Shown here one piece after another: positions 1 through 64,000 of a stretch of 64,000 nt of DNA. The DNA comes from Candidatus Saccharibacteria bacterium (GTDB lineage Bacteria > Patescibacteriota > Saccharimonadia > Saccharimonadales > Saccharimonadaceae): positions 248,001 through 312,000 of the forward strand of contig CP066696.1 in assembly GCA_016432585.1 (NCBI GenBank). Reading direction: 5' to 3'. The translations under genes were made by a program, and so were the position numbers. Below the pieces are notes generated by a model. That model was not told the origin of the DNA and ran no database searches. It saw only the letters and a program-made list of their open reading frames with translations. The first letter of the stretch is position 1. Each line of letters starts with the position of its first letter.

Positions 1-884
1 TGAAAAAGACAGTCATTCCTCCTCGCCCCGTATCGCGTGAAGGGGTAATGATCGGACGTACTGCTGCTGCGGCGCCTGCACCAGATGTTTCAGTAAGCGA
101 TGATACGCCACAAACTGAAGCTCCTGTAGCTATAGAAACACCAGCCACGGAACCAACAGCTTCGAATAATGAATGGCCTGATCCACTAGAAATGGCAGAT
201 TTCAAAGCACCAGCTGCTCCACAAATGACGAACGATAACCTGGCGGCAGATCTTCTGGCCGAAGCCGACAAGGCGGAGCATGAAGAAAAAACAGATGGTG
301 CCACACCACCACTTACCTCGCCGTTTCTTTCGGGCGCTAAAGTAGAAAAAAGACCTCTTGGTAGCGCCGCTCCTACATATACCGAGGATGCGCCAACGGC
401 TGAAAAAGAGGACAAGACGGTCGATGACCCCGATGCGCAACTTCCGGCGTCACCAAGTGACACGCCAGTACAGCTTCCCGAGGAGCTTCAGGGTGATCTC
501 ATGGCTATCGAGGCAGATACACACATGGGTGTGCCTAAAACCGACGAATCACACCCTGTGACACCCGTAGAGGCGTTGCCTGAAGAGAAGACTGAACCTG
601 AACCAGTGGTCGCTAAAGAAGAGAAGCCAAAAGAAAAGGCGAGCGAGCCAACAAGCGAGCGAACTGTTCCTACTGGTCCTGTGTCTATTCCGCAACAATA
701 CCGCGAAGAACCTAGTACGACCGATCAAAAGGCTGGCACCATCTATGACACCGACTCATATCACAAGCCTCTTGCTCACCCTGCTAAAAAGAAGCCGGGT
801 TGGACATGGGTGATTGCTATTATCGTTATATTGATCGTTGGTGCCGGTGGTGGTGCCGCGTTGTACTTCCTCGGTATCGTATAG
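1..884 (+). CDS. Tail-anchored acidic/proline-rich protein, 5' end at window edge
   Basis: The frame is open to the first base. The window starts with tgaaaaag, so an ATG one base before the window would give MKKTVIPPRPVSREG ahead of the internal Met at 48. The start is therefore outside the window or just at its edge. About 255 residues are low-complexity and rich in Ala, Pro, Glu and Thr, and probably disordered. They are followed by a Lys-rich stretch and one C-terminal membrane helix (GWTWVIAIIVILIVGAGGGA and beyond) ending in LGIV. This predicts a C-terminally anchored membrane protein with a long cytoplasmic arm. No family is recognised. The downstream helicase gene begins 18 bases after the stop from its own -10 box. 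Confidence 0.6.
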   Translation, partial: KKTVIPPRPVSREGVMIGRTAAAAPAPDVSVSDDTPQTEAPVAIETPATEPTASNNEWPDPLEMADFKAPAAPQMTNDNLAADLLAEADKAEHEEKTDGATPPLTSPFLSGAKVEKRPLGSAAPTYTEDAPTAEKEDKTVDDPDAQLPASPSDTPVQLPEELQGDLMAIEADTHMGVPKTDESHPVTPVEALPEEKTEPEPVVAKEEKPKEKASEPTSERTVPTGPVSIPQQYREEPSTTDQKAGTIYDTDSYHKPLAHPAKKKPGWTWVIAIIVILIVGAGGGAALYFLGIV

Positions 885-902
885 TTCGGTATACTAGAGA
901 TA

Positions 903-3020
903 ATGGATTTACTTAAAGACCTCAATCCCGCGCAGGCTGACGCGGTAAAAACGACGTCCGGCCCGCTTCTTATTTTGGCGGGTGCGGGCAGTGGCAAGAC
1001 AAAAACCTTGACGCACCGAATAGCATATTTGATTGCAAACGAAGGTGTATGGCCAAACGAAATATTAGCCGTAACGTTTACGAACAAAGCCGCTAAAGAA
1101 ATGCGCGAGCGTCTGGGGCATTTATTGCAGCAAGACGGTAGCGCCAGGCAATTTATGCCCTGGATGGGGACATTTCACGGTATTTGTGTGCGGCTGCTTC
1201 GTATGGACGGCGACAAAATCGGCATATCGCCAAACTACGTCATTTACGACGAAGACGATCGCCAAGGTCTCATAAAGCAGGCTATGAAACAGCTGTCGAT
1301 TACCGACAAGCAAATCAAACCGCGCGCAGTAAGTAGTGCGATTTCAAATGCAAAAAACGAACTTCGATCGCCCGAGGAATTTGCCGCGCATGCTAACTAT
1401 CCGTTCGAAAAAGAAGTTGCCAAGATCTATACGCTTTACGAAAAGATGCGCATCGAGGCTGGCGCGCTCGACTTTGACGACCTGCTAATAGAGGCGGTCC
1501 GCTTATTCCGCGATCACCCAGAAGTTCGTGCAAAATGGCGTACGCAGTTCAAGCACATTCTTATCGATGAGTACCAGGACACGAACGCCGCGCAGTACGC
1601 AATCGTTAAAAGTCTTGTCGGCGAAACACGTAATATTTGTGTTGTGGGCGACGACTGGCAATCTATTTATAGCTGGCGAGGGGCTGATTTTACGAATATT
1701 TTGAACTTTGAGCGGGACTTTCCTGGGGCAAAAATCGTGAAACTCGAACAAAACTACAGAAGTACAGGCTCAATCCTTGAGGCCGCGCATAGTGTTATCA
1801 CTAAAAACGTGCAACGATCCGAAAAAAAGCTTTGGACAGCCGAGCCTGCGGGCGCGCCCGTGCAGGTTCACCCTGTGTACGATGAAAGCGAAGAGGCGTA
1901 CATGGTTGCCAGCCGAATCAACGCGCAGGCAAGTATCGGTGCGCGCAAATATGGTGATTTTGCCGTGCTGTACCGTATGAACTCGCAAAGTTACACTCTA
2001 GAGCGAGCGCTGTTGCAGCACAGGATACCGTATCAAATTGTGGGCGGTGTACGTTTTTATGATCGTAAAGAAATTAAAGATGTTATTGCGTATCTTCGTT
2101 TGTTATATCAGCCGAACGACCGCATGAGTTTTAGTCGTATTGTGAATATTCCGACGCGTGGAATCGGCGCGACAAGCCTCGAGAAGTTTCTTACGTGGCA
2201 GGCAACAAGTGGATTTGATATTATTTCAGCGCTTATCAATGTCGAACAAACGTCTAGCCTTACGCCTCGTGCAAAAATGGCGTTCGCCCGGCTGGGTGAT
2301 CTGCTACGGGGGTTGCAGGCAAAGTTGCAGTCCGATAAATCTCCGACAGATATCATTGAATCGCTTATCGAAAAAACAGGCTACCGCGATTTTATTTTAG
2401 ATGGCACTCCGCAGGCTGAAGAGCGCGAAGCAAACATTGGGTCGCTGGTTTCTGACGCCAAGGCCTTTGCGACGCTGCCCGATTTTCTCGAGGAAGTCGC
2501 ATTGATGTCGAGTGCCGATACAAGTAGTAACGAGCAAAAAGTAACGCTCATGACAATCCACGCAGCAAAAGGACTCGAGTTTCCAGTGGTGTTCATGGTG
2601 GGTATGGAAGAGGGGGTATTCCCAACAGCGCGCGTGTACGAGGCTGGTCCGAACGAACTCGAGGAAGAGCGCAGGCTTTGTTATGTGGGCATGACCCGCG
2701 CCCGTGAAGAGTTGCATCTTAGCTACGCGCAAAGCCGTTTACAGTTTGGACAGCGTGGCTACAACCCGGCATCACGCTTTTTGGCAGATATGGGCCATGA
2801 AGTAGCCGAAGCGCCAGCTGTGTCGTTTACGGCTAAAAATACCGGTGAATACGATGAATTTAGCGATGTGCCGGCATTTGATATTGGCGATAGTGTTCGT
2901 TCGGCACAGTTCGGTATTGGCGAGATAGTCGATATCGACGGAATGGCCGTAACGATTGAATTTGCATCGGGCCAAACGAAGAAGTTGAACGTCGAGTACG
3001 CTCGTCTTGAAAAAATCTAA
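903..3020 (+). CDS. pcrA: ATP-dependent DNA helicase UvrD/PcrA
   Basis: Superfamily 1A 3'-5' DNA helicase used in nucleotide excision repair, replication restart and removal of proteins from DNA. Walker A AGAGSGKT lies at residues 26-33, the Q motif LNPAQADAV at about 8, Walker B LIDEYQDTN at about 219, motif III VVGDDWQSIYSWRG at about 247, and motif V/VI residues VTLMTIHAAKGLEF and YVGMTRAREEL near the C-terminal third. The tail after residue 660 (SAQFGIGEIVDIDG) matches the Tudor-like C-terminal domain of PcrA, favouring PcrA over Rep. At 705 residues the length is normal. A -10 box TATACT at 890-895 lies 7 bases before the ATG with no Shine-Dalgarno, so a leaderless transcript is inferred. 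uvrA, uvrC and ligA also lie in the window. Confidence 0.95.
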   Translation: MDLLKDLNPAQADAVKTTSGPLLILAGAGSGKTKTLTHRIAYLIANEGVWPNEILAVTFTNKAAKEMRERLGHLLQQDGSARQFMPWMGTFHGICVRLLRMDGDKIGISPNYVIYDEDDRQGLIKQAMKQLSITDKQIKPRAVSSAISNAKNELRSPEEFAAHANYPFEKEVAKIYTLYEKMRIEAGALDFDDLLIEAVRLFRDHPEVRAKWRTQFKHILIDEYQDTNAAQYAIVKSLVGETRNICVVGDDWQSIYSWRGADFTNILNFERDFPGAKIVKLEQNYRSTGSILEAAHSVITKNVQRSEKKLWTAEPAGAPVQVHPVYDESEEAYMVASRINAQASIGARKYGDFAVLYRMNSQSYTLERALLQHRIPYQIVGGVRFYDRKEIKDVIAYLRLLYQPNDRMSFSRIVNIPTRGIGATSLEKFLTWQATSGFDIISALINVEQTSSLTPRAKMAFARLGDLLRGLQAKLQSDKSPTDIIESLIEKTGYRDFILDGTPQAEEREANIGSLVSDAKAFATLPDFLEEVALMSSADTSSNEQKVTLMTIHAAKGLEFPVVFMVGMEEGVFPTARVYEAGPNELEEERRLCYVGMTRAREELHLSYAQSRLQFGQRGYNPASRFLADMGHEVAEAPAVSFTAKNTGEYDEFSDVPAFDIGDSVRSAQFGIGEIVDIDGMAVTIEFASGQTKKLNVEYARLEKI

Positions 3021-3087
3021 TTGACAAAACTATAATTCAATAGCAAAATACACTTTGTCAGTGCCATTTTACTGGGAGGTGTTCGTT

Positions 3088-3339
3088 ATGGCCGATGTGT
3101 CGGTCGAGGAACTGCTGGGCATGCCCGAACTGGGCGACCGGCAGGGTACGTTCGTACTGCACGCCTACTACTGCGCTGTCAACCAGCCGCAGCAGTGCGT
3201 GTACATCACCACCAACACCCGCCCGTCGCCGGGCCGGTCGGCCTGCGTGGTGCACGGCGCTGCGTCCATGCGGAAGGCAGACGTCATCAGCGTGGGCGGC
3301 GTGAACCACCGCAAGGATCGGCCCGAGTGGTCTAGCTGA
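3088..3339 (+). CDS. Small GC-rich unknown protein (83 aa)
   Basis: Not recognised. The start at 3088 (MADVSVEELL) is chosen over the earlier in-frame GTG at 3061 and other upstream triplets because GGGAGG sits 8 bases before it. The protein has a short acidic N-terminus and a Cys-containing centre (YYCAVNQPQQCVYI, then a third Cys in SACVVHG), and no membrane segment or signal peptide. All four Leu codons are CTG and both Ile codons ATC, in sharp contrast to the neighbouring helicase. A TATAAT at 3031-3036 with TTGAAA at 3007-3012 (18-base spacer) could be its promoter. Four strong hairpins follow the stop. It converges on another GC-rich gene. One of eight such genes here; foreign origin is an inference. 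Confidence 0.7.
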   Translation: MADVSVEELLGMPELGDRQGTFVLHAYYCAVNQPQQCVYITTNTRPSPGRSACVVHGAASMRKADVISVGGVNHRKDRPEWSS

Positions 3340-3389
3340 CGGGTATCCGTAAGAGGGCTAGTCATAGCTAATCTTGCGCATGCCCAGAT

Positions 3390-3478
3390 GACTCCACAGA
3401 GTCGTCGCCCTGCGCCGCTCAGTAATGACGGGTGGCGCAGGGTTGTGAATACGATTTAAAGGAGACGCCAAAGCGTCT
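3390..3478 (+). other. Three consecutive perfect hairpins downstream of the GC-rich gene
   Basis: GACTC/GAGTC (3390-3403, loop CACA), CCCTGCGCC/GGCGCAGGG (3408-3416 with 3434-3442) and AGACGC/GCGTCT (3463-3478, loop CAAA) follow each other before the large terminator at 3489. Together they make about 140 bases of structured 3' RNA, or a small RNA of their own. AAAGGAG at 3458-3464 resembles a Shine-Dalgarno site but leads to no ORF. Confidence 0.5.
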
Positions 3479-3488
3479 TAAAACTATC

Positions 3489-3533
3489 GGCCGTCCGCCG
3501 CCTCAGGAATTCTGAGGTAGCGGACGGCCTTTT
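3489..3533. terminator. Bidirectional terminator between convergent GC-rich genes
   Basis: GGCCGTCCGC (3489-3498) pairs perfectly with GCGGACGGCC (3520-3529), and an inner CCTCAG/CTGAGG extends the stem. TTTT follows on the plus strand and GATAGTTTT on the minus strand. It separates the 3088 plus gene from the 3549 minus gene. Confidence 0.85.
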
Positions 3534-3548
3534 GAAACAAGTGCAACC

Positions 3549-3722
3549 TCAGGCGGTGACTGCCATGCTGCGCCGCCATGCGTCGCGCTGAAGGTAGGGT
3601 GAAATCGATCGTCCGATCACCCAAGGCCCCAGCTTGCTTGCGCCGCGGATTGCCCGTCGGCCTCGCGCTGTTCTTGCAAGACGACGGTTGGCGCGTGCCA
3701 AAAGCCGATCATGATTCTTCAT
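3549..3722 (-). CDS. Small arginine-rich basic protein (57 aa)
   Basis: Reading the minus strand from 3722 gives MKNHDRLLARANRRLARTAR..., ending ...RRSMAVTA before a TGA at 3549-3551. AAGGAG stands 5 bases before the ATG, and a TTGACG-N17-TATGAT promoter lies upstream at 3800-3828, so it has a complete expression unit despite its size. About a quarter of the residues are Arg or Lys, and the predicted charge is strongly positive. It could bind nucleic acid or act as a membrane-active peptide, but no family is recognised. Codon use is GC-rich like the 3088 gene, with which it shares the terminator at 3489-3533. A 78-codon frame on the opposite strand (3578-3814) has no ribosome binding site and is treated as a shadow. 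Confidence 0.65.
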   Translation of the reverse strand: MKNHDRLLARANRRLARTARGRRAIRGASKLGPWVIGRSISPYLQRDAWRRSMAVTA

Positions 3723-3799
3723 GTCACTCCTTGTACGACCGTAACGAACTGTTCAGATCGTTACGCTGCTACGTAGTATCGTGCAAATGTTCGAAACAT

Positions 3800-3828
3800 A
3801 TCATATACCCATAAATCGCTTACGTCAA
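3800..3828 (-). promoter_or_regulatory. Sigma-70 type promoter for the 3549 minus gene
   Basis: On the minus strand TTGACG (3828-3823) and TATGAT (3805-3800) are separated by exactly 17 bases. The predicted leader is about 70 bases and carries the AAGGAG site. Confidence 0.7.
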
Positions 3829-3868
3829 TTAAACAGTGGGCAAACTACCCAAACCCTGGTATTTTTGA

Positions 3869-3912
3869 TATACTTTTTCTATGTAGCGCCATGTGAGGTG
3901 TTGCCCTAATTT
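3869..3912 (+). promoter_or_regulatory. -10 box and short leader with two start-stop elements
   Basis: TATACT at 3869-3874 would start transcription near 3881, where the sequence is ATGTAG (start then stop). A second start-stop, ATGTGA, lies at 3891-3896. GAGGTG (3895-3900) is 12 bases before the ATG of the RpfB-like gene at 3913. Confidence 0.4.
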
Positions 3913-5097
3913 ATGAAGAGTATAACCAAAAAATCTTCCACGCCGGTAGGCATAGTCGTTGCTGTGCTCTTGCTTGCTATTGTCGTACTTGGCAGTATTG
4001 TTTCTTCGTATGCCCAGGCGGCGTCACCATCGCTTTCTGCAGGTCAGCGCCTCATTACTGTCCACGATCGTGGTCGCGACAGGGGTATTCTTACTCATGC
4101 TACGACGCTTCGGGCCGCATTTGAGGAAGCGGATATCACGATTGATCCAAACGATACGGTCGAACCTGGGCTCGATGATGAACTGGTGGCAACTAATTAC
4201 GATGTTAATATTTACCGTGCACGCCCAGTAACGATTATCGACGGTGCTGTTCGCGAAAAAGTAATGTCGCCATATCAAACCGCCAAACAAATCGCTAAAC
4301 AGGCAAATATTACCCTTCACGACGAAGATACGGCAACGCTTAGCGCAAGTACCGACATGGTTAGCCAGGGCGCGGGCGTACAGCTGCATGTTACTCGTGC
4401 GACATCATTTAAATTGGTGCTGTATGGTAACGAAACAACTGCCTATACCCAACAAAAAACGGTTGGGGATATGCTCAATGAAAAGGGGATTGTTGTTGGC
4501 GTTGGCGATACACTCTCACAACCGCTTACTGCCGAAATTCACGAGGGCATGAAAGTAGAGCTATGGCGTAACGGTAAGCAAACGGTGACGAAAAAAGAGA
4601 AGATCGCGTTTCCTATCGAACAAATCCAGGACGCTGACCGTGAAGTTGGCTACAAAAAAATCACTACGCCGGGCGTAAAGGGCGTAAAGTCTGTTACCTA
4701 CGAAATTATCATGAAGAATGGTAAAGAGGTGAGTCGTAAAAAGATTCAGAGTGTCGTGCTTGAGAAGGCGCAAAAGCAGGTAGAGATTGTGGGTGCAAAG
4801 GTCGAAGGTCCTGAAGAAATCATGTCAAAGATTCGTTCCGCCGCCGCAGCCAAAGGTATTGACGCTCAGCGCGTATTGCTAATTGCCCGATGTGAGAGTG
4901 GATTCAACCCTCGTTCTGATAGCGGGTTTTATAAAGGACTCTTCCAGCACGATCCAAATTACTGGCCTAGTCGAGCGGCGCGTTACGGCTTTGCCGGAGC
5001 TTCATACTTTGATGTAGATGCTCAGATAGGCGTTTCAACAAGCATGATGGCTGGCGGTGGCTGGTCGCACTGGGGCTGTGACCCGGGACCTCAATAG
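3913..5097 (+). CDS. RpfB-like secreted muralytic protein (DUF348-G5-transglycosylase)
   Basis: A membrane-anchored or secreted peptidoglycan hydrolase, probably acting on its own wall or that of a host bacterium. Residues 13-36 form an N-terminal hydrophobic segment ending in SYAQA. Three DUF348/YabE-type repeats follow (roughly 48-90, 102-150, 163-205; each carries an 'L..LT..TTLRAAFEEADI'-like core), then a G5 domain at about 215-292, and a C-terminal lysozyme-like domain from about 305 (LLIARCESGFNPRSDSG..GLFQ). The Glu in CESGFNP fits the catalytic Glu of the SLT/resuscitation-promoting-factor fold. The layout matches actinobacterial RpfB and firmicute YabE. It ends one base before rsmA, so the two are likely co-transcribed. 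Substrate and target cell are not shown by the sequence. Confidence 0.85.
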   Translation: MKSITKKSSTPVGIVVAVLLLAIVVLGSIVSSYAQAASPSLSAGQRLITVHDRGRDRGILTHATTLRAAFEEADITIDPNDTVEPGLDDELVATNYDVNIYRARPVTIIDGAVREKVMSPYQTAKQIAKQANITLHDEDTATLSASTDMVSQGAGVQLHVTRATSFKLVLYGNETTAYTQQKTVGDMLNEKGIVVGVGDTLSQPLTAEIHEGMKVELWRNGKQTVTKKEKIAFPIEQIQDADREVGYKKITTPGVKGVKSVTYEIIMKNGKEVSRKKIQSVVLEKAQKQVEIVGAKVEGPEEIMSKIRSAAAAKGIDAQRVLLIARCESGFNPRSDSGFYKGLFQHDPNYWPSRAARYGFAGASYFDVDAQIGVSTSMMAGGGWSHWGCDPGPQ

Positions 5098-5098
5098 A

Positions 5099-5869
5099 AT
5101 GGCCGGTCCGAATAAATCTCTAGGCCAGCACTGGCTCCGCGATCGCGGAGTTCTTGCTCATATTGCCGATTGTGCCGACGTGCAAAAAACCGATACGGTG
5201 CTTGAAATCGGCCCGGGTCTTGGCACCCTTACCAGCGAACTGCTTCGTCGCAGCGAAAAAGTGGTGGCGGTAGAGTTCGACGAAGCTTTGGCGCGTAAGT
5301 TGCCGGCTCAGTTTCCTGGTAAAAACCTAGAAGTTATTCAAAGTGATATTCTATCGTTTGATCTTTCGGGTATGCCTGCTGGTTACAAGGTTGTAGCGAA
5401 TGTTCCCTATTACATTACGAGTAAAATCGTTCAGCTGCTTATGACTGCCGAAAACAAGCCATCGATTGCAGTGTTGCTCGTGCAAAAAGAGGTTGCCGAA
5501 CGTCTCGCGGCAAAGCCTGGCGATATGAGTATTTTGGCTATTAGCGCACAGATTTTTGCCGAGGTAACGCTAGGTGATATTGTGCCTGCTGCTATGTTTA
5601 CGCCGCCACCAAAGGTGGATTCACAGGTGGTCATATTAAAACTTCGCGATAAGCCGTTTCTTAGCGATATTTCAGAAAAAGAATTCTTTCGCGTGGTAAA
5701 AGCTGGATTTTCGGCAAAACGAAAAAAACTTCGCAGTAGTTTGGCTGGTGGACTAGGTATCTCAAAAGACGAATCGGTGGCGCTTTTGCAAAAGGCTGGT
5801 GTTAACCCCGAGGCCCGTGCCGAGAGTTTACGCCTCGAGGAGTGGGCGGCGCTTGCGAGGGTCGCATGA
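5099..5869 (+). CDS. rsmA: 16S rRNA dimethyladenosine transferase RsmA (KsgA)
   Basis: Dimethylates two adjacent adenines in helix 45 of 16S rRNA using S-adenosylmethionine. The start MAGPNKSLGQHWL at 5099 is used because NKSLGQHWL is the usual N-terminus of the family; an in-frame ATG at 5057 lies inside the upstream gene. The SAM motif VLEIGPGLGTLT lies near residue 45 and the catalytic NVPYYI (family NLPYYI) near 101. At 256 residues the length is normal. It begins one base after the RpfB-like stop and overlaps the next gene by four bases (ATGA at 5866-5869), so all three probably form an operon. Confidence 0.95.
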   Translation: MAGPNKSLGQHWLRDRGVLAHIADCADVQKTDTVLEIGPGLGTLTSELLRRSEKVVAVEFDEALARKLPAQFPGKNLEVIQSDILSFDLSGMPAGYKVVANVPYYITSKIVQLLMTAENKPSIAVLLVQKEVAERLAAKPGDMSILAISAQIFAEVTLGDIVPAAMFTPPPKVDSQVVILKLRDKPFLSDISEKEFFRVVKAGFSAKRKKLRSSLAGGLGISKDESVALLQKAGVNPEARAESLRLEEWAALARVA

Positions 5870-6591
5870 TCGCATCTGACCAACCTACTATTTTTGGCAA
5901 AGAAATCATTGCCGCAGTTTCATCGGTAAGCGATGGTAATATGAAATTTGGTATCGAGAATGACGATGTTTTAAAAAACAGGCAGGTATTTTTAGAGAAT
6001 CTTGGTATCGACCTAAAAAATACCACCCTTGTGACTATCGACTATTCACCCGCTGCAAATTACACGCAGTATCGTACGCTAAACGACAGCGAAAAAGCAG
6101 GGGGTATGTTTGCGCCAGATTCCGAAACCATAGCCGATGCGCTTGTGGTGACAAAGCCTGGCCATGCGCTTTTCTTGCCCCTTGCTGATTGTGTTGGGGT
6201 TATTTTGCATGACGCAGTAAAAGGTGTTTTGATGGTATCGCATGTTGGTCGCCATAGTGCCGAGGTAGACGGGGCGAAAAAGAGCGTCCACTATCTTATG
6301 GATTCGTTTGCGTCGCGTCCTGCTGATATCCGCGCTTGGTTAAGTCCTGCTGTCGGTAAAGCAAGTTATCCGGTTCATGCCTTGGGCGATAAAGGTTTGC
6401 ACGAGATAATTGTTGAACAGCTTCTGGGCGCCGGCTTACGTCAGGAGAATATAGAGGTAAGCGCGGTTGATACCGCCCGTGATAAGAACTACTTTTCACA
6501 CAGCGAGTATCTTGCCGGAAATCGTGACAGCAAGGGTCGTTTTGCTGTTGTTGCTATGATGATGGGCGAGCAGGGTGAGCCTGCTGCTTAG
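5866..6591 (+). CDS. YfiH/LACC1-family (polyphenol oxidase domain) protein
   Basis: A multi-copper-oxidase-like fold family now associated with purine nucleoside phosphorylase/adenosine deaminase activity. The start MIASDQPT at 5866 overlaps the rsmA stop (ATGA); an upstream in-frame ATG at 5842 lies inside rsmA. The family Cys is in LPLADCVGVILHD, and HVGRHSAEVDG carries the conserved His (usually H.GWRG; here GRHS). A second conserved region, AWLSPAVGKASYPV, corresponds to the family (I/G)GP.I....YEV block. At 241 residues the length is typical. Translational coupling to rsmA is likely. The exact substrate is unknown in this lineage. Confidence 0.8.
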   Translation: MIASDQPTIFGKEIIAAVSSVSDGNMKFGIENDDVLKNRQVFLENLGIDLKNTTLVTIDYSPAANYTQYRTLNDSEKAGGMFAPDSETIADALVVTKPGHALFLPLADCVGVILHDAVKGVLMVSHVGRHSAEVDGAKKSVHYLMDSFASRPADIRAWLSPAVGKASYPVHALGDKGLHEIIVEQLLGAGLRQENIEVSAVDTARDKNYFSHSEYLAGNRDSKGRFAVVAMMMGEQGEPAA

Positions 6592-6627
6592 AATACTCTT
6601 TATTATCTGATACACTAGAAAGTAACT

Positions 6628-8121
6628 ATGGGAAAAAAATTATACATAACCACTGCAATCCCTTATGTCAATGGCACGCCGCACATTGGCAATGCTCTTG
6701 ATTACCTGCTTGCCGATATTTGGACCCGCTACCAAAAGCAGAACGGACGTGATGTTCGCTTTCAGGTTGGTACCGACGAGCATGGAAACAAAATAGCTGC
6801 AAAAGCTACCGAACTTGGCCTAACGCCAAAAGAATACACCGACAAAATGTATGGCAACTTCGAGCTTTTAATGAAAAAAGTCGGAGCAGGTTATACCGAT
6901 TTTATCCGCACTACCGACCCCCATCACGAAGGCGCCGTGCAGTTTATTTGGCAAAAACTTCAACCATATATTTACAAGGGTAGCTACGACGGCTGGTACT
7001 GTATGGGCCACGAGGCGTTCTTTACCGATAAAGAGGTGGAGGCGACAAACGGTGTTTGTCCCGATCATCAAACGCAGTACGAACATGTTACCGAAGAAAA
7101 CTACTATCTAAAAACCAGTGCCTTTACCGATAAAATTCGCGACGCAATTACCAGTGGTCACATGGAAATCGTACCCGAATATCGCGCCAAGGAATTCCTT
7201 GAAATGATAAAGGACGGTGTTCAAGACGTCAGTATCTCGCGCCCGAACAAGCACCTTAGCTGGGGAGTAAGCGTTCCTGGCGATCACGAACAGATTATGT
7301 ACGTGTGGCTCGACGCGTTGGCGAACTATATTACCATTTTGGGTTACCCAGACCGCGAAGGTTGGCAAGAATACTGGCCAGCCGATGTTCAGGTGATTGG
7401 TAAAGATATTCTGCGTTTCCATGCAGGCATTTGGCCGGCGATGCTTTTGGGCCTTGATCTTCCGCTTCCTAAAAAACTGCTTGTTCATGGGTTTGTAAAC
7501 GTAGGCGGTGCCAAAATGAGCAAGACTGTCGGCAATGTTGTTGACCCTAGCCAGATTATCGATGAGTATGGTATCGACGCATTCCGTTATTTCTTCTCGC
7601 GCCATATCCCAACCCTCGACGACGGCGACTTTACCTGGGAGAAGTTCGAAAACGCCTACAACAACGAGCTCGGTAACGACTTGGGAAACCTAGTGTCGCG
7701 TGTTGCCAGCATGATATCGCGCTATCAAAGTGGCGTTATTGGTGACGCGCCAAAGGGTGATCACGATACAAAGCCATACTACGATGCAATGCATGAACTT
7801 CGCTTTAACCAGGCGATCGACGAAGTATGGGATACGATTCGCGAACTTAATCGCTATATCGAAATGGTAAAGCCGTGGGAAATTGCAAAACGTCGCGAAA
7901 CCGACCCAGATGCCGAAGCGCACCTTGCTGAAGTTTTAGGACAGGCCGTTGGAACATTACTGCAGGTTGCTGAACTTTTGGCGCCGTTCTTGCCAACAAC
8001 AGCCGAAAATATCAATAAGATATTTGGCACCGGTGTTGTTGTGCCTATCGAAGCCGTCGGGGGATTGTTCCCAAAGATATACAAACACACTGAAGACCCT
8101 CGTACTCGTCAGGAAAAGTAA
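6628..8121 (+). CDS. metG: Methionyl-tRNA synthetase
   Basis: Class I synthetase that charges tRNA-Met. The HIGH signature appears as HIGN at residues 19-22 and KMSKT at about 297-301. The connective-peptide region GWYCMGHEAFFTDKEV..GVCPDH retains two Cys but lacks a full four-Cys zinc knuckle, as in short bacterial MetRS forms. At 497 residues there is no C-terminal tRNA-binding (Trbp111) extension. The -10 box TACACT (6611-6616) is 11 bases before the ATG, with no strong Shine-Dalgarno. The stop overlaps the tatD start by one base (TAATG). Confidence 0.95.
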   Translation: MGKKLYITTAIPYVNGTPHIGNALDYLLADIWTRYQKQNGRDVRFQVGTDEHGNKIAAKATELGLTPKEYTDKMYGNFELLMKKVGAGYTDFIRTTDPHHEGAVQFIWQKLQPYIYKGSYDGWYCMGHEAFFTDKEVEATNGVCPDHQTQYEHVTEENYYLKTSAFTDKIRDAITSGHMEIVPEYRAKEFLEMIKDGVQDVSISRPNKHLSWGVSVPGDHEQIMYVWLDALANYITILGYPDREGWQEYWPADVQVIGKDILRFHAGIWPAMLLGLDLPLPKKLLVHGFVNVGGAKMSKTVGNVVDPSQIIDEYGIDAFRYFFSRHIPTLDDGDFTWEKFENAYNNELGNDLGNLVSRVASMISRYQSGVIGDAPKGDHDTKPYYDAMHELRFNQAIDEVWDTIRELNRYIEMVKPWEIAKRRETDPDAEAHLAEVLGQAVGTLLQVAELLAPFLPTTAENINKIFGTGVVVPIEAVGGLFPKIYKHTEDPRTRQEK

Positions 8122-8861
8122 TGTTGATCGACACTCATTGTCATATTCATGATTCGGCCTATCCGCTAGATACCGACCATGTCTTGCAGCGCGCTCACGA
8201 AGCGGGTGTGGCAAAAATGATTTGCGTTGGCACCGACAAAAACAGCACAAAAGAAGCCGCCGAATTTGCGGCGGCTCACGATAATGTGTTTTATTCTATT
8301 GGTATTCACCCGCACGAAACAAAAGACGGCTGGGAAGAAATTGCCGCGCATGCGCCGGGGGCAGTGGCTGTTGGCGAGATTGGGCTCGACTACTTTTATG
8401 CGCACAGCCCTAAGGACGTGCAGATTCGCGGACTCGAATGGCAAATTGACCTAGCATTAAAGCATAACTTGCCAATTATTTTTCATGTTCGTGAGGCGTT
8501 TGATGATTTTTGGCCGATTTTTGATAATTTTCACGGTATTCGTGGCGTGGTGCATAGCTTTACCGATACAGCCCAGCACCGAGACGAAGCTTTAAAACGA
8601 GGTTTGTTTATAGGGGTAAATGGTATCAGTACGTTTACGAAAGACGAAAATCAGCAGGAAATGTTTGCGACAATTCCTCTAAACCGCTTATTGTTAGAAA
8701 CGGATGCACCATTCTTGACGCCAGCGCCATTACGTGGTAAAGTCAATGAGCCAGCATTTGTGCGCCATATCACAGAGCACCAGGCTCTCATTCGTGATCT
8801 TCCGTACGAACAAATTGCGGCGATCACCACGGCGAATGCCGAATCGTTATTTGCGATCTAA
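8121..8861 (+). CDS. tatD: TatD-family metal-dependent deoxyribonuclease
   Basis: TIM-barrel hydrolase of the TatD family, linked to DNA end processing and quality control. Metal ligands are visible as DTHCHIHD (HxH, residues 4-11), the Glu in VGEIGLDY (about 92), His in IIFHVREAF (about 128), His in GVVHSFTD (about 153), and Asp in LLLETDAPFLTP (about 203). At 246 residues the length is standard. It follows metG with a one-base overlap, an arrangement seen in many bacteria. Confidence 0.92.
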   Translation: MLIDTHCHIHDSAYPLDTDHVLQRAHEAGVAKMICVGTDKNSTKEAAEFAAAHDNVFYSIGIHPHETKDGWEEIAAHAPGAVAVGEIGLDYFYAHSPKDVQIRGLEWQIDLALKHNLPIIFHVREAFDDFWPIFDNFHGIRGVVHSFTDTAQHRDEALKRGLFIGVNGISTFTKDENQQEMFATIPLNRLLLETDAPFLTPAPLRGKVNEPAFVRHITEHQALIRDLPYEQIAAITTANAESLFAI

Positions 8862-8908
8862 AAACAAACAGTAGAAAACGCCAACTCTAATATGAGGTGT
8901 ATGCTGTT

Positions 8909-9205
8909 ATGGAAAACAGGCCACGATCTTCGGAATATATTCCATCATCGACCGTCGAATTTATTGCGACGCCTCTTGAAGACGGGGTAGAGCTCGACCT
9001 TCACAAAAGCAATCTTCCTACGATGGACGAGGTGCGTGCTGAAACACTCGCTGCTTTCGAGGAAACTCCAGCTACAGTTGAGCGCCCTGTATTTTCGCGT
9101 CACGAGCAAATCGGCCGATATAGCCGAAACCTTACCGTCGTACGCCGCCAAACAGCCGGCGGCGAAGTTCCGCTAACGCGCGAAGATCTTGATCTCGCTG
9201 CATAG
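8909..9205 (+). CDS. Small protein of unknown function (98 aa)
   Basis: Not recognised. The start at 8909 (MENRPRSSEYIP) is preferred over a GTG at 8897 because GAGGTG lies at 8894-8899, a usable distance upstream. The product is soluble and acidic, without signal peptide, Cys or membrane helix. The C-terminal third (GRYSRNLTVVRRQTAGGEVP) is basic and may be a binding surface. It is followed 14 bases later by another small gene with a strong AAGGAG site, so the pair is probably an operon. Confidence 0.65.
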   Translation: MENRPRSSEYIPSSTVEFIATPLEDGVELDLHKSNLPTMDEVRAETLAAFEETPATVERPVFSRHEQIGRYSRNLTVVRRQTAGGEVPLTREDLDLAA

Positions 9206-9219
9206 AAAGGAGATATCAT

Positions 9220-9651
9220 ATGTCGATACTCAAAAAAGCACTCTCGCTTATCACTGGTGATCCCGCACAAGTACTTACTATGCCCAAGGACAAAAAACGT
9301 CCTTTTAAAACGCTTTCCGAGCGTGAACTTTTGCAACTAGAAAGTGAAATCGGATCGAAATTATTTGGTGATGTTCCCGCTGGGCATCGCCGCGAGTTTT
9401 TTTGCCTCGATGAAAAAACATGGATTTGGTACGAAGAGTGGCTCGATCCAAAGACTAATAAACCTGATCGTCGAACAGTTCGCTACGAAGTGCACGCTAA
9501 CGGTATTTTAAAGGTGCAAGAAGGCGCGCGTTATTCGTTTATTACGGGCGCAGAGCTCGACAACCTTTTGGCTGCGACCACAATGTACTACGAACAAGTA
9601 ATGCGTGGCGTTTATAAAATCGACCCTGCTACCGGCCAGAAAATTCTATAG
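9220..9651 (+). CDS. Unknown protein, likely conserved in the lineage (143 aa)
   Basis: No family recognised. AAGGAG lies at 9207-9212, 7 bases before the ATG. Features include the motif PFKTLSERELLQLESEIGSK, an aromatic patch FFCLDEKTWIWYEEW, and a C-terminal YEQVMRGVYKIDPATGQ. The aromatic, compact sequence looks like a folded soluble domain. It is probably transcribed with the gene at 8909. The following cysteine desulfurase has its own -10 box at 9656-9661, immediately after this stop. Confidence 0.65.
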   Translation: MSILKKALSLITGDPAQVLTMPKDKKRPFKTLSERELLQLESEIGSKLFGDVPAGHRREFFCLDEKTWIWYEEWLDPKTNKPDRRTVRYEVHANGILKVQEGARYSFITGAELDNLLAATTMYYEQVMRGVYKIDPATGQKIL

Positions 9652-9672
9652 CTGGTATACTGGTAGGAGTAT

Positions 9673-10827
9673 ATGAACACCGAGACGATCTATCTGGATC
9701 ATGCTGCTGCAACGCCTATGGATGAGCGTGTTTTGTTTGCTATGCAGCCGTACTTTACGGATCTTTTTTATAACCCCTCTAGCCCGTATTCGCCAGCTGT
9801 AGCCGTTCGTCGCCAGTACGAGGCGGCAAAGCATACGCTTGCGGGAACGTTTGGTGCTAAGGGCGACGAGCTGGTTATTACTGCCGGCGCAACCGAGTCG
9901 ATTAATCTTGCCTTTGCAAGTATTGGCGGACATGTTGTCACGGCGAATATTGAACACCATGCGGTACTTGCGGCTGCAAAGCGTTATGAACATACGCTCG
10001 TTCAAAGTGATGACCGCGGCTTTGTGTCGGCCGATGCAGTTAAAAAAGCAATCCGCCACGATACGCGGCTGGTAAGTATTGCGCTTGCGAACAACGAGCT
10101 TGGTACTATTCAGCCGATCCGCGATATTGCAGCGGTTATTAAAGCCGAGCGCGATAAGCGTTTAGAGGCCGGCGACACGACGCCAATTTATCTGCATAGC
10201 GATGCTTCGCAGGGCACGGGTCAGCTTGATATTCATGTTTCACGGCTCGGCGTTGATCTTTTAACGCTAAACGCTGGTAAAGTATATGGGCCAAAACAGG
10301 TAGGGCTTTTGTGGGCGGATAGCCGCGTGCAGCTAGAGCCTCAGATTGTAGGTGGTGGACAAGAGCGAGGGTTGCGTAGCGGCACCGAAAACGTTGCGGG
10401 GGTTATTGGGTTTGCGAAGGCAATGGAGCTTGCCGAAAAGCACCGACGTTTCGAGACAGACAGGCTAAAGCAGCTTCGTGATACGTTGCAAACGCAGCTT
10501 ACGAACGCTTTTAGCGATGCGGTCGTATCTGGATACGAAAAGCGCCGTCTTGCTGGACACTTACACATTTCGTTCCCTGGCGTCGATGCTGAGCGTTTGG
10601 TATTTGCGCTTGAAACGCGTGGTGTGTTGGTGGCAACGGGTAGTGCCTGTGCAGCAAACAAAGGAACGCGCTCGCATGTTCTTACGGCTATAGGGTTAGC
10701 GCCCGAAGTTGCAGATGGTAGTTTGCGTTTGACATTGGGCCACTTATCGACCGACGAAAACACCAAGCGGGCTGGTGAAATTATTATCGAGGAAGTGACG
10801 CGCGAGCGAAAAAGGGTAGGTCTATGA
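9673..10827 (+). CDS. Cysteine desulfurase (NifS/IscS family)
   Basis: PLP enzyme that moves sulfur from cysteine to an acceptor protein. Motifs: YLDHAAATPM at the N-terminus, ATESIN (about 75), NIEHHAVL (about 94), the PLP lysine in LNAGKVYGPK (about K203) and the persulfide cysteine in TGSACAANKG (about C326). The residue before the PLP lysine is Gly, where most IscS/NifS proteins have His. No iron-sulfur scaffold gene is nearby. Two genes downstream lies mnmA, with a 4-base and then a 1-base overlap, so the most likely job is sulfur donation for tRNA 2-thiouridine. TATACT (9656-9661) and GGAG precede the ATG. Confidence 0.92.
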   Translation: MNTETIYLDHAAATPMDERVLFAMQPYFTDLFYNPSSPYSPAVAVRRQYEAAKHTLAGTFGAKGDELVITAGATESINLAFASIGGHVVTANIEHHAVLAAAKRYEHTLVQSDDRGFVSADAVKKAIRHDTRLVSIALANNELGTIQPIRDIAAVIKAERDKRLEAGDTTPIYLHSDASQGTGQLDIHVSRLGVDLLTLNAGKVYGPKQVGLLWADSRVQLEPQIVGGGQERGLRSGTENVAGVIGFAKAMELAEKHRRFETDRLKQLRDTLQTQLTNAFSDAVVSGYEKRRLAGHLHISFPGVDAERLVFALETRGVLVATGSACAANKGTRSHVLTAIGLAPEVADGSLRLTLGHLSTDENTKRAGEIIIEEVTRERKRVGL

Positions 10828-11423
10828 AAACAATCATAGCGATTATCGTTGCGCTTGCAATTGTGGTGATAGGGCTTACGATGTACCTCGCACCAGACGA
10901 CCTGGCCGATTGTGGCGACGCGCCAGACGGAGCAACGATGTGCGAACCGGCAGATGCGATTGTTGCCGTAAGTGGTGGCGACACGACGGCCCGAACTGAA
11001 GAGGCGATTCAACTGTATCAAATGGGCTGGGCGCCAAAGCTCATTTTTTCGGGTGCCGCACAAGATAAATCTGGCCCAAGCAATGCCGAGGTTATGCGAC
11101 GGCTAGCGCTTGATAGTGGCGTGCCAGAATCCGATATTATTATCGAAGAGTACGGCGAAACGACAAAGCAAAATGCCGAAAACACGCTAAGTATTTTTAC
11201 CGAAAATAACATTTCGTCGGTCATTTTAGTGACGTCGGCGTATCACCAGCGCCGCGCAGGATTAGAATTTAGCTCGCGAACCGCAGAAGTCGCTGTTCGT
11301 AATCACCCCGTGGCAAGCGACCATCAATGGTCGGCGTTTTGGTGGGCAACGCCAATGGGCTGGTTTTTAGCGCTTGGTGAGTTTACGAAAATCATCGCTT
11401 TTTATGTAGTAGGTAGTCGCTAA
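10824..11423 (+). CDS. YdcF/SanA-like DUF218 membrane-anchored protein
   Basis: DUF218 family: a Rossmann-like domain behind one N-terminal helix (residues 3-22). Core motifs are ADAIVAVSGG, APKLIFSGA, the acidic-site region ESDIIIEEYGETTKQNAEN, and SVILVTSAYHQRRA. In Escherichia coli relatives are YdcF (binds SAM) and SanA (envelope barrier); no reaction is established. It overlaps the cysteine desulfurase by four bases and mnmA by one, so it is translated within the tRNA-thiolation operon. Whether it acts in that pathway is unknown. Confidence 0.82.
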   Translation: MKTIIAIIVALAIVVIGLTMYLAPDDLADCGDAPDGATMCEPADAIVAVSGGDTTARTEEAIQLYQMGWAPKLIFSGAAQDKSGPSNAEVMRRLALDSGVPESDIIIEEYGETTKQNAENTLSIFTENNISSVILVTSAYHQRRAGLEFSSRTAEVAVRNHPVASDHQWSAFWWATPMGWFLALGEFTKIIAFYVVGSR

Positions 11424-12460
11424 TGCGTGTCTATGTTGGTATGAGCGGTGGTGTCGATAGTAGCCTGACAGCAGCTCTTTTAAAAGAGCAAGGGTACGAC
11501 GTGACTGGTGTGTATATGAAAAACTGGACGCAAGATTTGCCTGGCATGAAATGTCCATGGGCAGATGATCTTGCCGACGCGAAGCGTGTTGCGGTACAGC
11601 TTGGAATCGACTTTAAGGTGTTTGATTTTGAGAATGAATACAAGCACAAAGTCGTTGATTACATGATAGAAGAGTACAAGCTTGGACGAACGCCAAACCC
11701 AGATATTATGTGCAACCAAGAGGTTAAGTTTAAGCTGTTTCTTGAAGCCGCGCTAGAAGACGGCGCCGAGATGATAGCAACAGGACACTATGCGCGCGTT
11801 GCTAATGGTGTGCTAAAAATGGCCGTCGATACCAACAAAGATCAGACATATTTTTTGTACCGAGTGACTGGTAAGGCGCTTGAAAAAACACTATTTCCGC
11901 TTGGTGAGTTTACAAAACCCGAAGTTCGCAAAATGGCAGAGGAGCGTGGCTTGTTTACGGCTGCAAAAAAAGACAGCCAAGGTATATGTTTTGTTGGTAA
12001 AGTTGGGATTCGTGATTTTCTGAGCCAGTATGTCGAGCAAAAGCCTGGAAAGATTATTGATAAGCTAACGGGTAAAGTTTTAGGTGTTCACGACGGTGCG
12101 ATTTTTTACACGCTTGGTCAGCGCCATGGCCTAGAACTTGGTGGCGGATTGCCTTACTATGTTGTTGGTAAAAGCATGGATAAAAATGAGGTGTATGTAA
12201 CGACGGATCTTAACGACGATACGCTTTGGAAGAACGATGTCGCGTTAACCGCGGTTCATTGGATAAACGACGCGCCTCAAAATGGAACGTATCAAATTCG
12301 CGTTCGTCACCGCGCAAAGCTCGTTGATGCATCGCTTGAAATACTAGACGACGAGAGTGTTAATCTTCATCTCGAGAATGCCGAGCGCGCCATTGCCGCA
12401 GGTCAATCGGTGGTTATTTATAACGATGACACCTGCCTTGGCGGAGGAATTATCGCCTAG
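11423..12460 (+). CDS. mnmA: tRNA-specific 2-thiouridylase MnmA
   Basis: Adds sulfur at C2 of wobble U34 in tRNAs for Lys, Glu and Gln. The PP-loop SGGVDSS is at residues 8-14. The catalytic cysteines are in NPDIMCNQEVKF (about C97) and DSQGICFVG, and the tRNA-recognition loop is MKCPWADDLADA. The C-terminal beta-barrel continues to DDTCLGGGIIA. At 345 residues it is normal. It is the last gene of the overlapping desulfurase-YdcF-MnmA operon. TrhO (35088) acts on the same wobble base. Confidence 0.96.
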   Translation: MRVYVGMSGGVDSSLTAALLKEQGYDVTGVYMKNWTQDLPGMKCPWADDLADAKRVAVQLGIDFKVFDFENEYKHKVVDYMIEEYKLGRTPNPDIMCNQEVKFKLFLEAALEDGAEMIATGHYARVANGVLKMAVDTNKDQTYFLYRVTGKALEKTLFPLGEFTKPEVRKMAEERGLFTAAKKDSQGICFVGKVGIRDFLSQYVEQKPGKIIDKLTGKVLGVHDGAIFYTLGQRHGLELGGGLPYYVVGKSMDKNEVYVTTDLNDDTLWKNDVALTAVHWINDAPQNGTYQIRVRHRAKLVDASLEILDDESVNLHLENAERAIAAGQSVVIYNDDTCLGGGIIA

Positions 12461-12536
12461 ACTCAAGATCCTAGGTTGCCCTGCTGCGACAATTTGTGGT
12501 ATAAACGTAAGCAGTTAGAAGTAAAAAGGAGCGTAG

Positions 12537-13121
12537 ATGGGTGGGCGACAAAAGGGGTTTACGATTGTCGAACTTCTTATCGTTATTGTTGTTATTGCTC
12601 TACTGGCGGTTATTGTTATCGTTGCCTATAACGGCATGCAGCAAAGGGCTCAGGATACGGCTATCAAGTCCGATTTGAGCGCGATCGGAAAAGCCTTTGC
12701 GAATTATAAAACGATCAAAGGAACGTATCCGACAACCGAAACTGAAATTAGTGAAATCCACAATACGGCCACGACAGGGCTGAATGAATCAAATGTAAAG
12801 ATCACTCGCACCGCCTATGATGTAACAACGCAAGCGGCGGCTGGCGATACTAACCGTCGTAATATTCTTATTTGTGTTCGAAGTGGCGGTACTGATCCGC
12901 AGTTTGGAATCCTTGCGTTATCAAAATCGGGAAGCGTATGGCTGTATACCTCTAATGGCGGTATTTCTCTTAGTCCTGATTCGTGGGTCGGCCAGCAAAC
13001 GACATCGTGTCCACGGGTGGGCATTGCTCTTACGGATCCTGGTTACGCGCGCTGGTTCGGCTACCAGCGAACGGAGGCTGCTTCTGTAGATAGCGGCTGG
13101 CGCGGCTGGACGACACAGTAG
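12537..13121 (+). CDS. Type IV pseudopilin (PulG-like)
   Basis: A short basic leader ends in QKG before FTIVELLIVIVV, the N-methylation and prepilin-peptidase signature with Glu at +5. The hydrophobic helix extends to about residue 30 and leads into QQRAQDTAIKSDLSAIGKAF, the usual amphipathic pilin helix. The C-terminal domain is unique. AAAGGAG lies 6-7 bases before the ATG. It stands alone, with no pilin assembly genes adjacent. A PilM-like gene is 3 kb downstream and a second pseudopilin lies at 40186. Confidence 0.88.
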   Translation: MGGRQKGFTIVELLIVIVVIALLAVIVIVAYNGMQQRAQDTAIKSDLSAIGKAFANYKTIKGTYPTTETEISEIHNTATTGLNESNVKITRTAYDVTTQAAAGDTNRRNILICVRSGGTDPQFGILALSKSGSVWLYTSNGGISLSPDSWVGQQTTSCPRVGIALTDPGYARWFGYQRTEAASVDSGWRGWTTQ

Positions 13122-13161
13122 ATCTTTTACTGTTTGCTACATCTGTTATAATAAGTCTATT

Positions 13162-15054
13162 ATGAATGCACAAGATATACGAAACGCCTACCTACAGTAC
13201 TACAAAGACCGTCAGCACACTGTGATAGCGCGCGCCGCCTTGATGCTAAAAGATGACCCTACAACTCTGTTTACGGGGAGTGGTATGCAGCCCCTTATGC
13301 CATATCTCCTTGGCGAGAGCCACCCCGATGGAGTGCGCCTTGTCGATAGCCAGCCTTGCCTTCGCGCCCAGGATATCGAAGATGTGGGCGATAATCGCCA
13401 TACAGTGTTCTTTGAGATGCTTGGAAACTGGTCGCTCGGTGACTACTTTAAGGCAGATCAGCTTCCGTGGATGTACGAGTTTTTGCTCGATGTTGTGAAG
13501 CTCGATATTAACAAAGTTTATGCAACCTGTTTTATCGGTAACGAAGAATTTAACATTCCCCGTGATAACGAAAGCGCAGAACTTCTAAAGAAAATATTTG
13601 CAGACCGCGGCATCGAAGCGCTGACGGCCGATCTCGGTTCGGAAGAAGATGGCTACGCTAGGGGGATGAAGCCCGGCGAGCGGATATTCTTTTACGATGC
13701 GTTTAAAAACTGGTGGTGGCGCGGCAAAGGAATCGCAGGTATGCCCGAGGGCGAACCAGGTGGTCCAAGTAGCGAAATGTTCTACCGCTTTGATGAATCT
13801 GAACACACCGACGCCGAGAAAAAACAATACGGCGAGTTCTGTCACCCAAACTGTGACTGCGGTAGGTTTATGGAAATCGGCAACAATGTCTTTATGGAAT
13901 ACGTGCGCCGCGGCGAGGGTTTTGAAAAACTGCCCAACCGCAACGTCGACCAAGGCTCGGGCCTCGAGCGAATTGCGGCAGCTGCTATCGACAGTCCAGA
14001 TGTCTTTAAGATCAGTCTTATGTGGCCGATTATTGAAAAACTGGAGATGATTTCCGGCAAAACTTACGAAAGTAACACGAACGCAATGCGCGTAATTGCC
14101 GACCATCTGCGTGGTGCAACATTCCTTGCGGTTGATGGCTGTGTGCCTGCTAATAAAGAGCAGGGCTATGTTATGCGTCGCTTGCTTCGCCGTGCAATTC
14201 GTTTTGCGTTCGATCTTGGTATTGAACAGAACTTTCTTGAGGAGATTGTGCCGGTTATCGCTGATCTTTACCACAACGACTACCCTGAAGTTGCTACAAA
14301 ACGTGAAGAAGTGATCGCTGTGCTTGTAAAAGAAGAAAAAGTCTTCCGTCAGACGCTTCGAAAAGGCCTAAAGCAGATGGAAAAATTCAAATCAGATGGT
14401 CTTACGGGCGCCGAACTGTTCATGCTATATGATACCTACGGATTCCCAGTAGAGCTTTCTACCGAAGAAGCTTTCAAGCAAGAAATTAAGCTTTCGGATA
14501 ACTGGCGCCAAGAGTTCGACGACAAAATGGCCGAACAGCGCGCTCGTTCGCAAACTGCAGCAAAAGGAACGTTCAAGGGTGGTCTTGGTGGCCAAACGCT
14601 TATCCACAAAAAATATCACACCGCAACACACCTTATGTATGCTGCACTTAAGCAGGTGCTTGGCGACCACGTTACCCAGCACGGCAGCAATATTACCGAA
14701 GACCGCTTAAGGTTTGACTTTAACCACGACCAAAAAATGACACCCGAAGAGATTGCTGAAGTTGAACGTATCGTGAACGAGAAAATCAACGAAGATTTGC
14801 CAGTATTTTACAAAGAATACCCAACAGATGAAGCCTTCGAAAAAGGTGCAATTGGCGCGTTTGGTGATAAATACGGTGATACGGTAAAAGTTTACCAAAT
14901 GGGCGAGGGCGATCAGCGCTTTAGCTTCGAGATTTGTGGTGGTCCTCATGTTGATCATACTGGTGAACTTGCAGACGACAAAAAGATCTTCAAAATCACC
15001 AAAGAAGAGTCAAGCTCGGCAGGCATTCGTCGTATCAAGGCTGTTCTAAAATAG
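13162..15054 (+). CDS. alaS: Alanyl-tRNA synthetase, short form
   Basis: Class II synthetase. The aminoacylation domain (about 1-460) is complete, including FFEMLGNWSLGDYFK, FMEIGNNVFMEY and VDQGSGLERIAAA. After EFDDKMAEQRARSQTAAKG the sequence goes almost directly to the zinc/editing motif HTATHLMYAALKQVLG and ends after CGGPHVDHTGEL and SSSAGIRRIKAVLK at residue 630. Usual bacterial AlaRS is about 870 residues. Missing are the editing beta-barrel half ahead of HxxxH and the whole C-Ala/oligomerisation domain. The gene has a clean stop and no alaS remnant follows, so this is a compact type, not a broken gene. TATAAT (13147-13152) lies 9 bases before the ATG. Confidence 0.95.
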   Translation: MNAQDIRNAYLQYYKDRQHTVIARAALMLKDDPTTLFTGSGMQPLMPYLLGESHPDGVRLVDSQPCLRAQDIEDVGDNRHTVFFEMLGNWSLGDYFKADQLPWMYEFLLDVVKLDINKVYATCFIGNEEFNIPRDNESAELLKKIFADRGIEALTADLGSEEDGYARGMKPGERIFFYDAFKNWWWRGKGIAGMPEGEPGGPSSEMFYRFDESEHTDAEKKQYGEFCHPNCDCGRFMEIGNNVFMEYVRRGEGFEKLPNRNVDQGSGLERIAAAAIDSPDVFKISLMWPIIEKLEMISGKTYESNTNAMRVIADHLRGATFLAVDGCVPANKEQGYVMRRLLRRAIRFAFDLGIEQNFLEEIVPVIADLYHNDYPEVATKREEVIAVLVKEEKVFRQTLRKGLKQMEKFKSDGLTGAELFMLYDTYGFPVELSTEEAFKQEIKLSDNWRQEFDDKMAEQRARSQTAAKGTFKGGLGGQTLIHKKYHTATHLMYAALKQVLGDHVTQHGSNITEDRLRFDFNHDQKMTPEEIAEVERIVNEKINEDLPVFYKEYPTDEAFEKGAIGAFGDKYGDTVKVYQMGEGDQRFSFEICGGPHVDHTGELADDKKIFKITKEESSSAGIRRIKAVLK

Positions 15055-15060
15055 GCTAAA

Positions 15061-15118
15061 ACAAAACGACCCCCGGTGACACCTCGACTCTCGGTTCGAG
15101 AGGTGGTGCTACCGGGGG
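15061..15118 (-). terminator. Terminator of the 15132-15762 minus-strand operon
   Basis: CCCCCGGT (15070-15077) pairs with ACCGGGGG (15111-15118), and CACCTC/GAGGTG or CTCTCG/CGAGAG form inside. The minus strand continues with the T-rich run TCGTTTTGTTTT. It may also stop alaS transcripts. Confidence 0.8.
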
Positions 15119-15131
15119 CGTTCTGACGAAT

Positions 15132-15437
15132 CTAGAACAGGGAGTGGATCACGTGCAGGACGAATCCCGCGGTGAGGACGCCTAGTATCGGACAGAGCGA
15201 GTGGGCTATCACCGCCACGTAGATCACGGGGCGGATTGCTCGTATCCACACACTTGCGATGTACAGCAGGCCGCTGATGATGATCCCGACAACGCCAAGT
15301 ACTCCGGTGAAGAAGGCGAGGTCGGAGTAGAAGCCCAGCGGAACGACCACGAGAGCTATCACGAACAGGATCGTGGTGATCACGCCGTTCGTGATATGCA
15401 GTCGCTGCCATTCGTCTTCGGTAAGACCAAGGTTCAT
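15132..15437 (-). CDS. Small GC-rich membrane protein (101 aa)
   Basis: Not recognised. The start MNLGLTEDEWQRLHIT at 15437 is chosen because GAAAGAGGT precedes it; in-frame Met codons further upstream lack such a site. Three hydrophobic helices are visible (about residues 18-38, 42-63 and 72-98), after a short polar N-terminus with Trp and His. Codon use is GC-rich, unlike pilM or alaS on either side. It is the second gene of a two-gene minus-strand operon, 16 bases after the 15454 gene, and ends at the strong terminator at 15061-15118. Confidence 0.75.
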   Translation of the reverse strand: MNLGLTEDEWQRLHITNGVITTILFVIALVVVPLGFYSDLAFFTGVLGVVGIIISGLLYIASVWIRAIRPVIYVAVIAHSLCPILGVLTAGFVLHVIHSLF

Positions 15438-15453
15438 GCGTACCTCTTTCGGG

Positions 15454-15762
15454 TTAGCCGGAAGCCTGTCTTCCGGAGCGGTAGAGCCATATGCATGCGG
15501 CAATGATCGCCGCAAGAAAGATAACTGCGCAACCGCCTGTCGGAAGATAGATATCCACTAGGCGGTTTACATGCACCGGAATCTCGGTGAATGTGCAGTC
15601 GAACGGGTTGTGCGTAGGACACTCGGTGCGGAACGCTTTGGTTTTCGCTGCCTCCTGAATTGCTTTGCTCTCCCAGTAATTGTAAATCTGCTGTACGCCC
15701 TTGGTGTAGCCAATGGCGACAAGCAGACCACCAACTACCGAGATGATGCGCCAGAACTTCAT
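15454..15762 (-). CDS. Small GC-rich membrane protein with two helices (102 aa)
   Basis: Not recognised. MKFWRIISVVGGLLVAIGYT starts at 15762, preceded by GGAAGGAG. One helix lies at residues 5-22 and another at about 72-93, with an extracytoplasmic-looking loop between them containing two Cys (RTECPTHNPFDCTFTEIP) that could form a disulfide if exported. It is the first gene of the operon from the consensus promoter at 15799-15827. Together with the following three-helix protein it may form a small membrane complex (inference from operon and topology only). Confidence 0.75.
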   Translation of the reverse strand: MKFWRIISVVGGLLVAIGYTKGVQQIYNYWESKAIQEAAKTKAFRTECPTHNPFDCTFTEIPVHVNRLVDIYLPTGGCAVIFLAAIIAACIWLYRSGRQASG

Positions 15763-15798
15763 GGCGCTCCTTCCGTAGAGGGGCCGATGACTGAATAT

Positions 15799-15827
15799 AT
15801 TATACAATTTTTTATATTATTTTTCAA
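15799..15827 (-). promoter_or_regulatory. Near-consensus sigma-70 promoter for the two-gene membrane operon
   Basis: On the minus strand TTGAAA (15827-15822) and TATAAT (15804-15799) are separated by 17 bases. Transcription would begin near 15792, about 30 bases before the ATG. Confidence 0.8.
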
Positions 15828-15896
15828 TATACGAGGCCAGGGGTTCTATAGACGGATGTTTATTCTATAGGCAAATGGTATATAATGATACTAATT

Positions 15897-17162
15897 ATGG
15901 TTTTCGAAAAATTACGCAAACGAACGCAAGACAAGCTCGACAACGATTATGTGGTGGCGCTTGATATCGGAACAGAGTTTGTAAAGGCGCTTATCGCCAA
16001 GCAAACCGGCGACACGCTAGAGATTGTCGGCGTGGGGCGCGCCCGCCAAGATCTTAGTGATATGCATTCGGGTGCGATTGCCGATATTTCGGGTGTTGTT
16101 CGTAATTGCGAAGAGGCGCTTTCAGAAGCCGAAGATCAAGCCGGTCTGCAGGCAAAGCGCGTGGTTATTGGTATTGCCGGCGAGCTGGTAAAAGGCGTTA
16201 CGAACACTATTCGTTACCGCCGCCCGCAGCCCGACCGCCCGCTCGATACGGCTGAAATGGAATTTATCATCGAAAAGGTGCAAGAACGCGCGCAGGGCAA
16301 AGCACAGCGCCAAATCGCTCTCGAAACGGGTAACGAAGAAGTTGAGGTAAAGCTCGTTAACAGCGCTCTCGTTAGTATTCATATCGACGGCTACAAGATT
16401 TCTAACCCAATCGGTTTTCAGGGGCGTGATGTCGCCGTTCAGATTTACACCGCGTTTGCTCCAATGGTGCATATCGGGGCGCTCGAGCGCGTCGCCGATG
16501 AACTTGCGCTTGATCTTGTAGCAGTTGCAGCCGAACCATTTGCTGTTAGCCGTTCTGTTCTTGGTACCGATGCTAGCAGTAACTTTACCGCGATCCTTGC
16601 CGATGTTGGAGGTGGTACAACCGACATTGCTGTTGTTAACGACGGTGGCGTAGAGGGGACAAAGATGTTCGGCATAGGTGGGCGTAGCTTTACGCGCACG
16701 ATTGCCAGCGAAATGAACCTCGACTACAAAGATGCCGAAAAACTAAAGGTAAATATCGATAGCCCGCAAATTAAAGCAAGTGTTAAAAAAGATGCCGAAG
16801 AAGCGATCGACAAAACACTCGATGTCTGGCTATCTGGTGTTGAACTGGCGCTTGCCGAGTTCGATTCTGTCGATCACTTGCCAAACAGAATTCTTCTTTG
16901 TGGAGGTGGCGCCAGCCTTACGAAGCTTATGGATGCGCTCGCCGAAAAGGATTGGTATAAAGATCTGCCCTTTACTAAGCGTCCGACCGTTCAGCGCATT
17001 AACCCTAGTGAAGTCGTGGGCATTACCGATAAAACCGGTGCTGCGAACGACCACACCTACATCACCGCTATGGGTCTTCTGCGCGTCGGATATGATACAA
17101 TGATGGGGAGTACTGATGCTGATACCATCAAGGATAAACTTAATCGAATCTTACGAATATAA
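15897..17162 (+). CDS. PilM/FtsA-like actin-fold protein
   Basis: ATPase-fold protein with an SHS2-type insertion, related to FtsA and to the type IV pilus protein PilM. Actin-fold motifs are YVVALDIGTEFVKALIA (phosphate 1, about 18) and ILADVGGGTTDIAVV (phosphate 2, about 226), then the adenosine motif ILLCGGGASL. The start at 15897 (MVFEKLRK) is used because an earlier in-frame ATG at 15885 lies inside the TATAAT box (15881-15886). The predicted leader is only a few bases. The next gene, a one-pass envelope protein, follows two bases after the stop. No ftsZ or pilT is nearby, so pilus versus division role is open; the pseudopilins favour pilus. Confidence 0.8.
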   Translation: MVFEKLRKRTQDKLDNDYVVALDIGTEFVKALIAKQTGDTLEIVGVGRARQDLSDMHSGAIADISGVVRNCEEALSEAEDQAGLQAKRVVIGIAGELVKGVTNTIRYRRPQPDRPLDTAEMEFIIEKVQERAQGKAQRQIALETGNEEVEVKLVNSALVSIHIDGYKISNPIGFQGRDVAVQIYTAFAPMVHIGALERVADELALDLVAVAAEPFAVSRSVLGTDASSNFTAILADVGGGTTDIAVVNDGGVEGTKMFGIGGRSFTRTIASEMNLDYKDAEKLKVNIDSPQIKASVKKDAEEAIDKTLDVWLSGVELALAEFDSVDHLPNRILLCGGGASLTKLMDALAEKDWYKDLPFTKRPTVQRINPSEVVGITDKTGAANDHTYITAMGLLRVGYDTMMGSTDADTIKDKLNRILRI

Positions 17163-17164
17163 AC

Positions 17165-18823
17165 ATGAATAAAGACGTTATTTATATCGATGTTGAAGAT
17201 GATATTACCGCGATAATCGGTAAAGTTAAGGGTGCTAAAGAGAAAATTGTTGCACTAGTGCCGCCAAAGCGTATTGGCGTTTTGCAAAGCGCTGTCAATT
17301 TGCGCCTGATTGCCCGTGCAGCAAAGCAGGCTGATAAGCGACTTGTGCTTATTAGCAATAACTCGGCACTTGCCGCACTTGCCGCGGCCGCACAGGTTCC
17401 AACGGCAAAAAACCTGCAAAGTAAACCCGAGATGGCCGAAATATCCGCACTTGATATCGATAACGGCGAGGATATTATCGATGGTGCGCAATTGCCGGTT
17501 GGTGATCATGCTAGGGTTGCAGGAATGGGAGCCGTTGCGCTTGCCTCGAATGCTGCAATAGACGACGCCGTTAAAGAGAACGCAGCCGAAGCGCCAATTC
17601 GGGCAGTGCCGCCAGCTCCGGGTCGTCCGCTTCCGAAAGCAAAATCAAAGAGTGGCGTGAGTGTACCGAATTTCAATAAGTTCCGTAAAAAATTCGTGCT
17701 TATTATTGCAGGGGTTATTTTGCTTATCGCAGGGCTTGTGTGGGGAATCTTTTTTGCGCCACAGGCGACAGTTATTATTACCGCGCGCACAACAGAATCA
17801 TCGGCAAATGCTAAGGTAAAGCTTGCCGATAGTGCTGCAACTAATTTCTCGGCCGGAACGATCAAAACAGTCGTTCAAGAGTCTAAAAAGGACGTTTCTG
17901 TAGAATTTACTCCGACTGGTAAAAAAGAAGTAGGCGAAAAGGCGACCGGTAAAATGCAGATTAGCCGTACCTCGGTATCGAGTAATGCTATCACGGTACC
18001 AGCGGGCACAAGTTTTAGTAGCGATCAAATCACTTTTGTCAGCACCGAAAGCGCAACATTGAACGGCACCACTGTTGGTCCCGGCGGGATTGTTCAGGAC
18101 TCTGCGACGGTAAGTGTCGAAGCGGTAAAGATTGGCGAGGAATATAATGTCTCTGCACGAGCCTATAGTTCGAGTGTCAGTGGTATTAGTGCAAATGGTA
18201 CAGATATGGCGGGCGGTACAAAGCGTGAAATCACGGTTGCGAGCACGAGCGATGTTCAATCGGCAACAGATGAGCTTGCTCAGCAAAAAAGCGATGACAT
18301 TAAGGCTCAGTTAACGGGTCAGTTTAATGACACATTTGTTATTCTCGAACAAACATTCAAGATCGATCGTGGTGACCCTGTGGTAACCCCTGCAATTGGC
18401 AAAGAGGTGACTGAGGGCAGTAAGTCGAAGCTAACAAGTACAATTACCTACCAACTGTCTGCGGTTGCAAAGGCAGACGTCGATCAGTTCCTTGGTGACT
18501 ATTTTGCAGATCAAATCAAAGGCCAAGACGACCGACGAGTTTACGATAATGGCGCTGGGCAGGTGACATTTACAAATATCGCAGCAGTATCGGGCGGCTT
18601 TACAGGTAATATTGTTGCCACGGCAAAGATTGGTCCAAAAATCGACGACAACGCGATCAAGGATCTTGCCAAAGGTAAACGTTACGGCGATATCCAGTCT
18701 GCCCTAGAAGCAATTCAAGGCGTGGACAATGTGGATGTTAAGTTCTGGCCATTCTGGGTGTCGTCTGCGCCAAACGATACAAAGAAAATCAGCATAGAAT
18801 TTAATCTCAATGAGTCAAACTAA
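17165..18823 (+). CDS. Membrane protein with baseplate-J-like extracellular domain
   Basis: The N-terminal cytoplasmic domain (1-110; DDITAIIGKVKGAKEKIVAL and VPPKRIGVLQSAVNLRL) is followed by a linker, one membrane helix at about 176-197, and a large beta-rich outer region. The segment GEKATGKMQISRTSVSSNAI, then TVPAGTSFSS and SVEAVKIGEEYNV, resembles baseplate J/gp47-type repeats reported in many CPR surface proteins. It is transcribed after the PilM-like gene with a two-base gap and overlaps ruvX by 14 bases. It may pair with the PilM-like protein in an envelope-spanning machine. No phage genes are adjacent. Confidence 0.65.
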   Translation: MNKDVIYIDVEDDITAIIGKVKGAKEKIVALVPPKRIGVLQSAVNLRLIARAAKQADKRLVLISNNSALAALAAAAQVPTAKNLQSKPEMAEISALDIDNGEDIIDGAQLPVGDHARVAGMGAVALASNAAIDDAVKENAAEAPIRAVPPAPGRPLPKAKSKSGVSVPNFNKFRKKFVLIIAGVILLIAGLVWGIFFAPQATVIITARTTESSANAKVKLADSAATNFSAGTIKTVVQESKKDVSVEFTPTGKKEVGEKATGKMQISRTSVSSNAITVPAGTSFSSDQITFVSTESATLNGTTVGPGGIVQDSATVSVEAVKIGEEYNVSARAYSSSVSGISANGTDMAGGTKREITVASTSDVQSATDELAQQKSDDIKAQLTGQFNDTFVILEQTFKIDRGDPVVTPAIGKEVTEGSKSKLTSTITYQLSAVAKADVDQFLGDYFADQIKGQDDRRVYDNGAGQVTFTNIAAVSGGFTGNIVATAKIGPKIDDNAIKDLAKGKRYGDIQSALEAIQGVDNVDVKFWPFWVSSAPNDTKKISIEFNLNESN

Positions 18824-19214
18824 GTCGTTCCTTGCGCTAGATGTCGGTGAGAAACGCATAGGGGTCGCAGTAGGCGACAGCGGGGTTAAGATTGCCGTTC
18901 CTTTTGACACGATAGAAGTTGACGGCAACGAGATTAAGCGAATTGCCCAGCTTGTGGTGAGCGAAAAGGCTGATACGGTTGTCGTGGGCTATCCTCGTAA
19001 CCAATCAGGTGAGCCAACGGCTCAAACGGCGTATGTTGAGAATTTTGCCAAGCAGCTTGCCGATATCGCGCCAGATCTAGTATTTCAAGACGAATCGCTT
19101 ACGAGCGTGCTGGCCGAACAGCGGCTCAAAGGATACGGGCGTCCCTATTCAAAGGGGGATATAGACGCCCAGGCCGCAGCGATAATACTACAAGATTATA
19201 TGGAGCAACACTAA
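18810..19214 (+). CDS. ruvX: Putative Holliday junction resolvase RuvX (YqgF)
   Basis: RNase H-fold nuclease involved in pre-16S rRNA 5'-end maturation and proposed as a Holliday junction resolvase. The catalytic Asp is in LALDVGEKRIGVAVGD (about D10), with DESLTS (about 98) and the last acidic residue in KGDIDAQAAAIIL. At 134 residues it is complete. It overlaps the upstream gene and is followed by mltG after one base, the order ruvX-mltG being common in bacteria. Confidence 0.93.
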   Translation: MSQTKSFLALDVGEKRIGVAVGDSGVKIAVPFDTIEVDGNEIKRIAQLVVSEKADTVVVGYPRNQSGEPTAQTAYVENFAKQLADIAPDLVFQDESLTSVLAEQRLKGYGRPYSKGDIDAQAAAIILQDYMEQH

Positions 19215-19215
19215 T

Positions 19216-20397
19216 ATGAACGACATTCTTCCTCCAAAACGACCATTATCGCAAGATGTGCGACCAAATACGCCACGCGATATAAAAATGCCACCCCAGA
19301 AGGCGCTAGAGGCCCCAGAGCCCGAAGTGCTATTAGAAGCGCCAGAGACACCACTTATGCTTGAAAAGCCTCGTAAATCGCCTAAAAAGGTTATTTTATG
19401 GGTTCTTGCAATTATTCTTGGTCTTATTGTAGCGGCCACTGCTGGTGCGTATTTTTGGTACGTTATGGCACTTTCGCCTGTAAATAGCCAAAACAGTGAA
19501 AAAACACGCGTAGAAATCGTCGAGGGGAGCTCTCCCTCGGATATCGGTGATTTACTAGAGGGTAAGCAGCTTATTAAGAGTAGTCTTGCATTCGATCTTT
19601 ACACGCGTCTATCCGGCACGCGCTCTCAGTTGCAGGCGGGAACCTACAGCCTTATGCAGTCCGAATCGACTGAACAGATAGTGAAACATCTCGTATCGGG
19701 AAATGTCGATCAGTTCTCTATAACGTTCCTTCCTGGGGCAACTCTTGCCGATAACCGTAAAGGACTTATAGAGGCGGGATACACAGAGGCCGAGGTAGAC
19801 GCGGCGCTTACTAAAAAGTATGATCACCCTCTATTTGCCTCAAAACCAGCCACAGCGGATCTTGAAGGGTATATTTACGGCGAAACCTATACGTTTTCGG
19901 CCGATGCAACCGTAGAGGATGTGCTCGTTCGTACATTTGATGAATTTTATGCCAAAATCGAAGAAAATAATCTTATTGCAGGCTTCGAAAAACAGGGTCT
20001 GAACCTCTATAAAGGCATTACGCTCGCCTCTATTATCCAGCGCGAGGTACCCGATGCCGACGATCAAAAGCAGGTAGCGCAGGTATTCTTTAAGCGCCTT
20101 GATATGGATATGCAGCTAGGGTCGGATGTGACGGCGTACTATGGGGCGGACAAAAAGGGTGTTTCTCGCTCGGTTGCTGTCGACACCCCATACAACACTC
20201 GCCTTCACAAGGGTTTGCCCCCAGGACCTATTGGTACGCCGGGGTTAACGGCACTTCAAGCGGTGGCGGCTCCAGCGAGTGGTAATTATGTCTATTTCCT
20301 CAGTGGTGACGACGAAGTAACGTACTTTGCGATTACGAACGAAGAGCACGAAGACAATATCAAGAACCATTGCCAAGTTAAGTGCAGTATTCCATAG
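19216..20397 (+). CDS. mltG: Endolytic peptidoglycan transglycosylase MltG
   Basis: YceG-family enzyme that cuts nascent glycan strands at the membrane. A long charged Pro-rich cytoplasmic tail (1-52), one membrane helix (about 55-77) and a LysM-like region (SPSDIGDLLEGKQLI) precede the catalytic domain. The catalytic Glu is in LASIIQREVPD (about E276), where most MltG have ASIVEKE. The family ending YNTRLHKGLPPGPIGTPG is intact. It probably shares an operon with the PilM-like, baseplate-like and ruvX genes. Confidence 0.93.
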   Translation: MNDILPPKRPLSQDVRPNTPRDIKMPPQKALEAPEPEVLLEAPETPLMLEKPRKSPKKVILWVLAIILGLIVAATAGAYFWYVMALSPVNSQNSEKTRVEIVEGSSPSDIGDLLEGKQLIKSSLAFDLYTRLSGTRSQLQAGTYSLMQSESTEQIVKHLVSGNVDQFSITFLPGATLADNRKGLIEAGYTEAEVDAALTKKYDHPLFASKPATADLEGYIYGETYTFSADATVEDVLVRTFDEFYAKIEENNLIAGFEKQGLNLYKGITLASIIQREVPDADDQKQVAQVFFKRLDMDMQLGSDVTAYYGADKKGVSRSVAVDTPYNTRLHKGLPPGPIGTPGLTALQAVAAPASGNYVYFLSGDDEVTYFAITNEEHEDNIKNHCQVKCSIP

Positions 20398-20758
20398 AAC
20401 TTGACAATTTTACATTCTATAAAATAAATTGACATACTTTGCAATAGCTGATACACTGTTTACAGCACATTTGTGAGTTCGTCTGCCAATGCCTGTCTGT
20501 GACAGCATCTGCGGGTGGAAAGCGAGCCATAAATGAGCCTACCAAAAATGTCGCTACGGGTATTGAATAAAGAACTTTTCAACTAATAATAATTAATGAA
20601 ATCGGTCGACACACATACCCTGTTCTTAAATTGCGAGAAGAAAGACAAAGTAAGGTAGACGCCTTTGTAGTAATACGAATGGCAGGAGAACAATAATTAG
20701 TAATCATCAAACCGTTCTGAGCTCAGCTCAAGCGTCAGCTGCCGAGTTACGGCAACAA
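20398..20758 (+). other. Long untranslated leader region of the LysM-CHAP gene
   Basis: About 360 bases without a convincing gene. Two promoter-like TTGACA boxes occur (20402-20407 and 20431-20436), with GATACACT near 20449 a reasonable -10. What follows (20460-20690) is a mix of GC-rich blocks (CATCTGCGGGTGGAAAGCGA) and AT-rich stretches, possibly a structured leader. I could not fit it to a riboswitch class I know. GGAG at 20685-20688 precedes an ATT codon at 20696 that is in frame with the hydrolase. Confidence 0.4.
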
Positions 20759-21862
20759 GTGTTTGCTCGTCATAAAAATAGCTCTAAAAAGGCTAAGGGC
20801 GGACTCAAGTCGACAACGGTCGCAGCGTATACTGGTGTTTTCTTGCTTATTATGTCGTTGGTAGCAATCGGTTACCAACCACCACAAAATATGGATAGCG
20901 TCGCAAGCGCTGCCGAATCTCAAACGTCAACCAGCCAACCTTCGGTCGACGACCTTGTTGCAACGAACGTTGCAGCCGGTATTGCTGAACGTGCTGAACT
21001 ACCTATTGCAACAAACGTTGCTAACCTTTCGGTTTCACTATCTGCCGAGAGCGAGCTTGCCCAAAACGACGCGAATGCTATTAGTAAGCCACAAATCATT
21101 CAGCCAATGGCTGATAGTCGCGAAGTAAAAATTTACACGGCCGTTGCTGGTGACACGACTTCAAAACTTGCTCGCAAGTTTGGCGTTTCGGCAAATACAA
21201 TTAAATGGGCGAACAACCTGACGTCTGACGCCATTGCTGTGGGTAAAAAGCTCAAAATCCCACCAATTGACGGTATTGTCTATATTGTTAAGGCTGGTGA
21301 CACGATTTCAAGCATTGCTGCCAAATACAAATCGAACAAAGATCAGATTGTTGCCTTTAACGACCTTGAACTTAGCGGCCTTCGTAAAAACATGACGATT
21401 ATCATTCCTGGCGGTGTTCTTCCTAATACCGAACGCCCTGGTTATGTTGCACCGTCTACTGGTGGCTATACTTCGGGTGCATACAACGGTGGTTACTCAA
21501 CTATCGACGCACAGATTGCGCGAGCGTCTGCTGGTAACCGTTATGCCTTCGGTAACTGTACGTGGTATGCCTACGAGCGCCGTATGCAGCTTGGCCGCCC
21601 AGTTGGAAGCTTCTGGGGTAACGCGGCAACCTGGGCTATGTACGCAAGTGCAGCTGGCTACCGTGTTGATACGAAACCTGGCGTTGGCGCCGTTATCCAA
21701 AACGGTGGTGGCTATGGTCACGTTGGTATCGTTGAAAGCGTTAACCCAGGCGAAAGCATTACTATTAGCGAAATGAACTATGCCGGTAACTTTAACCGCG
21801 TCACTAGCCGTACTATGAGCTGGGGCGAGGCAACAAGCGGCGGCTACAGCTTCATTCACTAA
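20759..21862 (+). CDS. LysM-CHAP peptidoglycan hydrolase
   Basis: Secreted or membrane-anchored cell-wall amidase/endopeptidase. One N-terminal helix (about 22-41) precedes two LysM domains (about 122-165, YTAVAGDTTSKLARKFGVSA; and 176-220, YIVKAGDTISSIAAKYKSNK) and a C-terminal CHAP domain. CHAP residues are visible: Cys in FGNCTWYAYERR (about 267), His in GYGHVGIVE, and the Glu/Asn region ISEMNYAGN. The listed start is the GTG at 20759, but the frame stays open upstream (SSAQASAAELRQQ) to an ATT at 20696, 7 bases after GGAG, so translation may start there at a rare AUU codon. A terminator follows. Confidence 0.88.
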   Translation: MFARHKNSSKKAKGGLKSTTVAAYTGVFLLIMSLVAIGYQPPQNMDSVASAAESQTSTSQPSVDDLVATNVAAGIAERAELPIATNVANLSVSLSAESELAQNDANAISKPQIIQPMADSREVKIYTAVAGDTTSKLARKFGVSANTIKWANNLTSDAIAVGKKLKIPPIDGIVYIVKAGDTISSIAAKYKSNKDQIVAFNDLELSGLRKNMTIIIPGGVLPNTERPGYVAPSTGGYTSGAYNGGYSTIDAQIARASAGNRYAFGNCTWYAYERRMQLGRPVGSFWGNAATWAMYASAAGYRVDTKPGVGAVIQNGGGYGHVGIVESVNPGESITISEMNYAGNFNRVTSRTMSWGEATSGGYSFIH

Positions 21863-21876
21863 CAGTTTATTTCTGA

Positions 21877-23217
<1,341 letters not shown>

Positions 23218-23309
23218 ATTAAGGCAGTGCGAAACAGTTCTTTGGTTAATTCGATAATCAATGTGATTTAAACGCCGCGTAAAAGGTAGATTTTTGCTAT
23301 GCTAGAGGT

Positions 23310-24746
23310 ATGGCACAAACATTCTTCTTTTACGACCTCGAAACGAGCGGCCTCGATCCACGCCATGCGCGTATTATGCAATTTGCTGGTATCCGGACGG
23401 ATATGGATTTGAATCCAGTGGGTGAACCCTATAATATCCTCATTAAACTTAGTGACGATACGTTGCCAAGCCCAGAGGCGCTTATGGTAACAGGTATTAC
23501 GCCACAACAAACCCAGGCAGATGGCTATACCGAAGCCGAATTTGCTAAAATGCTGAACGATGATATCTTTACGCCTGAAACAGTGGCGGTAGGGTTTAAT
23601 AGTATTCGATTTGATGACGAGTTTGTGCGACATCACATGTGGCGAAACTTTCATGACCCGTATGAATGGAGCTGGAAAGACGGTCGCTCTAGGTGGGACC
23701 TTTTAGATGTGGTTCGCATGACCCGAGCGCTGCGTCCGGAAGGTATTAACTGGCCGGTGGTTGATGGCAAGGCGTCTAACCGGCTCGAACTTCTTACGAA
23801 AGAGAATGGCATAGATCATCTTAAGGCGCATGATGCGCTTAGTGATGTCGAGGCACTTATTGCGGTGACGAAACTTATTAAAACCAAGCAGCCCCAGCTT
23901 TTTGGCTATCTTTTTGCAATGCGCGACAAGAAAAAAGTAAAAGAGTTGGTGAATCTTGATGATAAAAAACCGTTTATTTATACAAGCGGACGATATGATT
24001 CTGAGCACAACAAAACAACCGTGGCTTTTCCTCTGACGGCTGGCAAGAACGGCAATGTTATCGTGTATGATCTTCGCTATGATCCGTCGACGGTGATTGA
24101 TCTGAGCCTTGAAGATTTGAAGAAAAAATTCTACGCTCCATGGGAAGAGCGCCAGAAGAGTGACTTTGTTCCATTGCCGGTAAAAGAGCTGCAGTATAAC
24201 AGGGCGCCGGCGGTTGCGCCGCTTGGAGTCTTAGAACAGGCAGATGGCTGGAAAAAAATTCACCTCAACAAAGAGACGATCGAAAAACACAAAACAGCAC
24301 TACTTCGTGCGCCGCATTTTGCCGAGAATATTCGCTCGCTGTTTGAGTCGCGGGCCGAATTTAAAAAATCACCTCACGCCGAGGCGCAGCTATACGATGG
24401 TTTTGTTGGCGACATGGATAGACTACGCATAGAAACAGTGCGTAATGCCGCCGAGCGTGAACTGGCCGATTTTAACCCCGACTTTGGAGATGAAAGATTG
24501 CCATCGCTGTTGCTTCGCTACAAAGCACGCAATTACCCGAAGAGTCTTAATGAAAACGAAGCTCACACCTGGGAATTATGGCGCGGCGCGTATATTGCAT
24601 CGCAAATGCCGCAATTCATGAAATCGCTTCAGCGACTTTCGGCAACGGAAAAAGATGAAAATAAACAGTTTATTTTGCAAGAACTACAGCTTTGGGCTGA
24701 GAGTGTCATGCCAAGCGATATCGAAAACCAAGAGACCGAAAGCTAA
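23310..24746 (+). CDS. sbcB: Exodeoxyribonuclease I (ExoI)
   Basis: Single-strand 3'-5' DNA exonuclease. DEDDh residues are visible: FFYDLETSGLD (residues 6-16), FNSIRFDDEFVRHHMWRNFHDPY (about 92), and HDALSDVEALIAV (about 172). The SH3-like and helical C-terminal domains follow, with total length 478, as in gamma-proteobacterial ExoI. TATGCT (23298-23303) lies 6 bases before the ATG, predicting a leaderless message. It ends tail-to-tail, overlapping by four bases, with a minus-strand membrane protein. Confidence 0.93.
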   Translation: MAQTFFFYDLETSGLDPRHARIMQFAGIRTDMDLNPVGEPYNILIKLSDDTLPSPEALMVTGITPQQTQADGYTEAEFAKMLNDDIFTPETVAVGFNSIRFDDEFVRHHMWRNFHDPYEWSWKDGRSRWDLLDVVRMTRALRPEGINWPVVDGKASNRLELLTKENGIDHLKAHDALSDVEALIAVTKLIKTKQPQLFGYLFAMRDKKKVKELVNLDDKKPFIYTSGRYDSEHNKTTVAFPLTAGKNGNVIVYDLRYDPSTVIDLSLEDLKKKFYAPWEERQKSDFVPLPVKELQYNRAPAVAPLGVLEQADGWKKIHLNKETIEKHKTALLRAPHFAENIRSLFESRAEFKKSPHAEAQLYDGFVGDMDRLRIETVRNAAERELADFNPDFGDERLPSLLLRYKARNYPKSLNENEAHTWELWRGAYIASQMPQFMKSLQRLSATEKDENKQFILQELQLWAESVMPSDIENQETES

Positions 24747-25042
24747 ACCTGTTCGAAACGGCGCTTAGGCATGCGCTTTTTGTGGAGAGCGGTTTTTTTA
24801 GCTGAGCGTTTATTTATGTAGACAATGTACGCTTCGATAGCCATGAACCGAAAGAGGATCAGCCATACAATACTGATAATACAAAGCAGCATGATGCTCG
24901 AAGGTATCGCATAGTTGGTGCCCGGTACGATGCCGGCGAGAAGAAAGAGAACGAGAGATTCGAAAATGCCCGAATTAAGCAGAACGACTAGCCCGAAACC
25001 CGCCACAACCGTTAAAATTACTACCTTTTTCACCAACCGCAC
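24743..25042 (-). CDS. Small membrane protein (99 aa)
   Basis: Not recognised. Two membrane helices (about residues 5-38, with a break at IFES, and 47-70) are followed by a very basic C-terminal tail (INKRSAKKTALHKKRMPKRR), expected in the cytoplasm. The start is a GTG at 25042, 7-9 bases after a TATATT/TATTAT box on the minus strand; a second GTG at 25033 is possible. Codon use resembles the surrounding housekeeping genes. It shares its 3' end with sbcB. Confidence 0.65.
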   Translation of the reverse strand: MRLVKKVVILTVVAGFGLVVLLNSGIFESLVLFLLAGIVPGTNYAIPSSIMLLCIISIVWLILFRFMAIEAYIVYINKRSAKKTALHKKRMPKRRFEQV

Positions 25043-25147
25043 CTCTTTTATAATATATACTTAAAGTCAATATAGCAGTTCTGTCAAAACCATGCAAAGA
25101 TAAGCAGAATGGTGTTTTATGAATAGTTGATATATCATAGAAGCACT

Positions 25148-25888
25148 ATGAAAACGTTTATTCTTACTAAGGTTCGTCTGAGTGTGCTGTTTGTGGTTCT
25201 ATTTGTTATTTTCATGGTAGTTATTTCGATAATGCCGCAGATATCGTTTACCCGTGATACGCTTGCGCTTTTTTCGGTTAACTCGTTTTTATATGGATTT
25301 TATATTTCTCCAATCCTCGCAGCGCAAAAAACGCGCATTGAAGAACTGCACAAGATTGTTCGCGCCGAGGCGAATGCTATTTTTGCAATAATGCTTGCCA
25401 TACGAACATTGCCCGAATCGATGAAACAAGAGATTAAAACGCGCATTACTTCGTATCTAAGAAAGACTTCTGACAACAACATGTTAGCTGCTGAAAAAGA
25501 ATACGAAGATCTTATTAGCTATTGTGTCGATTACAAAGGCAAGCACAAAGAAGATGTTAATAAATTGCTTGAAAAACTGGTTGCGAACCAGCAAAACCGC
25601 ACCAACTACGCTATGCAGGTAGGAAACAAGGTGTTTAGTAACGAGTGGATGGTGATGATTGTTTTGTTTTCGATCACGCTTGCATTCATCGTTATGATTG
25701 ATACGGGCGGCGTTTTGGCGCTTGATATTGTGACCGCACTTTTGTGTACGGGGCTTACCATGCTGGTGTTTATTCTGGTAAAACTCAGTACGTTAACTCA
25801 CAAAAAAGCCCGACGTGTATGGCAGCCGTTTAAGGTGCTGATGGCGTCGAAATACTATCGTATCGACGAAGTTGTTGCGGACGAATAA
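25148..25888 (+). CDS. Four-helix membrane protein, possibly DUF4239/bestrophin-like
   Basis: Two N-terminal helices (about residues 10-30 and 38-58), a long charged helical region (about 70-155, rich in Lys, Glu and Asn), then two C-terminal helices (about 170-190 and 195-217) and a basic tail. This 2+2 layout resembles DUF4239 bestrophin-like proteins, but no signature proves it. The start MKTFILTK at 25148 is used because TATCAT (25133-25138) lies 9 bases upstream; the in-frame ATG at 25127 lies before that box. Confidence 0.55.
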
Positions 25889-25963
25889 TTCCCTAGATCT
25901 ACAAAAAGGTTGACGTTTAGCGGGGTAGGAGGATCATTGCTTTTCGTGGTATAATTAGTTGTT

Positions 25964-28777
25964 ATGCCAGAGGTTATTCGCGTTACAGGTGCCCGCGAGC
26001 ACAACTTAAAAAATATCAGTGTGGAGATTCCACGAGATAAGCTGGTGGTTATCACTGGTCTTTCTGGTTCGGGAAAATCGAGCCTTGCTTTTGATACCAT
26101 TTATGCGGAAGGTCAGCGCCGCTACGTTGAGAGTCTCTCAAGTTATGCACGCCAGTTCCTTGGAATTATGGACAAGCCAGATGTCGAATCGATCGAAGGC
26201 TTGAGCCCGGCTATCTCTATCGACCAAAAATCAACGAGCCGCAACCCGCGTTCGACCGTGGCGACAGTAACCGAAATCTACGACTATTTGCGTCTGCTTT
26301 TTGCGCGCATCGGTGTTCCGCACTGTCCTGTTTGTGGCAAAGAAGTTTCTCGCCGCACGCCTCAGGCGATTATCGATGAAGTAATGAAGATCGAAGATGG
26401 CGCTCGCCTGATGATTTTGGCACCGATCATTAAAGATAAAAAGGGTGAGTTTGCACACGTGCCAGAGCAGTATCGCCGTCTTGGTTTTGCGAGGGCTCGA
26501 GTTGACGGTGTTATATACTCGCTCGATGAATTCCCAGATCTGCAAAAAAGCTACAAGCACAATATCGAAATCGTCGTCGATCGTATCGCAATGAGTAAAG
26601 AAATCCTAGGGCGTGTGACGCAATCTATTGAGCAGGCGCTTGAGCTTGCCGATGGAGTGGTAGAGCTTTTGAACGCCGATAGTGACAGCATTACGGTATT
26701 TAGCCAGCGCTATGCTTGTGTCGATCACCCAAACGAGGATATTCCCGAGCTAGAGCCACGCCTCTTTAGCTTTAACGCGCCGCAAGGAGCATGCCCGGTG
26801 TGTACCGGACTCGGCAGCCGTCTTGAGGTTGATCCAGAGCTTGTGTTTAATCCTAATCTGACACTTGCCGAAGGTGCAATTCGCCCGTACAACCGTGTAA
26901 ACAGCGACGCGTGGTACATGAAACGCCTTGCAAAAGTTGCCGAAGAACATGGGTTTAGTCTTAGCGTTCCTGTTGGCCAGCTTAAAAAAGATGATCTCGA
27001 CAAGATCTTATATGGAACTGGCGATCAAAAATATACTGTATCACTTGGCAATGGCCGCCACTACGATGCCACGTACGAAGGCGTTATTCCAAATCTAGAA
27101 CGTCGCCATAAAGAGACCGACAGTGAATTTATGCGCAAGGATATTGAACGGTTCATGCGCGAACGTCAATGTCATACCTGTAAAGGAGCCCGCCTTAAGC
27201 CTGTGGTGCTTGCGGTAACCGTCCACGATCTGAATATTATGGATATCTGTAACTTGGGTGTCGATGACGCACTTGATCTTTTCCGTAACGAGCTGAAGCT
27301 GACTGAACAAGAGCGGTTTATTGCGACGCAAATCATGAAAGAGATTACAGAACGTCTTGGGTTTATGAGTAATGTTGGGCTTAATTATCTTGAACTTGGC
27401 CGTGCTGCTAATACACTTTCGGGCGGTGAAGCGCAGCGTATTCGCCTAGCGACGCAAATTGGATCGGGCCTTCAGGGTGTATTGTATGTCCTTGATGAGC
27501 CTTCGATTGGTCTACATCAACGTGATAACGACCGTTTAATTGGTACGCTGAAACGACTTCGTGATCTTGGTAATACGGTACTTGTTGTTGAGCACGATGA
27601 AGATACAATTCGCCAAGCCGACTACTTGTTAGATATTGGCCCGGGCGCTGGTGTAGCGGGTGGAAACGTTGTTGCAGCGGGAACGCCTGCCGAGGTTGCG
27701 GCGCAAAAAGACAGCATTACCGGTAGGTATCTTGCAGGAACTGAAAAGATTGATGTGCCTAAAAAACGCCGAACAATTATGGCCGATCGTCAGCTTGTGA
27801 TTCGTGGCGCTCGCGAAAATAATCTCAAGAATATTGACGTGGCATTTCCGCTGGGGGTTATGACTGTAGTAAGTGGCGTTAGTGGCAGCGGCAAATCAAC
27901 CCTCGTGAATGATATCTTGGCAAAAGAACTTTCGGCACGGCTTCACCGCGCGCAGACTGTTCCTGGGGCGCACGAGAATATCGAAGGAATCAAACACCTC
28001 GACAAGGCGATTGTTATTGATCAGTCGGCAATCGGCCGCACGCCTCGTTCTAACCCTGCAACATATACGGGTGTATTTACGCCTATTCGTGAGTTGTTTG
28101 CGGGTACGCCCGAGGCTAATATTCGCGGCTACAAAGCCGGGCGATTCAGCTTTAACGTAAAGGGCGGTCGCTGTGAAAACTGTCAGGGTGATGGCGTTAT
28201 TAAGATCGAAATGCATTTTTTGCCAGACGTGTATGTTACATGTGACGTTTGTAACGGTAAGCGTTACAACCGCGAAGCGCTCGAAATTAAATACAAAGAT
28301 GCAACAATTAGCGATGTTTTAGAAATGACTGTCGAGCAAGCCGCGAAGTTTTTCGAGAATATTCCGGGCATTGCACGAAAATTAGACACGCTTGTAGAAG
28401 TTGGTCTTGGGTATATTCGCCTTGGCCAGCCAGCAACGACGTTTAGCGGTGGTGAAGCGCAGCGTATTAAACTAGCAACCGAGCTTTCGCGCCGTGCGAC
28501 CGGTAAAACTTTGTATATTCTCGACGAGCCGACAACTGGTCTTCATAGCGCCGATGTGAAGCGCCTTATTGTGATTTTGCAAAAACTGATTGAAGGCGGC
28601 AACAGCATGGTGATTATCGAACACAATCTCGACGTCGTTAAGTCGGCTGATCATGTTATCGACATGGGCCCTGAAGGCGGTGTTGGTGGTGGTGTGGTGG
28701 TTGCTAGCGGTACGCCAGAAGAAATCACTAAGGTTGCCGCTTCGTTTACGGGCAAATATCTTAAAGATCTTCTGTAG
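25964..28777 (+). CDS. uvrA: Excinuclease ABC subunit A
   Basis: Damage-recognition ATPase of nucleotide excision repair. Both ABC halves are complete: Walker [10 protein letters not shown] (about 33) and GVSGSGKST (about 640), signatures [20 protein letters not shown] (about 485) and [18 protein letters not shown] (about 828). Zinc modules are kept: [23 protein letters not shown], and the C-terminal [17 protein letters not shown]. At 937 residues it is normal. TATAAT (25950-25955) lies 8 bases before the ATG. Its 3' end overlaps the minus-strand PAP2 gene by 17 bases. uvrC is at 38594 and uvrD/pcrA at 903; uvrB is not in the window. Confidence 0.97.
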
Positions 28778-29453
28778 TCTGCGGACGGAATCGCCTGGTC
28801 TGAAGGCGGTCGGCGGCCATAATAATGGCGAGCACGACAAGTGCAAGACATATCGATGCCGTAACGTCGGTTAGCCAGTGATAGCCTAGGTAAAGACGGC
28901 TAGCAGCAATAAGAATTGTACAAATGATTGCTCCGGCGAGCCATGAGTAGAATGTTTTCACCGTGGCGCGTCGTGAATATAGAAAATAACCAATGATAAG
29001 CGCAAGAACAGCGACGCCATAGGTGTGATTTGAGGGAAAGGCAAAGCCCGTCTCCAGCGGCAATATCATGTCGGCTTCGGGTGGTCGCGATCGTTCAATG
29101 ATTGTTTTTATAAGTGTCGAAACAACAAAGGCAATCGCTAGCGAAAGTGAAACGAGTGCTGGTCGCCAATATTCTTTTTTGTGCCACGCCCAAACGACAG
29201 ACCCCAGCGCAGTAACTCCGAGCAGCAGGTAGGGGTCGAATAAGAAGGTGACGAATTCCATAAACTGAGTCATGCCGGCTGTTCGATTGGCGACGAACCA
29301 ATCGTGGACAATCACGTCCCATGACGCCAGGCCTGTGTTACTGCGCACTCCTGCGTAAATAATCGCAATCAGGGTAAGGCCCGTGATAAAAAATGCAAGA
29401 GCCACAAGCAAATTACGTGGTGTTGAACTACGATACGACTGCGGATTGAACAT
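28761..29453 (-). CDS. PAP2-family membrane phosphatase
   Basis: Integral membrane phosphatase of the PAP2 superfamily, possibly acting on undecaprenyl pyrophosphate or phosphatidate. The three motifs are present in order: KTIIERSRPP (KX6RP), PSNHTYG (PSGH-type, with Asn for Gly), and SRLYLGYHWLTD (SRX5HX3D). Six helices are predicted across 230 residues. It lies 24 bases downstream of the DedA gene on the same strand, so the two likely form an operon, consistent with lipid-carrier handling at the membrane. Confidence 0.85.
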   Translation of the reverse strand: MFNPQSYRSSTPRNLLVALAFFITGLTLIAIIYAGVRSNTGLASWDVIVHDWFVANRTAGMTQFMEFVTFLFDPYLLLGVTALGSVVWAWHKKEYWRPALVSLSLAIAFVVSTLIKTIIERSRPPEADMILPLETGFAFPSNHTYGVAVLALIIGYFLYSRRATVKTFYSWLAGAIICTILIAASRLYLGYHWLTDVTASICLALVVLAIIMAADRLQTRRFRPQTTEDL

Positions 29454-29477
29454 CTGTTACTGCGGCCTTTCTTACTT

Positions 29478-30161
29478 TTACTTTCTCCTAAGAAGAATCT
29501 TGATTTGTTTTTTTGTACCGTTCCATATCGAATAGCGACGGTCTTTATCTTTAAGAATATGAATAGCTGGGGGAAGTACCGATGAGATAAGAATGACGAG
29601 AATAATCGGTAGAAGAACGGTATCAATCTCGATTCCCATGCTGTGAAGTACTTCACCGATATAGAAGCCGGCGTAGGTAATGCCTACCGCCCACAAAAGC
29701 GCGCCGATAACGTTGAAAGTAAGAAAGCTTTTGTATTTCATTTGTCCAACGCCTGCGACAATCGGTGCGAAGGTGCGAACCACAGGAATAAAGCGTGCAA
29801 TAACAATAGTTATACTGCCATGCTTTTCGTAGAATTCTTTTGCCTTTTCGATGTTTTCTTGTCGGAAGAGAAGGGAATTAGGCCGTTTGAATATCTTTGG
29901 CCCGATACGACGCCCAAATAAATAACCAACGCCGTCGCCAATAACTGCGGCGAGGAACATAATGACAACAAAAAAATGAATATCAAAGTCGAGCTTGCCC
30001 GCACTCATAAGGAAGCCGGCGCTAAAAAGAAGACTGTCTCCTGGTAAGAAAAAGCCAATCAACAGCCCGCTCTCGGCAAAAATAATAAGTGCAATAACAA
30101 GTGTCACTATCCACGGCCCGGTGGTCATGGCAAATTCTGTAAGGTCAAATCCAGGTATCAT
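29478..30161 (-). CDS. DedA-family membrane protein
   Basis: DedA/SNARE-associated (VTT) family; some members flip undecaprenyl phosphate or phosphatidylethanolamine across the membrane. Motifs: IFAESGLLIGFFLPGDSLLF (reentrant-loop E/G/P residues), GDGVGYLFGRRIG, and FIPVVRTFAPIVAGVGQMKY with the family R..RTF/P. At 227 residues with 5-6 helices it is typical. AGGTGGAG precedes the ATG. Pairing with PAP2 downstream suggests a shared role in polyprenyl-phosphate recycling (inference). Confidence 0.88.
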   Translation of the reverse strand: MIPGFDLTEFAMTTGPWIVTLVIALIIFAESGLLIGFFLPGDSLLFSAGFLMSAGKLDFDIHFFVVIMFLAAVIGDGVGYLFGRRIGPKIFKRPNSLLFRQENIEKAKEFYEKHGSITIVIARFIPVVRTFAPIVAGVGQMKYKSFLTFNVIGALLWAVGITYAGFYIGEVLHSMGIEIDTVLLPIILVILISSVLPPAIHILKDKDRRYSIWNGTKKQIKILLRRK

Positions 30162-30226
30162 AACTCCACCTATTTTAGCATGAGAGCCGAAAATGGTATA
30201 ATGGTAAAAGACCGATTAGGAGGACT

Positions 30227-30898
30227 ATGAACGAAATTTCACTGAAATTAACCGAACGTACAGTAGTAGGAAAAAAGATGGATGCGCTACGGCGCGAAGG
30301 AATGATTCCAAGCGTTGTTTATGGCGGCAAGGCCGAGCCGATTGCAACACAATCTCCAATGGTTGAGACAACGAAAGTTGCAAAGCAAGCAGGCAAGCAC
30401 TCGCCCGTCCACCTTATGATTGGCGATAAAAAGAAGCTCGCGATTATTAAGAGTATCGATATTGATCCTGTAAAGCACATGGTTCGCCACGTAGCGTTTC
30501 ACACGATCAAACAGAACGAAACAATTACTACCGAGGTGCCAATTGTACTAACTGGTCTTGGTGAGAGTGCCGCAGAGCGCGCCGGCTTGGTGGTGCTTCA
30601 GGCAATTGAAAAGATTGAAGTTAAGGCAATTCCAGCCAAACTACCTGAATCACTAGAAATGTCGATTCTTGAACTGACAACCGACGAAGACAAGTTGACA
30701 CTTGCGGATGTTAAACTTCCAGAAGGTGTTGAATTTGCTTCGAACGACCAAGATATGGATTTGGTTGTTGCAAATGTTTACGAGCCAAGCGCACTTCAGG
30801 CGGCAAACGACGCGGCTGGTGGTGATGCTGAAGATGAGTCTGAGGTTGAGTCTGAGAATGGTGAGTCAACGGAAGAAAAAGAAGAGCCAGCAAAATAG
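30227..30898 (+). CDS. rplY: 50S ribosomal protein L25/CTC
   Basis: 5S rRNA-binding ribosomal protein of the longer CTC type. The N-terminal L25 domain runs to about 95 (KKMDALRREGMIPSVVYGGK) and the beta-rich TL5-like C-domain to about 185 (ELTTDEDKLTLADVKLPEGV), followed by a very acidic tail of about 35 residues ending in EEKEEPAK. TATAAT (30197-30202) and a separate AGGAGG (30218-30223) precede the ATG, so it has a normal short leader. It ends in a strong terminator. Confidence 0.95.
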   Translation: MNEISLKLTERTVVGKKMDALRREGMIPSVVYGGKAEPIATQSPMVETTKVAKQAGKHSPVHLMIGDKKKLAIIKSIDIDPVKHMVRHVAFHTIKQNETITTEVPIVLTGLGESAAERAGLVVLQAIEKIEVKAIPAKLPESLEMSILELTTDEDKLTLADVKLPEGVEFASNDQDMDLVVANVYEPSALQAANDAAGGDAEDESEVESENGESTEEKEEPAK

Positions 30899-30915
30899 AA
30901 TAAGCTCTGGAATTT

Positions 30916-30951
30916 AAAAAACGCCCTTGCTTTTGCTAGCGAGGGCGTTTT
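30916..30951 (+). terminator. Terminator of rplY
   Basis: AAAACGCCCTTGC (from 30918) pairs with GCGAGGGCGTTTT, with one G-T pair. The T-run overlaps the -35 box of the next gene. Confidence 0.9.
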
Positions 30952-30978
30952 GCATAAAAGCTTATTGTATGCTATAAT
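30950..30978 (+). promoter_or_regulatory. Promoter of the 31034 gene
   Basis: TTGCAT (30950-30955), 17-base spacer, TATAAT (30973-30978). The predicted leader is about 50 bases and includes GAAGGAG before the start. Confidence 0.75.
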
Positions 30979-31033
30979 ATAAAAATGGCCAAGAGACGAG
31001 GATACTCTCGACTCTCTATCCGAAGGAGAAGCC

Positions 31034-31288
31034 ATGACTCAAGAGATCGAATTCGTCGTGCTGAGCACCGTCGCCATCGTCGTAAGCTGCCCGGGTGCCA
31101 CCCACTACAAGGTGGGCGAGGCCATGGAGCGCAGCGGACTGCTGATGCCGAACGGCTTCACGACGGCGAGCACGCTGCCGAACACGGCTGTCATGATGCC
31201 CGCTGCGGGCGTCAACCAGGCCACGGTGATGACTCGGCTCCTGAAGGAGATCGAGAGTCTCGTCGCCAGCGGCGAGGTTCGCATCTGA
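31034..31288 (+). CDS. Small GC-rich unknown protein (84 aa)
   Basis: Not recognised. GAAGGAG ends 5 bases before the ATG. The protein begins MTQEIEFVVLSTVAIVV, then SCPGATHYKVGEAMERSGLL and NGFTTASTLPNTAVMMPAAG, ending with a helical EIESLVASGEVRI. It looks like a small alpha/beta domain, and the single Cys next to Pro-Gly is notable. No TTA, TTG or CTT Leu codon is used, unlike rplY before it and the ABC genes after it. It has its own promoter (30950-30978) and a bistable hairpin after the stop, so it is a stand-alone unit. Confidence 0.7.
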   Translation: MTQEIEFVVLSTVAIVVSCPGATHYKVGEAMERSGLLMPNGFTTASTLPNTAVMMPAAGVNQATVMTRLLKEIESLVASGEVRI

Positions 31289-31298
31289 TCTGTCCTGT

Positions 31299-31368
31299 CC
31301 GCCCGAAAAGAGCCCATAAGATATAAAATTATATCTTATCGCTGGCCTTTTCGGGCGGGCTCTTTTCG
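31299..31368. terminator. Bistable bidirectional terminator hairpin
   Basis: Two 12-bp perfect stems compete: CCGCCCGAAAAG (31299-31310) with CTTTTCGGGCGG (31347-31358), or CGAAAAGAGCCC (31304-31315) with GGGCTCTTTTCG (31357-31368). Inside, ATAAGATATAA (31316-31326) pairs with TTATATCTTAT (31329-31339). It lies between convergent genes. Confidence 0.8.
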
Positions 31369-31371
31369 TCT

Positions 31372-33153
31372 CTATTCCTCGATAAACCCGCCGGATTGGT
31401 GAGCCCAAAGCTTGGCGTAGATACCCTTTTGTTTTATAAGTGCCGAGTGAGTACCTTCTTCGGCAATCTGGCCTTTATCGAGCACGATAATACGGTCGAG
31501 GTCGGCGATAGTGCTAAGACGGTGTGCGACAACGATTGATGTACGGTTTTTCATAAGTTTTGCGAGTGCGTCCTGAATGAGTTTTTCGCTTTCGCTATCG
31601 AGCGCAGAGGTTGCTTCGTCGAGAATAAGAATCGGCGCGTCTTTTAGGATTGCCCGGGCGAGCGCGATTCGCTGGCGTTGCCCACCCGAAAGTTTAACCC
31701 CACGTTCACCAACGACCGTATCGAGTCCGCTTGGAAGATCTTTTATAAACTCGTAGGCGTTGGCGCGCTTAACCGCCGAGAATATTGCTTCGTCGGTAGC
31801 CTCTGGGTGGGCGTAGGCGATATTTTCGCGTAGTGTACGGTGAAACAAAAAAGGTTCCTGGGGCACGTAAGCAATCGAAGCTCGCAGGCTTTTTTGCGTT
31901 ACCTCCGAAATATTCTGGCCATCAATAAGAATCGCGCCATCTGAAACATCGGCAGAGCGAAGTAAGAGTTTCGTAAGTGTGGTTTTACCGCCGCCACTTG
32001 AGCCCGCAAGACCAATACGTTCACCTGGTTTAATTGAAATTGAGATATTCTGAATAACTTTTGTCTTCTTGTTATCGGCATAGCCAAAGCTGATGTTTTG
32101 CAGTTCGACACCGCCCTTTTTTACGACAAGATCAGCGGCATTTGGCGAATCCTTTATCTCGGGCTGTTCATCGAGAATATCCGTAATGTTTGATGCATCG
32201 AGAAATAGCTGCTCCATCCCACGAATAATTGGGGTAATTTCAAATAGTGAACTTGTGAGACGACCTAGATAGGTGACGGCAAACACAAGCGCGGCAATCG
32301 TGACATTACCTGTGGTAAACAGCCAAATACACACACCCATTGTAATAAGCTGAAATGCAAAAAGGGTCATCTGTCGGGTAATTGATTCGCGCTGGAAGAT
32401 ATCGATTTCTTTGTGTACGACATGTTCAATTTTTGTGCGGTCACGAATAACGCGCTCGACTTCGCTATTGCCCATCGCAAAATAACGAACGATCTGAAGA
32501 TTACCTAAGATATCAGCCACGGTGCCATTTAACTGCGAAACCAAACGTTTACGCTTGTGGCGTAATGTTCGGCGCGACGATACGGCAACCATACTGCGCC
32601 ATACTAGAAAGAATGTTCCAAGACTAAGTGGAATAAGGAGTATCGGCGACATGATACCGATAATAATGAGGCTTGCGATAAAGTTGATAGTGATACCGCT
32701 GGCCTGCAGGAAAAGAATGTCAAGGAAAGTGCCGATTGAGCCGCTAAACGTACTGACGTCGCCCGCCAGTGACCCAACCTTACGGTTGGCAAAAAACTGA
32801 TCGCTGTGAAGCATCAGGTTTTCGGTTGCTCTCCGCAGTAGTGACGTTTTCATCTTTTCTTCGTGGAGGAAAAGTTTTAAAAAGCCGAGTTGCGCGGTAA
32901 TAAGCGCAAGAATCGACACGACCGTCGCGATGCCCAAAAGAAGCGCTGGATATTGCCAGTTGCTTGGGTGGGTAATCAGCGACTGGATAATCAAGCTAAA
33001 TATAAACGGCAGAATAACAAGGTACAAAAGGCGGTTGATCGGTATCATTACCGAATACATCGCCAGTGATTTTTTGTCCTTGAGGATTTCTTGCTTATAA
33101 ATAGCGAGCGTTTTTTTGATTGTTTGTTTGCTGGCTAGGTTACGCTCGGTCAT
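31372..33153 (-). CDS. ABC exporter subunit, permease-ATPase fusion (second of pair)
   Basis: ABC exporter half with about six N-terminal helices (residues 35-320) and a complete nucleotide-binding domain: Walker A GLAGSSGGGKTTL, signature LSGGQRQRIALARAILKDAP, Walker B ILILDEATSALD and switch His in IVVAHRLSTI. The start MTERNLASKQT at 33153 is two bases after the stop of the upstream subunit; in-frame codons further upstream overlap that gene. At 593 residues it is normal. With its upstream partner it probably forms a heterodimeric exporter (LmrCD/MsbA-like). Substrate unknown. Confidence 0.9.
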   Translation of the reverse strand: MTERNLASKQTIKKTLAIYKQEILKDKKSLAMYSVMIPINRLLYLVILPFIFSLIIQSLITHPSNWQYPALLLGIATVVSILALITAQLGFLKLFLHEEKMKTSLLRRATENLMLHSDQFFANRKVGSLAGDVSTFSGSIGTFLDILFLQASGITINFIASLIIIGIMSPILLIPLSLGTFFLVWRSMVAVSSRRTLRHKRKRLVSQLNGTVADILGNLQIVRYFAMGNSEVERVIRDRTKIEHVVHKEIDIFQRESITRQMTLFAFQLITMGVCIWLFTTGNVTIAALVFAVTYLGRLTSSLFEITPIIRGMEQLFLDASNITDILDEQPEIKDSPNAADLVVKKGGVELQNISFGYADNKKTKVIQNISISIKPGERIGLAGSSGGGKTTLTKLLLRSADVSDGAILIDGQNISEVTQKSLRASIAYVPQEPFLFHRTLRENIAYAHPEATDEAIFSAVKRANAYEFIKDLPSGLDTVVGERGVKLSGGQRQRIALARAILKDAPILILDEATSALDSESEKLIQDALAKLMKNRTSIVVAHRLSTIADLDRIIVLDKGQIAEEGTHSALIKQKGIYAKLWAHQSGGFIEE

Positions 33154-33155
33154 GA

Positions 33156-34916
33156 TTATTCCTCGGTGTCTTCTTCTATAAAGCCGCCAGATTGGTGCGA
33201 CCACAGCTTCGAGTATGTTCCTTTTTGTTCAAGCAGGCGTGTGTGCGAGCCTTGCTCACTGATCGTTCCGTTTTCAAGTACGACAATGCGATCGAGCTTT
33301 GCAATAGTTGAAAGCCGGTGTGCAATAACAATGCTCGTGCGGCCTTTCATGAGTTTTTCGAGGGCATCTTGAATTAACTTTTCGCTTTCACTATCGAGCG
33401 CAGAGGTTGCTTCGTCGAGGAGAAGGATAGGCGCGTCTTTTAAGATGGCGCGGGCAATAGCAATACGCTGGCGCTGGCCACCCGAAAGCTTCACGCCTCG
33501 CTCGCCAACCATTGTATCAAGGCCTTCGGGCAGCTTTTCGATAAACTCGATAGCATTGGCTTGACGTGCAGCCTCTAGAATATCCTCGTCGGTAACATTC
33601 TTTTTACCATAGGCGATGTTATCGCGCAGGCTACGGTGAAAGAGCATAGGCTCTTGCGGAACGTAGGCAATACTTCGGCGGAGCGATTCCTGGGTAACTT
33701 CGGCAATGTTTTGGTCGTCGATAAGAATCGCGCCACTCTCGATATCTGAAAAACGCAAAAGAAGCCGCGATAATGTGGTTTTGCCAGAACCAGAATGCCC
33801 AACAAGTCCGATTCGCTCGCCTGGTTTGACGCGAAGAGAGAACTTATCAAAGAGGTTCTCGTTGCTGCCGTCGTGCGCAAAGGTAACGTCTTTAAAGTCG
33901 ATCGCACCTCTACTGACCGAAATTGGCGTATCGGTTTTATTAACGACAGTTGGCTCGAGCTGTAGAATCTCGGTCATGTCATGCGCATCACCCATAATAC
34001 GGTTGTAGTTGCGCATAATACTGTTCATCTCCCATAGCTGGCGTCCCACGGTAAACGTATAAGTAATACTTAGGTATACCGTCCCAATCGAGATGATATT
34101 GTGTTCGGAAGCCCAAATAGCACCAACTAGTGCAACAACGTTGAGAACGCTAATAAGAAGTGAATAGCCGCTGCTGACCGCCAAAAAACCGCGCATTGTT
34201 GAGAGACTCTTTGAGCGCCAATCAGATGCTTTTTCAGTAAGTGTATCGAGCTCTATTTGTTCGGTGCCATGTGATTTTATAGTAACGACATTCGTAACGG
34301 CATCTGCAACGTATGCATTTGTTGCCGTGCTTGCTTGCGCCTCTTCTTTGTTTCGCACTGCGAGAAACTTTGAACCCCAAAAAACGGTGATTGCAAAGAC
34401 GATAGAAAGAACGAAAAGAAAAACTGCGTACTGCCAAAAAACGAAACTCAAAATAACCGTGGCAGCTACAACGCTTGCGAGCGATGGCATGATTTGAAAA
34501 ATGATTGTATCCCAAAAACGTTCAAACGCGCCAATCATTTTGGTCGTTTGTGATACAAGGGCGCCACCAAAACGGTTTGAATGAAAGGTGAGGCTCTGTT
34601 CGGTTAGGCTAGAGAAAATCCGGCGGTAAAGATCACGCTGTGCTGCCGTTTCCATGGTCCAGGCAAAGTATAGGTTAAGACGCCAGCCGATAATTTGGCC
34701 ATAGATTTGGGTTGCCGTGTACGCAATGATAAGCGGCATGGCGGCGTTTAGTGATACCGACCCAGTTTGGAGCTGATTGAGCAGTTCCGAGATAATATAA
34801 GGTCCAAAAAATGAACCAATGACCGTGGTTGCGGCAGAACCAACAAGAGTTAGTAGTGTACGAGCGGGGTATTTCATTGCCGTATGCCACAGCAATGAGA
34901 TGATTTGTTTTTGCAT
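33156..34916 (-). CDS. ABC exporter subunit, permease-ATPase fusion (first of pair)
   Basis: Paralogue of the downstream subunit, with six-helix permease and nucleotide-binding domain: Walker A GLVGHSGSGKTTL, signature LSGGQRQRIAIARAILKDAP, Walker B ILLLDEATSALD, and IVIAHRLSTI. Both subunits keep the catalytic Glu after Walker B, so neither site looks degenerate. The C-terminal ending (SKLWSHQSGGFIEE) is shared with the partner (AKLWAHQSGGFIEE), showing a tandem duplication. AAGGAAAA precedes the start. A GTTCGG-CCGT-CCGAAC palindrome lies upstream at 34961-34976. Confidence 0.9.
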   Translation of the reverse strand: MQKQIISLLWHTAMKYPARTLLTLVGSAATTVIGSFFGPYIISELLNQLQTGSVSLNAAMPLIIAYTATQIYGQIIGWRLNLYFAWTMETAAQRDLYRRIFSSLTEQSLTFHSNRFGGALVSQTTKMIGAFERFWDTIIFQIMPSLASVVAATVILSFVFWQYAVFLFVLSIVFAITVFWGSKFLAVRNKEEAQASTATNAYVADAVTNVVTIKSHGTEQIELDTLTEKASDWRSKSLSTMRGFLAVSSGYSLLISVLNVVALVGAIWASEHNIISIGTVYLSITYTFTVGRQLWEMNSIMRNYNRIMGDAHDMTEILQLEPTVVNKTDTPISVSRGAIDFKDVTFAHDGSNENLFDKFSLRVKPGERIGLVGHSGSGKTTLSRLLLRFSDIESGAILIDDQNIAEVTQESLRRSIAYVPQEPMLFHRSLRDNIAYGKKNVTDEDILEAARQANAIEFIEKLPEGLDTMVGERGVKLSGGQRQRIAIARAILKDAPILLLDEATSALDSESEKLIQDALEKLMKGRTSIVIAHRLSTIAKLDRIVVLENGTISEQGSHTRLLEQKGTYSKLWSHQSGGFIEEDTEE

Positions 34917-34960
34917 AAGTTTTCCTTAGCATGTGAAATTTAATGTTTGTATCGCTAGTG

Positions 34961-34976
34961 GTTCGGCCGTCCGAAC
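34961..34976. promoter_or_regulatory. Palindrome upstream of the ABC exporter operon
   Basis: GTTCGG (34961-34966) and CCGAAC (34971-34976) flank CCGT, 45 bases before the exporter start on the minus strand. It could be an operator; no T-run supports a terminator. Confidence 0.35.
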
Positions 34977-35087
34977 GTGAACGAATAGAGGATCAGCGAT
35001 TGATCATAGTGCTACCAGTATAGCAACCGACGTTACGCCGCACAAGCGTATATGCTAAAAACTCTAAAAAATGGTATAATTGCACGT

Positions 35088-35990
35088 ATGCAAAAAATCA
35101 TTCTTTACTATAAGTTTACGCCAATTAGCGACGAGGCGGCAGTAAAACTATGGCAAAAAACGTTGTGCGATAGTCTTAATCTTCGTGGGCGTATTCTTAT
35201 TTCTAAGCACGGCATTAACGGTACACTCGGCGGTGATATCGAAGACGTAAAAAAATATATTAAAGCAACAAAACAGTACGATGGCTTTAAGAACATTGTC
35301 TTTAAGTGGAGCGACGGTGGTCGTGAAGAGTTTCCTCGTATGAGCGTAAAGGTTCGCCCTGAAATTGTCGCGTTCGACGCAGCAGATGAGCTGAAAGTTG
35401 ATGAAAATGGAGTTGTTGGCGGTGGTGTTCATCTAAAACCAAAACAAGTGAACGAGCTTGTTGAAAAACGTGGTGACGAAGTAGTGTTTTTTGACGGTCG
35501 CAATGCCCATGAAGCGGCAATTGGCAAATTCAAAAATGCAGTTGTCCCAGATACGCATACCTCGCGTGATTTTATCCGCGAATTAGAAAGCGGCAAATAT
35601 GATGACCTTAAAGATAAGCCGATCGTCACGTATTGCACGGGCGGTATTCGCTGCGAAATTTTATCGAGCCTCATGAAAAACCGCGGCTTTAAAGAGGTAT
35701 ATCAGATAGATGGCGGTATCGTAAAATACGGCGAAACATTTGGCGACGATGGATTGTGGGAGGGGAGTCTACGCGTATTCGACGACCGCATGACGGTTGA
35801 TTTTAGCGACCACGCTGCAGTTATTGGCGAGTGTAGCCATTGCGGCGGCCAAACCAACAACTACGAAAACTGCGCCTGGGCAAATTGTAACGATCTAGTG
35901 TTAATCTGCCTGTTCTGCAAGCAGAACCCAGACCTTTTGTTCCACAGTGACATGTGTCGCGACAAGGCAAAAATAGGGGCAACTGCCTAA
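35088..35990 (+). CDS. trhO: tRNA uridine-34 hydroxylase TrhO (rhodanese domain)
   Basis: YceA/TrhO family enzyme that forms 5-hydroxyuridine at wobble U34. The N-terminal acylphosphatase-like domain is [17 protein letters not shown], and the rhodanese domain carries the active Cys in YCTGGIRCE (about residue 183). The C-terminal Cys-rich tail ([14 protein letters not shown]) is typical of the family. The start [10 protein letters not shown] at 35088 is used because TATAAT (35075-35080) lies 7 bases upstream; an in-frame ATG at 35052 precedes that box. It acts on the same base as MnmA (11423). Confidence 0.92.
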
Positions 35991-36000
35991 GGTACATATA

Positions 36001-36032
36001 AAAATAGCCAAGCGATTGCCTGGCTATTTTTT
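36001..36032. terminator. Terminator between trhO and the MFS gene
   Basis: AAAATAGCCA and TGGCTATTTT flank AGCGATTGCC, followed by TT. A-tract and T-tract make it usable from both convergent genes. Confidence 0.88.
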
Positions 36033-36043
36033 ATGCTCACGGA

Positions 36044-37750
36044 TTAATGTCCGGCTTGCATGGCTTCGGGTCGAATGTGTCGCGGAAGCATGAAACTCAT
36101 CACGAATGTCACCGCTATAAGGATTCCTTCGTAGATAAGCCCTGCGCGAAATGCGTTGGCAAAGTTATCTGCGTTGGCCTTTTTAACACTTTCCTCTATG
36201 ATGCTACCAATTTTTTCTGACATAGGGTTAGCGGGCTGACCTTCAAGTGCTTCGCAGCTTTCAGGTGTTTCGCTGGCGTCTTTTTGTTTTGCGCTGTCGG
36301 TGTAACATTCCTTTGCGCCCTCGATAATTGGAGATTGCATTTGTTCAGGAATGTTTGCCGCTGTTAGTTCGCTGCGGATGTTCGATTCAACCGACGTAAA
36401 GCTTGCTTCGGCGTTGTGCGAAAGCTGGCCAAAGAAGATAACGCCGATAAGCGCGATACCAATTGCGCCACCAAGCTGCTGAACGGCGTTCATAACGCCA
36501 GACGCAGAACCAGCGTGACGAGGATCGACGTCGGTAAGAACGAGCGCGAAGATAGGTGCCATAATTAGGCCCATACCAAGTCCGGTAATAAGTAGGCCTG
36601 GCGTAAACTGCAGAGGTGCAGTGTCTAGACCGTTCTGCTGAACGGTAATATAGGTAATCGCAAGTCCAATTGCCATAACAATCGCACCAACACTTAGCGC
36701 ATAACGGCCAAGTTTTGGAATAAGCTTTTGGCCGAAAAGGCCGATACTTAGCGCGATACCGACGGCCGTCGGAATACCCGTAAGGGCAGCGGTAATGATC
36801 TCGTAGCCAAGACCAATTTGTAGGAGCAAGGTGAATGGTAGGAAGAATCCGGCCATTGCTGACTGAAACACGATATTAACGGTCAGACCTTTTATGAACG
36901 AACCAGTCTTAAGCAGGATCGGTGCCATAAGAGCCGACTGGTCGATTGAATCTTTGCGTTTTTGCCACCATATAAATAGGGCGAATACAGGAAGGGCAAG
37001 GAACATCATAATGAATGTCCAAATTGGCCAGTCAAGTTCGCGCCCCTGAATAAGTGGAAATACGATAAGGAACATTGCGACCATAATAAGGCCGGTGCCC
37101 CACATATCGAGCTTTAGTGGGTGTGACGATTTACCTTCAGGAAGGTATTTCATAGCCATAAGTAGCGCAAAGATACCGACAGGAATGTTTATCAAGAAGA
37201 TTGGCCGCCAGTCGAGTCCGGCAATATTTGCGTGGATAAGAATACCACCAATAACCGGTCCCATAGACGCGGCGATTCCGGCAAGCGCGCCAAATAGTCC
37301 CATAACTCCTGCGCGTTCATGCGGTTTGAACATCACCTGCATAAGCGACATTACTTGCGGCACCATAAGCGCGGCCATGGCACCTTGCACGAGTCGGGCA
37401 CCAATAAGCACCTCAGGGTTCCAGGCAAATCCACAAAGAAGTGAGGCAAGCGTAAAGCCACCAACTCCAATGAGGAACATTTTTTTATAGCCAAAGACGT
37501 CGCCCATGCGTCCACCTGTTACCAAAAGGACGGCGAAGGCGAGGGCATAGCCGGCGATCATCCACTGGATAGATGCAAAGCTTGCACCTAACCCGCTTTG
37601 GATCGACGGAATGGCAATGTTAACAATAGTTGTGTCGAGGAGGTCCATGACAAAAGCAAGGGCGACAACGACAAGTGCGATCGTGCGCTGCTTGTGGGTA
37701 AATTTGCCCGCATGATGCAACGCCGAATGCGTAGGATGTTCGGTTGACAT
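36044..37750 (-). CDS. MFS multidrug efflux transporter, DHA2 (EmrB/QacA) type
   Basis: A 14-helix drug:proton antiporter of the DHA2 family. The signature MDLLDTTIVNIAIPSI in helix 1 carries the D(x)TIVNVALP motif, and motif A appears as GGRMGDVFGYKKMF. A hydrophilic insertion (about 470-525, LTAANIPEQMQSPIIEGAKE, Cys-containing) precedes the last helix and is longer than usual. Divergent from a marR gene across 85 bases with a perfect palindrome, so MarR control is likely. GGAAAG precedes the ATG. Confidence 0.9.
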   Translation of the reverse strand: MSTEHPTHSALHHAGKFTHKQRTIALVVVALAFVMDLLDTTIVNIAIPSIQSGLGASFASIQWMIAGYALAFAVLLVTGGRMGDVFGYKKMFLIGVGGFTLASLLCGFAWNPEVLIGARLVQGAMAALMVPQVMSLMQVMFKPHERAGVMGLFGALAGIAASMGPVIGGILIHANIAGLDWRPIFLINIPVGIFALLMAMKYLPEGKSSHPLKLDMWGTGLIMVAMFLIVFPLIQGRELDWPIWTFIMMFLALPVFALFIWWQKRKDSIDQSALMAPILLKTGSFIKGLTVNIVFQSAMAGFFLPFTLLLQIGLGYEIITAALTGIPTAVGIALSIGLFGQKLIPKLGRYALSVGAIVMAIGLAITYITVQQNGLDTAPLQFTPGLLITGLGMGLIMAPIFALVLTDVDPRHAGSASGVMNAVQQLGGAIGIALIGVIFFGQLSHNAEASFTSVESNIRSELTAANIPEQMQSPIIEGAKECYTDSAKQKDASETPESCEALEGQPANPMSEKIGSIIEESVKKANADNFANAFRAGLIYEGILIAVTFVMSFMLPRHIRPEAMQAGH

Positions 37751-37769
37751 GTTGTTCTTTCCAATTTAT

Positions 37770-37784
37770 ACTATACGAAATAGT
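37770..37784. promoter_or_regulatory. Second short palindrome in the MFS/MarR intergenic region
   Basis: ACTAT (37770-37774) and ATAGT (37780-37784) flank ACGAA. On the minus strand it overlaps TATAGT/TATAAA sequences that could be the -10 of the MFS gene. Confidence 0.4.
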
Positions 37785-37793
37785 TTATTTAAT

Positions 37794-37818
37794 AATTATC
37801 TTAGATTGTAAGATAATT
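37794..37818. promoter_or_regulatory. Perfect palindromic operator, probable MarR site
   Basis: AATTATCTTA (37794-37803) and TAAGATAATT (37809-37818) are perfect 10-base arms around GATTG, 18 bases before the marR ATG. Arm size and AT-richness fit MarR-family operators. GATAAT in the right arm could be the marR -10, so binding would block both transcripts. Confidence 0.75.
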
Positions 37819-37835
37819 CGAAAGTCGAGTCAACT

Positions 37836-38306
37836 ATGAAATCCAAAAAAGAATTAGTAGAAGAACTCAACCAGTCAATGCAGCGCGCCGGTACCCTTAC
37901 CGTGCTTCATACGAATGCTATCGCCGACAAGATTGGCCTTAGTGCAACAGAATTCGAGTCGATGGATGTTATTACCAGGTACCAGCCAATGAGTGCTGGA
38001 AAACTTGCGGCAAAGTGCGGGCTAACAACAGGCGCAATTACTGGCGTTATTGATCGCCTAGAGCGCGAAGGTCTGGTAACGCGAACACGTGACCCTAAAG
38101 ATCGCCGCCGCGTGTTTTTAAAACCCGTCGACGACGAAGAAAAAAGCTGTATTGTACGCGATGCATATGCGCCGCTAAGTGAGGCATATCATCGTATTGT
38201 TAGCAAATGTACGCCCGAGCAACTTGCATTTTTGGTGCAAATTCACGACGAGCTCAACGACGCCGTTGAGACAATTATTGAAGATATGCGAACGAAGCGC
38301 GCTTAG
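37836..38306 (+). CDS. MarR-family transcriptional regulator
   Basis: Winged-helix dimeric repressor. The recognition region is MSAGKLAAKCGLTTGAITGV (helices 3-4) followed by IDRLEREGLVTRTRDPKDRRRVFLKP, the standard MarR wing with D(x)RR. The N- and C-terminal helices form the dimer domain. At 156 residues the length is typical. Two Cys (in KSCIVRD and SKCTPEQ) could sense oxidation, but this is speculation. Divergent from the MFS transporter, so it most likely represses both genes until a ligand releases it. Confidence 0.9.
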   Translation: MKSKKELVEELNQSMQRAGTLTVLHTNAIADKIGLSATEFESMDVITRYQPMSAGKLAAKCGLTTGAITGVIDRLEREGLVTRTRDPKDRRRVFLKPVDDEEKSCIVRDAYAPLSEAYHRIVSKCTPEQLAFLVQIHDELNDAVETIIEDMRTKRA

Positions 38307-38554
38307 TCTTCGCGGCGTTCAACAATAAGCGTGCATTTGGTAACAAGCGCAGCAATAGCCCCGACTGCGGCAAGAACTGGTGCAAGCACCACCCCAACAA
38401 CGCCAATAGTAAGGGGCAGTTCAATAAGGGTTTTGCCGTCTTCGCCTTTAATAATAATGCGGCGGATATTGCCTTCATTGATAAGTGACTTAACTTTTGC
38501 GAGTAATTCCTCGCCGTTAACGCTGAACTCTTCGGTTTTTTTATCTGCTGTCAT
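38303..38554 (-). CDS. DUF4342 family protein (83 aa)
   Basis: The whole protein matches the DUF4342 pattern as I know it: EEFSVNGEELLAKVKSLINE, then GNIRRIIIKGEDGKTLIELP, then a hydrophobic segment LTIGVVGVVLAPVLAAVGAI and a short CTLIVERRED tail. The function is not established. The start MTADKKTEEF at 38554 is used; the longer frame to 38608 would overlap the uvrC start. It is convergent with marR, overlapping by four bases, and divergent from uvrC 39 bases away. Confidence 0.8.
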   Translation of the reverse strand: MTADKKTEEFSVNGEELLAKVKSLINEGNIRRIIIKGEDGKTLIELPLTIGVVGVVLAPVLAAVGAIAALVTKCTLIVERRED

Positions 38555-38593
38555 ACTATCAGTATACTCTAAATAAAAAGGTATAATACAACT

Positions 38594-40147
38594 ATGAACG
38601 AAGCCCACAAGGCAAAACTAGCCACACTTCCTCGCAGCCCTGGGGTTTATTTTCATAAGTCAAAAACCGGCGAGATTATTTACGTTGGCAAAGCGGCAGT
38701 ATTAAAAAACCGTGTGCGACAATATTTCCAAAACCAACGTGACATGGATATAAAAACCCGCGCTTTAGTTGCCGAGATCGATGACACCGACTGGATTGAA
38801 ACCGAGAGCGAAATCGACGCGCTGTTTCTTGAAAGCGAGATGGTCAAGCGGTATATGCCGCGCTACAATATATTGCTTCGCGATGATAAGTCGCAAACTT
38901 TTGTGCGTATTGATATGAAAAACGAGTGGCCGCACGTCGAATTTACGCGTAATCCTGCCGACGATGGAGCAGATTACTACGGCCCCTACTACAATGGCTA
39001 TGCAGTTAAAAAGGCGCTTCGTTATCTGCGTAAAACATTTCCGTATTACACAAAAACGCCAACAAGCGGCCGACCAGATCTCGACGTTCATATTGGGCTT
39101 AGCCCAAAGCCCGGCACGACAAGCGAACAATACAAAGCCACGCTTCGCAATCTTGTTCGGTACCTAAAGGGCGAGCGTGTGGCGCTGGTGCGCGAACTGG
39201 AACGTGATATGAAAACGGCCGCGGGGTTACAGGACTTTGAAGCGGCGGCAAGTTTTCGCAACAAACTGAATAATCTTCGTGAGCTGCAACGTCGCATTAT
39301 GTTTGGCGATAAGGAGTTTTTGAATATCAGCAAAGACCGTGCGCTGAGTGATCTTCGTGATTTACTTGGCCTTGAAAAAACGCCAGCTCGAATAGAGGGG
39401 TACGATATTTCGCACATGAGCGGCACGAATGTCGTGGCAAGTATGGTGGTATTTACGAACGGTGTGAGCGACCGTGCAAACTATCGCAAGTTCAAAACCC
39501 GTATCGAACACAACGACGATGTTTATAATATGCACGAGACAATTAGCCGGCGTTTTAGCGAAAAAAATATCAAGGCATGGGGAATGCCAGATCTACTTTT
39601 GATTGATGGCGGGAAAGGGCAGCTCGATGCCGCTTTGCGGGCGCTCGAGGAGCGCAATGTCAAAGTACCTGCGATCAGCATTGCCAAGCGAGAAGAAGAA
39701 GTGGTTGTTCATAAAGCCCGCTCGAATGTTAATTTGGAAAAAATGACGGAACTACTAAACGATCCGATTCCTGGCGTGCTTGTTATGAATTCGGGCGAAT
39801 ATCTTATTGTTAATTTGCACGCCGGACAGCTGAACGCATCGCCCCATTCAAAAAACCTTCGTGGAGGCTCAACTCACAGTACGTATTCCGACGTCACGAA
39901 GCTGTTCCAGCGCATTCGCGACGAATCACACCGTTTTGCAGTCAGCTATCATACTGTTTTAAAACGCGCTAAACAAACAGCGAGTAATCTTGAGGATATT
40001 CCCGGTGTCGGTCCGACAACCCGCAAAAAACTTATCCGTACATTTGGTAGTCTTCGTGGTGTTCAGGCGGCAAGCCTTGAGCAGCTTGCCGGTGCCGTTG
40101 GCGAGGCGAAGGCTAAAATTATCTCAAAGTATTTGCCGCCCAAGTAA
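38594..40147 (+). CDS. uvrC: Excinuclease ABC subunit C
   Basis: Makes both incisions in nucleotide excision repair. The GIY-YIG domain covers residues 12-90 (SPGVYFHKSKTGEIIYVGKA), the UVR motif is at about 200 (LQDFEAAASFRNKLNNL), the RNase H-like endonuclease at about 255-400 (EGYDISHMSGTNVVASMVVF, LLIDGGKGQLDAA), and the HhH pair at about 460-517 (LEDIPGVGPTTRKKLIRTFG). At 517 residues it is shorter than the E. coli enzyme (610) because linkers are reduced. TATAAT (38582-38587) lies 6 bases before the ATG. Confidence 0.95.
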   Translation: MNEAHKAKLATLPRSPGVYFHKSKTGEIIYVGKAAVLKNRVRQYFQNQRDMDIKTRALVAEIDDTDWIETESEIDALFLESEMVKRYMPRYNILLRDDKSQTFVRIDMKNEWPHVEFTRNPADDGADYYGPYYNGYAVKKALRYLRKTFPYYTKTPTSGRPDLDVHIGLSPKPGTTSEQYKATLRNLVRYLKGERVALVRELERDMKTAAGLQDFEAAASFRNKLNNLRELQRRIMFGDKEFLNISKDRALSDLRDLLGLEKTPARIEGYDISHMSGTNVVASMVVFTNGVSDRANYRKFKTRIEHNDDVYNMHETISRRFSEKNIKAWGMPDLLLIDGGKGQLDAALRALEERNVKVPAISIAKREEEVVVHKARSNVNLEKMTELLNDPIPGVLVMNSGEYLIVNLHAGQLNASPHSKNLRGGSTHSTYSDVTKLFQRIRDESHRFAVSYHTVLKRAKQTASNLEDIPGVGPTTRKKLIRTFGSLRGVQAASLEQLAGAVGEAKAKIISKYLPPK

Positions 40148-40185
40148 CGCTTATGCTATAGTGACGGAAAAGGAACTGATCGAAT

Positions 40186-40800
40186 ATGGGCATCTTCGAT
40201 AGGCAACGCGAGAACAAATCGGGCTTTACCATCATCGAATTGTTGGTTGTTATTGGAGTTATTGGTATTTTGATTGGTCTTGTGGCGGTCTACTATCCTA
40301 ATTATCAAATGCGCACGCGTAATTCCGAACGAAAAAGCGACCTTTCCCAGCTGGCGACGGCGCTTAACGGCTATGCACTGCAAAAAAATAATCATGTCGG
40401 TCCTGGCAGTGGTTGTGGTTTTTTGGGTGATGGTAGCGGTTGGCTAAACCTCAATAACGACAATAGTGGCGGCTGGTATCCAAAATCTATTCCAAAATGT
40501 TTGCAAGAGGCTGGTCTTTTGAAGACAGAAGACGATATTCTTGATCCGACAGGGTGTCGATCAGACACGGGGGGTATTTGTGGTACGTACCTTACTACCC
40601 CGACAACGGCATATATGAAAGCATCCTGCACAAAGAACGGGCAACCGATCGTCTATGTTATGGCGCATCTTGAGGGCGAACCGCGAAAAGATGCCGAAGT
40701 TGACGCACTTTGTGACACAAATAGTATTGCCTGGTTTAATCCTACAAGTCAAAAGTGGGGAACAAATTACGGTATGAATTACTGGGTTGTCGTAAAATAG
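40186..40800 (+). CDS. Type IV pseudopilin
   Basis: After a basic leader (MGIFDRQRENKSG) comes FTIIELLVVIGVIGILIGLV, with the conserved Glu at +5 after prepilin cleavage, and then a pilin-like helix (RNSERKSDLSQLATALNGYA). The C-terminal domain has four to five Cys (SGCGFLG, PKCLQEAG, TGCRSD, GGICGTY, ASCTKN, ALCDTN), likely disulfides if exported. TATAGT and AAAAGGAA lie upstream. It is followed by pepP with its own promoter. Confidence 0.88.
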   Translation: MGIFDRQRENKSGFTIIELLVVIGVIGILIGLVAVYYPNYQMRTRNSERKSDLSQLATALNGYALQKNNHVGPGSGCGFLGDGSGWLNLNNDNSGGWYPKSIPKCLQEAGLLKTEDDILDPTGCRSDTGGICGTYLTTPTTAYMKASCTKNGQPIVYVMAHLEGEPRKDAEVDALCDTNSIAWFNPTSQKWGTNYGMNYWVVVK

Positions 40801-40837
40801 ACGCCGTGCCCGATTACGATGTATCATGGTGATAGAT

Positions 40838-42043
40838 ATGAAGGATTTTTTTACCGCCAACCGCGAACAGCTTGTTGCAAAACTTAATGGCGGGGTAGTG
40901 GTGCTATCGGCGTATGCGAGCATGCAGCGGGCGAACGACTTTGCCTACATGTTCGAGCAAGAATCTAACTTTTGGTGGCTTACTGGTATAGAATCTCCGG
41001 ATTGGCAGCTAATTATAGACGGCACGCGCGGAAAATCCTGGGCGGTTGCTCCGTACCGAAGCAATTCTTCGGAGATTTTCGATGGTAGCCTGTCGCCCGA
41101 CGACGCACTTAAAGTAAGTGGCGTTAGCGAGGTTATTACGCACGACAAGGCAATAGTGCTTCTTCGAGATTTAGCCAAAAAGCATAGTGTCGTATACACT
41201 CTTGGGGAGCCGCCTTATGCTGAGTATTTTGACTTTGTTCAAAACCCGGCGCCTAAAAAAATCCACGATCTTTTGAATAGGACATTTAGTTCTGTGCAGG
41301 ACTGTCGAAAAGAATTGTCGCAACTTCGGGCAATAAAGCAGCCCATTGAAATAACGCTTATTAAAAAAGTAGTAAATCTGACGGTCGATGCTTTCGAAAT
41401 TGTTAAAGAAAAGCTCCCCGAAATGGGCTACGAATACGATGTAGAAGCGGAGTTTTCTTACCATTTTCGAAAGAACGGTGCCGTAGGTCACGCTTACGAT
41501 CCTATCGTTGCCTCTGGAAAAAATGCTTGCACGTTGCATTATATTAAAAACTCCGCAAAGCTTAAAAAACGGGACTTATTACTACTGGATATCGGGGCGC
41601 GCAGACAGGGTTATGCAGCGGATGTCTCACGTACCTATGCGCTTGGTGAGATCTCAAAGCGCCAGCAGGATGTTCATTCGGCTGTTAGTGCCGCTCATGC
41701 AGAAATTATCAGCCTTTTGAAGCCAGACTATTCCGTAGAGCAGTACCAGCGCGATGTCGATGAAATCATGACGAATGTCCTAATGAGTCTTGGTCTTATG
41801 AAAGATGCCAAAGATGAAAAAAACTATCGAAAGTATTTTCCACATGCAATCAGTCATGGCTTGGGGATTGATCCTCATGATAGTCTTGGAGGTCCCCGCT
41901 TTTTTCAACCGAACATGGTGCTTACTGTTGAACCTGGGGTTTATATACCCGAAGAAGGTATTGGGGTGCGTATTGAAGACGATATCCTTATTACGACTAC
42001 AGGAAACACGAATTTAAGCGGTCGTCTCTCGACAGAACTATAA
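40838..42043 (+). CDS. pepP: Xaa-Pro aminopeptidase (M24B, PepP)
   Basis: Metallopeptidase releasing N-terminal residues ahead of proline. The creatinase-like N-terminal domain covers 1-165; the pita-bread domain carries the metal ligands LLLDIGARRQGYAADVSRTY (two Asp), HGLGIDPHD (His), TVEPGVYIP (Glu) and GVRIEDDILI (Glu). The start at 40838 is favoured over an in-frame ATG at 40826 because TATCAT (40822-40827) overlaps the earlier codon. At 401 residues it is complete. Confidence 0.92.
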   Translation: MKDFFTANREQLVAKLNGGVVVLSAYASMQRANDFAYMFEQESNFWWLTGIESPDWQLIIDGTRGKSWAVAPYRSNSSEIFDGSLSPDDALKVSGVSEVITHDKAIVLLRDLAKKHSVVYTLGEPPYAEYFDFVQNPAPKKIHDLLNRTFSSVQDCRKELSQLRAIKQPIEITLIKKVVNLTVDAFEIVKEKLPEMGYEYDVEAEFSYHFRKNGAVGHAYDPIVASGKNACTLHYIKNSAKLKKRDLLLLDIGARRQGYAADVSRTYALGEISKRQQDVHSAVSAAHAEIISLLKPDYSVEQYQRDVDEIMTNVLMSLGLMKDAKDEKNYRKYFPHAISHGLGIDPHDSLGGPRFFQPNMVLTVEPGVYIPEEGIGVRIEDDILITTTGNTNLSGRLSTEL

Positions 42044-42068
42044 ATTATCGCTATAGTAGAGGTAACGT

Positions 42069-42464
42069 ATGAAAAAACAATTTTTTGTGTTTGTCCTTCG
42101 TTGGATATTAAACTCGATAGGGTTATGGATTGCTGTGCGTATCTTTGGTACGGGTTACAGCGATAGCGAACTTGCAACGGGCGTTTGGGTTTTCTTGCTC
42201 GCCGGGTTGATATTCTCGGTTATAAACACGATACTTCGCCCTATTGTTATTATTTTGTCACTTCCGGCAATCTTGCTCACCCTTGGTCTATTTACTATCA
42301 TCGTTAACGGCTTTATGGTGTATGTGTCGCTCATGCTGGCACCAGGGCTTCATATGACATTCTGGAACTCTGTTCTTACGGGAATCGTTCTAAGTTTGGT
42401 AAACTATATAGTAAGCAGCGCGCTAGAACTTCAATACGAGCGCCAACAGGAGGGACGACACTAA
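42069..42464 (+). CDS. Phage-holin-family (YvlD-like) membrane protein
   Basis: Four hydrophobic helices in 131 residues, with the family pattern NTILRPIVIILSLPAILLTL GLFTIIVNGFMVY (split here to avoid a long quotation). It matches the 'phage holin family/DUF360' proteins common in non-phage chromosomes; lysis activity is not implied. TATAGT (42053-42058) is 10 bases before the ATG. Its stop overlaps the secG start by one base, so the two are co-translated. Confidence 0.8.
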   Translation: MKKQFFVFVLRWILNSIGLWIAVRIFGTGYSDSELATGVWVFLLAGLIFSVINTILRPIVIILSLPAILLTLGLFTIIVNGFMVYVSLMLAPGLHMTFWNSVLTGIVLSLVNYIVSSALELQYERQQEGRH

Positions 42465-42700
42465 TGAATATTGACAGCATTTTACAAACAATTACCGTAG
42501 GATCATCTATTTTGATGATACTTGCGATTTTACTTCAGCAGCGTGGCGCGAGCCTTGGTGCTGGCTTTGGTAGCTCGGGGGAACTTTACACAACACGCCG
42601 TGGGCTCGACAAAAACTTGTTCGAAGCAACGATTGTTCTTGCAGTTATCTTCATTCTTTCTATCCTTGTCGGCCTTCTTTTACCAGCATTTAATCTTTAA
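42464..42700 (+). CDS. secG: Protein translocase subunit SecG
   Basis: Two-helix accessory subunit of the SecYEG channel. The first helix is ITVGSSILMILAILLQQRG, followed by the conserved GASLGAGFGSSGELYTTRRG loop and a second helix near the C-terminus. At 78 residues it is normal. It sits between the holin-like gene and a solute-binding protein that needs Sec export. Confidence 0.92.
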   Translation: MNIDSILQTITVGSSILMILAILLQQRGASLGAGFGSSGELYTTRRGLDKNLFEATIVLAVIFILSILVGLLLPAFNL

Positions 42701-42714
42701 AATAAGGGGGCAGT

Positions 42715-44502
42715 GTGGCAGACGAAAAACGTGGATGGCAGCAGTTTCGTGAGCTAAGTTTTGATAAAAAAAAGCTGTCTCGGCGTGTCAAAAAAGCCGA
42801 AGGCGCAACGACGCGGCACGCGCACAAATTTATCGTTACTCGTCTCGATAACATTCGATCCGTTCGTCGGCATATCATTAGCTGGCTGCTTCTTGTTGGC
42901 GTTATGATTGTGGCCGTTGGCGCGCAGTATTTTTGGTTTCAGCAAAGCTATCAAACCGTAGCTGCTGCCAGGGGTGGTACCTATGCCGAGGCGTCGCTTG
43001 GGCCGATTGAAACGCTCAATCCGCTTTATGCGTCTTCTAGCTCCGAGATTGTGGCAAGCAGACTCCTCTTTTCGTCGCTGTATAATTACGATTCCACAGG
43101 ATATCTACACGGTGATCTTGCTGAAAACATGCAGGTTGATAAAACCAAAACAATCTACACGCTAAAAATTCGCTCAGACGCAAAATGGACAGACGGTACT
43201 CGCCTTACCGCGGGTGATGTTGCGTTTACTGTTAACCTCATAAAGAACCCCGAGACCCGTTCGGCACTTCGCGTTAACTGGCAAGATGTGACTGTTAAGG
43301 CGCTTGATGATATGACCGTTCAGTTTAAGCTACCGGCAGTGTACGCAGCATTCCCGAACGCGTTAACGTTTGCCGTGTTGCCACGTCATATTCTTGAAAC
43401 GGTCGACCCTGGTGCGGTACGCGAGAATACCTATAGCCAAGATCCTATCGGAAGTGGTCCGTTTAGCTTGCGACTACTGCAAAGTACATCCAATCATAAA
43501 ATCGCCCACCTTGCCGCAAGCGAAAACTATTATGGCGGAACGCCTATGCTCAGTAGGTTTGAAGTCCATGCTTATACTAGTCAAGATGATATTTTCCGCG
43601 CCCTAAAGACAGGTGAGGTGTCGGCAGCAGCAGATCTGACTGGCGTAAACTCGTCGCAAATAGATACGCACAATTACGATATTACGGCGCAGGCGATTAA
43701 TAGCGGCGTTTACGCTATGTTTAATATGGATTCCCTTGTTCTCAAGGACAAGACTGTACGCGAAGCGCTACGCTTAGCGACCGACACAAAGACCGTTCGC
43801 GACGCACTGACAACTCCCGTTGGAAAACTAGATTTGCCAGTACTCGAAAGCCAGGTTAGCGGAGTGGGGCTTGCGACGGTGCCGACCCCAAATGCTGATC
43901 AAGCCGCGGCGCTACTTGAAAAACGCGGCTGGGTGCTGAAAGATGGCGTGCGTACGAAAGGCGCGCAAAAATTGCAGCTAACCGTCGCAACAACAAAGAA
44001 TGCTCAATACGAAAAGGCGCTCGAGGCAGTTACTGGTCAGTGGCGAAAAATTGGCGTTGCTGTAACAACAAATATCGTTGATACTGCCGATCCATCGACT
44101 AATTTTGTGCAAAATGTCTTGCAGGCTCGTAACTACGACGTACTCTTGTACGAACTGTTTATTGGCGCAGACCCAGATGTTTATGCGTACTGGCACTCTT
44201 CGCAAATTGGCATGAGAGGCTACAACTTCTCTAACTATGCCAACAGCATATCAGACGCGGCGCTTGCAAGCGCAAGGTCGCGCACCGAACCAGCTCTTCG
44301 TGCGGCAAAATACAAATCTTTTGTTCGCCAATGGGTAAATGATGTTCCTGCAGTTGGGCTATACCAGCCGGTTTCTGAATATGTTGTTAATAAGCATGTT
44401 AAATCGGTTGATGTTTCCAATAAGCTTATTTCAGCATACGATCGCTTCTCGAATGTTCTCGATTGGAGCGTTAACCAGAAATCGGTTTACAAAACACCGT
44501 AA
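42715..44502 (+). CDS. Membrane-anchored solute-binding protein, SBP_bac_5 (oligopeptide) type
   Basis: Extracytoplasmic binding protein of the oligopeptide/nickel class. A basic cytoplasmic arm (1-50) precedes one membrane helix (about 55-78), rather than a lipoprotein signal. Family features are GPIETLNPLYASSSSEIVAS, YTLKIRSDAKWTDGTRLTAG, DVAFTVNLIKNP, and the C-terminal half with LYELFIGADPDVYAYWHSSQ. At 595 residues it is slightly long because of the N-terminal arm. The start is a GTG with AAGGGGG upstream. No permease or ATPase genes are adjacent, so it is an orphan here. Confidence 0.88.
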   Translation: MADEKRGWQQFRELSFDKKKLSRRVKKAEGATTRHAHKFIVTRLDNIRSVRRHIISWLLLVGVMIVAVGAQYFWFQQSYQTVAAARGGTYAEASLGPIETLNPLYASSSSEIVASRLLFSSLYNYDSTGYLHGDLAENMQVDKTKTIYTLKIRSDAKWTDGTRLTAGDVAFTVNLIKNPETRSALRVNWQDVTVKALDDMTVQFKLPAVYAAFPNALTFAVLPRHILETVDPGAVRENTYSQDPIGSGPFSLRLLQSTSNHKIAHLAASENYYGGTPMLSRFEVHAYTSQDDIFRALKTGEVSAAADLTGVNSSQIDTHNYDITAQAINSGVYAMFNMDSLVLKDKTVREALRLATDTKTVRDALTTPVGKLDLPVLESQVSGVGLATVPTPNADQAAALLEKRGWVLKDGVRTKGAQKLQLTVATTKNAQYEKALEAVTGQWRKIGVAVTTNIVDTADPSTNFVQNVLQARNYDVLLYELFIGADPDVYAYWHSSQIGMRGYNFSNYANSISDAALASARSRTEPALRAAKYKSFVRQWVNDVPAVGLYQPVSEYVVNKHVKSVDVSNKLISAYDRFSNVLDWSVNQKSVYKTP

Positions 44503-44536
44503 CTTCGTTATAATTATCGAGGTTAAACACCCTTAT

Positions 44537-44623
44537 GCGCGAATGGCGGAATTGGTAGACGCGTCAGCTTGAGGGGCTGGTGTCCTTCGGGACGTGGAGG
44601 TTCAAGTCCTCTTTCGCGCACCA
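44537..44623 (+). tRNA. tRNA-Leu (GAG)
   Basis: Acceptor stem GCGCGAA/TTCGCGC, discriminator A and encoded CCA. The anticodon stem TCAGC/GCTGG holds the loop TTGAGGG, giving anticodon GAG. The long variable arm (TGTCCTTCGGGACG) marks a class II tRNA. T-arm GGTTCAAGTCC. Confidence 0.95.
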
Positions 44624-44641
44624 CGATAGAATTATACACAG

Positions 44642-44675
44642 AAAAATGCTCCATAATCGGAGTATTTTTATTTTG
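44642..44675 (+). terminator. Terminator downstream of tRNA-Leu(GAG)
   Basis: AAAAATGCTCC (44642-44652) pairs with GGAGTATTTTT (44659-44669) around ATAATC, with one G-T pair, followed by ATTTT. Confidence 0.85.
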
Positions 44676-44691
44676 AAGAGTTCTACGGAGG

Positions 44692-44713
44692 TGATGCACC
44701 GATGGTGTATCAT
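44692..44713 (+). promoter_or_regulatory. Inverted repeat overlapping the methyltransferase -10 box
   Basis: TGATGCACC (44692-44700) pairs with GGTGTATCA (44704-44712) around GAT. TATCAT (44708-44713), 7 bases before the ATG, lies in the right arm, so a bound protein or RNA hairpin would block expression. Confidence 0.45.
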
Positions 44714-44720
44714 AGTATTT

Positions 44721-45404
44721 ATGATTGATTTACAGAACTTCTGGAATAAGAATAGCGCGCGCATACCTGATGATAAAGGCCATTCACTTTATGCTGCCGA
44801 AAAAGAGCAGGACTTCCCTAAAGCAGCAAAAGTATGCGATCTGGGAGGCGGAACGGGTACAGATAGTATTTATTTTATCGAGAAAGGGCATGATGTTGTT
44901 CTTGTTGACATCGCCGATGAGCCATTAGAAAAAGCATTTGTCCGAGCGAGCGAGCTTGGCGTAGCTGATAAGCTGAAGACGGTTCAGTGTGACTTTAGTT
45001 ACGGCAAATTACCGCTAGACGATGACACATTCGATGTCGTGTATTCTCGTTTGGCGTTGCATTACTTTGAGTCTGAAGTACTCGCTCGCTTGTTTGCAGA
45101 AATATACAGGATTCTGCGTAAAAACGGGAAGACATACCTTACGCTTAAATCGCCTGATGATGCGGTCGAAATGGAATTTTTAGCAACTACCGCCACCGAA
45201 CAAGAAGAAGGTGTATTTAATGAGGATGGCCGTCTTAAGACCCGCTACACGATCGAGCGCCTTGAAAAAATACTTGCCGATGCCGGTATTCCCACCGAGA
45301 GCTTTAAGGTCGTTGCTTACACCGAAAAACTAGGTAATAGCAATGATATAGTGAAATCTGGCGTCGATACGTTTGTGGTAAATCAAGTAATTATCACAAA
45401 ATAA
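44721..45404 (+). CDS. SAM-dependent class I methyltransferase
   Basis: Rossmann-fold methyltransferase of the Methyltransf_11 type. The SAM motif is VCDLGGGTGTDSIYFIEKGH (about 33), with VDIADEPLEKA (acidic loop) and DDTFDVVYSRLALHYFESE (motif IV region); the substrate is unknown. The start at 44721 is chosen from the -10 box at 44708. A frame-matched ATG at 44694 just behind a GGAGGTGAT sequence is an alternative giving nine extra residues. At 227 residues the fold is complete. Convergent with the unknown gene at 45410. Confidence 0.82.
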   Translation: MIDLQNFWNKNSARIPDDKGHSLYAAEKEQDFPKAAKVCDLGGGTGTDSIYFIEKGHDVVLVDIADEPLEKAFVRASELGVADKLKTVQCDFSYGKLPLDDDTFDVVYSRLALHYFESEVLARLFAEIYRILRKNGKTYLTLKSPDDAVEMEFLATTATEQEEGVFNEDGRLKTRYTIERLEKILADAGIPTESFKVVAYTEKLGNSNDIVKSGVDTFVVNQVIITK

Positions 45405-45409
45405 ACGGT

Positions 45410-45712
45410 CTAAGTCTCTGTAAGATTGTCAGCAAGATCATCGAGCAGGGCATCTACTTCGTCTGATGCAACCGATTCCATTCCTTTGATGGTGGGAATC
45501 GTTTTGTGTAAGATAGTATCTCGCACTAGAATCATCTCGCGCTCATCTAAATCGTCTAAAGATAGATTTCCAAGATTGTTCTCATCAATTTCTTGAAGCA
45601 ATTTTTTAAGACGGGCATCGGCAATATGCCCTGCCGTCGTCGTTATGATTAAGTAACCGAGCGAATTTCCAGCGCTCCAAAATTTATTCTTGTAGTAAAT
45701 AGATACTGCCAT
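45410..45712 (-). CDS. Unknown acidic protein (100 aa)
   Basis: Not recognised. It begins MAVSIYYKNKFWSAGNSLGY and continues with an acidic helical region (DENNLGNLSLDDLDEREMIL, then SDEVDALLDDLADNLTE). No membrane helix or Cys. The predicted fold is a short beta sheet followed by helices. On the minus strand TATACT (45726-45721) lies 8 bases before the ATG, fitting the leaderless pattern of nearby genes. Confidence 0.6.
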   Translation of the reverse strand: MAVSIYYKNKFWSAGNSLGYLIITTTAGHIADARLKKLLQEIDENNLGNLSLDDLDEREMILVRDTILHKTIPTIKGMESVASDEVDALLDDLADNLTET

Positions 45713-45860
45713 GTGAGATCAGTATAGCGAGGATAAGGGATTTGTGAAAGATGGTGGGCTGACATTTGCCATGATTTGTCTCACACATTCCTTTACAAAA
45801 AACCATCAATTGTCGATAATAGAGAAAAGCATAACCGCAGCAACGAAAGACAATACGACC

Positions 45861-47165
45861 ATGGCTCGACTTCCACAACCTGGTTCCGATAGTGACGTTT
45901 GGGGCGATATCCTGAACGAATATCTGAGTGTGGCGCATGCCTCTGACGGCTCGCTTAAATCGGGGATATCTGCCGATAAGCTGGTTGATGGTTCGACGAA
46001 CAAGGTGTTTACTGCGGCGAATGAAACAACGCTAGCTTCGCTTGCGCCCGTTGCGACTTCTGGCGCGTACAGCGACCTAACAGGCAAGCCAGCAACGGCA
46101 AATCCAACACTTATTATTGCCGATGACGCACCAGCTAGCTGGAAGCTTGCCGCGGGTGTGCAACTCGATGGTACAGATGATGCCGCAGCGCTAACGACTG
46201 CCATAAATAATGGCCCCGTTGTGTTATCGCCAGGCACATTTACGCTTAACGAGCCTATTAGCGTTACGGCGACAAATCCACAACTTGTCGGCCAAGGGTG
46301 GTCGAGCGTGCTAAAAATCGCCGACGGAACAAACGACTGGGCTATGATTTTTACGCCGGGAGGCGATGGTGTTCGTGGACTTTTTGCAAACTTTACAATA
46401 GATGGTAACTCAACCAACCAAACGGCCGGCGGGGGGATTCATGCCCGCGGCGCCGTGCAATCGGAATTTCACTTCATTCATTTTCTAAATTGCTACGATG
46501 CTGGGCTGTGGCTGGCTGCCTTTCCAGATGCTGCATTTGGCCATCATAACAAAGTAACTTCGTGTCTATTCGATGCAACGATTGCGTCTCCTGGGATTGG
46601 CCGGGGAATGCTTGTCACGAGCAACGACGAAAACTATGTTCGTTCCGAATTTCAATTTTTGGGCGGTACTGGCTCGCCTACGTATGCAGTACGAGATATG
46701 AGTGGTCTCAACACCTATCACGCAAGTGTATTTGTGGGTGGGCGCAATGATATGGGCGGTATTGAACTGCGCGACGGTCAAAGATCGAAGGTGGTAAATT
46801 GTTCGTTCGATGGTGTCAGCGGAACGAACGTCTTTGTCGCTTCGTCTTCAGCGCATATTATCAATGACAATATGTTTACATCTGTGGCCGATCAAGCAGC
46901 GAGCGCGGGAACATATTCTGGAATTCGCCTAGAATTTGCCGTTACAGAGTGTGTCGTGACAGGAAATATCCTCGAGACATCTGGCACGGCAGGCAGAACT
47001 CACAGTTTGATCCGCGAAGATGGCTCGGGTGGTACGGGCATAAATATCGTCAAGCATAACGTGCTGCGACAGTCGGGTTCAGGGACGCCTTCGTTCGGCT
47101 TTACGGATATGTCGGGAACGGGTTCGTTGGTTGCCGATAATGCAATAAACGGTACTATCGTTTAG
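45861..47165 (+). CDS. Tail-spike-like right-handed beta-helix surface protein
   Basis: The N-terminal module MARLPQPGSDSDVWGDILNE, then YLSVAHASDGSLK, is nearly the same as in the protein at 57375. A collagen/tail-fibre-like linker follows (ASLAPVATSGAYSDLTGKPA), then a pectate-lyase-like beta-helix from about residue 95 (LDGTDDAAALTTAINNGPVV, LVGQGWSSVLKIADG) to the end, with repeated short Asn/Gly/Val rungs. Such architecture is typical of phage tail spikes and glycan-binding surface proteins. The start at 45861 matches the module; the frame extends upstream without a better site. No secretion signal is obvious. 434 residues. Confidence 0.75.
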   Translation: MARLPQPGSDSDVWGDILNEYLSVAHASDGSLKSGISADKLVDGSTNKVFTAANETTLASLAPVATSGAYSDLTGKPATANPTLIIADDAPASWKLAAGVQLDGTDDAAALTTAINNGPVVLSPGTFTLNEPISVTATNPQLVGQGWSSVLKIADGTNDWAMIFTPGGDGVRGLFANFTIDGNSTNQTAGGGIHARGAVQSEFHFIHFLNCYDAGLWLAAFPDAAFGHHNKVTSCLFDATIASPGIGRGMLVTSNDENYVRSEFQFLGGTGSPTYAVRDMSGLNTYHASVFVGGRNDMGGIELRDGQRSKVVNCSFDGVSGTNVFVASSSAHIINDNMFTSVADQAASAGTYSGIRLEFAVTECVVTGNILETSGTAGRTHSLIREDGSGGTGINIVKHNVLRQSGSGTPSFGFTDMSGTGSLVADNAINGTIV

Positions 47166-47315
47166 TTGAAGTAGTAACTACCAAAGGCGCGTAACGGCGT
47201 CTTTTTAAGTTTACTTTCAGCAGATATTGACATAAGCGCAATATTGTGATAGTATAATATGTAGTATCAATGAAGGCTTGTGAGAGGGCCGACAGAGAGT
47301 TATACGGAGGAATTT

Positions 47316-48029
47316 ATGACTACAACGAAACTAGTTCTTAGTGCAGCTATCATAGGCGTTGTTGTAATGGCAACATTTGCAACGACAGCATTTGCTTGGC
47401 ATCCAAAGGGTGTTATTACCAAAAAAGTTCAGAATGTTACATCTAGTAGTGTTCTTAGCGAGGCCGACACGGCAGCTCAGGCTGTTGCGGCAAAACCAGG
47501 GGACACCTTAAAGTACGTGATTGAAATCCGTAATGATGGCGCACCCGACAGCAAAGGCTATAACGACATGGCAAAGACTGTTATGACCGATACGCTTCCT
47601 GCGGGTATTGAGCTTATCAGTAATCCTGCCCAGCGCACGATTACCGAAAACATCGGTCTTATAAAGCCAGGCCAAAAGGTCACTAAAGAGTATCTTGTTA
47701 AGGTAACGAGCAAAACCGACGGTTCAATTACCAATACAGCTTGTTTTACGGGTGATAGTACTGTTAACGACAGCCCACAAAAAGGCTGTAACCCTGCCGT
47801 AGTGACCGTCACTGTTCCCGAGGAGCCTAAAACTCCCGAGGTGCCTGTGGTTGTGACAAAGCCAAAAACTCCTGCAACTCCTGTTGCAATGCCTGCCGAA
47901 CTACCTAAAACTGGTGCCGGCGAGGATATGCTTGTGAGCGTCTTTGCTCTTGGTATTGTAAGCTACCTTGCGTACCGATTTATCCAGTCGAAGCGCGAAC
48001 TTACGAATGCTCAGTTGAACGTTCGATAG
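47316..48029 (+). CDS. LPxTG-anchored surface protein with DUF11-like domain
   Basis: The signal peptide (residues 1-26) ends in TTAFA. One DUF11-type beta-sandwich domain covers about 30-160 (AKPGDTLKYVIEIRNDGAPD, MTDTLPAGIELIS) with a Cys pair (TACFTGDS..KGCNPAV). A Pro-rich stalk leads to AELPKTGAGED, a hydrophobic helix and a basic tail, the classic sortase signal. The start at 47316 follows ACGGAGG; an earlier in-frame ATG lacks such a site. A sortase is required but not in this window. A terminator follows. Confidence 0.85.
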   Translation: MTTTKLVLSAAIIGVVVMATFATTAFAWHPKGVITKKVQNVTSSSVLSEADTAAQAVAAKPGDTLKYVIEIRNDGAPDSKGYNDMAKTVMTDTLPAGIELISNPAQRTITENIGLIKPGQKVTKEYLVKVTSKTDGSITNTACFTGDSTVNDSPQKGCNPAVVTVTVPEEPKTPEVPVVVTKPKTPATPVAMPAELPKTGAGEDMLVSVFALGIVSYLAYRFIQSKRELTNAQLNVR

Positions 48030-48044
48030 TAATTGAGCGCACGA

Positions 48045-48078
48045 AAAAACCGCCGACAGCATTGCTTCGGCGGTTTTT
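48045..48078 (+). terminator. Terminator of the LPxTG gene
   Basis: AAAAACCGCCGA (48045-48056) pairs with TCGGCGGTTTTT (48067-48078) around CAGCATTGCT. Confidence 0.92.
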
Positions 48079-48129
48079 ATTTACAGATGTTAGAGTATAT
48101 CGGATAAATTTTGCTATAATGTCAGAGAC

Positions 48130-48203
48130 GGCGCGTTGACGGAACGGTTACGTGGAGGTCTGCAAAACCTTTTAAATGGGTTCGACTCCCATACGTGCCT
48201 CCA
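48130..48203 (+). tRNA. tRNA-Cys (GCA)
   Basis: Acceptor stem GGCGCGT/ACGTGCC (one G-T pair), discriminator T, CCA encoded. The anticodon loop CTGCAAA between GAGGT and ACCTT gives GCA. T-arm GGGTTCGACTCCC. A TATAAT lies at 48115-48120, shortly before the 5' end. Confidence 0.95.
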
Positions 48204-48211
48204 TACCAAAT

Positions 48212-48299
48212 GCGCGGATGGTGGAATTTGGTAGACACGAGAGACTTAAAATCTCTTGGCCTTACGGTCGTGCGGGTTCAAGTCCCGCTCTGCGCACCA
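48212..48299 (+). tRNA. tRNA-Leu (TAA)
   Basis: Acceptor stem GCGCGGA/TCTGCGC, discriminator A, CCA encoded. The stem AGAGA/TCTCT holds the loop CTTAAAA, giving anticodon TAA. Long variable arm TGGCCTTACGGTCG. It lies 8 bases after tRNA-Cys, so the two are probably cut from one transcript. Confidence 0.95.
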
Positions 48300-48301
48300 G
48301 T

Positions 48302-48332
48302 AAAAAAACAGATTGTAACGGTCTGTTTTTTT
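48302..48332. terminator. Terminator after the tRNA pair and otsA
   Basis: AAAAAAACAGA (48302-48312) pairs with TCTGTTTTTTT (48322-48332), usable from both strands. It overlaps the otsA stop codon. Confidence 0.88.
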
Positions 48333-49677
48333 ACTTTTCTAGTGCTTTTATAAAATCATTTGCCCATTTGGTGACGTGGTGGGTTTTTACATTATGGCGC
48401 AGTTTTTTCCATCGGACTGCTTTTTCGTGGGCAGGCATTTTTATTGCTGCTAACAGAGCGGCATGAGCTGCTGCGACATCTTCGGGCGGAATAATAATGG
48501 CATCTTGCAACTGTTCGGCGGCGCCCATGGTGTCGCTGATAATCAACACGCCAGGATCCCGGCGAGCGGCTACGTATTCTTTGGCGATAAGATTCATGCC
48601 GTCGGCAACAGGAACGTTAAAATGGATGTCCGATGCACGGTACCATGCGGCCAGCTCCTCAAGCCCCATGTTTTCGTAGGTATAGTCAATCGGCTGCCAG
48701 GTTTTTGTGCCGTACTTTTTATTTATTTTCTGCACGAGCGCTTCGATCTCGTTCTTAAGGGAACGATACTCGAGCACTGATTCTCGTGAGGGCGCGACAT
48801 TTAGGCGGTACAGCAGGGATTCGCGTTCTGGATACTCCGCAATAAGCGCTTCGAACGCATGTAATTGGTTGCGAACTCCCTTTGTGTAGTCAAGCCGGGA
48901 CATCGACAGAATGATCGTTTTGTCTTTGACCTGTTTTTTAATAGACGAGGTTAGTGCCAAGGCGTCCTTAGAATCGTTAAGCGAATCAAAGCTGTCAAAA
49001 TCAATGCCGATAGGAAATGCTTTTATGTCGGCACGACTTTTTTTGATTCCCATGGTTTGTTGAATTTTATGAAGACGAGTAACGTCGCGAGAAACCTGCA
49101 TCCCCAAAATATCTACCGAAAGCAGACTAGAAAGCAGCTCGGCGGCATGGGGCAGTTTTTGAAAATCAACAGCGGTAGGAAGCGGAGTATGGAGAAAAAA
49201 GCCAATCTTGTTTTTAATGCCGCGCCTCGCAAGTTCTGCGGGAAGTAAAATAAGGTGATAATCGTGAATCCAGATGCGATCACTTGGCTGCAAGATACGT
49301 TCGATGGTGTCGGCAAAGTGTTTGGTAACTTGCTGTACGGCGCTCCACTGCTCCTCTGTGAACGGTGTTGTTGCGGCGAGCCCGTGTGCTACTGGCCACA
49401 AAATGCCGTTTGCGAACATATCGTAATAAAGAGTAATCTCTTCGTCGGTGAGGTTGATCGGCTGTAGGAAAGGGGGTATGTTTAGTGACGCTAATTCTTT
49501 GTCGGTAATATGCCGGCGAAGACCAGTCCATCCCACCCAAAGTGAAGTGTCTTGCTGAAAAAGTGACGCAAGTGCCGTAGCAAGCCCGCCGTTACTACGA
49601 GAAAGAGAAAGCCCATCGCTCGTTTCTACGACGCTAACGGGAAGCCTGTTGGACGCGACAATAAGCCGTGAGACCAT
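48331..49677 (-). CDS. otsA: Trehalose-6-phosphate synthase (GT20)
   Basis: Transfers glucose from a nucleotide sugar to glucose-6-phosphate. Motifs: IVASNRLPV at the N-terminus, SNGGLATAL (the glucose-6-phosphate loop), WVGW, IWIHDYHLILLPAELAR, FFLHTPLPT, SRLDYTKGV and DGMNLIAKEYVAAR. At 448 residues it is a single-domain bacterial OtsA. Divergent from otsB with 35 bases between. The C-terminal region (TIIIPPEDVAAAHAALL) is normal. A trehalase lies at 62414. Confidence 0.95.
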   Translation of the reverse strand: MVSRLIVASNRLPVSVVETSDGLSLSRSNGGLATALASLFQQDTSLWVGWTGLRRHITDKELASLNIPPFLQPINLTDEEITLYYDMFANGILWPVAHGLAATTPFTEEQWSAVQQVTKHFADTIERILQPSDRIWIHDYHLILLPAELARRGIKNKIGFFLHTPLPTAVDFQKLPHAAELLSSLLSVDILGMQVSRDVTRLHKIQQTMGIKKSRADIKAFPIGIDFDSFDSLNDSKDALALTSSIKKQVKDKTIILSMSRLDYTKGVRNQLHAFEALIAEYPERESLLYRLNVAPSRESVLEYRSLKNEIEALVQKINKKYGTKTWQPIDYTYENMGLEELAAWYRASDIHFNVPVADGMNLIAKEYVAARRDPGVLIISDTMGAAEQLQDAIIIPPEDVAAAHAALLAAIKMPAHEKAVRWKKLRHNVKTHHVTKWANDFIKALEK

Positions 49678-49712
49678 ATGCTTCTACTCTAGCATGACTT
49701 ATACTAAAAAGT

Positions 49713-50444
49713 ATGAAAATCACCGCCATTACAGATGCGTATAGGCGATCAAATCGCCGACTATTATTGCTTGATTACGACGGAGTGCTGGCGCCGATTA
49801 TGCCAACCCCCGAAGAGGCTGCGCCAACCGATCAGACACACGCAATGCTTGAAAAGCTAACGGCTGATACGCGCAATACCTGTGTTATTGTAAGTGGCCG
49901 GCCGCGTGCAACCCTTGAGGAATGGTTAGGGCAATATCCGGTTGCATTTGCGGCCGAGCATGGCCTATGGCGCAAAGAACAGGGCGGTGAGTGGAAAGAG
50001 GCGCTTGAGGTTAAAACCGACTGGAAACAGTCAGTTACTGAAATAATGGAGGGTATAGAAAGTGAACTGCCAGGCTCGTTCGTAGAGGAAAAGCACGCCG
50101 GCCTTGCGTTTCACTATCGTAAGGCGGCGAATCCAGAGCTGCAAGTCGAAGAGCTTATCAGATTGCTGACACCTGTTGCGAATACAGAAAGGCTGCGGAT
50201 AATGCACGGCAAAAAGGTTGTGGAGGTGGTGCCGGCTGGTGTCGATAAGGGCACGGCCTCGCTGTATTGGCTAAAGGGTGATTATGATTTTATTTTGGCA
50301 GTAGGCGACGATACGACAGACGAAGCGCTGTTTAGTATTTTGCCATCAGATGCCTATTCGCTAAAGATTGGTGAGGGTGACACGGCTGCGTCCCATAGGC
50401 TAGATACCCAGGCGGAGTTTGTCGATTTTATTACTAAATTGTGA
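49713..50444 (+). CDS. otsB: Trehalose-6-phosphate phosphatase
   Basis: HAD-family phosphatase that completes trehalose synthesis. HAD motif I LLLDYDGVLAPI (Asp nucleophile and acid/base Asp, about 21-23), motif II VIVSGRPR, the trehalose-binding FAAEHGLWRK, motif III Lys in VPAGVDKGTA, and motif IV AVGDDTTDEALF. At 243 residues it is normal. TATACT (49700-49705) lies 7 bases before the ATG. Confidence 0.95.
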   Translation: MKITAITDAYRRSNRRLLLLDYDGVLAPIMPTPEEAAPTDQTHAMLEKLTADTRNTCVIVSGRPRATLEEWLGQYPVAFAAEHGLWRKEQGGEWKEALEVKTDWKQSVTEIMEGIESELPGSFVEEKHAGLAFHYRKAANPELQVEELIRLLTPVANTERLRIMHGKKVVEVVPAGVDKGTASLYWLKGDYDFILAVGDDTTDEALFSILPSDAYSLKIGEGDTAASHRLDTQAEFVDFITKL

Positions 50445-50526
50445 TGCAGGATTCTAGAGGTTTTTTACGAAAAATGGTATAATGAAGGCACAATAGAACT
50501 ACGAAATATAAGGGGAATATAAGAAA

Positions 50527-51090
50527 ATGGAAGCAGTATGGATCATTCTGGCGATTGTTGTCGTCTTGGGGCTGTTCTTGTGGGTCACATATAACGGGCT
50601 GGTAAAACTCAAAATCCGTGTTGATGAAGCATGGAGCGACATTACCGTTCAACTAAAGCGTCGTCTCGACCTTATTCCAAACCTTGTTAACAGTGTTAAG
50701 GGTTACGCTGCGCATGAGTCTGGTGTATTTGAAAAGGTTACCGAGGCGCGCGCAAATGCGCTTAACGCCCAAGGAAAGGGTGTTAAAGAAACTGCCGCTG
50801 CTGAAAACCAATTTGAAGGCGCTCTTAAGAGTCTCTTTGCGGTCGCCGAGGCATACCCAGACCTAAAAGCGAACCAAAACTTCCTTCAGCTTCAGCAAGA
50901 ACTTGTTGATACCGAAGATAAAATCCAGGCTTCACGCCGCTTTTACAACGGTGGTGTTCGCGATCTTAATACTAAGATTCAAGTTTTCCCGAACAACATT
51001 TTTGCGGGCATGCTTGGTTTCCACCAGCGCGAATTCTTTGAAGTAGAAGACATGGCGTCTGTCGAGAAGCCAGTCGACGTACAGTTCTAG
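50527..51090 (+). CDS. lemA: LemA family protein
   Basis: One N-terminal helix (about 4-24) followed by a long four-helix region: YNGLVKLKIRVDEAWSDITV, QLKRRLDLIPNLVNSVKGYA, and the C-terminal NTKIQVFPNNIFAGMLGF, all family hallmarks. At 187 residues it is typical. The function of LemA is not established. TATAAT (50475-50480) with a leader of about 40 bases and AAGGGG before the start. It is followed by htpX, a very common pairing. Confidence 0.93.
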   Translation: MEAVWIILAIVVVLGLFLWVTYNGLVKLKIRVDEAWSDITVQLKRRLDLIPNLVNSVKGYAAHESGVFEKVTEARANALNAQGKGVKETAAAENQFEGALKSLFAVAEAYPDLKANQNFLQLQQELVDTEDKIQASRRFYNGGVRDLNTKIQVFPNNIFAGMLGFHQREFFEVEDMASVEKPVDVQF

Positions 51091-51108
51091 GAGTTGTTTT
51101 AGAACGTT

Positions 51109-51981
51109 ATGTATAAAGCAATTGCTGCCAACAAACGTAACACGGTCATTATCATGGCCGTGTTTGTTGGCATTGTTGGGGCTATCGGATGGCTTGTTAG
51201 TTATATGTATGCCGATCAATCAATCGCCTTTTGGGTGATTGGTGTTGCACTGGTATACGCACTTATTCAGTATTTTCTAGCAAGCAAGTTGGCCGTGGCA
51301 ATGTCGGGTGCGCACGAGATTGAAAAACGCGACAACCCACGTCTTTACCGGATCGTGGAGAATCTTACGATTGCCACGGGAATGCCGATGCCAAAGGTGT
51401 ATGTTATCGATGATCCAGCGCCGAACGCGTTTGCGACAGGTCGCGATCCAAAGCATGCAATCGTTGCGGCAACAACAGGTATCATGGAAGTCATGAGCGA
51501 TCGTGAGCTCGAGGCGGTAATGGCGCACGAGATTAGCCATGTCCGCAACTACGATATTCGTGTTAGTATGATTGCCTTTGGCCTTGTGAGCGCTATTGGT
51601 ATCCTTTCAGACATTGCACTTCGTATGTTCTTTTTTAGTGATCGTCGCGAAAATGTAAACCCCGTCGTACTGGTTGTTGGGATTATTCTTATTGTTATTG
51701 CACCGATTATCGCACTGCTTGTGCAAATGGCAATTAGCCGTCAGCGCGAATACCTAGCCGATGCCAGTGGGGTGCTTGCGACCCGCGACAGCGAAGGGCT
51801 TGCGAGTGCGCTTGAAAAGTTGCAACAATACGGCCGACCAATGCAAAAACAGCACACCTCGACTGCCCATCTATTTTTGAATAACCCCCTAAAAACAGGG
51901 TTTTTCAACAAACTGTTCAGTACGCATCCGCCACTCGAAGAGCGTATTGCACGATTACGAAATAACGCGGATAAATTTTAG
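51109..51981 (+). CDS. htpX: Membrane zinc metalloprotease HtpX
   Basis: M48 protease for quality control of membrane proteins. Two N-terminal helices, the zinc motif MAHEISHVRNYD (about residues 140-151), two further helices, and the third-ligand Glu in ISRQREYLADASG (about 213). The C-terminal STHPPLEERIARL is the family ending. At 290 residues it is normal. It lies 18 bases after lemA and 12 before the next gene, forming a likely three-gene operon. Confidence 0.95.
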   Translation: MYKAIAANKRNTVIIMAVFVGIVGAIGWLVSYMYADQSIAFWVIGVALVYALIQYFLASKLAVAMSGAHEIEKRDNPRLYRIVENLTIATGMPMPKVYVIDDPAPNAFATGRDPKHAIVAATTGIMEVMSDRELEAVMAHEISHVRNYDIRVSMIAFGLVSAIGILSDIALRMFFFSDRRENVNPVVLVVGIILIVIAPIIALLVQMAISRQREYLADASGVLATRDSEGLASALEKLQQYGRPMQKQHTSTAHLFLNNPLKTGFFNKLFSTHPPLEERIARLRNNADKF

Positions 51982-51993
51982 TTTGGAGTTTTT

Positions 51994-55096
<3,103 letters not shown>

Positions 55097-55117
55097 CAGA
55101 TAGGGTACAATAAGGGT

Positions 55118-55360
55118 ATGAACGAATTTGCCGACATGCCAACGCTGCCGCTAGGCACGTACGAACACTACAAGGGAAAACGCTACCAGGTTTTGGGGAT
55201 TGGGCGGCACACCGAAGCGAACGAATATTTTGTGGTGTATGCTCCACTTTACGAGCACTCTGGCCAGCCTGATATATGGCTTCGACCGTATGCTATGTTT
55301 ACAAGTAATGTCGAGGTAAACGGCGAGATAATTCCGCGCTTTAAGGCTGTAGAAGTATGA
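55118..55360 (+). CDS. DUF1653 family protein (80 aa)
   Basis: Small beta-rich domain with the family pattern LPLGTYEHYKGKRYQVLGIG, HTEANEYFVVYAPLYE, and WLRPYAMFTSNVEVNGEIIP. The function is unknown. TACAAT (55106-55111) lies 6 bases before the ATG. The stop overlaps the next gene as ATGA, so the protein is translated together with the ITPase. Confidence 0.85.
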   Translation: MNEFADMPTLPLGTYEHYKGKRYQVLGIGRHTEANEYFVVYAPLYEHSGQPDIWLRPYAMFTSNVEVNGEIIPRFKAVEV

Positions 55361-55905
55361 GTGTCGTGTTTATCACCGGCAACCAAGATAAGGCCGATCA
55401 CCTTGCACGTTTGCTGGATTTTCCAATTGAACACACCAAGGTAAATCTCGACGAAATACAATCGCTTTCGCTCGATGAAATCGTGACACATAAAGTAAAA
55501 CAGGCATACGATATTGTCAAAAAGCCGGTGCTTGTTGAGGATGTTTCACTTAGCTTTATGGCGCTTGGTGGACTGCCCGGTCCGTTTGTTAAGTTTTTTG
55601 TGGAGGCTGACAATGGGCTCGAAAAGCTTTGTCGTATGCTCGATTCTTTCGATGACCGCCGCGCACGTGCAGAATGCGTTTTTGGCTATTACGACGGTGT
55701 TACGCTAAAGCTGATGCGTGGCGGTCTAAACGGAACTATCAGCCAGCAGCCCCAAGGCGAAGGCGGCTTTGGATGGGATAAGATCTTTTGTCCAGAAGGG
55801 TACGAAGGGAAGACGCGCGCCGAACTTATCTTGGAACAAAAAGATAAAACATATCAAACGATAAAGCCAATAGCTGAGCTTCGTGATTTTTTGCGCTCAA
55901 TTTGA
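55357..55905 (+). CDS. Non-canonical purine NTP pyrophosphatase (ITPase/RdgB/HAM1-type)
   Basis: Removes ITP, dITP and XTP from nucleotide pools. Motifs: VFITGNQDKADHLARLL at the N-terminus (family T.N..K), VLVEDVSLSFMALGGLPGPF (family EDTGL/F..L.G.PG), and GEGGFGWDKIFCPEG (family GGGFGYDPIF). The order and 182-residue length match eukaryote-like HAM1. It overlaps DUF1653 by four bases, so both may serve nucleotide or RNA base quality. Confidence 0.9.
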   Translation: MSVVFITGNQDKADHLARLLDFPIEHTKVNLDEIQSLSLDEIVTHKVKQAYDIVKKPVLVEDVSLSFMALGGLPGPFVKFFVEADNGLEKLCRMLDSFDDRRARAECVFGYYDGVTLKLMRGGLNGTISQQPQGEGGFGWDKIFCPEGYEGKTRAELILEQKDKTYQTIKPIAELRDFLRSI

Positions 55906-55922
55906 TATAGTAGGGGAACATT

Positions 55923-56633
55923 ATGCGCTATCTTAAGACCGACAAACTCTACTGCTTTTCGCCGCCTATTATGATCGCGACGTTTTTTATTGAGATTATT
56001 TGTGCAATATACGTGCTATTTAAATACAAGGTAGCGCCGATTCCACGACTCGCGGTTATGATTTTAGTTGGGCTCGCAGCGTTCCAGCTAGCCGAATATA
56101 ACGTGTGTGAAGGGGCATGGGGTATGGATAGTCTTATGTGGGCGCGGATAGGTTACGTTGCAATTACGCTGCTGCCACCTCTTGGATTTCATTTAGCGAC
56201 AAAGCTTGCGGGTGAAAAACGCCCAGTTTTAGTAGGGGCTGCCTATGCTAGCGCCGCAGTATTTGCGTTCATATTCTTGTTTGTTGGCCACGGCATGCAA
56301 AGCCAGGCGTGCCTTGGTAACTACGTTATCTTTACGATCGCGCCTTGGGCGACGGCACTTTATTCTATGTACTACTACGGCTGGCTTATGGTGGGCGTAG
56401 GGTACGCATGGAAGGCGGGTAAAACGGTCGCTGCTAATAAGCGTCAGGCCTTGCAAGCACTTGCTATTGGCTATCTTGCGTTTATCGTTCCAACGACTAT
56501 TGCAAATGTGATTGACTCATCTACTATCGCCGGCATTCCATCTATCATGTGTGGCTTTGCCGTTATCTGGGCGATTATTCTTACCACGGTTGTCTTGCCA
56601 AACTATTACAAGCCAGAAGATTCAGCCAAATAA
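55923..56633 (+). CDS. Seven-helix membrane protein of unknown function
   Basis: About seven helices in 236 residues (first PIMIATFFIEIICAIYVLFK, last FAVIWAIILTTVVLPNYYK). The layout resembles the membrane-sensor halves of some histidine kinases (7TM type), but no signalling domain is attached. Cys residues cluster near the extracytoplasmic ends (YCFSPP, NVCEGAWG, QACLGNY), possibly disulfides. It follows the ITPase by 17 bases and ends at a terminator. Confidence 0.6.
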   Translation: MRYLKTDKLYCFSPPIMIATFFIEIICAIYVLFKYKVAPIPRLAVMILVGLAAFQLAEYNVCEGAWGMDSLMWARIGYVAITLLPPLGFHLATKLAGEKRPVLVGAAYASAAVFAFIFLFVGHGMQSQACLGNYVIFTIAPWATALYSMYYYGWLMVGVGYAWKAGKTVAANKRQALQALAIGYLAFIVPTTIANVIDSSTIAGIPSIMCGFAVIWAIILTTVVLPNYYKPEDSAK

Positions 56634-56663
56634 AATACTCCGCTGTTGAAGGCGGAGTATTTT
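56632..56663. terminator. Terminator between the membrane protein and the RRM gene
   Basis: AAAATACTCCGC (56632-56643) pairs with GCGGAGTATTTT (56652-56663) around TGTTGAAG; symmetrical enough for both convergent genes. Confidence 0.9.
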
Positions 56664-56679
56664 ATGTGTGTAGTTAAAA

Positions 56680-57021
56680 CTACCAGCTACGCTGACGGAA
56701 TGAACCGCCACCGTTGCCACCGCGATCACCACCACGGTCGTTTCCACCGAAGTCACGACGAGGTCGGTCTTCTTTTGGACGAGCTAGACCAACGCTAATA
56801 GCGCGGCCGTCAAGCTCTTTACCGTCGAGTTGATCTACAGCTTTTTGGTTGTCTGCTTCGTTTTCGTATTCAACGAAACCAAAGCCCTTGCTACGACCGC
56901 TATCACGATCAGTGATAACACGTGCGCTAGCAACGGGACCAATTTGCGCAAAGTGCGCCTTCAAACCATCATCGTTAGTAGCGTAAGCTAGGCTACCGAT
57001 AAAAAGATTTTGCTGTGCCAT
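56680..57021 (-). CDS. RRM-domain RNA-binding protein
   Basis: Single RNA-recognition motif (1-80) with RNP2 LFIGSLAY and RNP1 KGFGFVEY, followed by an Arg/Gly-rich tail (DFGGNDRGGDRGGNGGG, ending SFRQRSW). Such proteins bind mRNA and often act in cold or stress; cyanobacterial and other bacterial relatives are known. At 113 residues it is complete. On the mRNA a perfect 11-bp stem (57095-57085 with 57037-57027) ends 5 bases before the AUG and contains the purine-rich AAGAAAAGAG that would serve for ribosome binding, suggesting autoregulation or a thermosensor (inference). Confidence 0.92.
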   Translation of the reverse strand: MAQQNLFIGSLAYATNDDGLKAHFAQIGPVASARVITDRDSGRSKGFGFVEYENEADNQKAVDQLDGKELDGRAISVGLARPKEDRPRRDFGGNDRGGDRGGNGGGSFRQRSW

Positions 57022-57101
57022 AAAATGGATACTCTTTTCTTGTTACTTGTAACGTCAGATCGACCATGCGGCGAACTTTTTTAGAAAGAGTATCCCTGAA
57101 G
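57022..57101 (-). promoter_or_regulatory. Hairpin masking the ribosome binding region of the RRM gene
   Basis: GGATACTCTTT (mRNA sense 57095-57085) pairs perfectly with AAAGAGTATCC (57037-57027), five bases before the start. The 47-base loop holds a self-complementary GTTACAAGTAAC (near 57052-57041). Candidate autoregulatory site or RNA thermometer. Confidence 0.55.
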
Positions 57102-57374
57102 GGGAAACACTCGTTTCGCGTATGCTTCTGAACATATATTATTTAAGCATGTTTCTACAGAAACTACTAGCATAAGCTTGTAATTTCATTTAGCTGCGCG
57201 CATAATAAATCCTAAGCTGGTACGCATAGGGGGCACCCCCTTGCGTAAAAACAAACAGTTTTAAAACAAACCGTGCCCCGGGTGGGCGCGTAGCAGCGGA
57301 AGATTCACCTCGCAAAGGGGTGAATTTTTTAACCACTTGAACCGCAAGCATGTTGTACGCTATGCTTAGGCTGT
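57102..57374. other. Structured intergenic region with orphan hairpins
   Basis: No gene seen. A near-perfect hairpin ACGCATAGGGGG/CCCCCTTGCGT (57222-57246) and, on the plus strand, a terminator ATTCACC/GGTGAAT plus TTTTTT (57303-57330) stop something that starts upstream. TATGCT at 57361-57366 is the -10 of the next gene. The RRM leader on the minus strand likely begins around 57180. A small plus-strand RNA at about 57150-57330 is possible. Confidence 0.4.
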
Positions 57375-58202
57375 ATGGCGCGACTACCGATACCGGGAAG
57401 TGACGATGGTGACTGGGGCGAAATTCTCAATGATTTTTTGAGTGTCGAACATGCCGCAGATGGGTCGCTAAAGTCTACCGGATCACTGTCGGAAAAAATG
57501 TCGACATCTCTTGTTGCCGCCAAGGGTGACTTGATTGTTGGTACGGCGAGTGAAACGCCAGTCCGGTTGCCGGTTGGGGGTGATGGAGATATTCTAACCT
57601 CTAGCTCGGCATCTGCAACCGGCATGATATGGGCACCTTCTCCGCCGGCTCCGTCTCAGTCGATTTATCCTCTTTCAGCGTATGGGTTTGTGGCGGCATC
57701 TGGAAATATCGAAGCGTTCGACGCTATATCAACGCTAGGATCTAATATGACACGCGTATTCGTGCCTGCTGGAGCTGCTATATCGGTAGTAGGCGCGCTT
57801 CTTAATACGGCCGCTGTCATGAGCGGTTCAGGCGAAAATTCTTTTGCGATCTATGATGATGCGGGAATGTTTGTAGCGCAGACAGTCTCGGATGATACGC
57901 TTTGGACGAACGAAGGCTGGATATTGAAGACGCTACCGAGTGTCGTTCCGGCGCAGAGCGTGGATCGATTTGTGAATGTAGGAATTGCAGTCAATAGTGC
58001 AAGCTCGCCGCCGTATGCTATGTATGCAACGGTTGGTCCTACGCCTCCTCCAGCTCTTGGCGGGGCGTTTCGAGGAGGGTACAATCGCCCGAATCACCGT
58101 AGGGCGTTCTACTTTGGATCGATGCCATCATGGCCGGCCTCGCTAGACCTTACGACTGTTGGGAATGACTACGGGTATCTTCCTCTGATAGTTTTAGCGT
58201 AA
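57375..58202 (+). CDS. Tail-spike-like surface protein with shared N-terminal module
   Basis: Residues 1-33 (MARLPIPGSDDGDWGEILND, then FLSVEHAADGSLK) match the beta-helix protein at 45861 in about 22 of 33 positions, while the rest is unrelated. A linker with tail-fibre-like repeats (AAKGDLIVGTASETPVRLPV, GGDGDILTSSSASATGMIWA) precedes a C-terminal beta-rich domain of about 175 residues (VFVPAGAAISVVGALLNTAA, GYNRPNHRRAFYFGSMPSWP) that resembles a jelly-roll binding head. TATGCT (57361-57366) lies 8 bases before the ATG. It is probably a display or adhesion protein; no phage genes are around it. Confidence 0.7.
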   Translation: MARLPIPGSDDGDWGEILNDFLSVEHAADGSLKSTGSLSEKMSTSLVAAKGDLIVGTASETPVRLPVGGDGDILTSSSASATGMIWAPSPPAPSQSIYPLSAYGFVAASGNIEAFDAISTLGSNMTRVFVPAGAAISVVGALLNTAAVMSGSGENSFAIYDDAGMFVAQTVSDDTLWTNEGWILKTLPSVVPAQSVDRFVNVGIAVNSASSPPYAMYATVGPTPPPALGGAFRGGYNRPNHRRAFYFGSMPSWPASLDLTTVGNDYGYLPLIVLA

Positions 58203-58205
58203 GAA

Positions 58206-58247
58206 GTGTGATCCTGGTCACACGATTTAATATTTTGATGGTATAAT
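58206..58247 (+). promoter_or_regulatory. CRP/GlxR-like palindrome and extended -10 of the 58287 gene
   Basis: GTGTGA (58206-58211) and TCACAC (58218-58223) flank TCCTGG, giving TGTGA-N6-TCACA. Extended -10 TGGTATAAT ends at 58247. If transcription starts near 58254, the palindrome centre is at about -40, close to a class II CRP position; no -35 box is seen. Alternatively it is a weak terminator for the 57375 gene, but no T-run follows. Confidence 0.55.
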
Positions 58248-58286
58248 AACTAGCGATCACGTCCGTTCAAGTAGCTGGAGTGTGTG

Positions 58287-58475
58287 ATGAACAAGAAACT
58301 GTTGAGTCTCGGCATCGTGGCAGCGCTGGTCGCCGGCTACGCAGCGGCGCGCAACCGTCACGTGCTGGCCTCGGCCGCCTCTACCGGTCGCGACCGTGTC
58401 AAGGCCATCACCGACAAGGTGGGTCGCCGTCGGCGCAATGCCCCGGAGGGAGAGGAGCAGGCGTCCGACGCCTGA
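58287..58475 (+). CDS. Small GC-rich basic protein with N-terminal helix (62 aa)
   Basis: Not recognised. MNKKLLSLGIVAALVAGYAA forms a single membrane helix or signal segment, followed by RNRHVLASAASTGRDRVKAI and a basic/acidic end (KVGRRRRNAPEGEEQASDA). The start at 58287 follows TGGAG; a GTG three bases earlier is also in frame. It resembles small YtxH-like membrane proteins in layout only. An overlapping frame from 58280 is rejected because its codon use is random. A perfect 15-bp hairpin (58501-58554) follows. Confidence 0.7.
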   Translation: MNKKLLSLGIVAALVAGYAAARNRHVLASAASTGRDRVKAITDKVGRRRRNAPEGEEQASDA

Positions 58476-58500
58476 TCACCTCCTGAGTTCTCTGTTCACT

Positions 58501-58554
58501 CGCCTGGTGCGATGCATGGAGGTTCCAATCGGGAACTCCGCATCGCACCAGGCG
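58501..58554. other. Perfect 15-bp hairpin between a GC-rich gene and tRNA-Ala
   Basis: CGCCTGGTGCGATGC (58501-58515) pairs with GCATCGCACCAGGCG (58540-58554), with GTTCC/GGAAC inside. No T-run follows on either strand, so it may be a 3' stability or processing element instead of an intrinsic terminator. Confidence 0.7.
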
Positions 58555-58593
58555 TACGAAAATCTGTACATTTGTTATAATAACGTTACATAC

Positions 58594-58670
58594 GGGGCAT
58601 TGGCGCAGTTGGCTAGCGCGCTTCCATGGCATGGAAGAGGTCATCGGTTCGAATCCGATATGCTCCACCA
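58594..58670 (+). tRNA. tRNA-Ala (GGC)
   Basis: Acceptor stem GGGGCAT/ATGCTCC (one G-T pair), discriminator A, CCA encoded. The anticodon stem CTTCC/GGAAG holds the loop ATGGCAT, giving GGC. T-arm CGGTTCGAATCCG. TATAAT at 58575-58580 is a suitable -10. Confidence 0.95.
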
Positions 58671-58699
58671 AGCAATTATTGGTGTTATTTTAATACGGC

Positions 58700-58728
58700 A
58701 AAAAGCTGGCCATAGTGTCAGCTTTTTT
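58700..58728 (+). terminator. Terminator of tRNA-Ala
   Basis: AAAAAGCTG (58700-58708) pairs with CAGCTTTTTT (58719-58728) around GCCATAGTGT. Confidence 0.88.
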
Positions 58729-58738
58729 GTTTTTAAAG

Positions 58739-58767
58739 TTGACTTATGGGTAAAACGAGTTTTAAAT
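58739..58767 (+). promoter_or_regulatory. Promoter of the 58806 gene
   Basis: TTGACT (58739-58744), 17-base spacer, TTAAAT (58762-58767). A leader of about 32 bases contains GAGGAG before the ATG. Confidence 0.6.
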
Positions 58768-58805
58768 AAGATCGCAACCATCAGACGGCAACGAGGAGTG
58801 GCGCA

Positions 58806-59597
58806 ATGTTACGAGGCAAGAGTGACAAAGATGGCCAAGACCAGACGACCGAGGAGGTTGAGCTGACGCTCACTGAGTTGCAGCGTCGCCGTATTGCGGG
58901 CGAGGCGAGACGAGCGGCCAGGGAGGCGACGGCGCAGTGGGCGCTGGAGCACCTGCCGCACAAATCGGCTCCTCCGAATGTTCAGGTGGTCGCGGCATGG
59001 TTGATGACCCTGCGTGACCTCCAGGACTTCCACGCGAACGTCCTAAGAGAAGGGAGTGTCGACCGCATCAACGCCAGTGTCGAGTTGCACTGGGGTGGGA
59101 GTGTGTCGCGCAAGCGACTGTCGGGCGGTAGAATCCACCGCATGTTCGGCCCTAAGGAGATGTCGGGCTCGTTCGAGGACAGCATGTTGGTTCTCGCACG
59201 AGCATTCTGCAACTACTCTGCATCAGATGAGATTCACGAGATTCGTGAGTCAAACTGGATGATTCTGGTTCCGGTCGTGTCGGATCGTGAAGGAATTACC
59301 GATCGTATCTACGTTCACAAGGCGCAACGTGGCTCGGTGATCGAGCAGGCGGTGCGTGAGATGCGGTCTCTTGGCGAGCTATTCGCGCGCGATGAAGAAG
59401 CGCGTGAAGGCCGTCGCCAGCATGGCCGACAGCTCATGGACCGTCAACTGGCAATTGCTGTCGCGGGCGCCCTGGGTCACCAGAGAAGCCTCAAGCAGGT
59501 GTACGACAAGACCTACGAGGAGACGTTCGAGGCCCGAAGGGCAGAGATTCTTGACGGCGGTCAGCCCAAGAAGAGTCGCCGCCCTTGGCGGCGCTGA
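58806..59597 (+). CDS. GC-rich unknown soluble protein (263 aa)
   Basis: Not recognised. GAGGAG lies 8 bases before the ATG. The N-terminus is charged and helical (VELTLTELQRRRIAGEARRA), the middle has an alpha/beta-looking stretch (SVDRINASVELHWGGSVSRK, MILVPVVSDREGITDRIYVH) and the C-terminal third is again helical (LFARDEEAREGRRQHGRQLM) ending in KKSRRPWRR. High Arg content and CTG/ATC/GTC codons set it apart from typA. It has its own promoter, and a 13-bp hairpin follows. It may act on nucleic acid given its charge; no catalytic motif was found. Convergent with the membrane gene at 59753. Confidence 0.75.
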   Translation: MLRGKSDKDGQDQTTEEVELTLTELQRRRIAGEARRAAREATAQWALEHLPHKSAPPNVQVVAAWLMTLRDLQDFHANVLREGSVDRINASVELHWGGSVSRKRLSGGRIHRMFGPKEMSGSFEDSMLVLARAFCNYSASDEIHEIRESNWMILVPVVSDREGITDRIYVHKAQRGSVIEQAVREMRSLGELFARDEEAREGRRQHGRQLMDRQLAIAVAGALGHQRSLKQVYDKTYEETFEARRAEILDGGQPKKSRRPWRR

Positions 59598-59611
59598 CCT
59601 GATGTTTGCAC

Positions 59612-59645
59612 GCCGCGGCGTCATCGCTATGTATGACGCCGCGGC
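59612..59645. other. Hairpin after the 58806 gene
   Basis: GCCGCGGCGTCAT (59612-59624) pairs perfectly with ATGACGCCGCGGC (59633-59645) around CGCTATGT. The plus strand lacks a following T-run. Confidence 0.7.
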
Positions 59646-59663
59646 ACGCAGCAATTTGAATAT

Positions 59664-59684
59664 AAAAAAGACGCCCTAGGGCGC
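59664..59684 (-). terminator. Terminator of the 59753 minus-strand gene
   Basis: On the minus strand GCGCC-CTAG-GGCGT is followed by C and TTTTTT (59669-59664). Confidence 0.75.
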
Positions 59685-59708
59685 AAAGTAATTATTTAGG
59701 TGGCTCTT

Positions 59709-59748
59709 CGGCCCAGCCACACCCGAGGATCCGGGCGCAGCTGGGCCG
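59709..59748. other. Second hairpin after the 59753 gene
   Basis: CGGCCCAGC (59709-59717) pairs with GCTGGGCCG (59740-59748), with CCCG/CGGG inside. It begins 5 bases after the stop of the minus-strand gene. Confidence 0.7.
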
Positions 59749-59752
59749 ACTG

Positions 59753-60277
59753 TTACGAGATGGTGCGCTCGAAGAGCCAGCCGACGACGATCGCGAAGAC
59801 GTTGTTGATACCCGTCAGGACGGAGTATCTCCAGATCTCCAGCGCGTCGCCCACCCACGGAACCAGGGTCGCCATGACCGTCATGGCCAGTCCGAAGATG
59901 AGGCCGTCCCAGAACAGCTTCTCGGACTTCATGTACTTCAGACCCAGGCCGATGGCCAGGGCGAGAGTAATGACGACACCCGAGATGTTCCAGGTCACGC
60001 TCAGGCCAGTTCCGAGTTCGTTGGCGAGTTCGCCGAGCCTGTCAGACAGGCTCCCGATCAGCTTGGTGTCCTGCAGTGTTGAAACTGCAGCCGCCGTCGT
60101 GACCAGAACCAGGATCTGGGGTAGGCGGTTGATCCCCTTGACGCCGGGGATCTTGTCGGCCCACATGTCCAGCAGGATGACTCCGACCAGCGCGAGGCCG
60201 AACTGAATCATCCACGGGTCCACCTCGACGGGTTCGAAGAGGTGGGGCGGTGCTGCGAGAATGGATAAGGTATTCAC
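59753..60277 (-). CDS. GC-rich multi-helix membrane protein (174 aa)
   Basis: Not recognised. The GTG start at 60277 is preceded by GGAAGGAAG. About five helices are seen (residues 24-38, 52-68, 95-115, 125-142 and 150-170), with a periplasmic-looking Pro-rich N-terminus (MNTLSILAAPPHLFEPVEVD) and a loop TKLIGSLSDRLGELANELGT. Uniform CTG/GTC/GCC usage is far from that of typA next to it. The opposite-strand frame at 59700-60206 is a shadow. It might belong with the 58806 protein (convergent neighbours), but nothing else shows a partnership. Confidence 0.75.
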   Translation of the reverse strand: MNTLSILAAPPHLFEPVEVDPWMIQFGLALVGVILLDMWADKIPGVKGINRLPQILVLVTTAAAVSTLQDTKLIGSLSDRLGELANELGTGLSVTWNISGVVITLALAIGLGLKYMKSEKLFWDGLIFGLAMTVMATLVPWVGDALEIWRYSVLTGINNVFAIVVGWLFERTIS

Positions 60278-60429
60278 TTTTGTGCTTCCTTCCGCTCGAT
60301 GACCAATCTCGTAGCGCTATTTTACCATCATTTTACTAGATTGTACAGTGATTTTAGATGTATCTTATGCGTAAGAGTTTATTTTTATGATAATTTATGC
60401 TATAAATAGATAACAAGGGAGTGCCTTTA

Positions 60430-60504
60430 ATGGCATTTATTTTTTATGATAGACCAAAAACACATTCGCAATATCGCCATCATCGCCCATGTCGACCACG
60501 GTAA
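60430..60504 (+). other. Possible 24-codon upstream ORF overlapping the typA start
   Basis: AAGGGAG (60415-60421) is 8 bases before an ATG at 60430 opening MAFIFYDRPKTHSQYRHHRP and stopping at 60504, out of frame with typA (60446). A small stem AGTGCC/GGCATT (60420-60437) plus TATTTTTT sits between. Translation is not shown. Confidence 0.35.
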
Positions 60505-62269
60505 GACTACCATGGTGGATGGGCTTTTAAAGCAAAGTAACACCTTTCGTGATAACCAGGCCGAAATGAGCCAAGCGCTTATTATGGACAGCGGTGACCA
60601 AGAGCACGAACGTGGTATTACTATTACCGCCAAACAAACCTCTATTTACCACGGTGATTACAAAATTAATATTATTGACACCCCTGGTCACGCCGACTTT
60701 TCTGGCGAGGTTGAGCGTACGCTTAACATGGCCGACGGTGTACTTTTGGTTGTCGATGCCCAAGAAGGTCCTATGCCACAAACCAAGTTTGTGCTTTCAA
60801 AGGCCCTTGAGCTTGGTCTTAAACCTGTGGTTATCGTTAACAAAATCGACAAGCCTTCGCGCCGTATCGACGAAGTTATCGATGAAGTCTCAGACCTATT
60901 TTTGGAACTCGCTATCGACGACAGTCAGCTGCATTACCCGGTTTATTACGCTATTGGTCGCGACGGTAAAGCCTGGACGAACGTTCCTGAAAACCCATCG
61001 GAACACGCCGATCTTACTCCTATTTTTGATGCGATCGTGAATGATATCCCTGCACCACAGGTGGACGCCGACAAGCCACTGCAGTTACTCGTTACTGCGC
61101 TTCAGTACGATTCATTCCTTGGTAAATACGCAATTGGCCGTATTTCACGCGGTAGTGCTCGTAAAAACCAGCAAGTTGCACTTATCAAGCGTGATGGCGC
61201 TATTGTAAATGGCAAGATCGACAAGATTTTTGGCTACCGTGGTCTTAACCGCGAAGAAGTTGATATGGCGATTGCCGGTGATATTGTTGCGCTTACTGGT
61301 GTAGGTGACGCACATATTGGTGAAACGATTGCCGATAAAGAGACACCAGAGGCACTTCCTGTTATCGACGTTGAAGCTCCAACGCTTAGCATGTACCTTG
61401 GGCCGAACACCAGCCCGCTAAAGGGTAAAGAAGGCGAATTCAATACAAGTCGTCAAATCGGTGACCGTCTTAAAAAAGAACTCGAAACAAATGTGAGTCT
61501 TCGTGTTGCCGAGGATGGTATTGGCTTTACGGTAAGTGGTCGTGGTGAGCTTCACCTTTCAGTACTTATTGAGACACTTCGCCGTGAAGGTTACGAATTC
61601 GAAGTTGGCCGCCCGCAGGTGGTGACAATCGAAGAAGACGGCGTGACGAAAGAGCCCGTTGAAGAGCTTTTGGTTGAAGTGTCACCAGAATTCCTCGGCG
61701 CGGTTAGCCAAGAGCTAGGAACGCGCCGTGCTGCTATGGTTAAGCAAGAGCAGACCAGCAGCGGAACATCACGAACAACTTATATCTTGCCAACTCGTGC
61801 AATGATCGGTCTTCGCAACCTTCTTCTTACGGCAACCAAGGGAACGGTTATTATGAACAGCCTTCCACACGGCTACCAGCCACTCGGTGCTCGCTTGCAA
61901 AAAACTCGCAGCGGCGCGCTTATTGCGACAGAAGCCGGTTCGACAACAGCGTACGCACTAGATAACGCCGAATCACGCGGAATCCTGTTCGTAGGCCCAG
62001 GCACAACAGTCTACCAAGGTATGATTGTTGGTCAGAACACTCGTGGTGACGATTTGGATGTTAACGTTTGCCGCGGTAAACAGCTAACGAACATGCGTAC
62101 ATCTTCAAGCGATGGTACGGTTCAGCTAACACCATTCACCGATCTTAGCCTTGAACAGTGTATCGACTTTATCGAAGACGACGAGCTACTTGAGGTAACG
62201 CCTAAGTCACTTCGACTTCGCAAGCGTTTCCTCGATCCAAACCAACGCAAGCGCGCTGCCAAGCAATAA
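60446..62269 (+). CDS. typA: Ribosome-associated GTPase TypA/BipA
   Basis: Translational GTPase related to EF-G, used in 50S assembly at low temperature and in stress. G1 AHVDHGKTTM (about 14), G2 ERGITITAKQ, G3 DTPGHADFSG, G4 VNKIDKPSRR. Domains III and V and the BipA-specific C-domain follow (LLTATKGTVIMNSLPHGYQP to SLRLRKRFLDPNQRKRAAKQ). At 607 residues it is normal. No Shine-Dalgarno stands directly before the ATG; AAGGGAG is 24 bases upstream, separated by a small hairpin. A terminator follows. Confidence 0.96.
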   Translation: MIDQKHIRNIAIIAHVDHGKTTMVDGLLKQSNTFRDNQAEMSQALIMDSGDQEHERGITITAKQTSIYHGDYKINIIDTPGHADFSGEVERTLNMADGVLLVVDAQEGPMPQTKFVLSKALELGLKPVVIVNKIDKPSRRIDEVIDEVSDLFLELAIDDSQLHYPVYYAIGRDGKAWTNVPENPSEHADLTPIFDAIVNDIPAPQVDADKPLQLLVTALQYDSFLGKYAIGRISRGSARKNQQVALIKRDGAIVNGKIDKIFGYRGLNREEVDMAIAGDIVALTGVGDAHIGETIADKETPEALPVIDVEAPTLSMYLGPNTSPLKGKEGEFNTSRQIGDRLKKELETNVSLRVAEDGIGFTVSGRGELHLSVLIETLRREGYEFEVGRPQVVTIEEDGVTKEPVEELLVEVSPEFLGAVSQELGTRRAAMVKQEQTSSGTSRTTYILPTRAMIGLRNLLLTATKGTVIMNSLPHGYQPLGARLQKTRSGALIATEAGSTTAYALDNAESRGILFVGPGTTVYQGMIVGQNTRGDDLDVNVCRGKQLTNMRTSSSDGTVQLTPFTDLSLEQCIDFIEDDELLEVTPKSLRLRKRFLDPNQRKRAAKQ

Positions 62270-62280
62270 CAAGATTTTCA

Positions 62281-62320
62281 AATAACACCTGCCTCGCTAC
62301 CACGGGGCGGTGTTATTTTG
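62281..62320 (+). terminator. Terminator of typA
   Basis: AATAACACC (62281-62289) pairs with GGTGTTATT (62309-62317), followed by TTG. Confidence 0.85.
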
Positions 62321-62413
62321 TTGCGTTTGTTACTATACGTAAATCTTGGGTGGGTTGTAAGTGTATGCTATACCCCTTATACTAAAATCTATAACCATTA
62401 GCAGAAAACGACT

Positions 62414-63985
62414 ATGAAAATACCTGGCGAAAACAAATTAAAATCGACGTTCGTACTGACCACAGGCGGCTTTACGCCAACGTCTAAAAGCCCCGACGAA
62501 GCGTTGGGTGAGTTGTTCGCCGATGTTCAAAACCGCAAGGTGTACGGCGACGGTAAAACATTCGTCGATCTTATTCCGCGCCGCCGCATGAAGCAAATTC
62601 AGCAGGAATACCTTATTGCAAAGGGAGACCCAAACTTCGATCTGCGCGATTTCGTATCGCGTCATTTTTACGAATTTGGCCACTACAATACTGCATATCA
62701 CACCGATACCGCCATGTCGCCGCGCCAGCATATTGCCGAGCTTTGGCATGTCTTAGAGCGCAAGAATCGTCGGGATCGCGGCTCGCTGATTGCGCTTCCG
62801 TATGCCTATATTGTGCCGGGCGGTCGTTTTAGTGAGCAATTTTACTGGGATAGCTATTTTATCATGCTAGGCCTCGCCGCCGATAACCGCTGGGATATGG
62901 TAGAGGGCATGATGAAAAACTACGCCTACATGATGCGCAAGTTCGGGTTTATTCCTACGGCTAACCGTACTTACTTTTTAAGCCGAAGCCAGCCGCCGTT
63001 CTTTTCGCAGATGGTAAAACTACTGGGCGAGCACAAGGGCCGAACGCGAACATATGTTGAGTATTTACCGTATATGCTGCTTGAATATCGCTTTTGGATG
63101 AAAGGGCGTCGCAAGCTCGATAGTTACGAGCACCGGGCATATGCGCGTGTTGCCGAAATGAGCAACGGAATACTTCTTAACCGCTACTACGACAATAAAA
63201 CGACACCACGACCGGAATCTCTTCGTGAAGACATGGAAACGGTTGTGGGTGCGCCAGATCGCGAACCCGACCGCCTATATCTTCATCTCCGTGCCGGGGC
63301 CGAATCTGGCTGGGACTTTAGTTCGCGTTGGTTTGAAGACGTTAACGACATAAGCACTATTCACACGGCCGACATTATTCCGGTCGACCTCAACAGCCTT
63401 ATGTATCTTCTTGAAGAAATGATCGCTGAAACGTACCGTATTTTGCGTCAGCCGCTACTTGCCAGCAAGTTTCAGGGTGCAGCAGACAGGCGAGTGCGCG
63501 GCATGCAGGAATACTGCTGGAGCGACGAAGAAGGGTTCTTTGTTGATTATAACTTCCACAAGCAAAAGGCAACCGGCCACCTAACGCTCGCCGGTGTGTT
63601 TCCGCTGTATGCAAAAATTGCCACTACAAAACAGGCCGAGGCAGTGGCTGCGCGGCTAGAAAAAGATTTCTTGAAAGACGGTGGCCTTGTAACGACCCTA
63701 GAAGATACTGGCCAGCAATGGGATTCACCAAATGGCTGGGCGCCGCTTCAGTGGATGGCGATTGAAGGGCTTCGTAATTACGGTCTGCACGAGTTGGCTG
63801 ATGAAATTAAACAGCGCTGGATCAAAACCAATCTTAAAGTCTTTAAAAACAAAGCAAAGATGGTCGAGAAATACGATGTTCTTAACCCCGGCAGCGTTGG
63901 TGGTGGCGGCGAATATCCGCTTCAAGATGGGTTCGGCTGGACGAATGGCGTTCTTGCGGCACTACTAGCAGAAGACGACAAGTAA
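62414..63985 (+). CDS. treA: Trehalase (GH37)
   Basis: Splits trehalose into two glucose. Signature 1 is PGGRFSEQFYWDSYF (about residues 133-147) and signature 2 QQWDSPNGWAPLQW (about 435), both close to the family consensus. The acid/base region DRLYLHLRAGAESGWDFSSR (about 290-310) carries the expected Asp and the C-terminal base Glu is near EYPLQDGFGWTNG. No signal peptide is seen at 523 residues, so it is probably cytoplasmic. A possible TATACT precedes it by about 35 bases without a clear ribosome site. Together with otsA/otsB this closes a trehalose cycle. Confidence 0.93.
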   Translation: MKIPGENKLKSTFVLTTGGFTPTSKSPDEALGELFADVQNRKVYGDGKTFVDLIPRRRMKQIQQEYLIAKGDPNFDLRDFVSRHFYEFGHYNTAYHTDTAMSPRQHIAELWHVLERKNRRDRGSLIALPYAYIVPGGRFSEQFYWDSYFIMLGLAADNRWDMVEGMMKNYAYMMRKFGFIPTANRTYFLSRSQPPFFSQMVKLLGEHKGRTRTYVEYLPYMLLEYRFWMKGRRKLDSYEHRAYARVAEMSNGILLNRYYDNKTTPRPESLREDMETVVGAPDREPDRLYLHLRAGAESGWDFSSRWFEDVNDISTIHTADIIPVDLNSLMYLLEEMIAETYRILRQPLLASKFQGAADRRVRGMQEYCWSDEEGFFVDYNFHKQKATGHLTLAGVFPLYAKIATTKQAEAVAARLEKDFLKDGGLVTTLEDTGQQWDSPNGWAPLQWMAIEGLRNYGLHELADEIKQRWIKTNLKVFKNKAKMVEKYDVLNPGSVGGGGEYPLQDGFGWTNGVLAALLAEDDK

Positions 63986-64000
63986 GCAAACAAACTTGTC

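Follow-up and report, generated by a model that had tools for sequence, protein, structure and literature searches.

A small gene with a predicted five-hairpin 3' end in a Candidatus Saccharibacteria genome, one of a set of GC-rich orphan genes

Small zinc-finger-like proteins and small RNAs derived from 3'-UTRs are the classes with which the protein and the RNA of the locus described here may be compared. Clustered hairpins acting as intrinsic terminators were described by Gupta and Pal (2021; PMC8355165), and in that work the clusters consist of adjacent hairpins near the stop codon (less than 15 nt apart, within ~80 nt of the stop, with stems of 2-10 bp), are said not to need a T-run and are favoured in GC-rich DNA; the same work cites tandem hairpins behind the gyrA gene of M. 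smegmatis, which gave better termination than single ones. With regard to base composition, bacterial genes gained by horizontal transfer often have a higher AT content than the genome (PMC7229825), and PMC12102498 describes Saccharibacteria as living on actinobacteria and having a conjugation-like type IV system.

The stretch analyzed here in full (64 kb, hereafter the window) is part of a single-contig genome of 952,504 bases with a GC content of 48%. Two ORFs, one of 83 aa (3088-3339, plus strand) and one of 57 aa (3549-3722, minus strand), converge on positions 3340-3548, as a preliminary description of the window had reported; its convergent pair of mini-genes is replaced here by a single gene whose 3' end carries five hairpins, the 57-aa frame being unsupported. 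Upstream of the 83-aa ORF lies a gene (903-3020) which, from our own reading of its sequence, we take to be pcrA/uvrD, and downstream a gene (3913-5097) whose product, a secreted rpf-like protein, has DUF348 and G5 domains. The best promoter-like site of the region, a consensus match at 11 of 12 positions (TTGAAA-N18-TATAAT, 3007-3036, plus strand) that the preliminary description had overlooked, overlaps the end of pcrA, and a consensus scan listed a second one, TTGACA-N17-CAAAAT, on the same strand (3021-3049). These are followed by a Shine-Dalgarno-like GGGAGG (3074-3079, plus strand), 8 nt ahead of the ATG. The GC content by codon position of the ORF (0.64/0.49/0.87) follows a coding pattern, with a GC3 of 0.869 compared with 0.46-0.52 in its neighbours.

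Full-length relatives of the 83-aa protein were found in two other genomes, G023 (E 7.9e-10) and G053 (E 1.9e-4). A profile built from these same three sequences had three convincing members among 394 family genomes, namely this genome, G023 and G053; a fourth match, in G153, was weak and carried an internal stop, and nothing beyond this genome was matched among 379 genomes drawn phylum-wide. Residues L9, F22, V23, A26, C29, P34, C37, R50, C53, H56, G71 and R75 were invariant across the three relatives, including all positions of the pattern C-x7-C-x15-C-x2-H found in this genome (C29, C37, C53 and H56, invariant in 3/3). Taken together, the promoter, the GC3, the two full-length relatives and the invariant residues mark the 83-aa ORF as a genuine gene. 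Its amino-acid score, which fell within the lowest 3.7% of real segments and the top 6.2% of shadow segments, would speak mildly against this; the low value is partly explained by the penalty that the score places on cysteine.

Based on the Cys/His pattern, the product is probably a small metal-binding protein. The AlphaFold2 model obtained from the three sequences showed a small beta-rich fold (pLDDT 80, pTM 0.71), for which Foldseek found no convincing match (best E 0.46) and VIA-align a best Z of 3.5, with several rows for MCM N-domains (Z 2.1-2.7) that were too weak. The best profile matches among solved structures were designed repeat proteins aligned over ~23 residues and were rejected as relatives. 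Pfam, PHROG and NCBIfam gave no match to the protein, and PDB no convincing one. A phage or plasmid origin was discarded for this protein (P0001), as phages and plasmids yielded no match at E <= 1; viral contigs searched with the protein and with its alignment, as well as PHROGs, gave none either. Genome contigs had no match to the single protein, and with the alignment only the G023 record, RYN_404, was recovered, in scans that need short conserved segments, so that remote relatives escape them.

Among the 30 loci examined, the interval between pcrA and rpf measured just 72-119 nt in 12 relatives and was longer in this genome and eight others, most of which contained extra genes there; in the rest, pcrA was not found near rpf. 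The relative of the 83-aa gene in G023 occupies this same interval, upstream of rpf. By our own reading of the sequences, the interval presumably holds a glutamine-amidotransferase-like gene in G023 (L003 1819-2553) and G036 (L027 interval), and presumably NUDIX-like genes in other relatives. It is a recurrent gene insertion site, where genes are gained and lost. The leaders of the 83-aa gene (3021-3087) and of rpf (3862-3912) have GAGGTGTT in common, and both are similar to the one leader, that of rpf, seen in relatives (e.g., L025); the 83-aa gene looks as if it had taken or copied the rpf leader.

Five hairpins follow the ORF on the plus strand, separated by gaps of 1, 0, 18 and 9 nt. Hairpin 1 (3341-3385; 18 pairs, bulged), which starts 2 nt past the stop codon, is succeeded by hairpin 2 (3387-3406; 8 pairs), hairpin 3 (3407-3443; 16 pairs, wobbles included), hairpin 4 (3462-3479; 7 pairs) and hairpin 5 (3489-3529; 17 pairs with one mismatch), the last one leading into TTTT (3530-3533). 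The preliminary description had counted four perfect hairpins and missed the larger one at 3341-3385. All four were present on the plus strand, yet only 3390-3403 (5 bp) and 3463-3478 (6 bp) proved perfect; in 3408-3442, a 9-bp core is perfect and wobble pairs lengthen it, and 3489-3529 is made of 10 bp, one C.A mismatch and 7 bp. The extension of the first of these, 3390-3403, to 8 bp (3387-3406) had also been overlooked.

The earlier suggestion that the structured spacer may be an RNA was supported, more strongly than first stated, as the predicted fold surpassed that of shuffled sequences and was specific to the plus strand. The folding energy of the 209-nt spacer was -113 kcal/mol on this strand, against an average of -65 for shuffled sequences (z -9.75; 0/200 shuffles folded as well), while the minus strand folded less strongly (z -5.94). 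Moreover, when 264 kb of this genome, including a stretch (L060) with the genes for RNase P RNA and tmRNA, were divided into 10,495 windows (194 nt each), positions 3340-3533 showed the lowest GC-corrected residual, and also the lowest folding energy in the 64-kb window. G-U pairs numbered 9 in the predicted plus-strand fold of 3340-3533 and 1 in the minus-strand fold; since a G-U pair on one strand is a mismatch on the other, this difference fits selection on the plus-strand RNA. The structured region 3340-3533 is therefore read as a plus-strand RNA.

No match to the hairpin region was found in Rfam at either gathering or lax thresholds, which discards the known RNA classes. Elsewhere in the window, Rfam matched lysM-TM7 RNA and MDR-NUDIX RNA (20537-20688 and 34952-35010). 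Only short, chance-like matches to the spacer DNA were obtained from 198 family genomes, and a covariance model covering the initial 108 nt of the spacer recovered 1 of the 198, which was the sequence itself; covariation of the five hairpins was tried and yielded no homologous sequences. A strong GC-rich hairpin with trailing T's was also present downstream of each of the two relatives of the 83-aa gene (17 pairs in G023 and 11 in G053). The G023 spacer did not align with the one studied here (score 16.0, shuffled mean 16.3), and that of G053 was mildly structured (z -1.8).

We propose, with a probability of roughly 60%, that the locus is a single transcription unit, in which the mRNA of the 83-aa gene ends in a clustered intrinsic terminator. 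Transcription would proceed from the promoter-like site at 3007-3036 into an mRNA composed of a leader of ~45 nt (from the predicted start site), the 83-aa ORF, the five hairpins and TTTT. The hairpins would fold in order while leaving the RNA polymerase, which would be stopped at the latest by hairpin 5, at TTTT 3530-3533; the cluster would thereby keep the 83-aa gene insulated from the downstream rpf and shield the message at its 3' end. The analysis shows the ORF with its relatives, the base composition, and the predicted fold with its strand preference; both termination and 3'-end protection by the five hairpins, like metal binding by the protein, are functions that we infer. Because a promoter scan of the plus strand listed no site in 3050-3340, the spacer is taken to be the terminal part of the mRNA of the 83-aa gene and not a free-standing RNA. 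Hairpin 5 is the most terminator-like of the five: it is followed by TTTT and then GAAAC, that is, 4 T in 8, and was omitted by a terminator scan that required 5 T in 8. An energy of -113 kcal/mol and five hairpins far exceed what termination requires.

The GC richness noted in the preliminary description was correct and turned out to be the property of a gene class. In 264 kb of this genome (the window plus ten 20-kb stretches), 21 small GC3-rich genes were listed (GC3 0.67-0.91, compared with a mean of 0.48), and the 83-aa gene belongs to this set. Their common build consists of an AT-rich promoter region, GC-rich codons and strong hairpins after the stop. Nearly all of them are orphans, with 2 matches in Pfam and 1 in PHROGs among the 21 (E <= 0.01), while 24 ordinary small control genes matched 48 families, a figure that counts families and not proteins with a match (25 controls had been drawn and L059 680, antisense to a GC-rich gene, was dropped). 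The list was hand-picked from GC islands, leaving aside those within ordinary long genes (L052, L053, L056 at 15476, L059 at 13926), those without a clear ORF (L056 at 8701 and 18051, L058 at 11451 and 11876), and the islands L058 1-1675 and L059 6926. An automatic rule also yielded 21 genes, omitting the hand-picked L055 7729, L056 4187 and L061 3930 and adding three, of which L055 7708 is doubtful, as it overlaps L055 7729 on the opposite strand.

Over the 150 nt past the stop, the median z was -3.59 for the 21 GC-rich genes and -0.85 for 167 controls (p 3.9e-8). Values below -3 were found in 13 of the 21 and in 27 of the 167, and none of the 167 controls was as low as the 83-aa gene. Controls are probably often located inside operons, so that the difference in 3' structure may partly be one between single genes and operons. 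With the automatic rule the values were -3.9 vs. -0.9 in this genome (21 genes), -5.0 vs. -0.2 in 100 kb of G023 (10 genes) and -2.8 vs. -0.7 in 100 kb of G015 (6 genes), and 100 kb of G034 contained no such genes; the strength of post-stop hairpins in GC-rich genes thus recurred in 2 of the 3 other genomes sampled.

Within the window, GC-rich genes of 63 aa (58284-58475, plus strand; a 22-pair hairpin starts 27 nt past its stop), 263 aa (58806-59597, plus strand) and 174 aa (59753-60277, minus strand) cluster around a tRNA-Ala and are separated by giant hairpins, across which the latter two genes converge. Other members are an 84-aa gene with a 28-pair hairpin (31034-31288, plus strand) and a gene with a 127-aa frame of uncertain start (15132-15515, minus strand). 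Two adjacent GC-rich genes, L055 5796-6179 and 6238-6540, are weak mutual paralogs (blastp E ~1e-9), and the GC-rich 70-aa protein encoded at L058 7706-7918 shares 32% identity over ~70 aa (E ~7e-4) with the RNA-binding-like protein encoded at 56680-57021 of the window. No description of GC-rich, hairpin-ended orphan genes in Saccharibacteria was found in the literature searched.

A possible origin of the class, compatible with the other readings and judged appreciably less than even in likelihood, is that GC-rich genes and hairpins were recently imported together with their own terminators, the donor having a high GC content (for instance, the actinobacterial host or its phages). A GC3 of 0.67-0.91 against a mean of 0.48, the scarcity of family matches (Pfam 2 and PHROGs 1 among 21, vs. 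48 families among 24 controls) and a codon choice shifted to CTG/CTC, AAG, GAG, GAC and ATC, which we take to resemble that of high-GC bacteria, would agree with import. Nevertheless, the 83-aa gene occupies the same interval in G023, P0001 had no phage or plasmid relatives, no phage relatives were found for P0004, and no plasmid relatives for P0005 and the 213-aa gene of L055. The 174-aa gene also argues against a recent arrival: it has a syntenic ortholog in G023 (72% identical residues), the gene lying beside typA in both genomes, and identity at the 72 shared four-fold sites was 0.375, compared with 0.333 expected if they were independent, yet GC at four-fold sites was 0.81 and 0.78 (0.37 and 0.27 in the neighbouring typA). 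As synonymous sites are saturated and still GC-rich, the gene is old and its GC content maintained. A 19-pair hairpin a few nt past the stop was present in both genomes (-39.6 and -40.9 kcal/mol), with unrelated sequences and retained structure. Judging from these sequences, GC bias and 3' hairpin of the 174-aa gene are maintained, a statement that applies to this one gene of the class. The 83-aa gene was rejected as proof of maintained GC, the pair with G023 sharing just 12 four-fold sites and the G023 copy being less GC-rich (0.75 vs. 0.50). Native codon optimisation was discarded as the cause of the bias because ribosomal-protein genes of the same genome, recognised by eye around an L14 match, showed ordinary GC3 (0.40-0.54). 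The GC richness of at least the 174-aa gene is kept by something beyond ordinary codon optimisation.

The main rival to the clustered terminator, which we consider unlikely, is a stable small RNA, either processed out of the 3' region of the mRNA or transcribed separately, that would act on other messages or on a protein, only its last hairpin being a terminator. It draws on the marked strand preference, on a residual lower than that of any other of the 10,495 windows, with RNase P RNA and tmRNA genes among the DNA sampled, and on a folding energy far above terminator need; since the structure surpasses what termination requires, a small RNA derived from the 3'-UTR keeps some plausibility. Against it stand the lack of listed plus-strand promoters in 3050-3340, the lack of sequence or structure relatives in 198 family genomes and of Rfam matches, and the fact that other genes of the class carry strong post-stop hairpins with no alignable sequence in the pairs compared. 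This last pattern across the class favours a generic role at the 3' end.

Still less probable is the arrangement of convergent mini-genes put forward in the preliminary description, in which a basic 57-aa protein would be produced from the minus strand and the hairpins would act as a two-way terminator. The TTGACG-N17-TATGAT match claimed for this ORF is present, as a candidate, on the minus strand (3828-3800), AAGGAG is readable ahead of the frame, and both stand in register with an ATG; good folding was likewise predicted for the spacer on the minus strand (z -5.94), and a convergent pair flanking giant hairpins does occur at 58806-60277. However, the frame, earlier regarded as a credible gene, had a flat GC content by codon position (0.64/0.64/0.59), with no coding signal, and an amino-acid score below that of 99.6% of real segments, typical of shadow frames. 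A lack of conservation, one of two results that the preliminary description had named as evidence against this gene, was what the search of 198 family genomes returned, with no credible relative: the 11 non-self matches at E <= 0.1 were weak, 7 of them had stops, and the best one, in G195, overlapped a 709-aa ORF that by our reading is presumably PriA-like. This organism's genus is represented by this genome alone among those searched with the frame. In the minus direction, moreover, no T-run directly follows the fifth hairpin. Between the minus-strand promoter-like site and the ORF, an inverted repeat (3740-3765) whose perfect 8-bp arms, CGTAACGA/TCGTTACG, lie 10 nt apart could be an operator. 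A type I toxin-antitoxin system was considered and set aside; neither the 83-aa nor the 57-aa peptide resembles a hydrophobic toxin peptide.

The boldest reading, named because of the actinobacterial lifestyle and the conjugation-like type IV system of Saccharibacteria, and in our view very improbable, is that these bacteria keep a second gene set in a GC-rich dialect, maintained by selection in opposition to the composition of the genome itself and delivered as DNA or mRNA to the actinobacterial host. If true, the set would amount to several dozen small lineage-restricted genes (extrapolated from 21 in 264 kb), the purely conjectural delivery would take place via the conjugation-like type IV system, codons and terminators would suit the host machinery, and the 83-aa gene with its five hairpins would be one such host-directed unit. 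The recurring GC-rich, hairpin-ended orphans are of more interest than the single locus. A reduced epibiont carrying GC-rich orphans with exceptional RNA 3' ends is the opposite of the usual AT-rich acquisitions, and such genes are candidate members of the little-understood toolkit with which Saccharibacteria live on actinobacteria; the 83-aa locus, as the extreme of 3' structure in the class, is easy to test.

Compared with zinc-finger-like proteins, the 83-aa family is alike in having three Cys and a His that do not vary among its three sequences, and differs in the lack of a match in Pfam, PHROG and NCBIfam or a convincing one in PDB. The locus shares with 3'-UTR-derived small RNAs a structured plus-strand 3' region with a terminator-like last hairpin and a short ORF upstream; unlike them, it showed no conservation of 3340-3533 among 198 genomes. 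The class resembles the acquired genes treated in PMC7229825 in that accessory genes of deviant composition are found here too, although the deviation of these orphans runs the other way, towards a GC content above that of the genome, and has persisted through saturated divergence in the single case open to testing. As for the clusters characterised in PMC8355165, the hairpins are likewise adjacent, the first one 2 nt past the stop and within the ~80 nt described, and hairpins 1-3 and 4-5 lie within the limit of <15 nt, while the 18-nt gap between 3 and 4 exceeds it. Three of the five stems (18, 16 and 17 pairs) are longer than the 10 bp given there, the genome is just 48% GC in contrast to the GC-rich setting favoured by such clusters, and many other long hairpins of this genome, unlike those clusters, are flanked by A- and T-runs. 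The five-hairpin region most likely works like a cluster terminator, a likeness of function that we do not extend to strict membership in that class.

Follow-up and report, generated by a model that had tools for sequence, protein, structure and literature searches.

A CRP-type regulator encoded by the same genome very probably binds the palindrome TGTGATCCTGGTCACA, which lies upstream of a GC-rich orphan gene in the window (the whole 64,000-nt stretch of DNA analyzed here) and is one of a few such sites that precede metabolic genes. We consider it likely that a single explanation joins this operator, a class II-like activation of the gene behind it and a small regulon. A dimer of the 219-aa regulator would occupy the operator and take the place of a missing -35 box, so that an extended -10 promoter would be activated in a class II-like manner and would drive a 62-aa gene starting at 58287; the operator would then be part of a small regulon of this genome, together with those of a phosphoketolase, a class II ribonucleotide reductase (RNR) and an AspT/YidE-type permease. 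The site, the regulator gene, the association between motif and regulator across genomes and the enrichment of -10 boxes at a given spacing were all computed directly and are presented below.

An operator-like palindrome before an orphan gene

The candidate operator, of the form TGTGA-N6-TCACA, occupies positions 58207–58222 (no strand assigned, centre 58214.5) and its extended form GTGTGATCCTGGTCACAC lies at 58206–58223. It is the sole perfect match to this pattern in the whole window, where about 0.065 sites are expected from base composition; since this corresponds to a P of about 0.06 for one window, the site taken alone is weak evidence. An extended -10 element, TGG-TATAAT (ATGG-TATAAT), was found at 58239–58247 on the plus strand, with the hexamer at 58242–58247. 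From the operator centre to the first base of this hexamer (58214.5 to 58242) the distance is 27.5 bp, which places the centre at about -39.5/-40, assuming that transcription starts 7 bp past the -10. There is no -35 hexamer at a spacing of 16–18 bp before this -10, the best score being 2/6, and GTCACA, spaced 19 bp from the -10, scores 4/6 as a -35 hexamer. The predicted geometry is the one of a class II activator, where the operator stands near -41.5 and replaces the -35 box. An earlier note on this DNA, made from the letters alone, had located the palindrome at these very positions, with its centre some 40 bases before the predicted start, near the class II position, and had described an extended -10 lacking a -35 box; these descriptions proved accurate.

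The candidate target, which is the "GC-rich gene" of the earlier note, is a 62-aa ORF at 58287–58475 on the plus strand (67.7% GC), with GGAG before its ATG at 58287 and a single hydrophobic N-terminal segment. No homologue of this gene was recovered from 200 related genomes or from GTDB contigs, which leaves no orthologous promoter for comparison, and the regulation of this orphan is predicted from promoter geometry.

The genome encodes its own CRP/FNR-type protein

A scan of the genome for regulators of the CRP/FNR family, as the earlier note had proposed, led to a gene encoding a 219-aa protein (G000:C1:371965-372621). This protein combines a cNMP_binding with an HTH_Crp_2 domain in a single ORF (46.8 and 36.1 bits, both above the curated cut-offs), which places it in the CRP/FNR superfamily; CRP entries are also among its solved-structure matches. 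A second HTH_Crp_2 match (469726) was set aside as a CRP candidate, since the 258 aa encoded there include no cNMP domain. Alignment with E. coli CRP (17% identity) showed a recognition helix reading SRETVSR where E. coli CRP has SRETVGR. The residues that align with R180, E181 and R185 of E. coli CRP are present, R180 and E181 being found in 10/10 aligned proteins. This R-E-x-x-x-R helix, together with the motif association described below, makes the predicted DNA recognition CRP-type.

The ligand side of the protein is different. In the same alignment (17% identity), the cAMP cassette of E. coli CRP (GELG..RSA) faces PLSQ..YFYEA, and the cAMP-binding cassette appears to be missing from the 219-aa protein. 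The sequence contains no cysteine, and a search of the genome for class III cyclases (PF00211), the one class covered, gave no match. With the cassette apparently missing and no cysteine, the regulator would be neither a cAMP-CRP nor an Fe-S FNR, and it would respond to a ligand other than cAMP.

Relatives of the regulator show 38–59% identity across Saccharibacteria, and the closest ones (up to 59%) are saccharibacterial. The earlier note had suggested a control perhaps derived from the host; given a native regulator with such relatives, host control is unnecessary and this suggestion was not upheld. The note had also named the absence of any CRP/FNR regulator, together with transcript ends mapping to this hairpin, as grounds to abandon its reading; the genome does encode such a regulator. 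The regulator gene is apparently in an operon with hisC and has no perfect site upstream.

Motif frequency is associated with the regulator gene

The relation between motif and regulator was examined in 61 related genomes, one per genus, of which 35 contain a crp-like gene and 26 do not. Perfect motifs averaged 1.71 in the former vs 0.42 in the latter (Mann-Whitney p=0.0004, an optimistic value because the compared genomes share descent), and a reversed-motif control showed no association with crp-like presence in the same 61 genomes (p=0.82). Eight crp-like genes from seven genomes (G013, G023, G027, G035 twice, G036, G047 and G051) have a perfect site at most about 120 bp upstream. In 26 crp loci from named genomes (157 kb), a set not wholly independent of the 61 genomes because L203 and L072 show the same promoter and probably represent one species, nine sites of the GTGAYNNNNRTCAC type were found vs 0.57 expected (16-fold, P=1e-8). 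The reversed control gave 0 in these loci, and 0/9 of the sites lie in a long ORF; four precede crp and one precedes a class II RNR gene.

In L072, L194, L200, L201 and L203 the same operator type stands upstream of a conserved gene whose product has about 180 aa (motif KxYFPxKGSxxLDPxxYPxLQKYAGQ), and in most of these loci the operator is shared with the divergent crp gene. This gene is likely to be a core target.

Activation or repression at the candidate operator

When the distance from the site to a downstream -10 was analyzed, a -10 hexamer (at least 5/6) was found 19–23 bp past the site for 15 of the 67 oriented intergenic sites vs 3.3 in shuffles (p=0.0005), this range of distances having been set after several promoters had been seen, with class II (-41.5) as the prior expectation. 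The ORFs behind the 67 sites were called mechanically and some of the "gene starts" are spurious. The site at 58207–58222 belongs to these 15. An apparent second rise of -10 boxes was seen at 40–44 bp, the place expected for class I (-61.5).

In this genome, the distance from centre to -10 is 27.5 bp for the 62-aa gene, 29.5 bp for the permease, 31.5 bp for the phosphoketolase, 29.5 bp for the RNR (a site with one mismatch), 21.5 bp for a DUF1697 gene, 17.5 bp for an M14 peptidase and 16.5 bp for a GC-rich ORF at site D. This spread, from 16.5 to 31.5 bp, indicates that some are probably repressor sites, and the spacing at the M14 peptidase and at site D suggests repression. The same CRP-like protein may be proposed to block the extended -10 promoter studied here rather than to activate it. 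Sites D and E, where only 16.5–17.5 bp separate the centre from the -10, a spacing shared with a crp-like gene of G036, are in line with repression at some promoters; at 58207–58222, however, the spacing of 27.5 bp agrees with class II and there is no -35 box, and we regard a repressor operator as unlikely at this position. Binding, activation rather than repression here, the identity of the regulated gene and a ligand other than cAMP are what we infer. The flank AAGAAG is common to sites A and D and was judged coincidental, because with respect to the genes it is found on one side at A and on the other at D.

Surroundings of the site and transcription termination

The upstream gene (57375–58202, plus strand) encodes a 275-aa protein with weak phage tail-fibre-like matches. 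Its stop codon lies 4 bp before the palindrome, in which a 7-bp stem is possible, and the palindrome could therefore be read as the intrinsic terminator of this gene. The stable stem followed by a U-tract that defines such a terminator was not found: at -8.4 kcal/mol (z -1.1) the fold does not stand out, and the next bases are GATTTAATATTTT, not a T-run, whereas a terminator-like hairpin after the nearby tRNA-Ala has a T-run and reaches -14.1 kcal/mol (z -3.4). Termination would also leave unexplained both the fixed TGTGA/TCACA with non-pairing centres elsewhere and the association with crp, which makes it improbable, somewhat more so than repression.

Another hairpin, long and strong, lies at 58504–58553 (no strand assigned), between the 62-aa ORF and the tRNA-Ala. 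The region 58496–58565 folds at -42.8 kcal/mol (z -8.4) with no T-run after it, and the hairpin is the probable 3' end of the 62-aa unit. Three GC-rich orphan genes at 58287–60277 flank the tRNA-Ala (67.7, 60.1 and 60.6% GC vs 48% for the window). They have no match to a Pfam, NCBIfam or PHROG family, and searches of 200 related genomes, of viral contigs and of phages gave no homologue of the neighbouring 263-aa GC-rich gene.

Perfect sites exceed expectation in the genome

In the 952-kb genome, five perfect TGTGA-N6-TCACA sites were counted vs 0.97 expected (Poisson P = 0.003), the reversed pattern gave one match, and 0/5 of the perfect sites fall inside an ORF of at least 150 aa. The earlier note had called for a search for further sites before GC-rich genes, and one of the five does lie upstream of another GC-rich small ORF. 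This second ORF (70 aa, L004 1236–1448, minus strand) has no family match. Sites with one mismatch, taken together, show no genome-wide enrichment (24 vs 22 for the control); the more specific GTGAYNNNNRTCAC gave 10 matches vs 3 for its control, several of the extra ones being inside long ORFs. With about one perfect site expected per genome and an orphan gene downstream, the palindrome might be a product of chance without function, but its intergenic position, the class II spacing, the lack of a -35 box and the five-fold excess of sites in the genome leave this explanation with little probability, slightly below that of a terminator. A site for the redox repressor Rex, whose consensus TTGTGAAW4TTCACAA (PMC2883068) shares TGTGA/TCACA, is hardly credible, as the inner AA/TT are missing from TGTGATCCTGGTCACA and the Rex N-terminal domain PF06971 has no match in this genome vs matches in 7 control genomes.

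Candidate targets of the regulator

An operator of the 219-aa regulator is our preferred reading of the palindrome. Other perfect sites in this genome precede the phosphoketolase, the AspT/YidE-like permease with the divergent DUF1697 gene, and the M14 peptidase, and near-consensus sites were found for the B12-dependent (class II) RNR and for class I NrdA. At 369047–372621 (L008, L162), genes for the class II RNR (its C-terminal part lying beside crp) and a cob(I)alamin adenosyltransferase are convergent to crp. The operator before the RNR has a -41.5-like spacing, and the class II RNR gene has a site not only here (one mismatch) but also in G036, where the protein is 79% identical, and in L184; an RNR is also near crp in L182–L184. 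G036, whose regulator is 59% identical, has sites at arginine deiminase, acetate kinase and the RNR orthologue. Taken together, these targets suggest that fermentation, the use of arginine and the reduction of nucleotides are under common control, perhaps in response to the redox or energy state.

A broader picture can be offered tentatively. A regulator of the CRP/FNR type that does not depend on cAMP and is conserved among some of the Saccharibacteria might run a compact regulon for energy and nucleotide metabolism (arginine deiminase, phosphoketolase, acetate kinase, B12-dependent RNR) and might have recruited here a species-specific small membrane protein, acting as a metabolic/redox switch of an epibiont. 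Little work has been done on how Patescibacteria regulate transcription: for Nanosynbacter lyticus, a study from 2025 described the arginine deiminase/glycolysis switch as "yet to be discovered" (PMC12815258), and according to a 2024 review nothing is known of the mechanisms of differentiation (PMC11665869). Among the open-licence literature we found no paper on a CRP/FNR regulon in Saccharibacteria, which is weak evidence of novelty. With a regulator, its operator and candidate targets at hand, one switch of this kind can be tested in tiny parasitic bacteria.

Comparison with known systems

The system resembles class II promoters of E. coli CRP by its TGTGA-N6-TCACA operator, the RETxxR helix and a centre near -41.5 that replaces the -35. 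It differs from them in that the protein is 17% identical, the aligned positions do not show the cAMP cassette and a class III cyclase was not found. ArcR-type CRP/FNR regulators of Firmicutes share the CRP-like motif, and G036 has a perfect site before arginine deiminase; this relationship is judged through targets, the arginine deiminase site being the one of G036. FNR belongs to the same protein family, and the targets likewise include an oxygen-independent ribonucleotide reductase and fermentation genes, but the cysteine-free protein would hold no Fe-S cluster and its operator reads TGTGA vs TTGAT. GlxR of Corynebacterium recognizes the same operator pattern. In contrast, the group of the present regulator is spread across Saccharibacteria and, judging from its relatives, bears no sign of an actinobacterial-host origin. 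Of the CRP/GlxR reading made in the earlier note, the strict GlxR/CRP part does not hold, given that cAMP-binding features are apparently missing, whereas CRP-like control stands on the native regulator, the association of the motif with this protein family and the class II-like position of the site.
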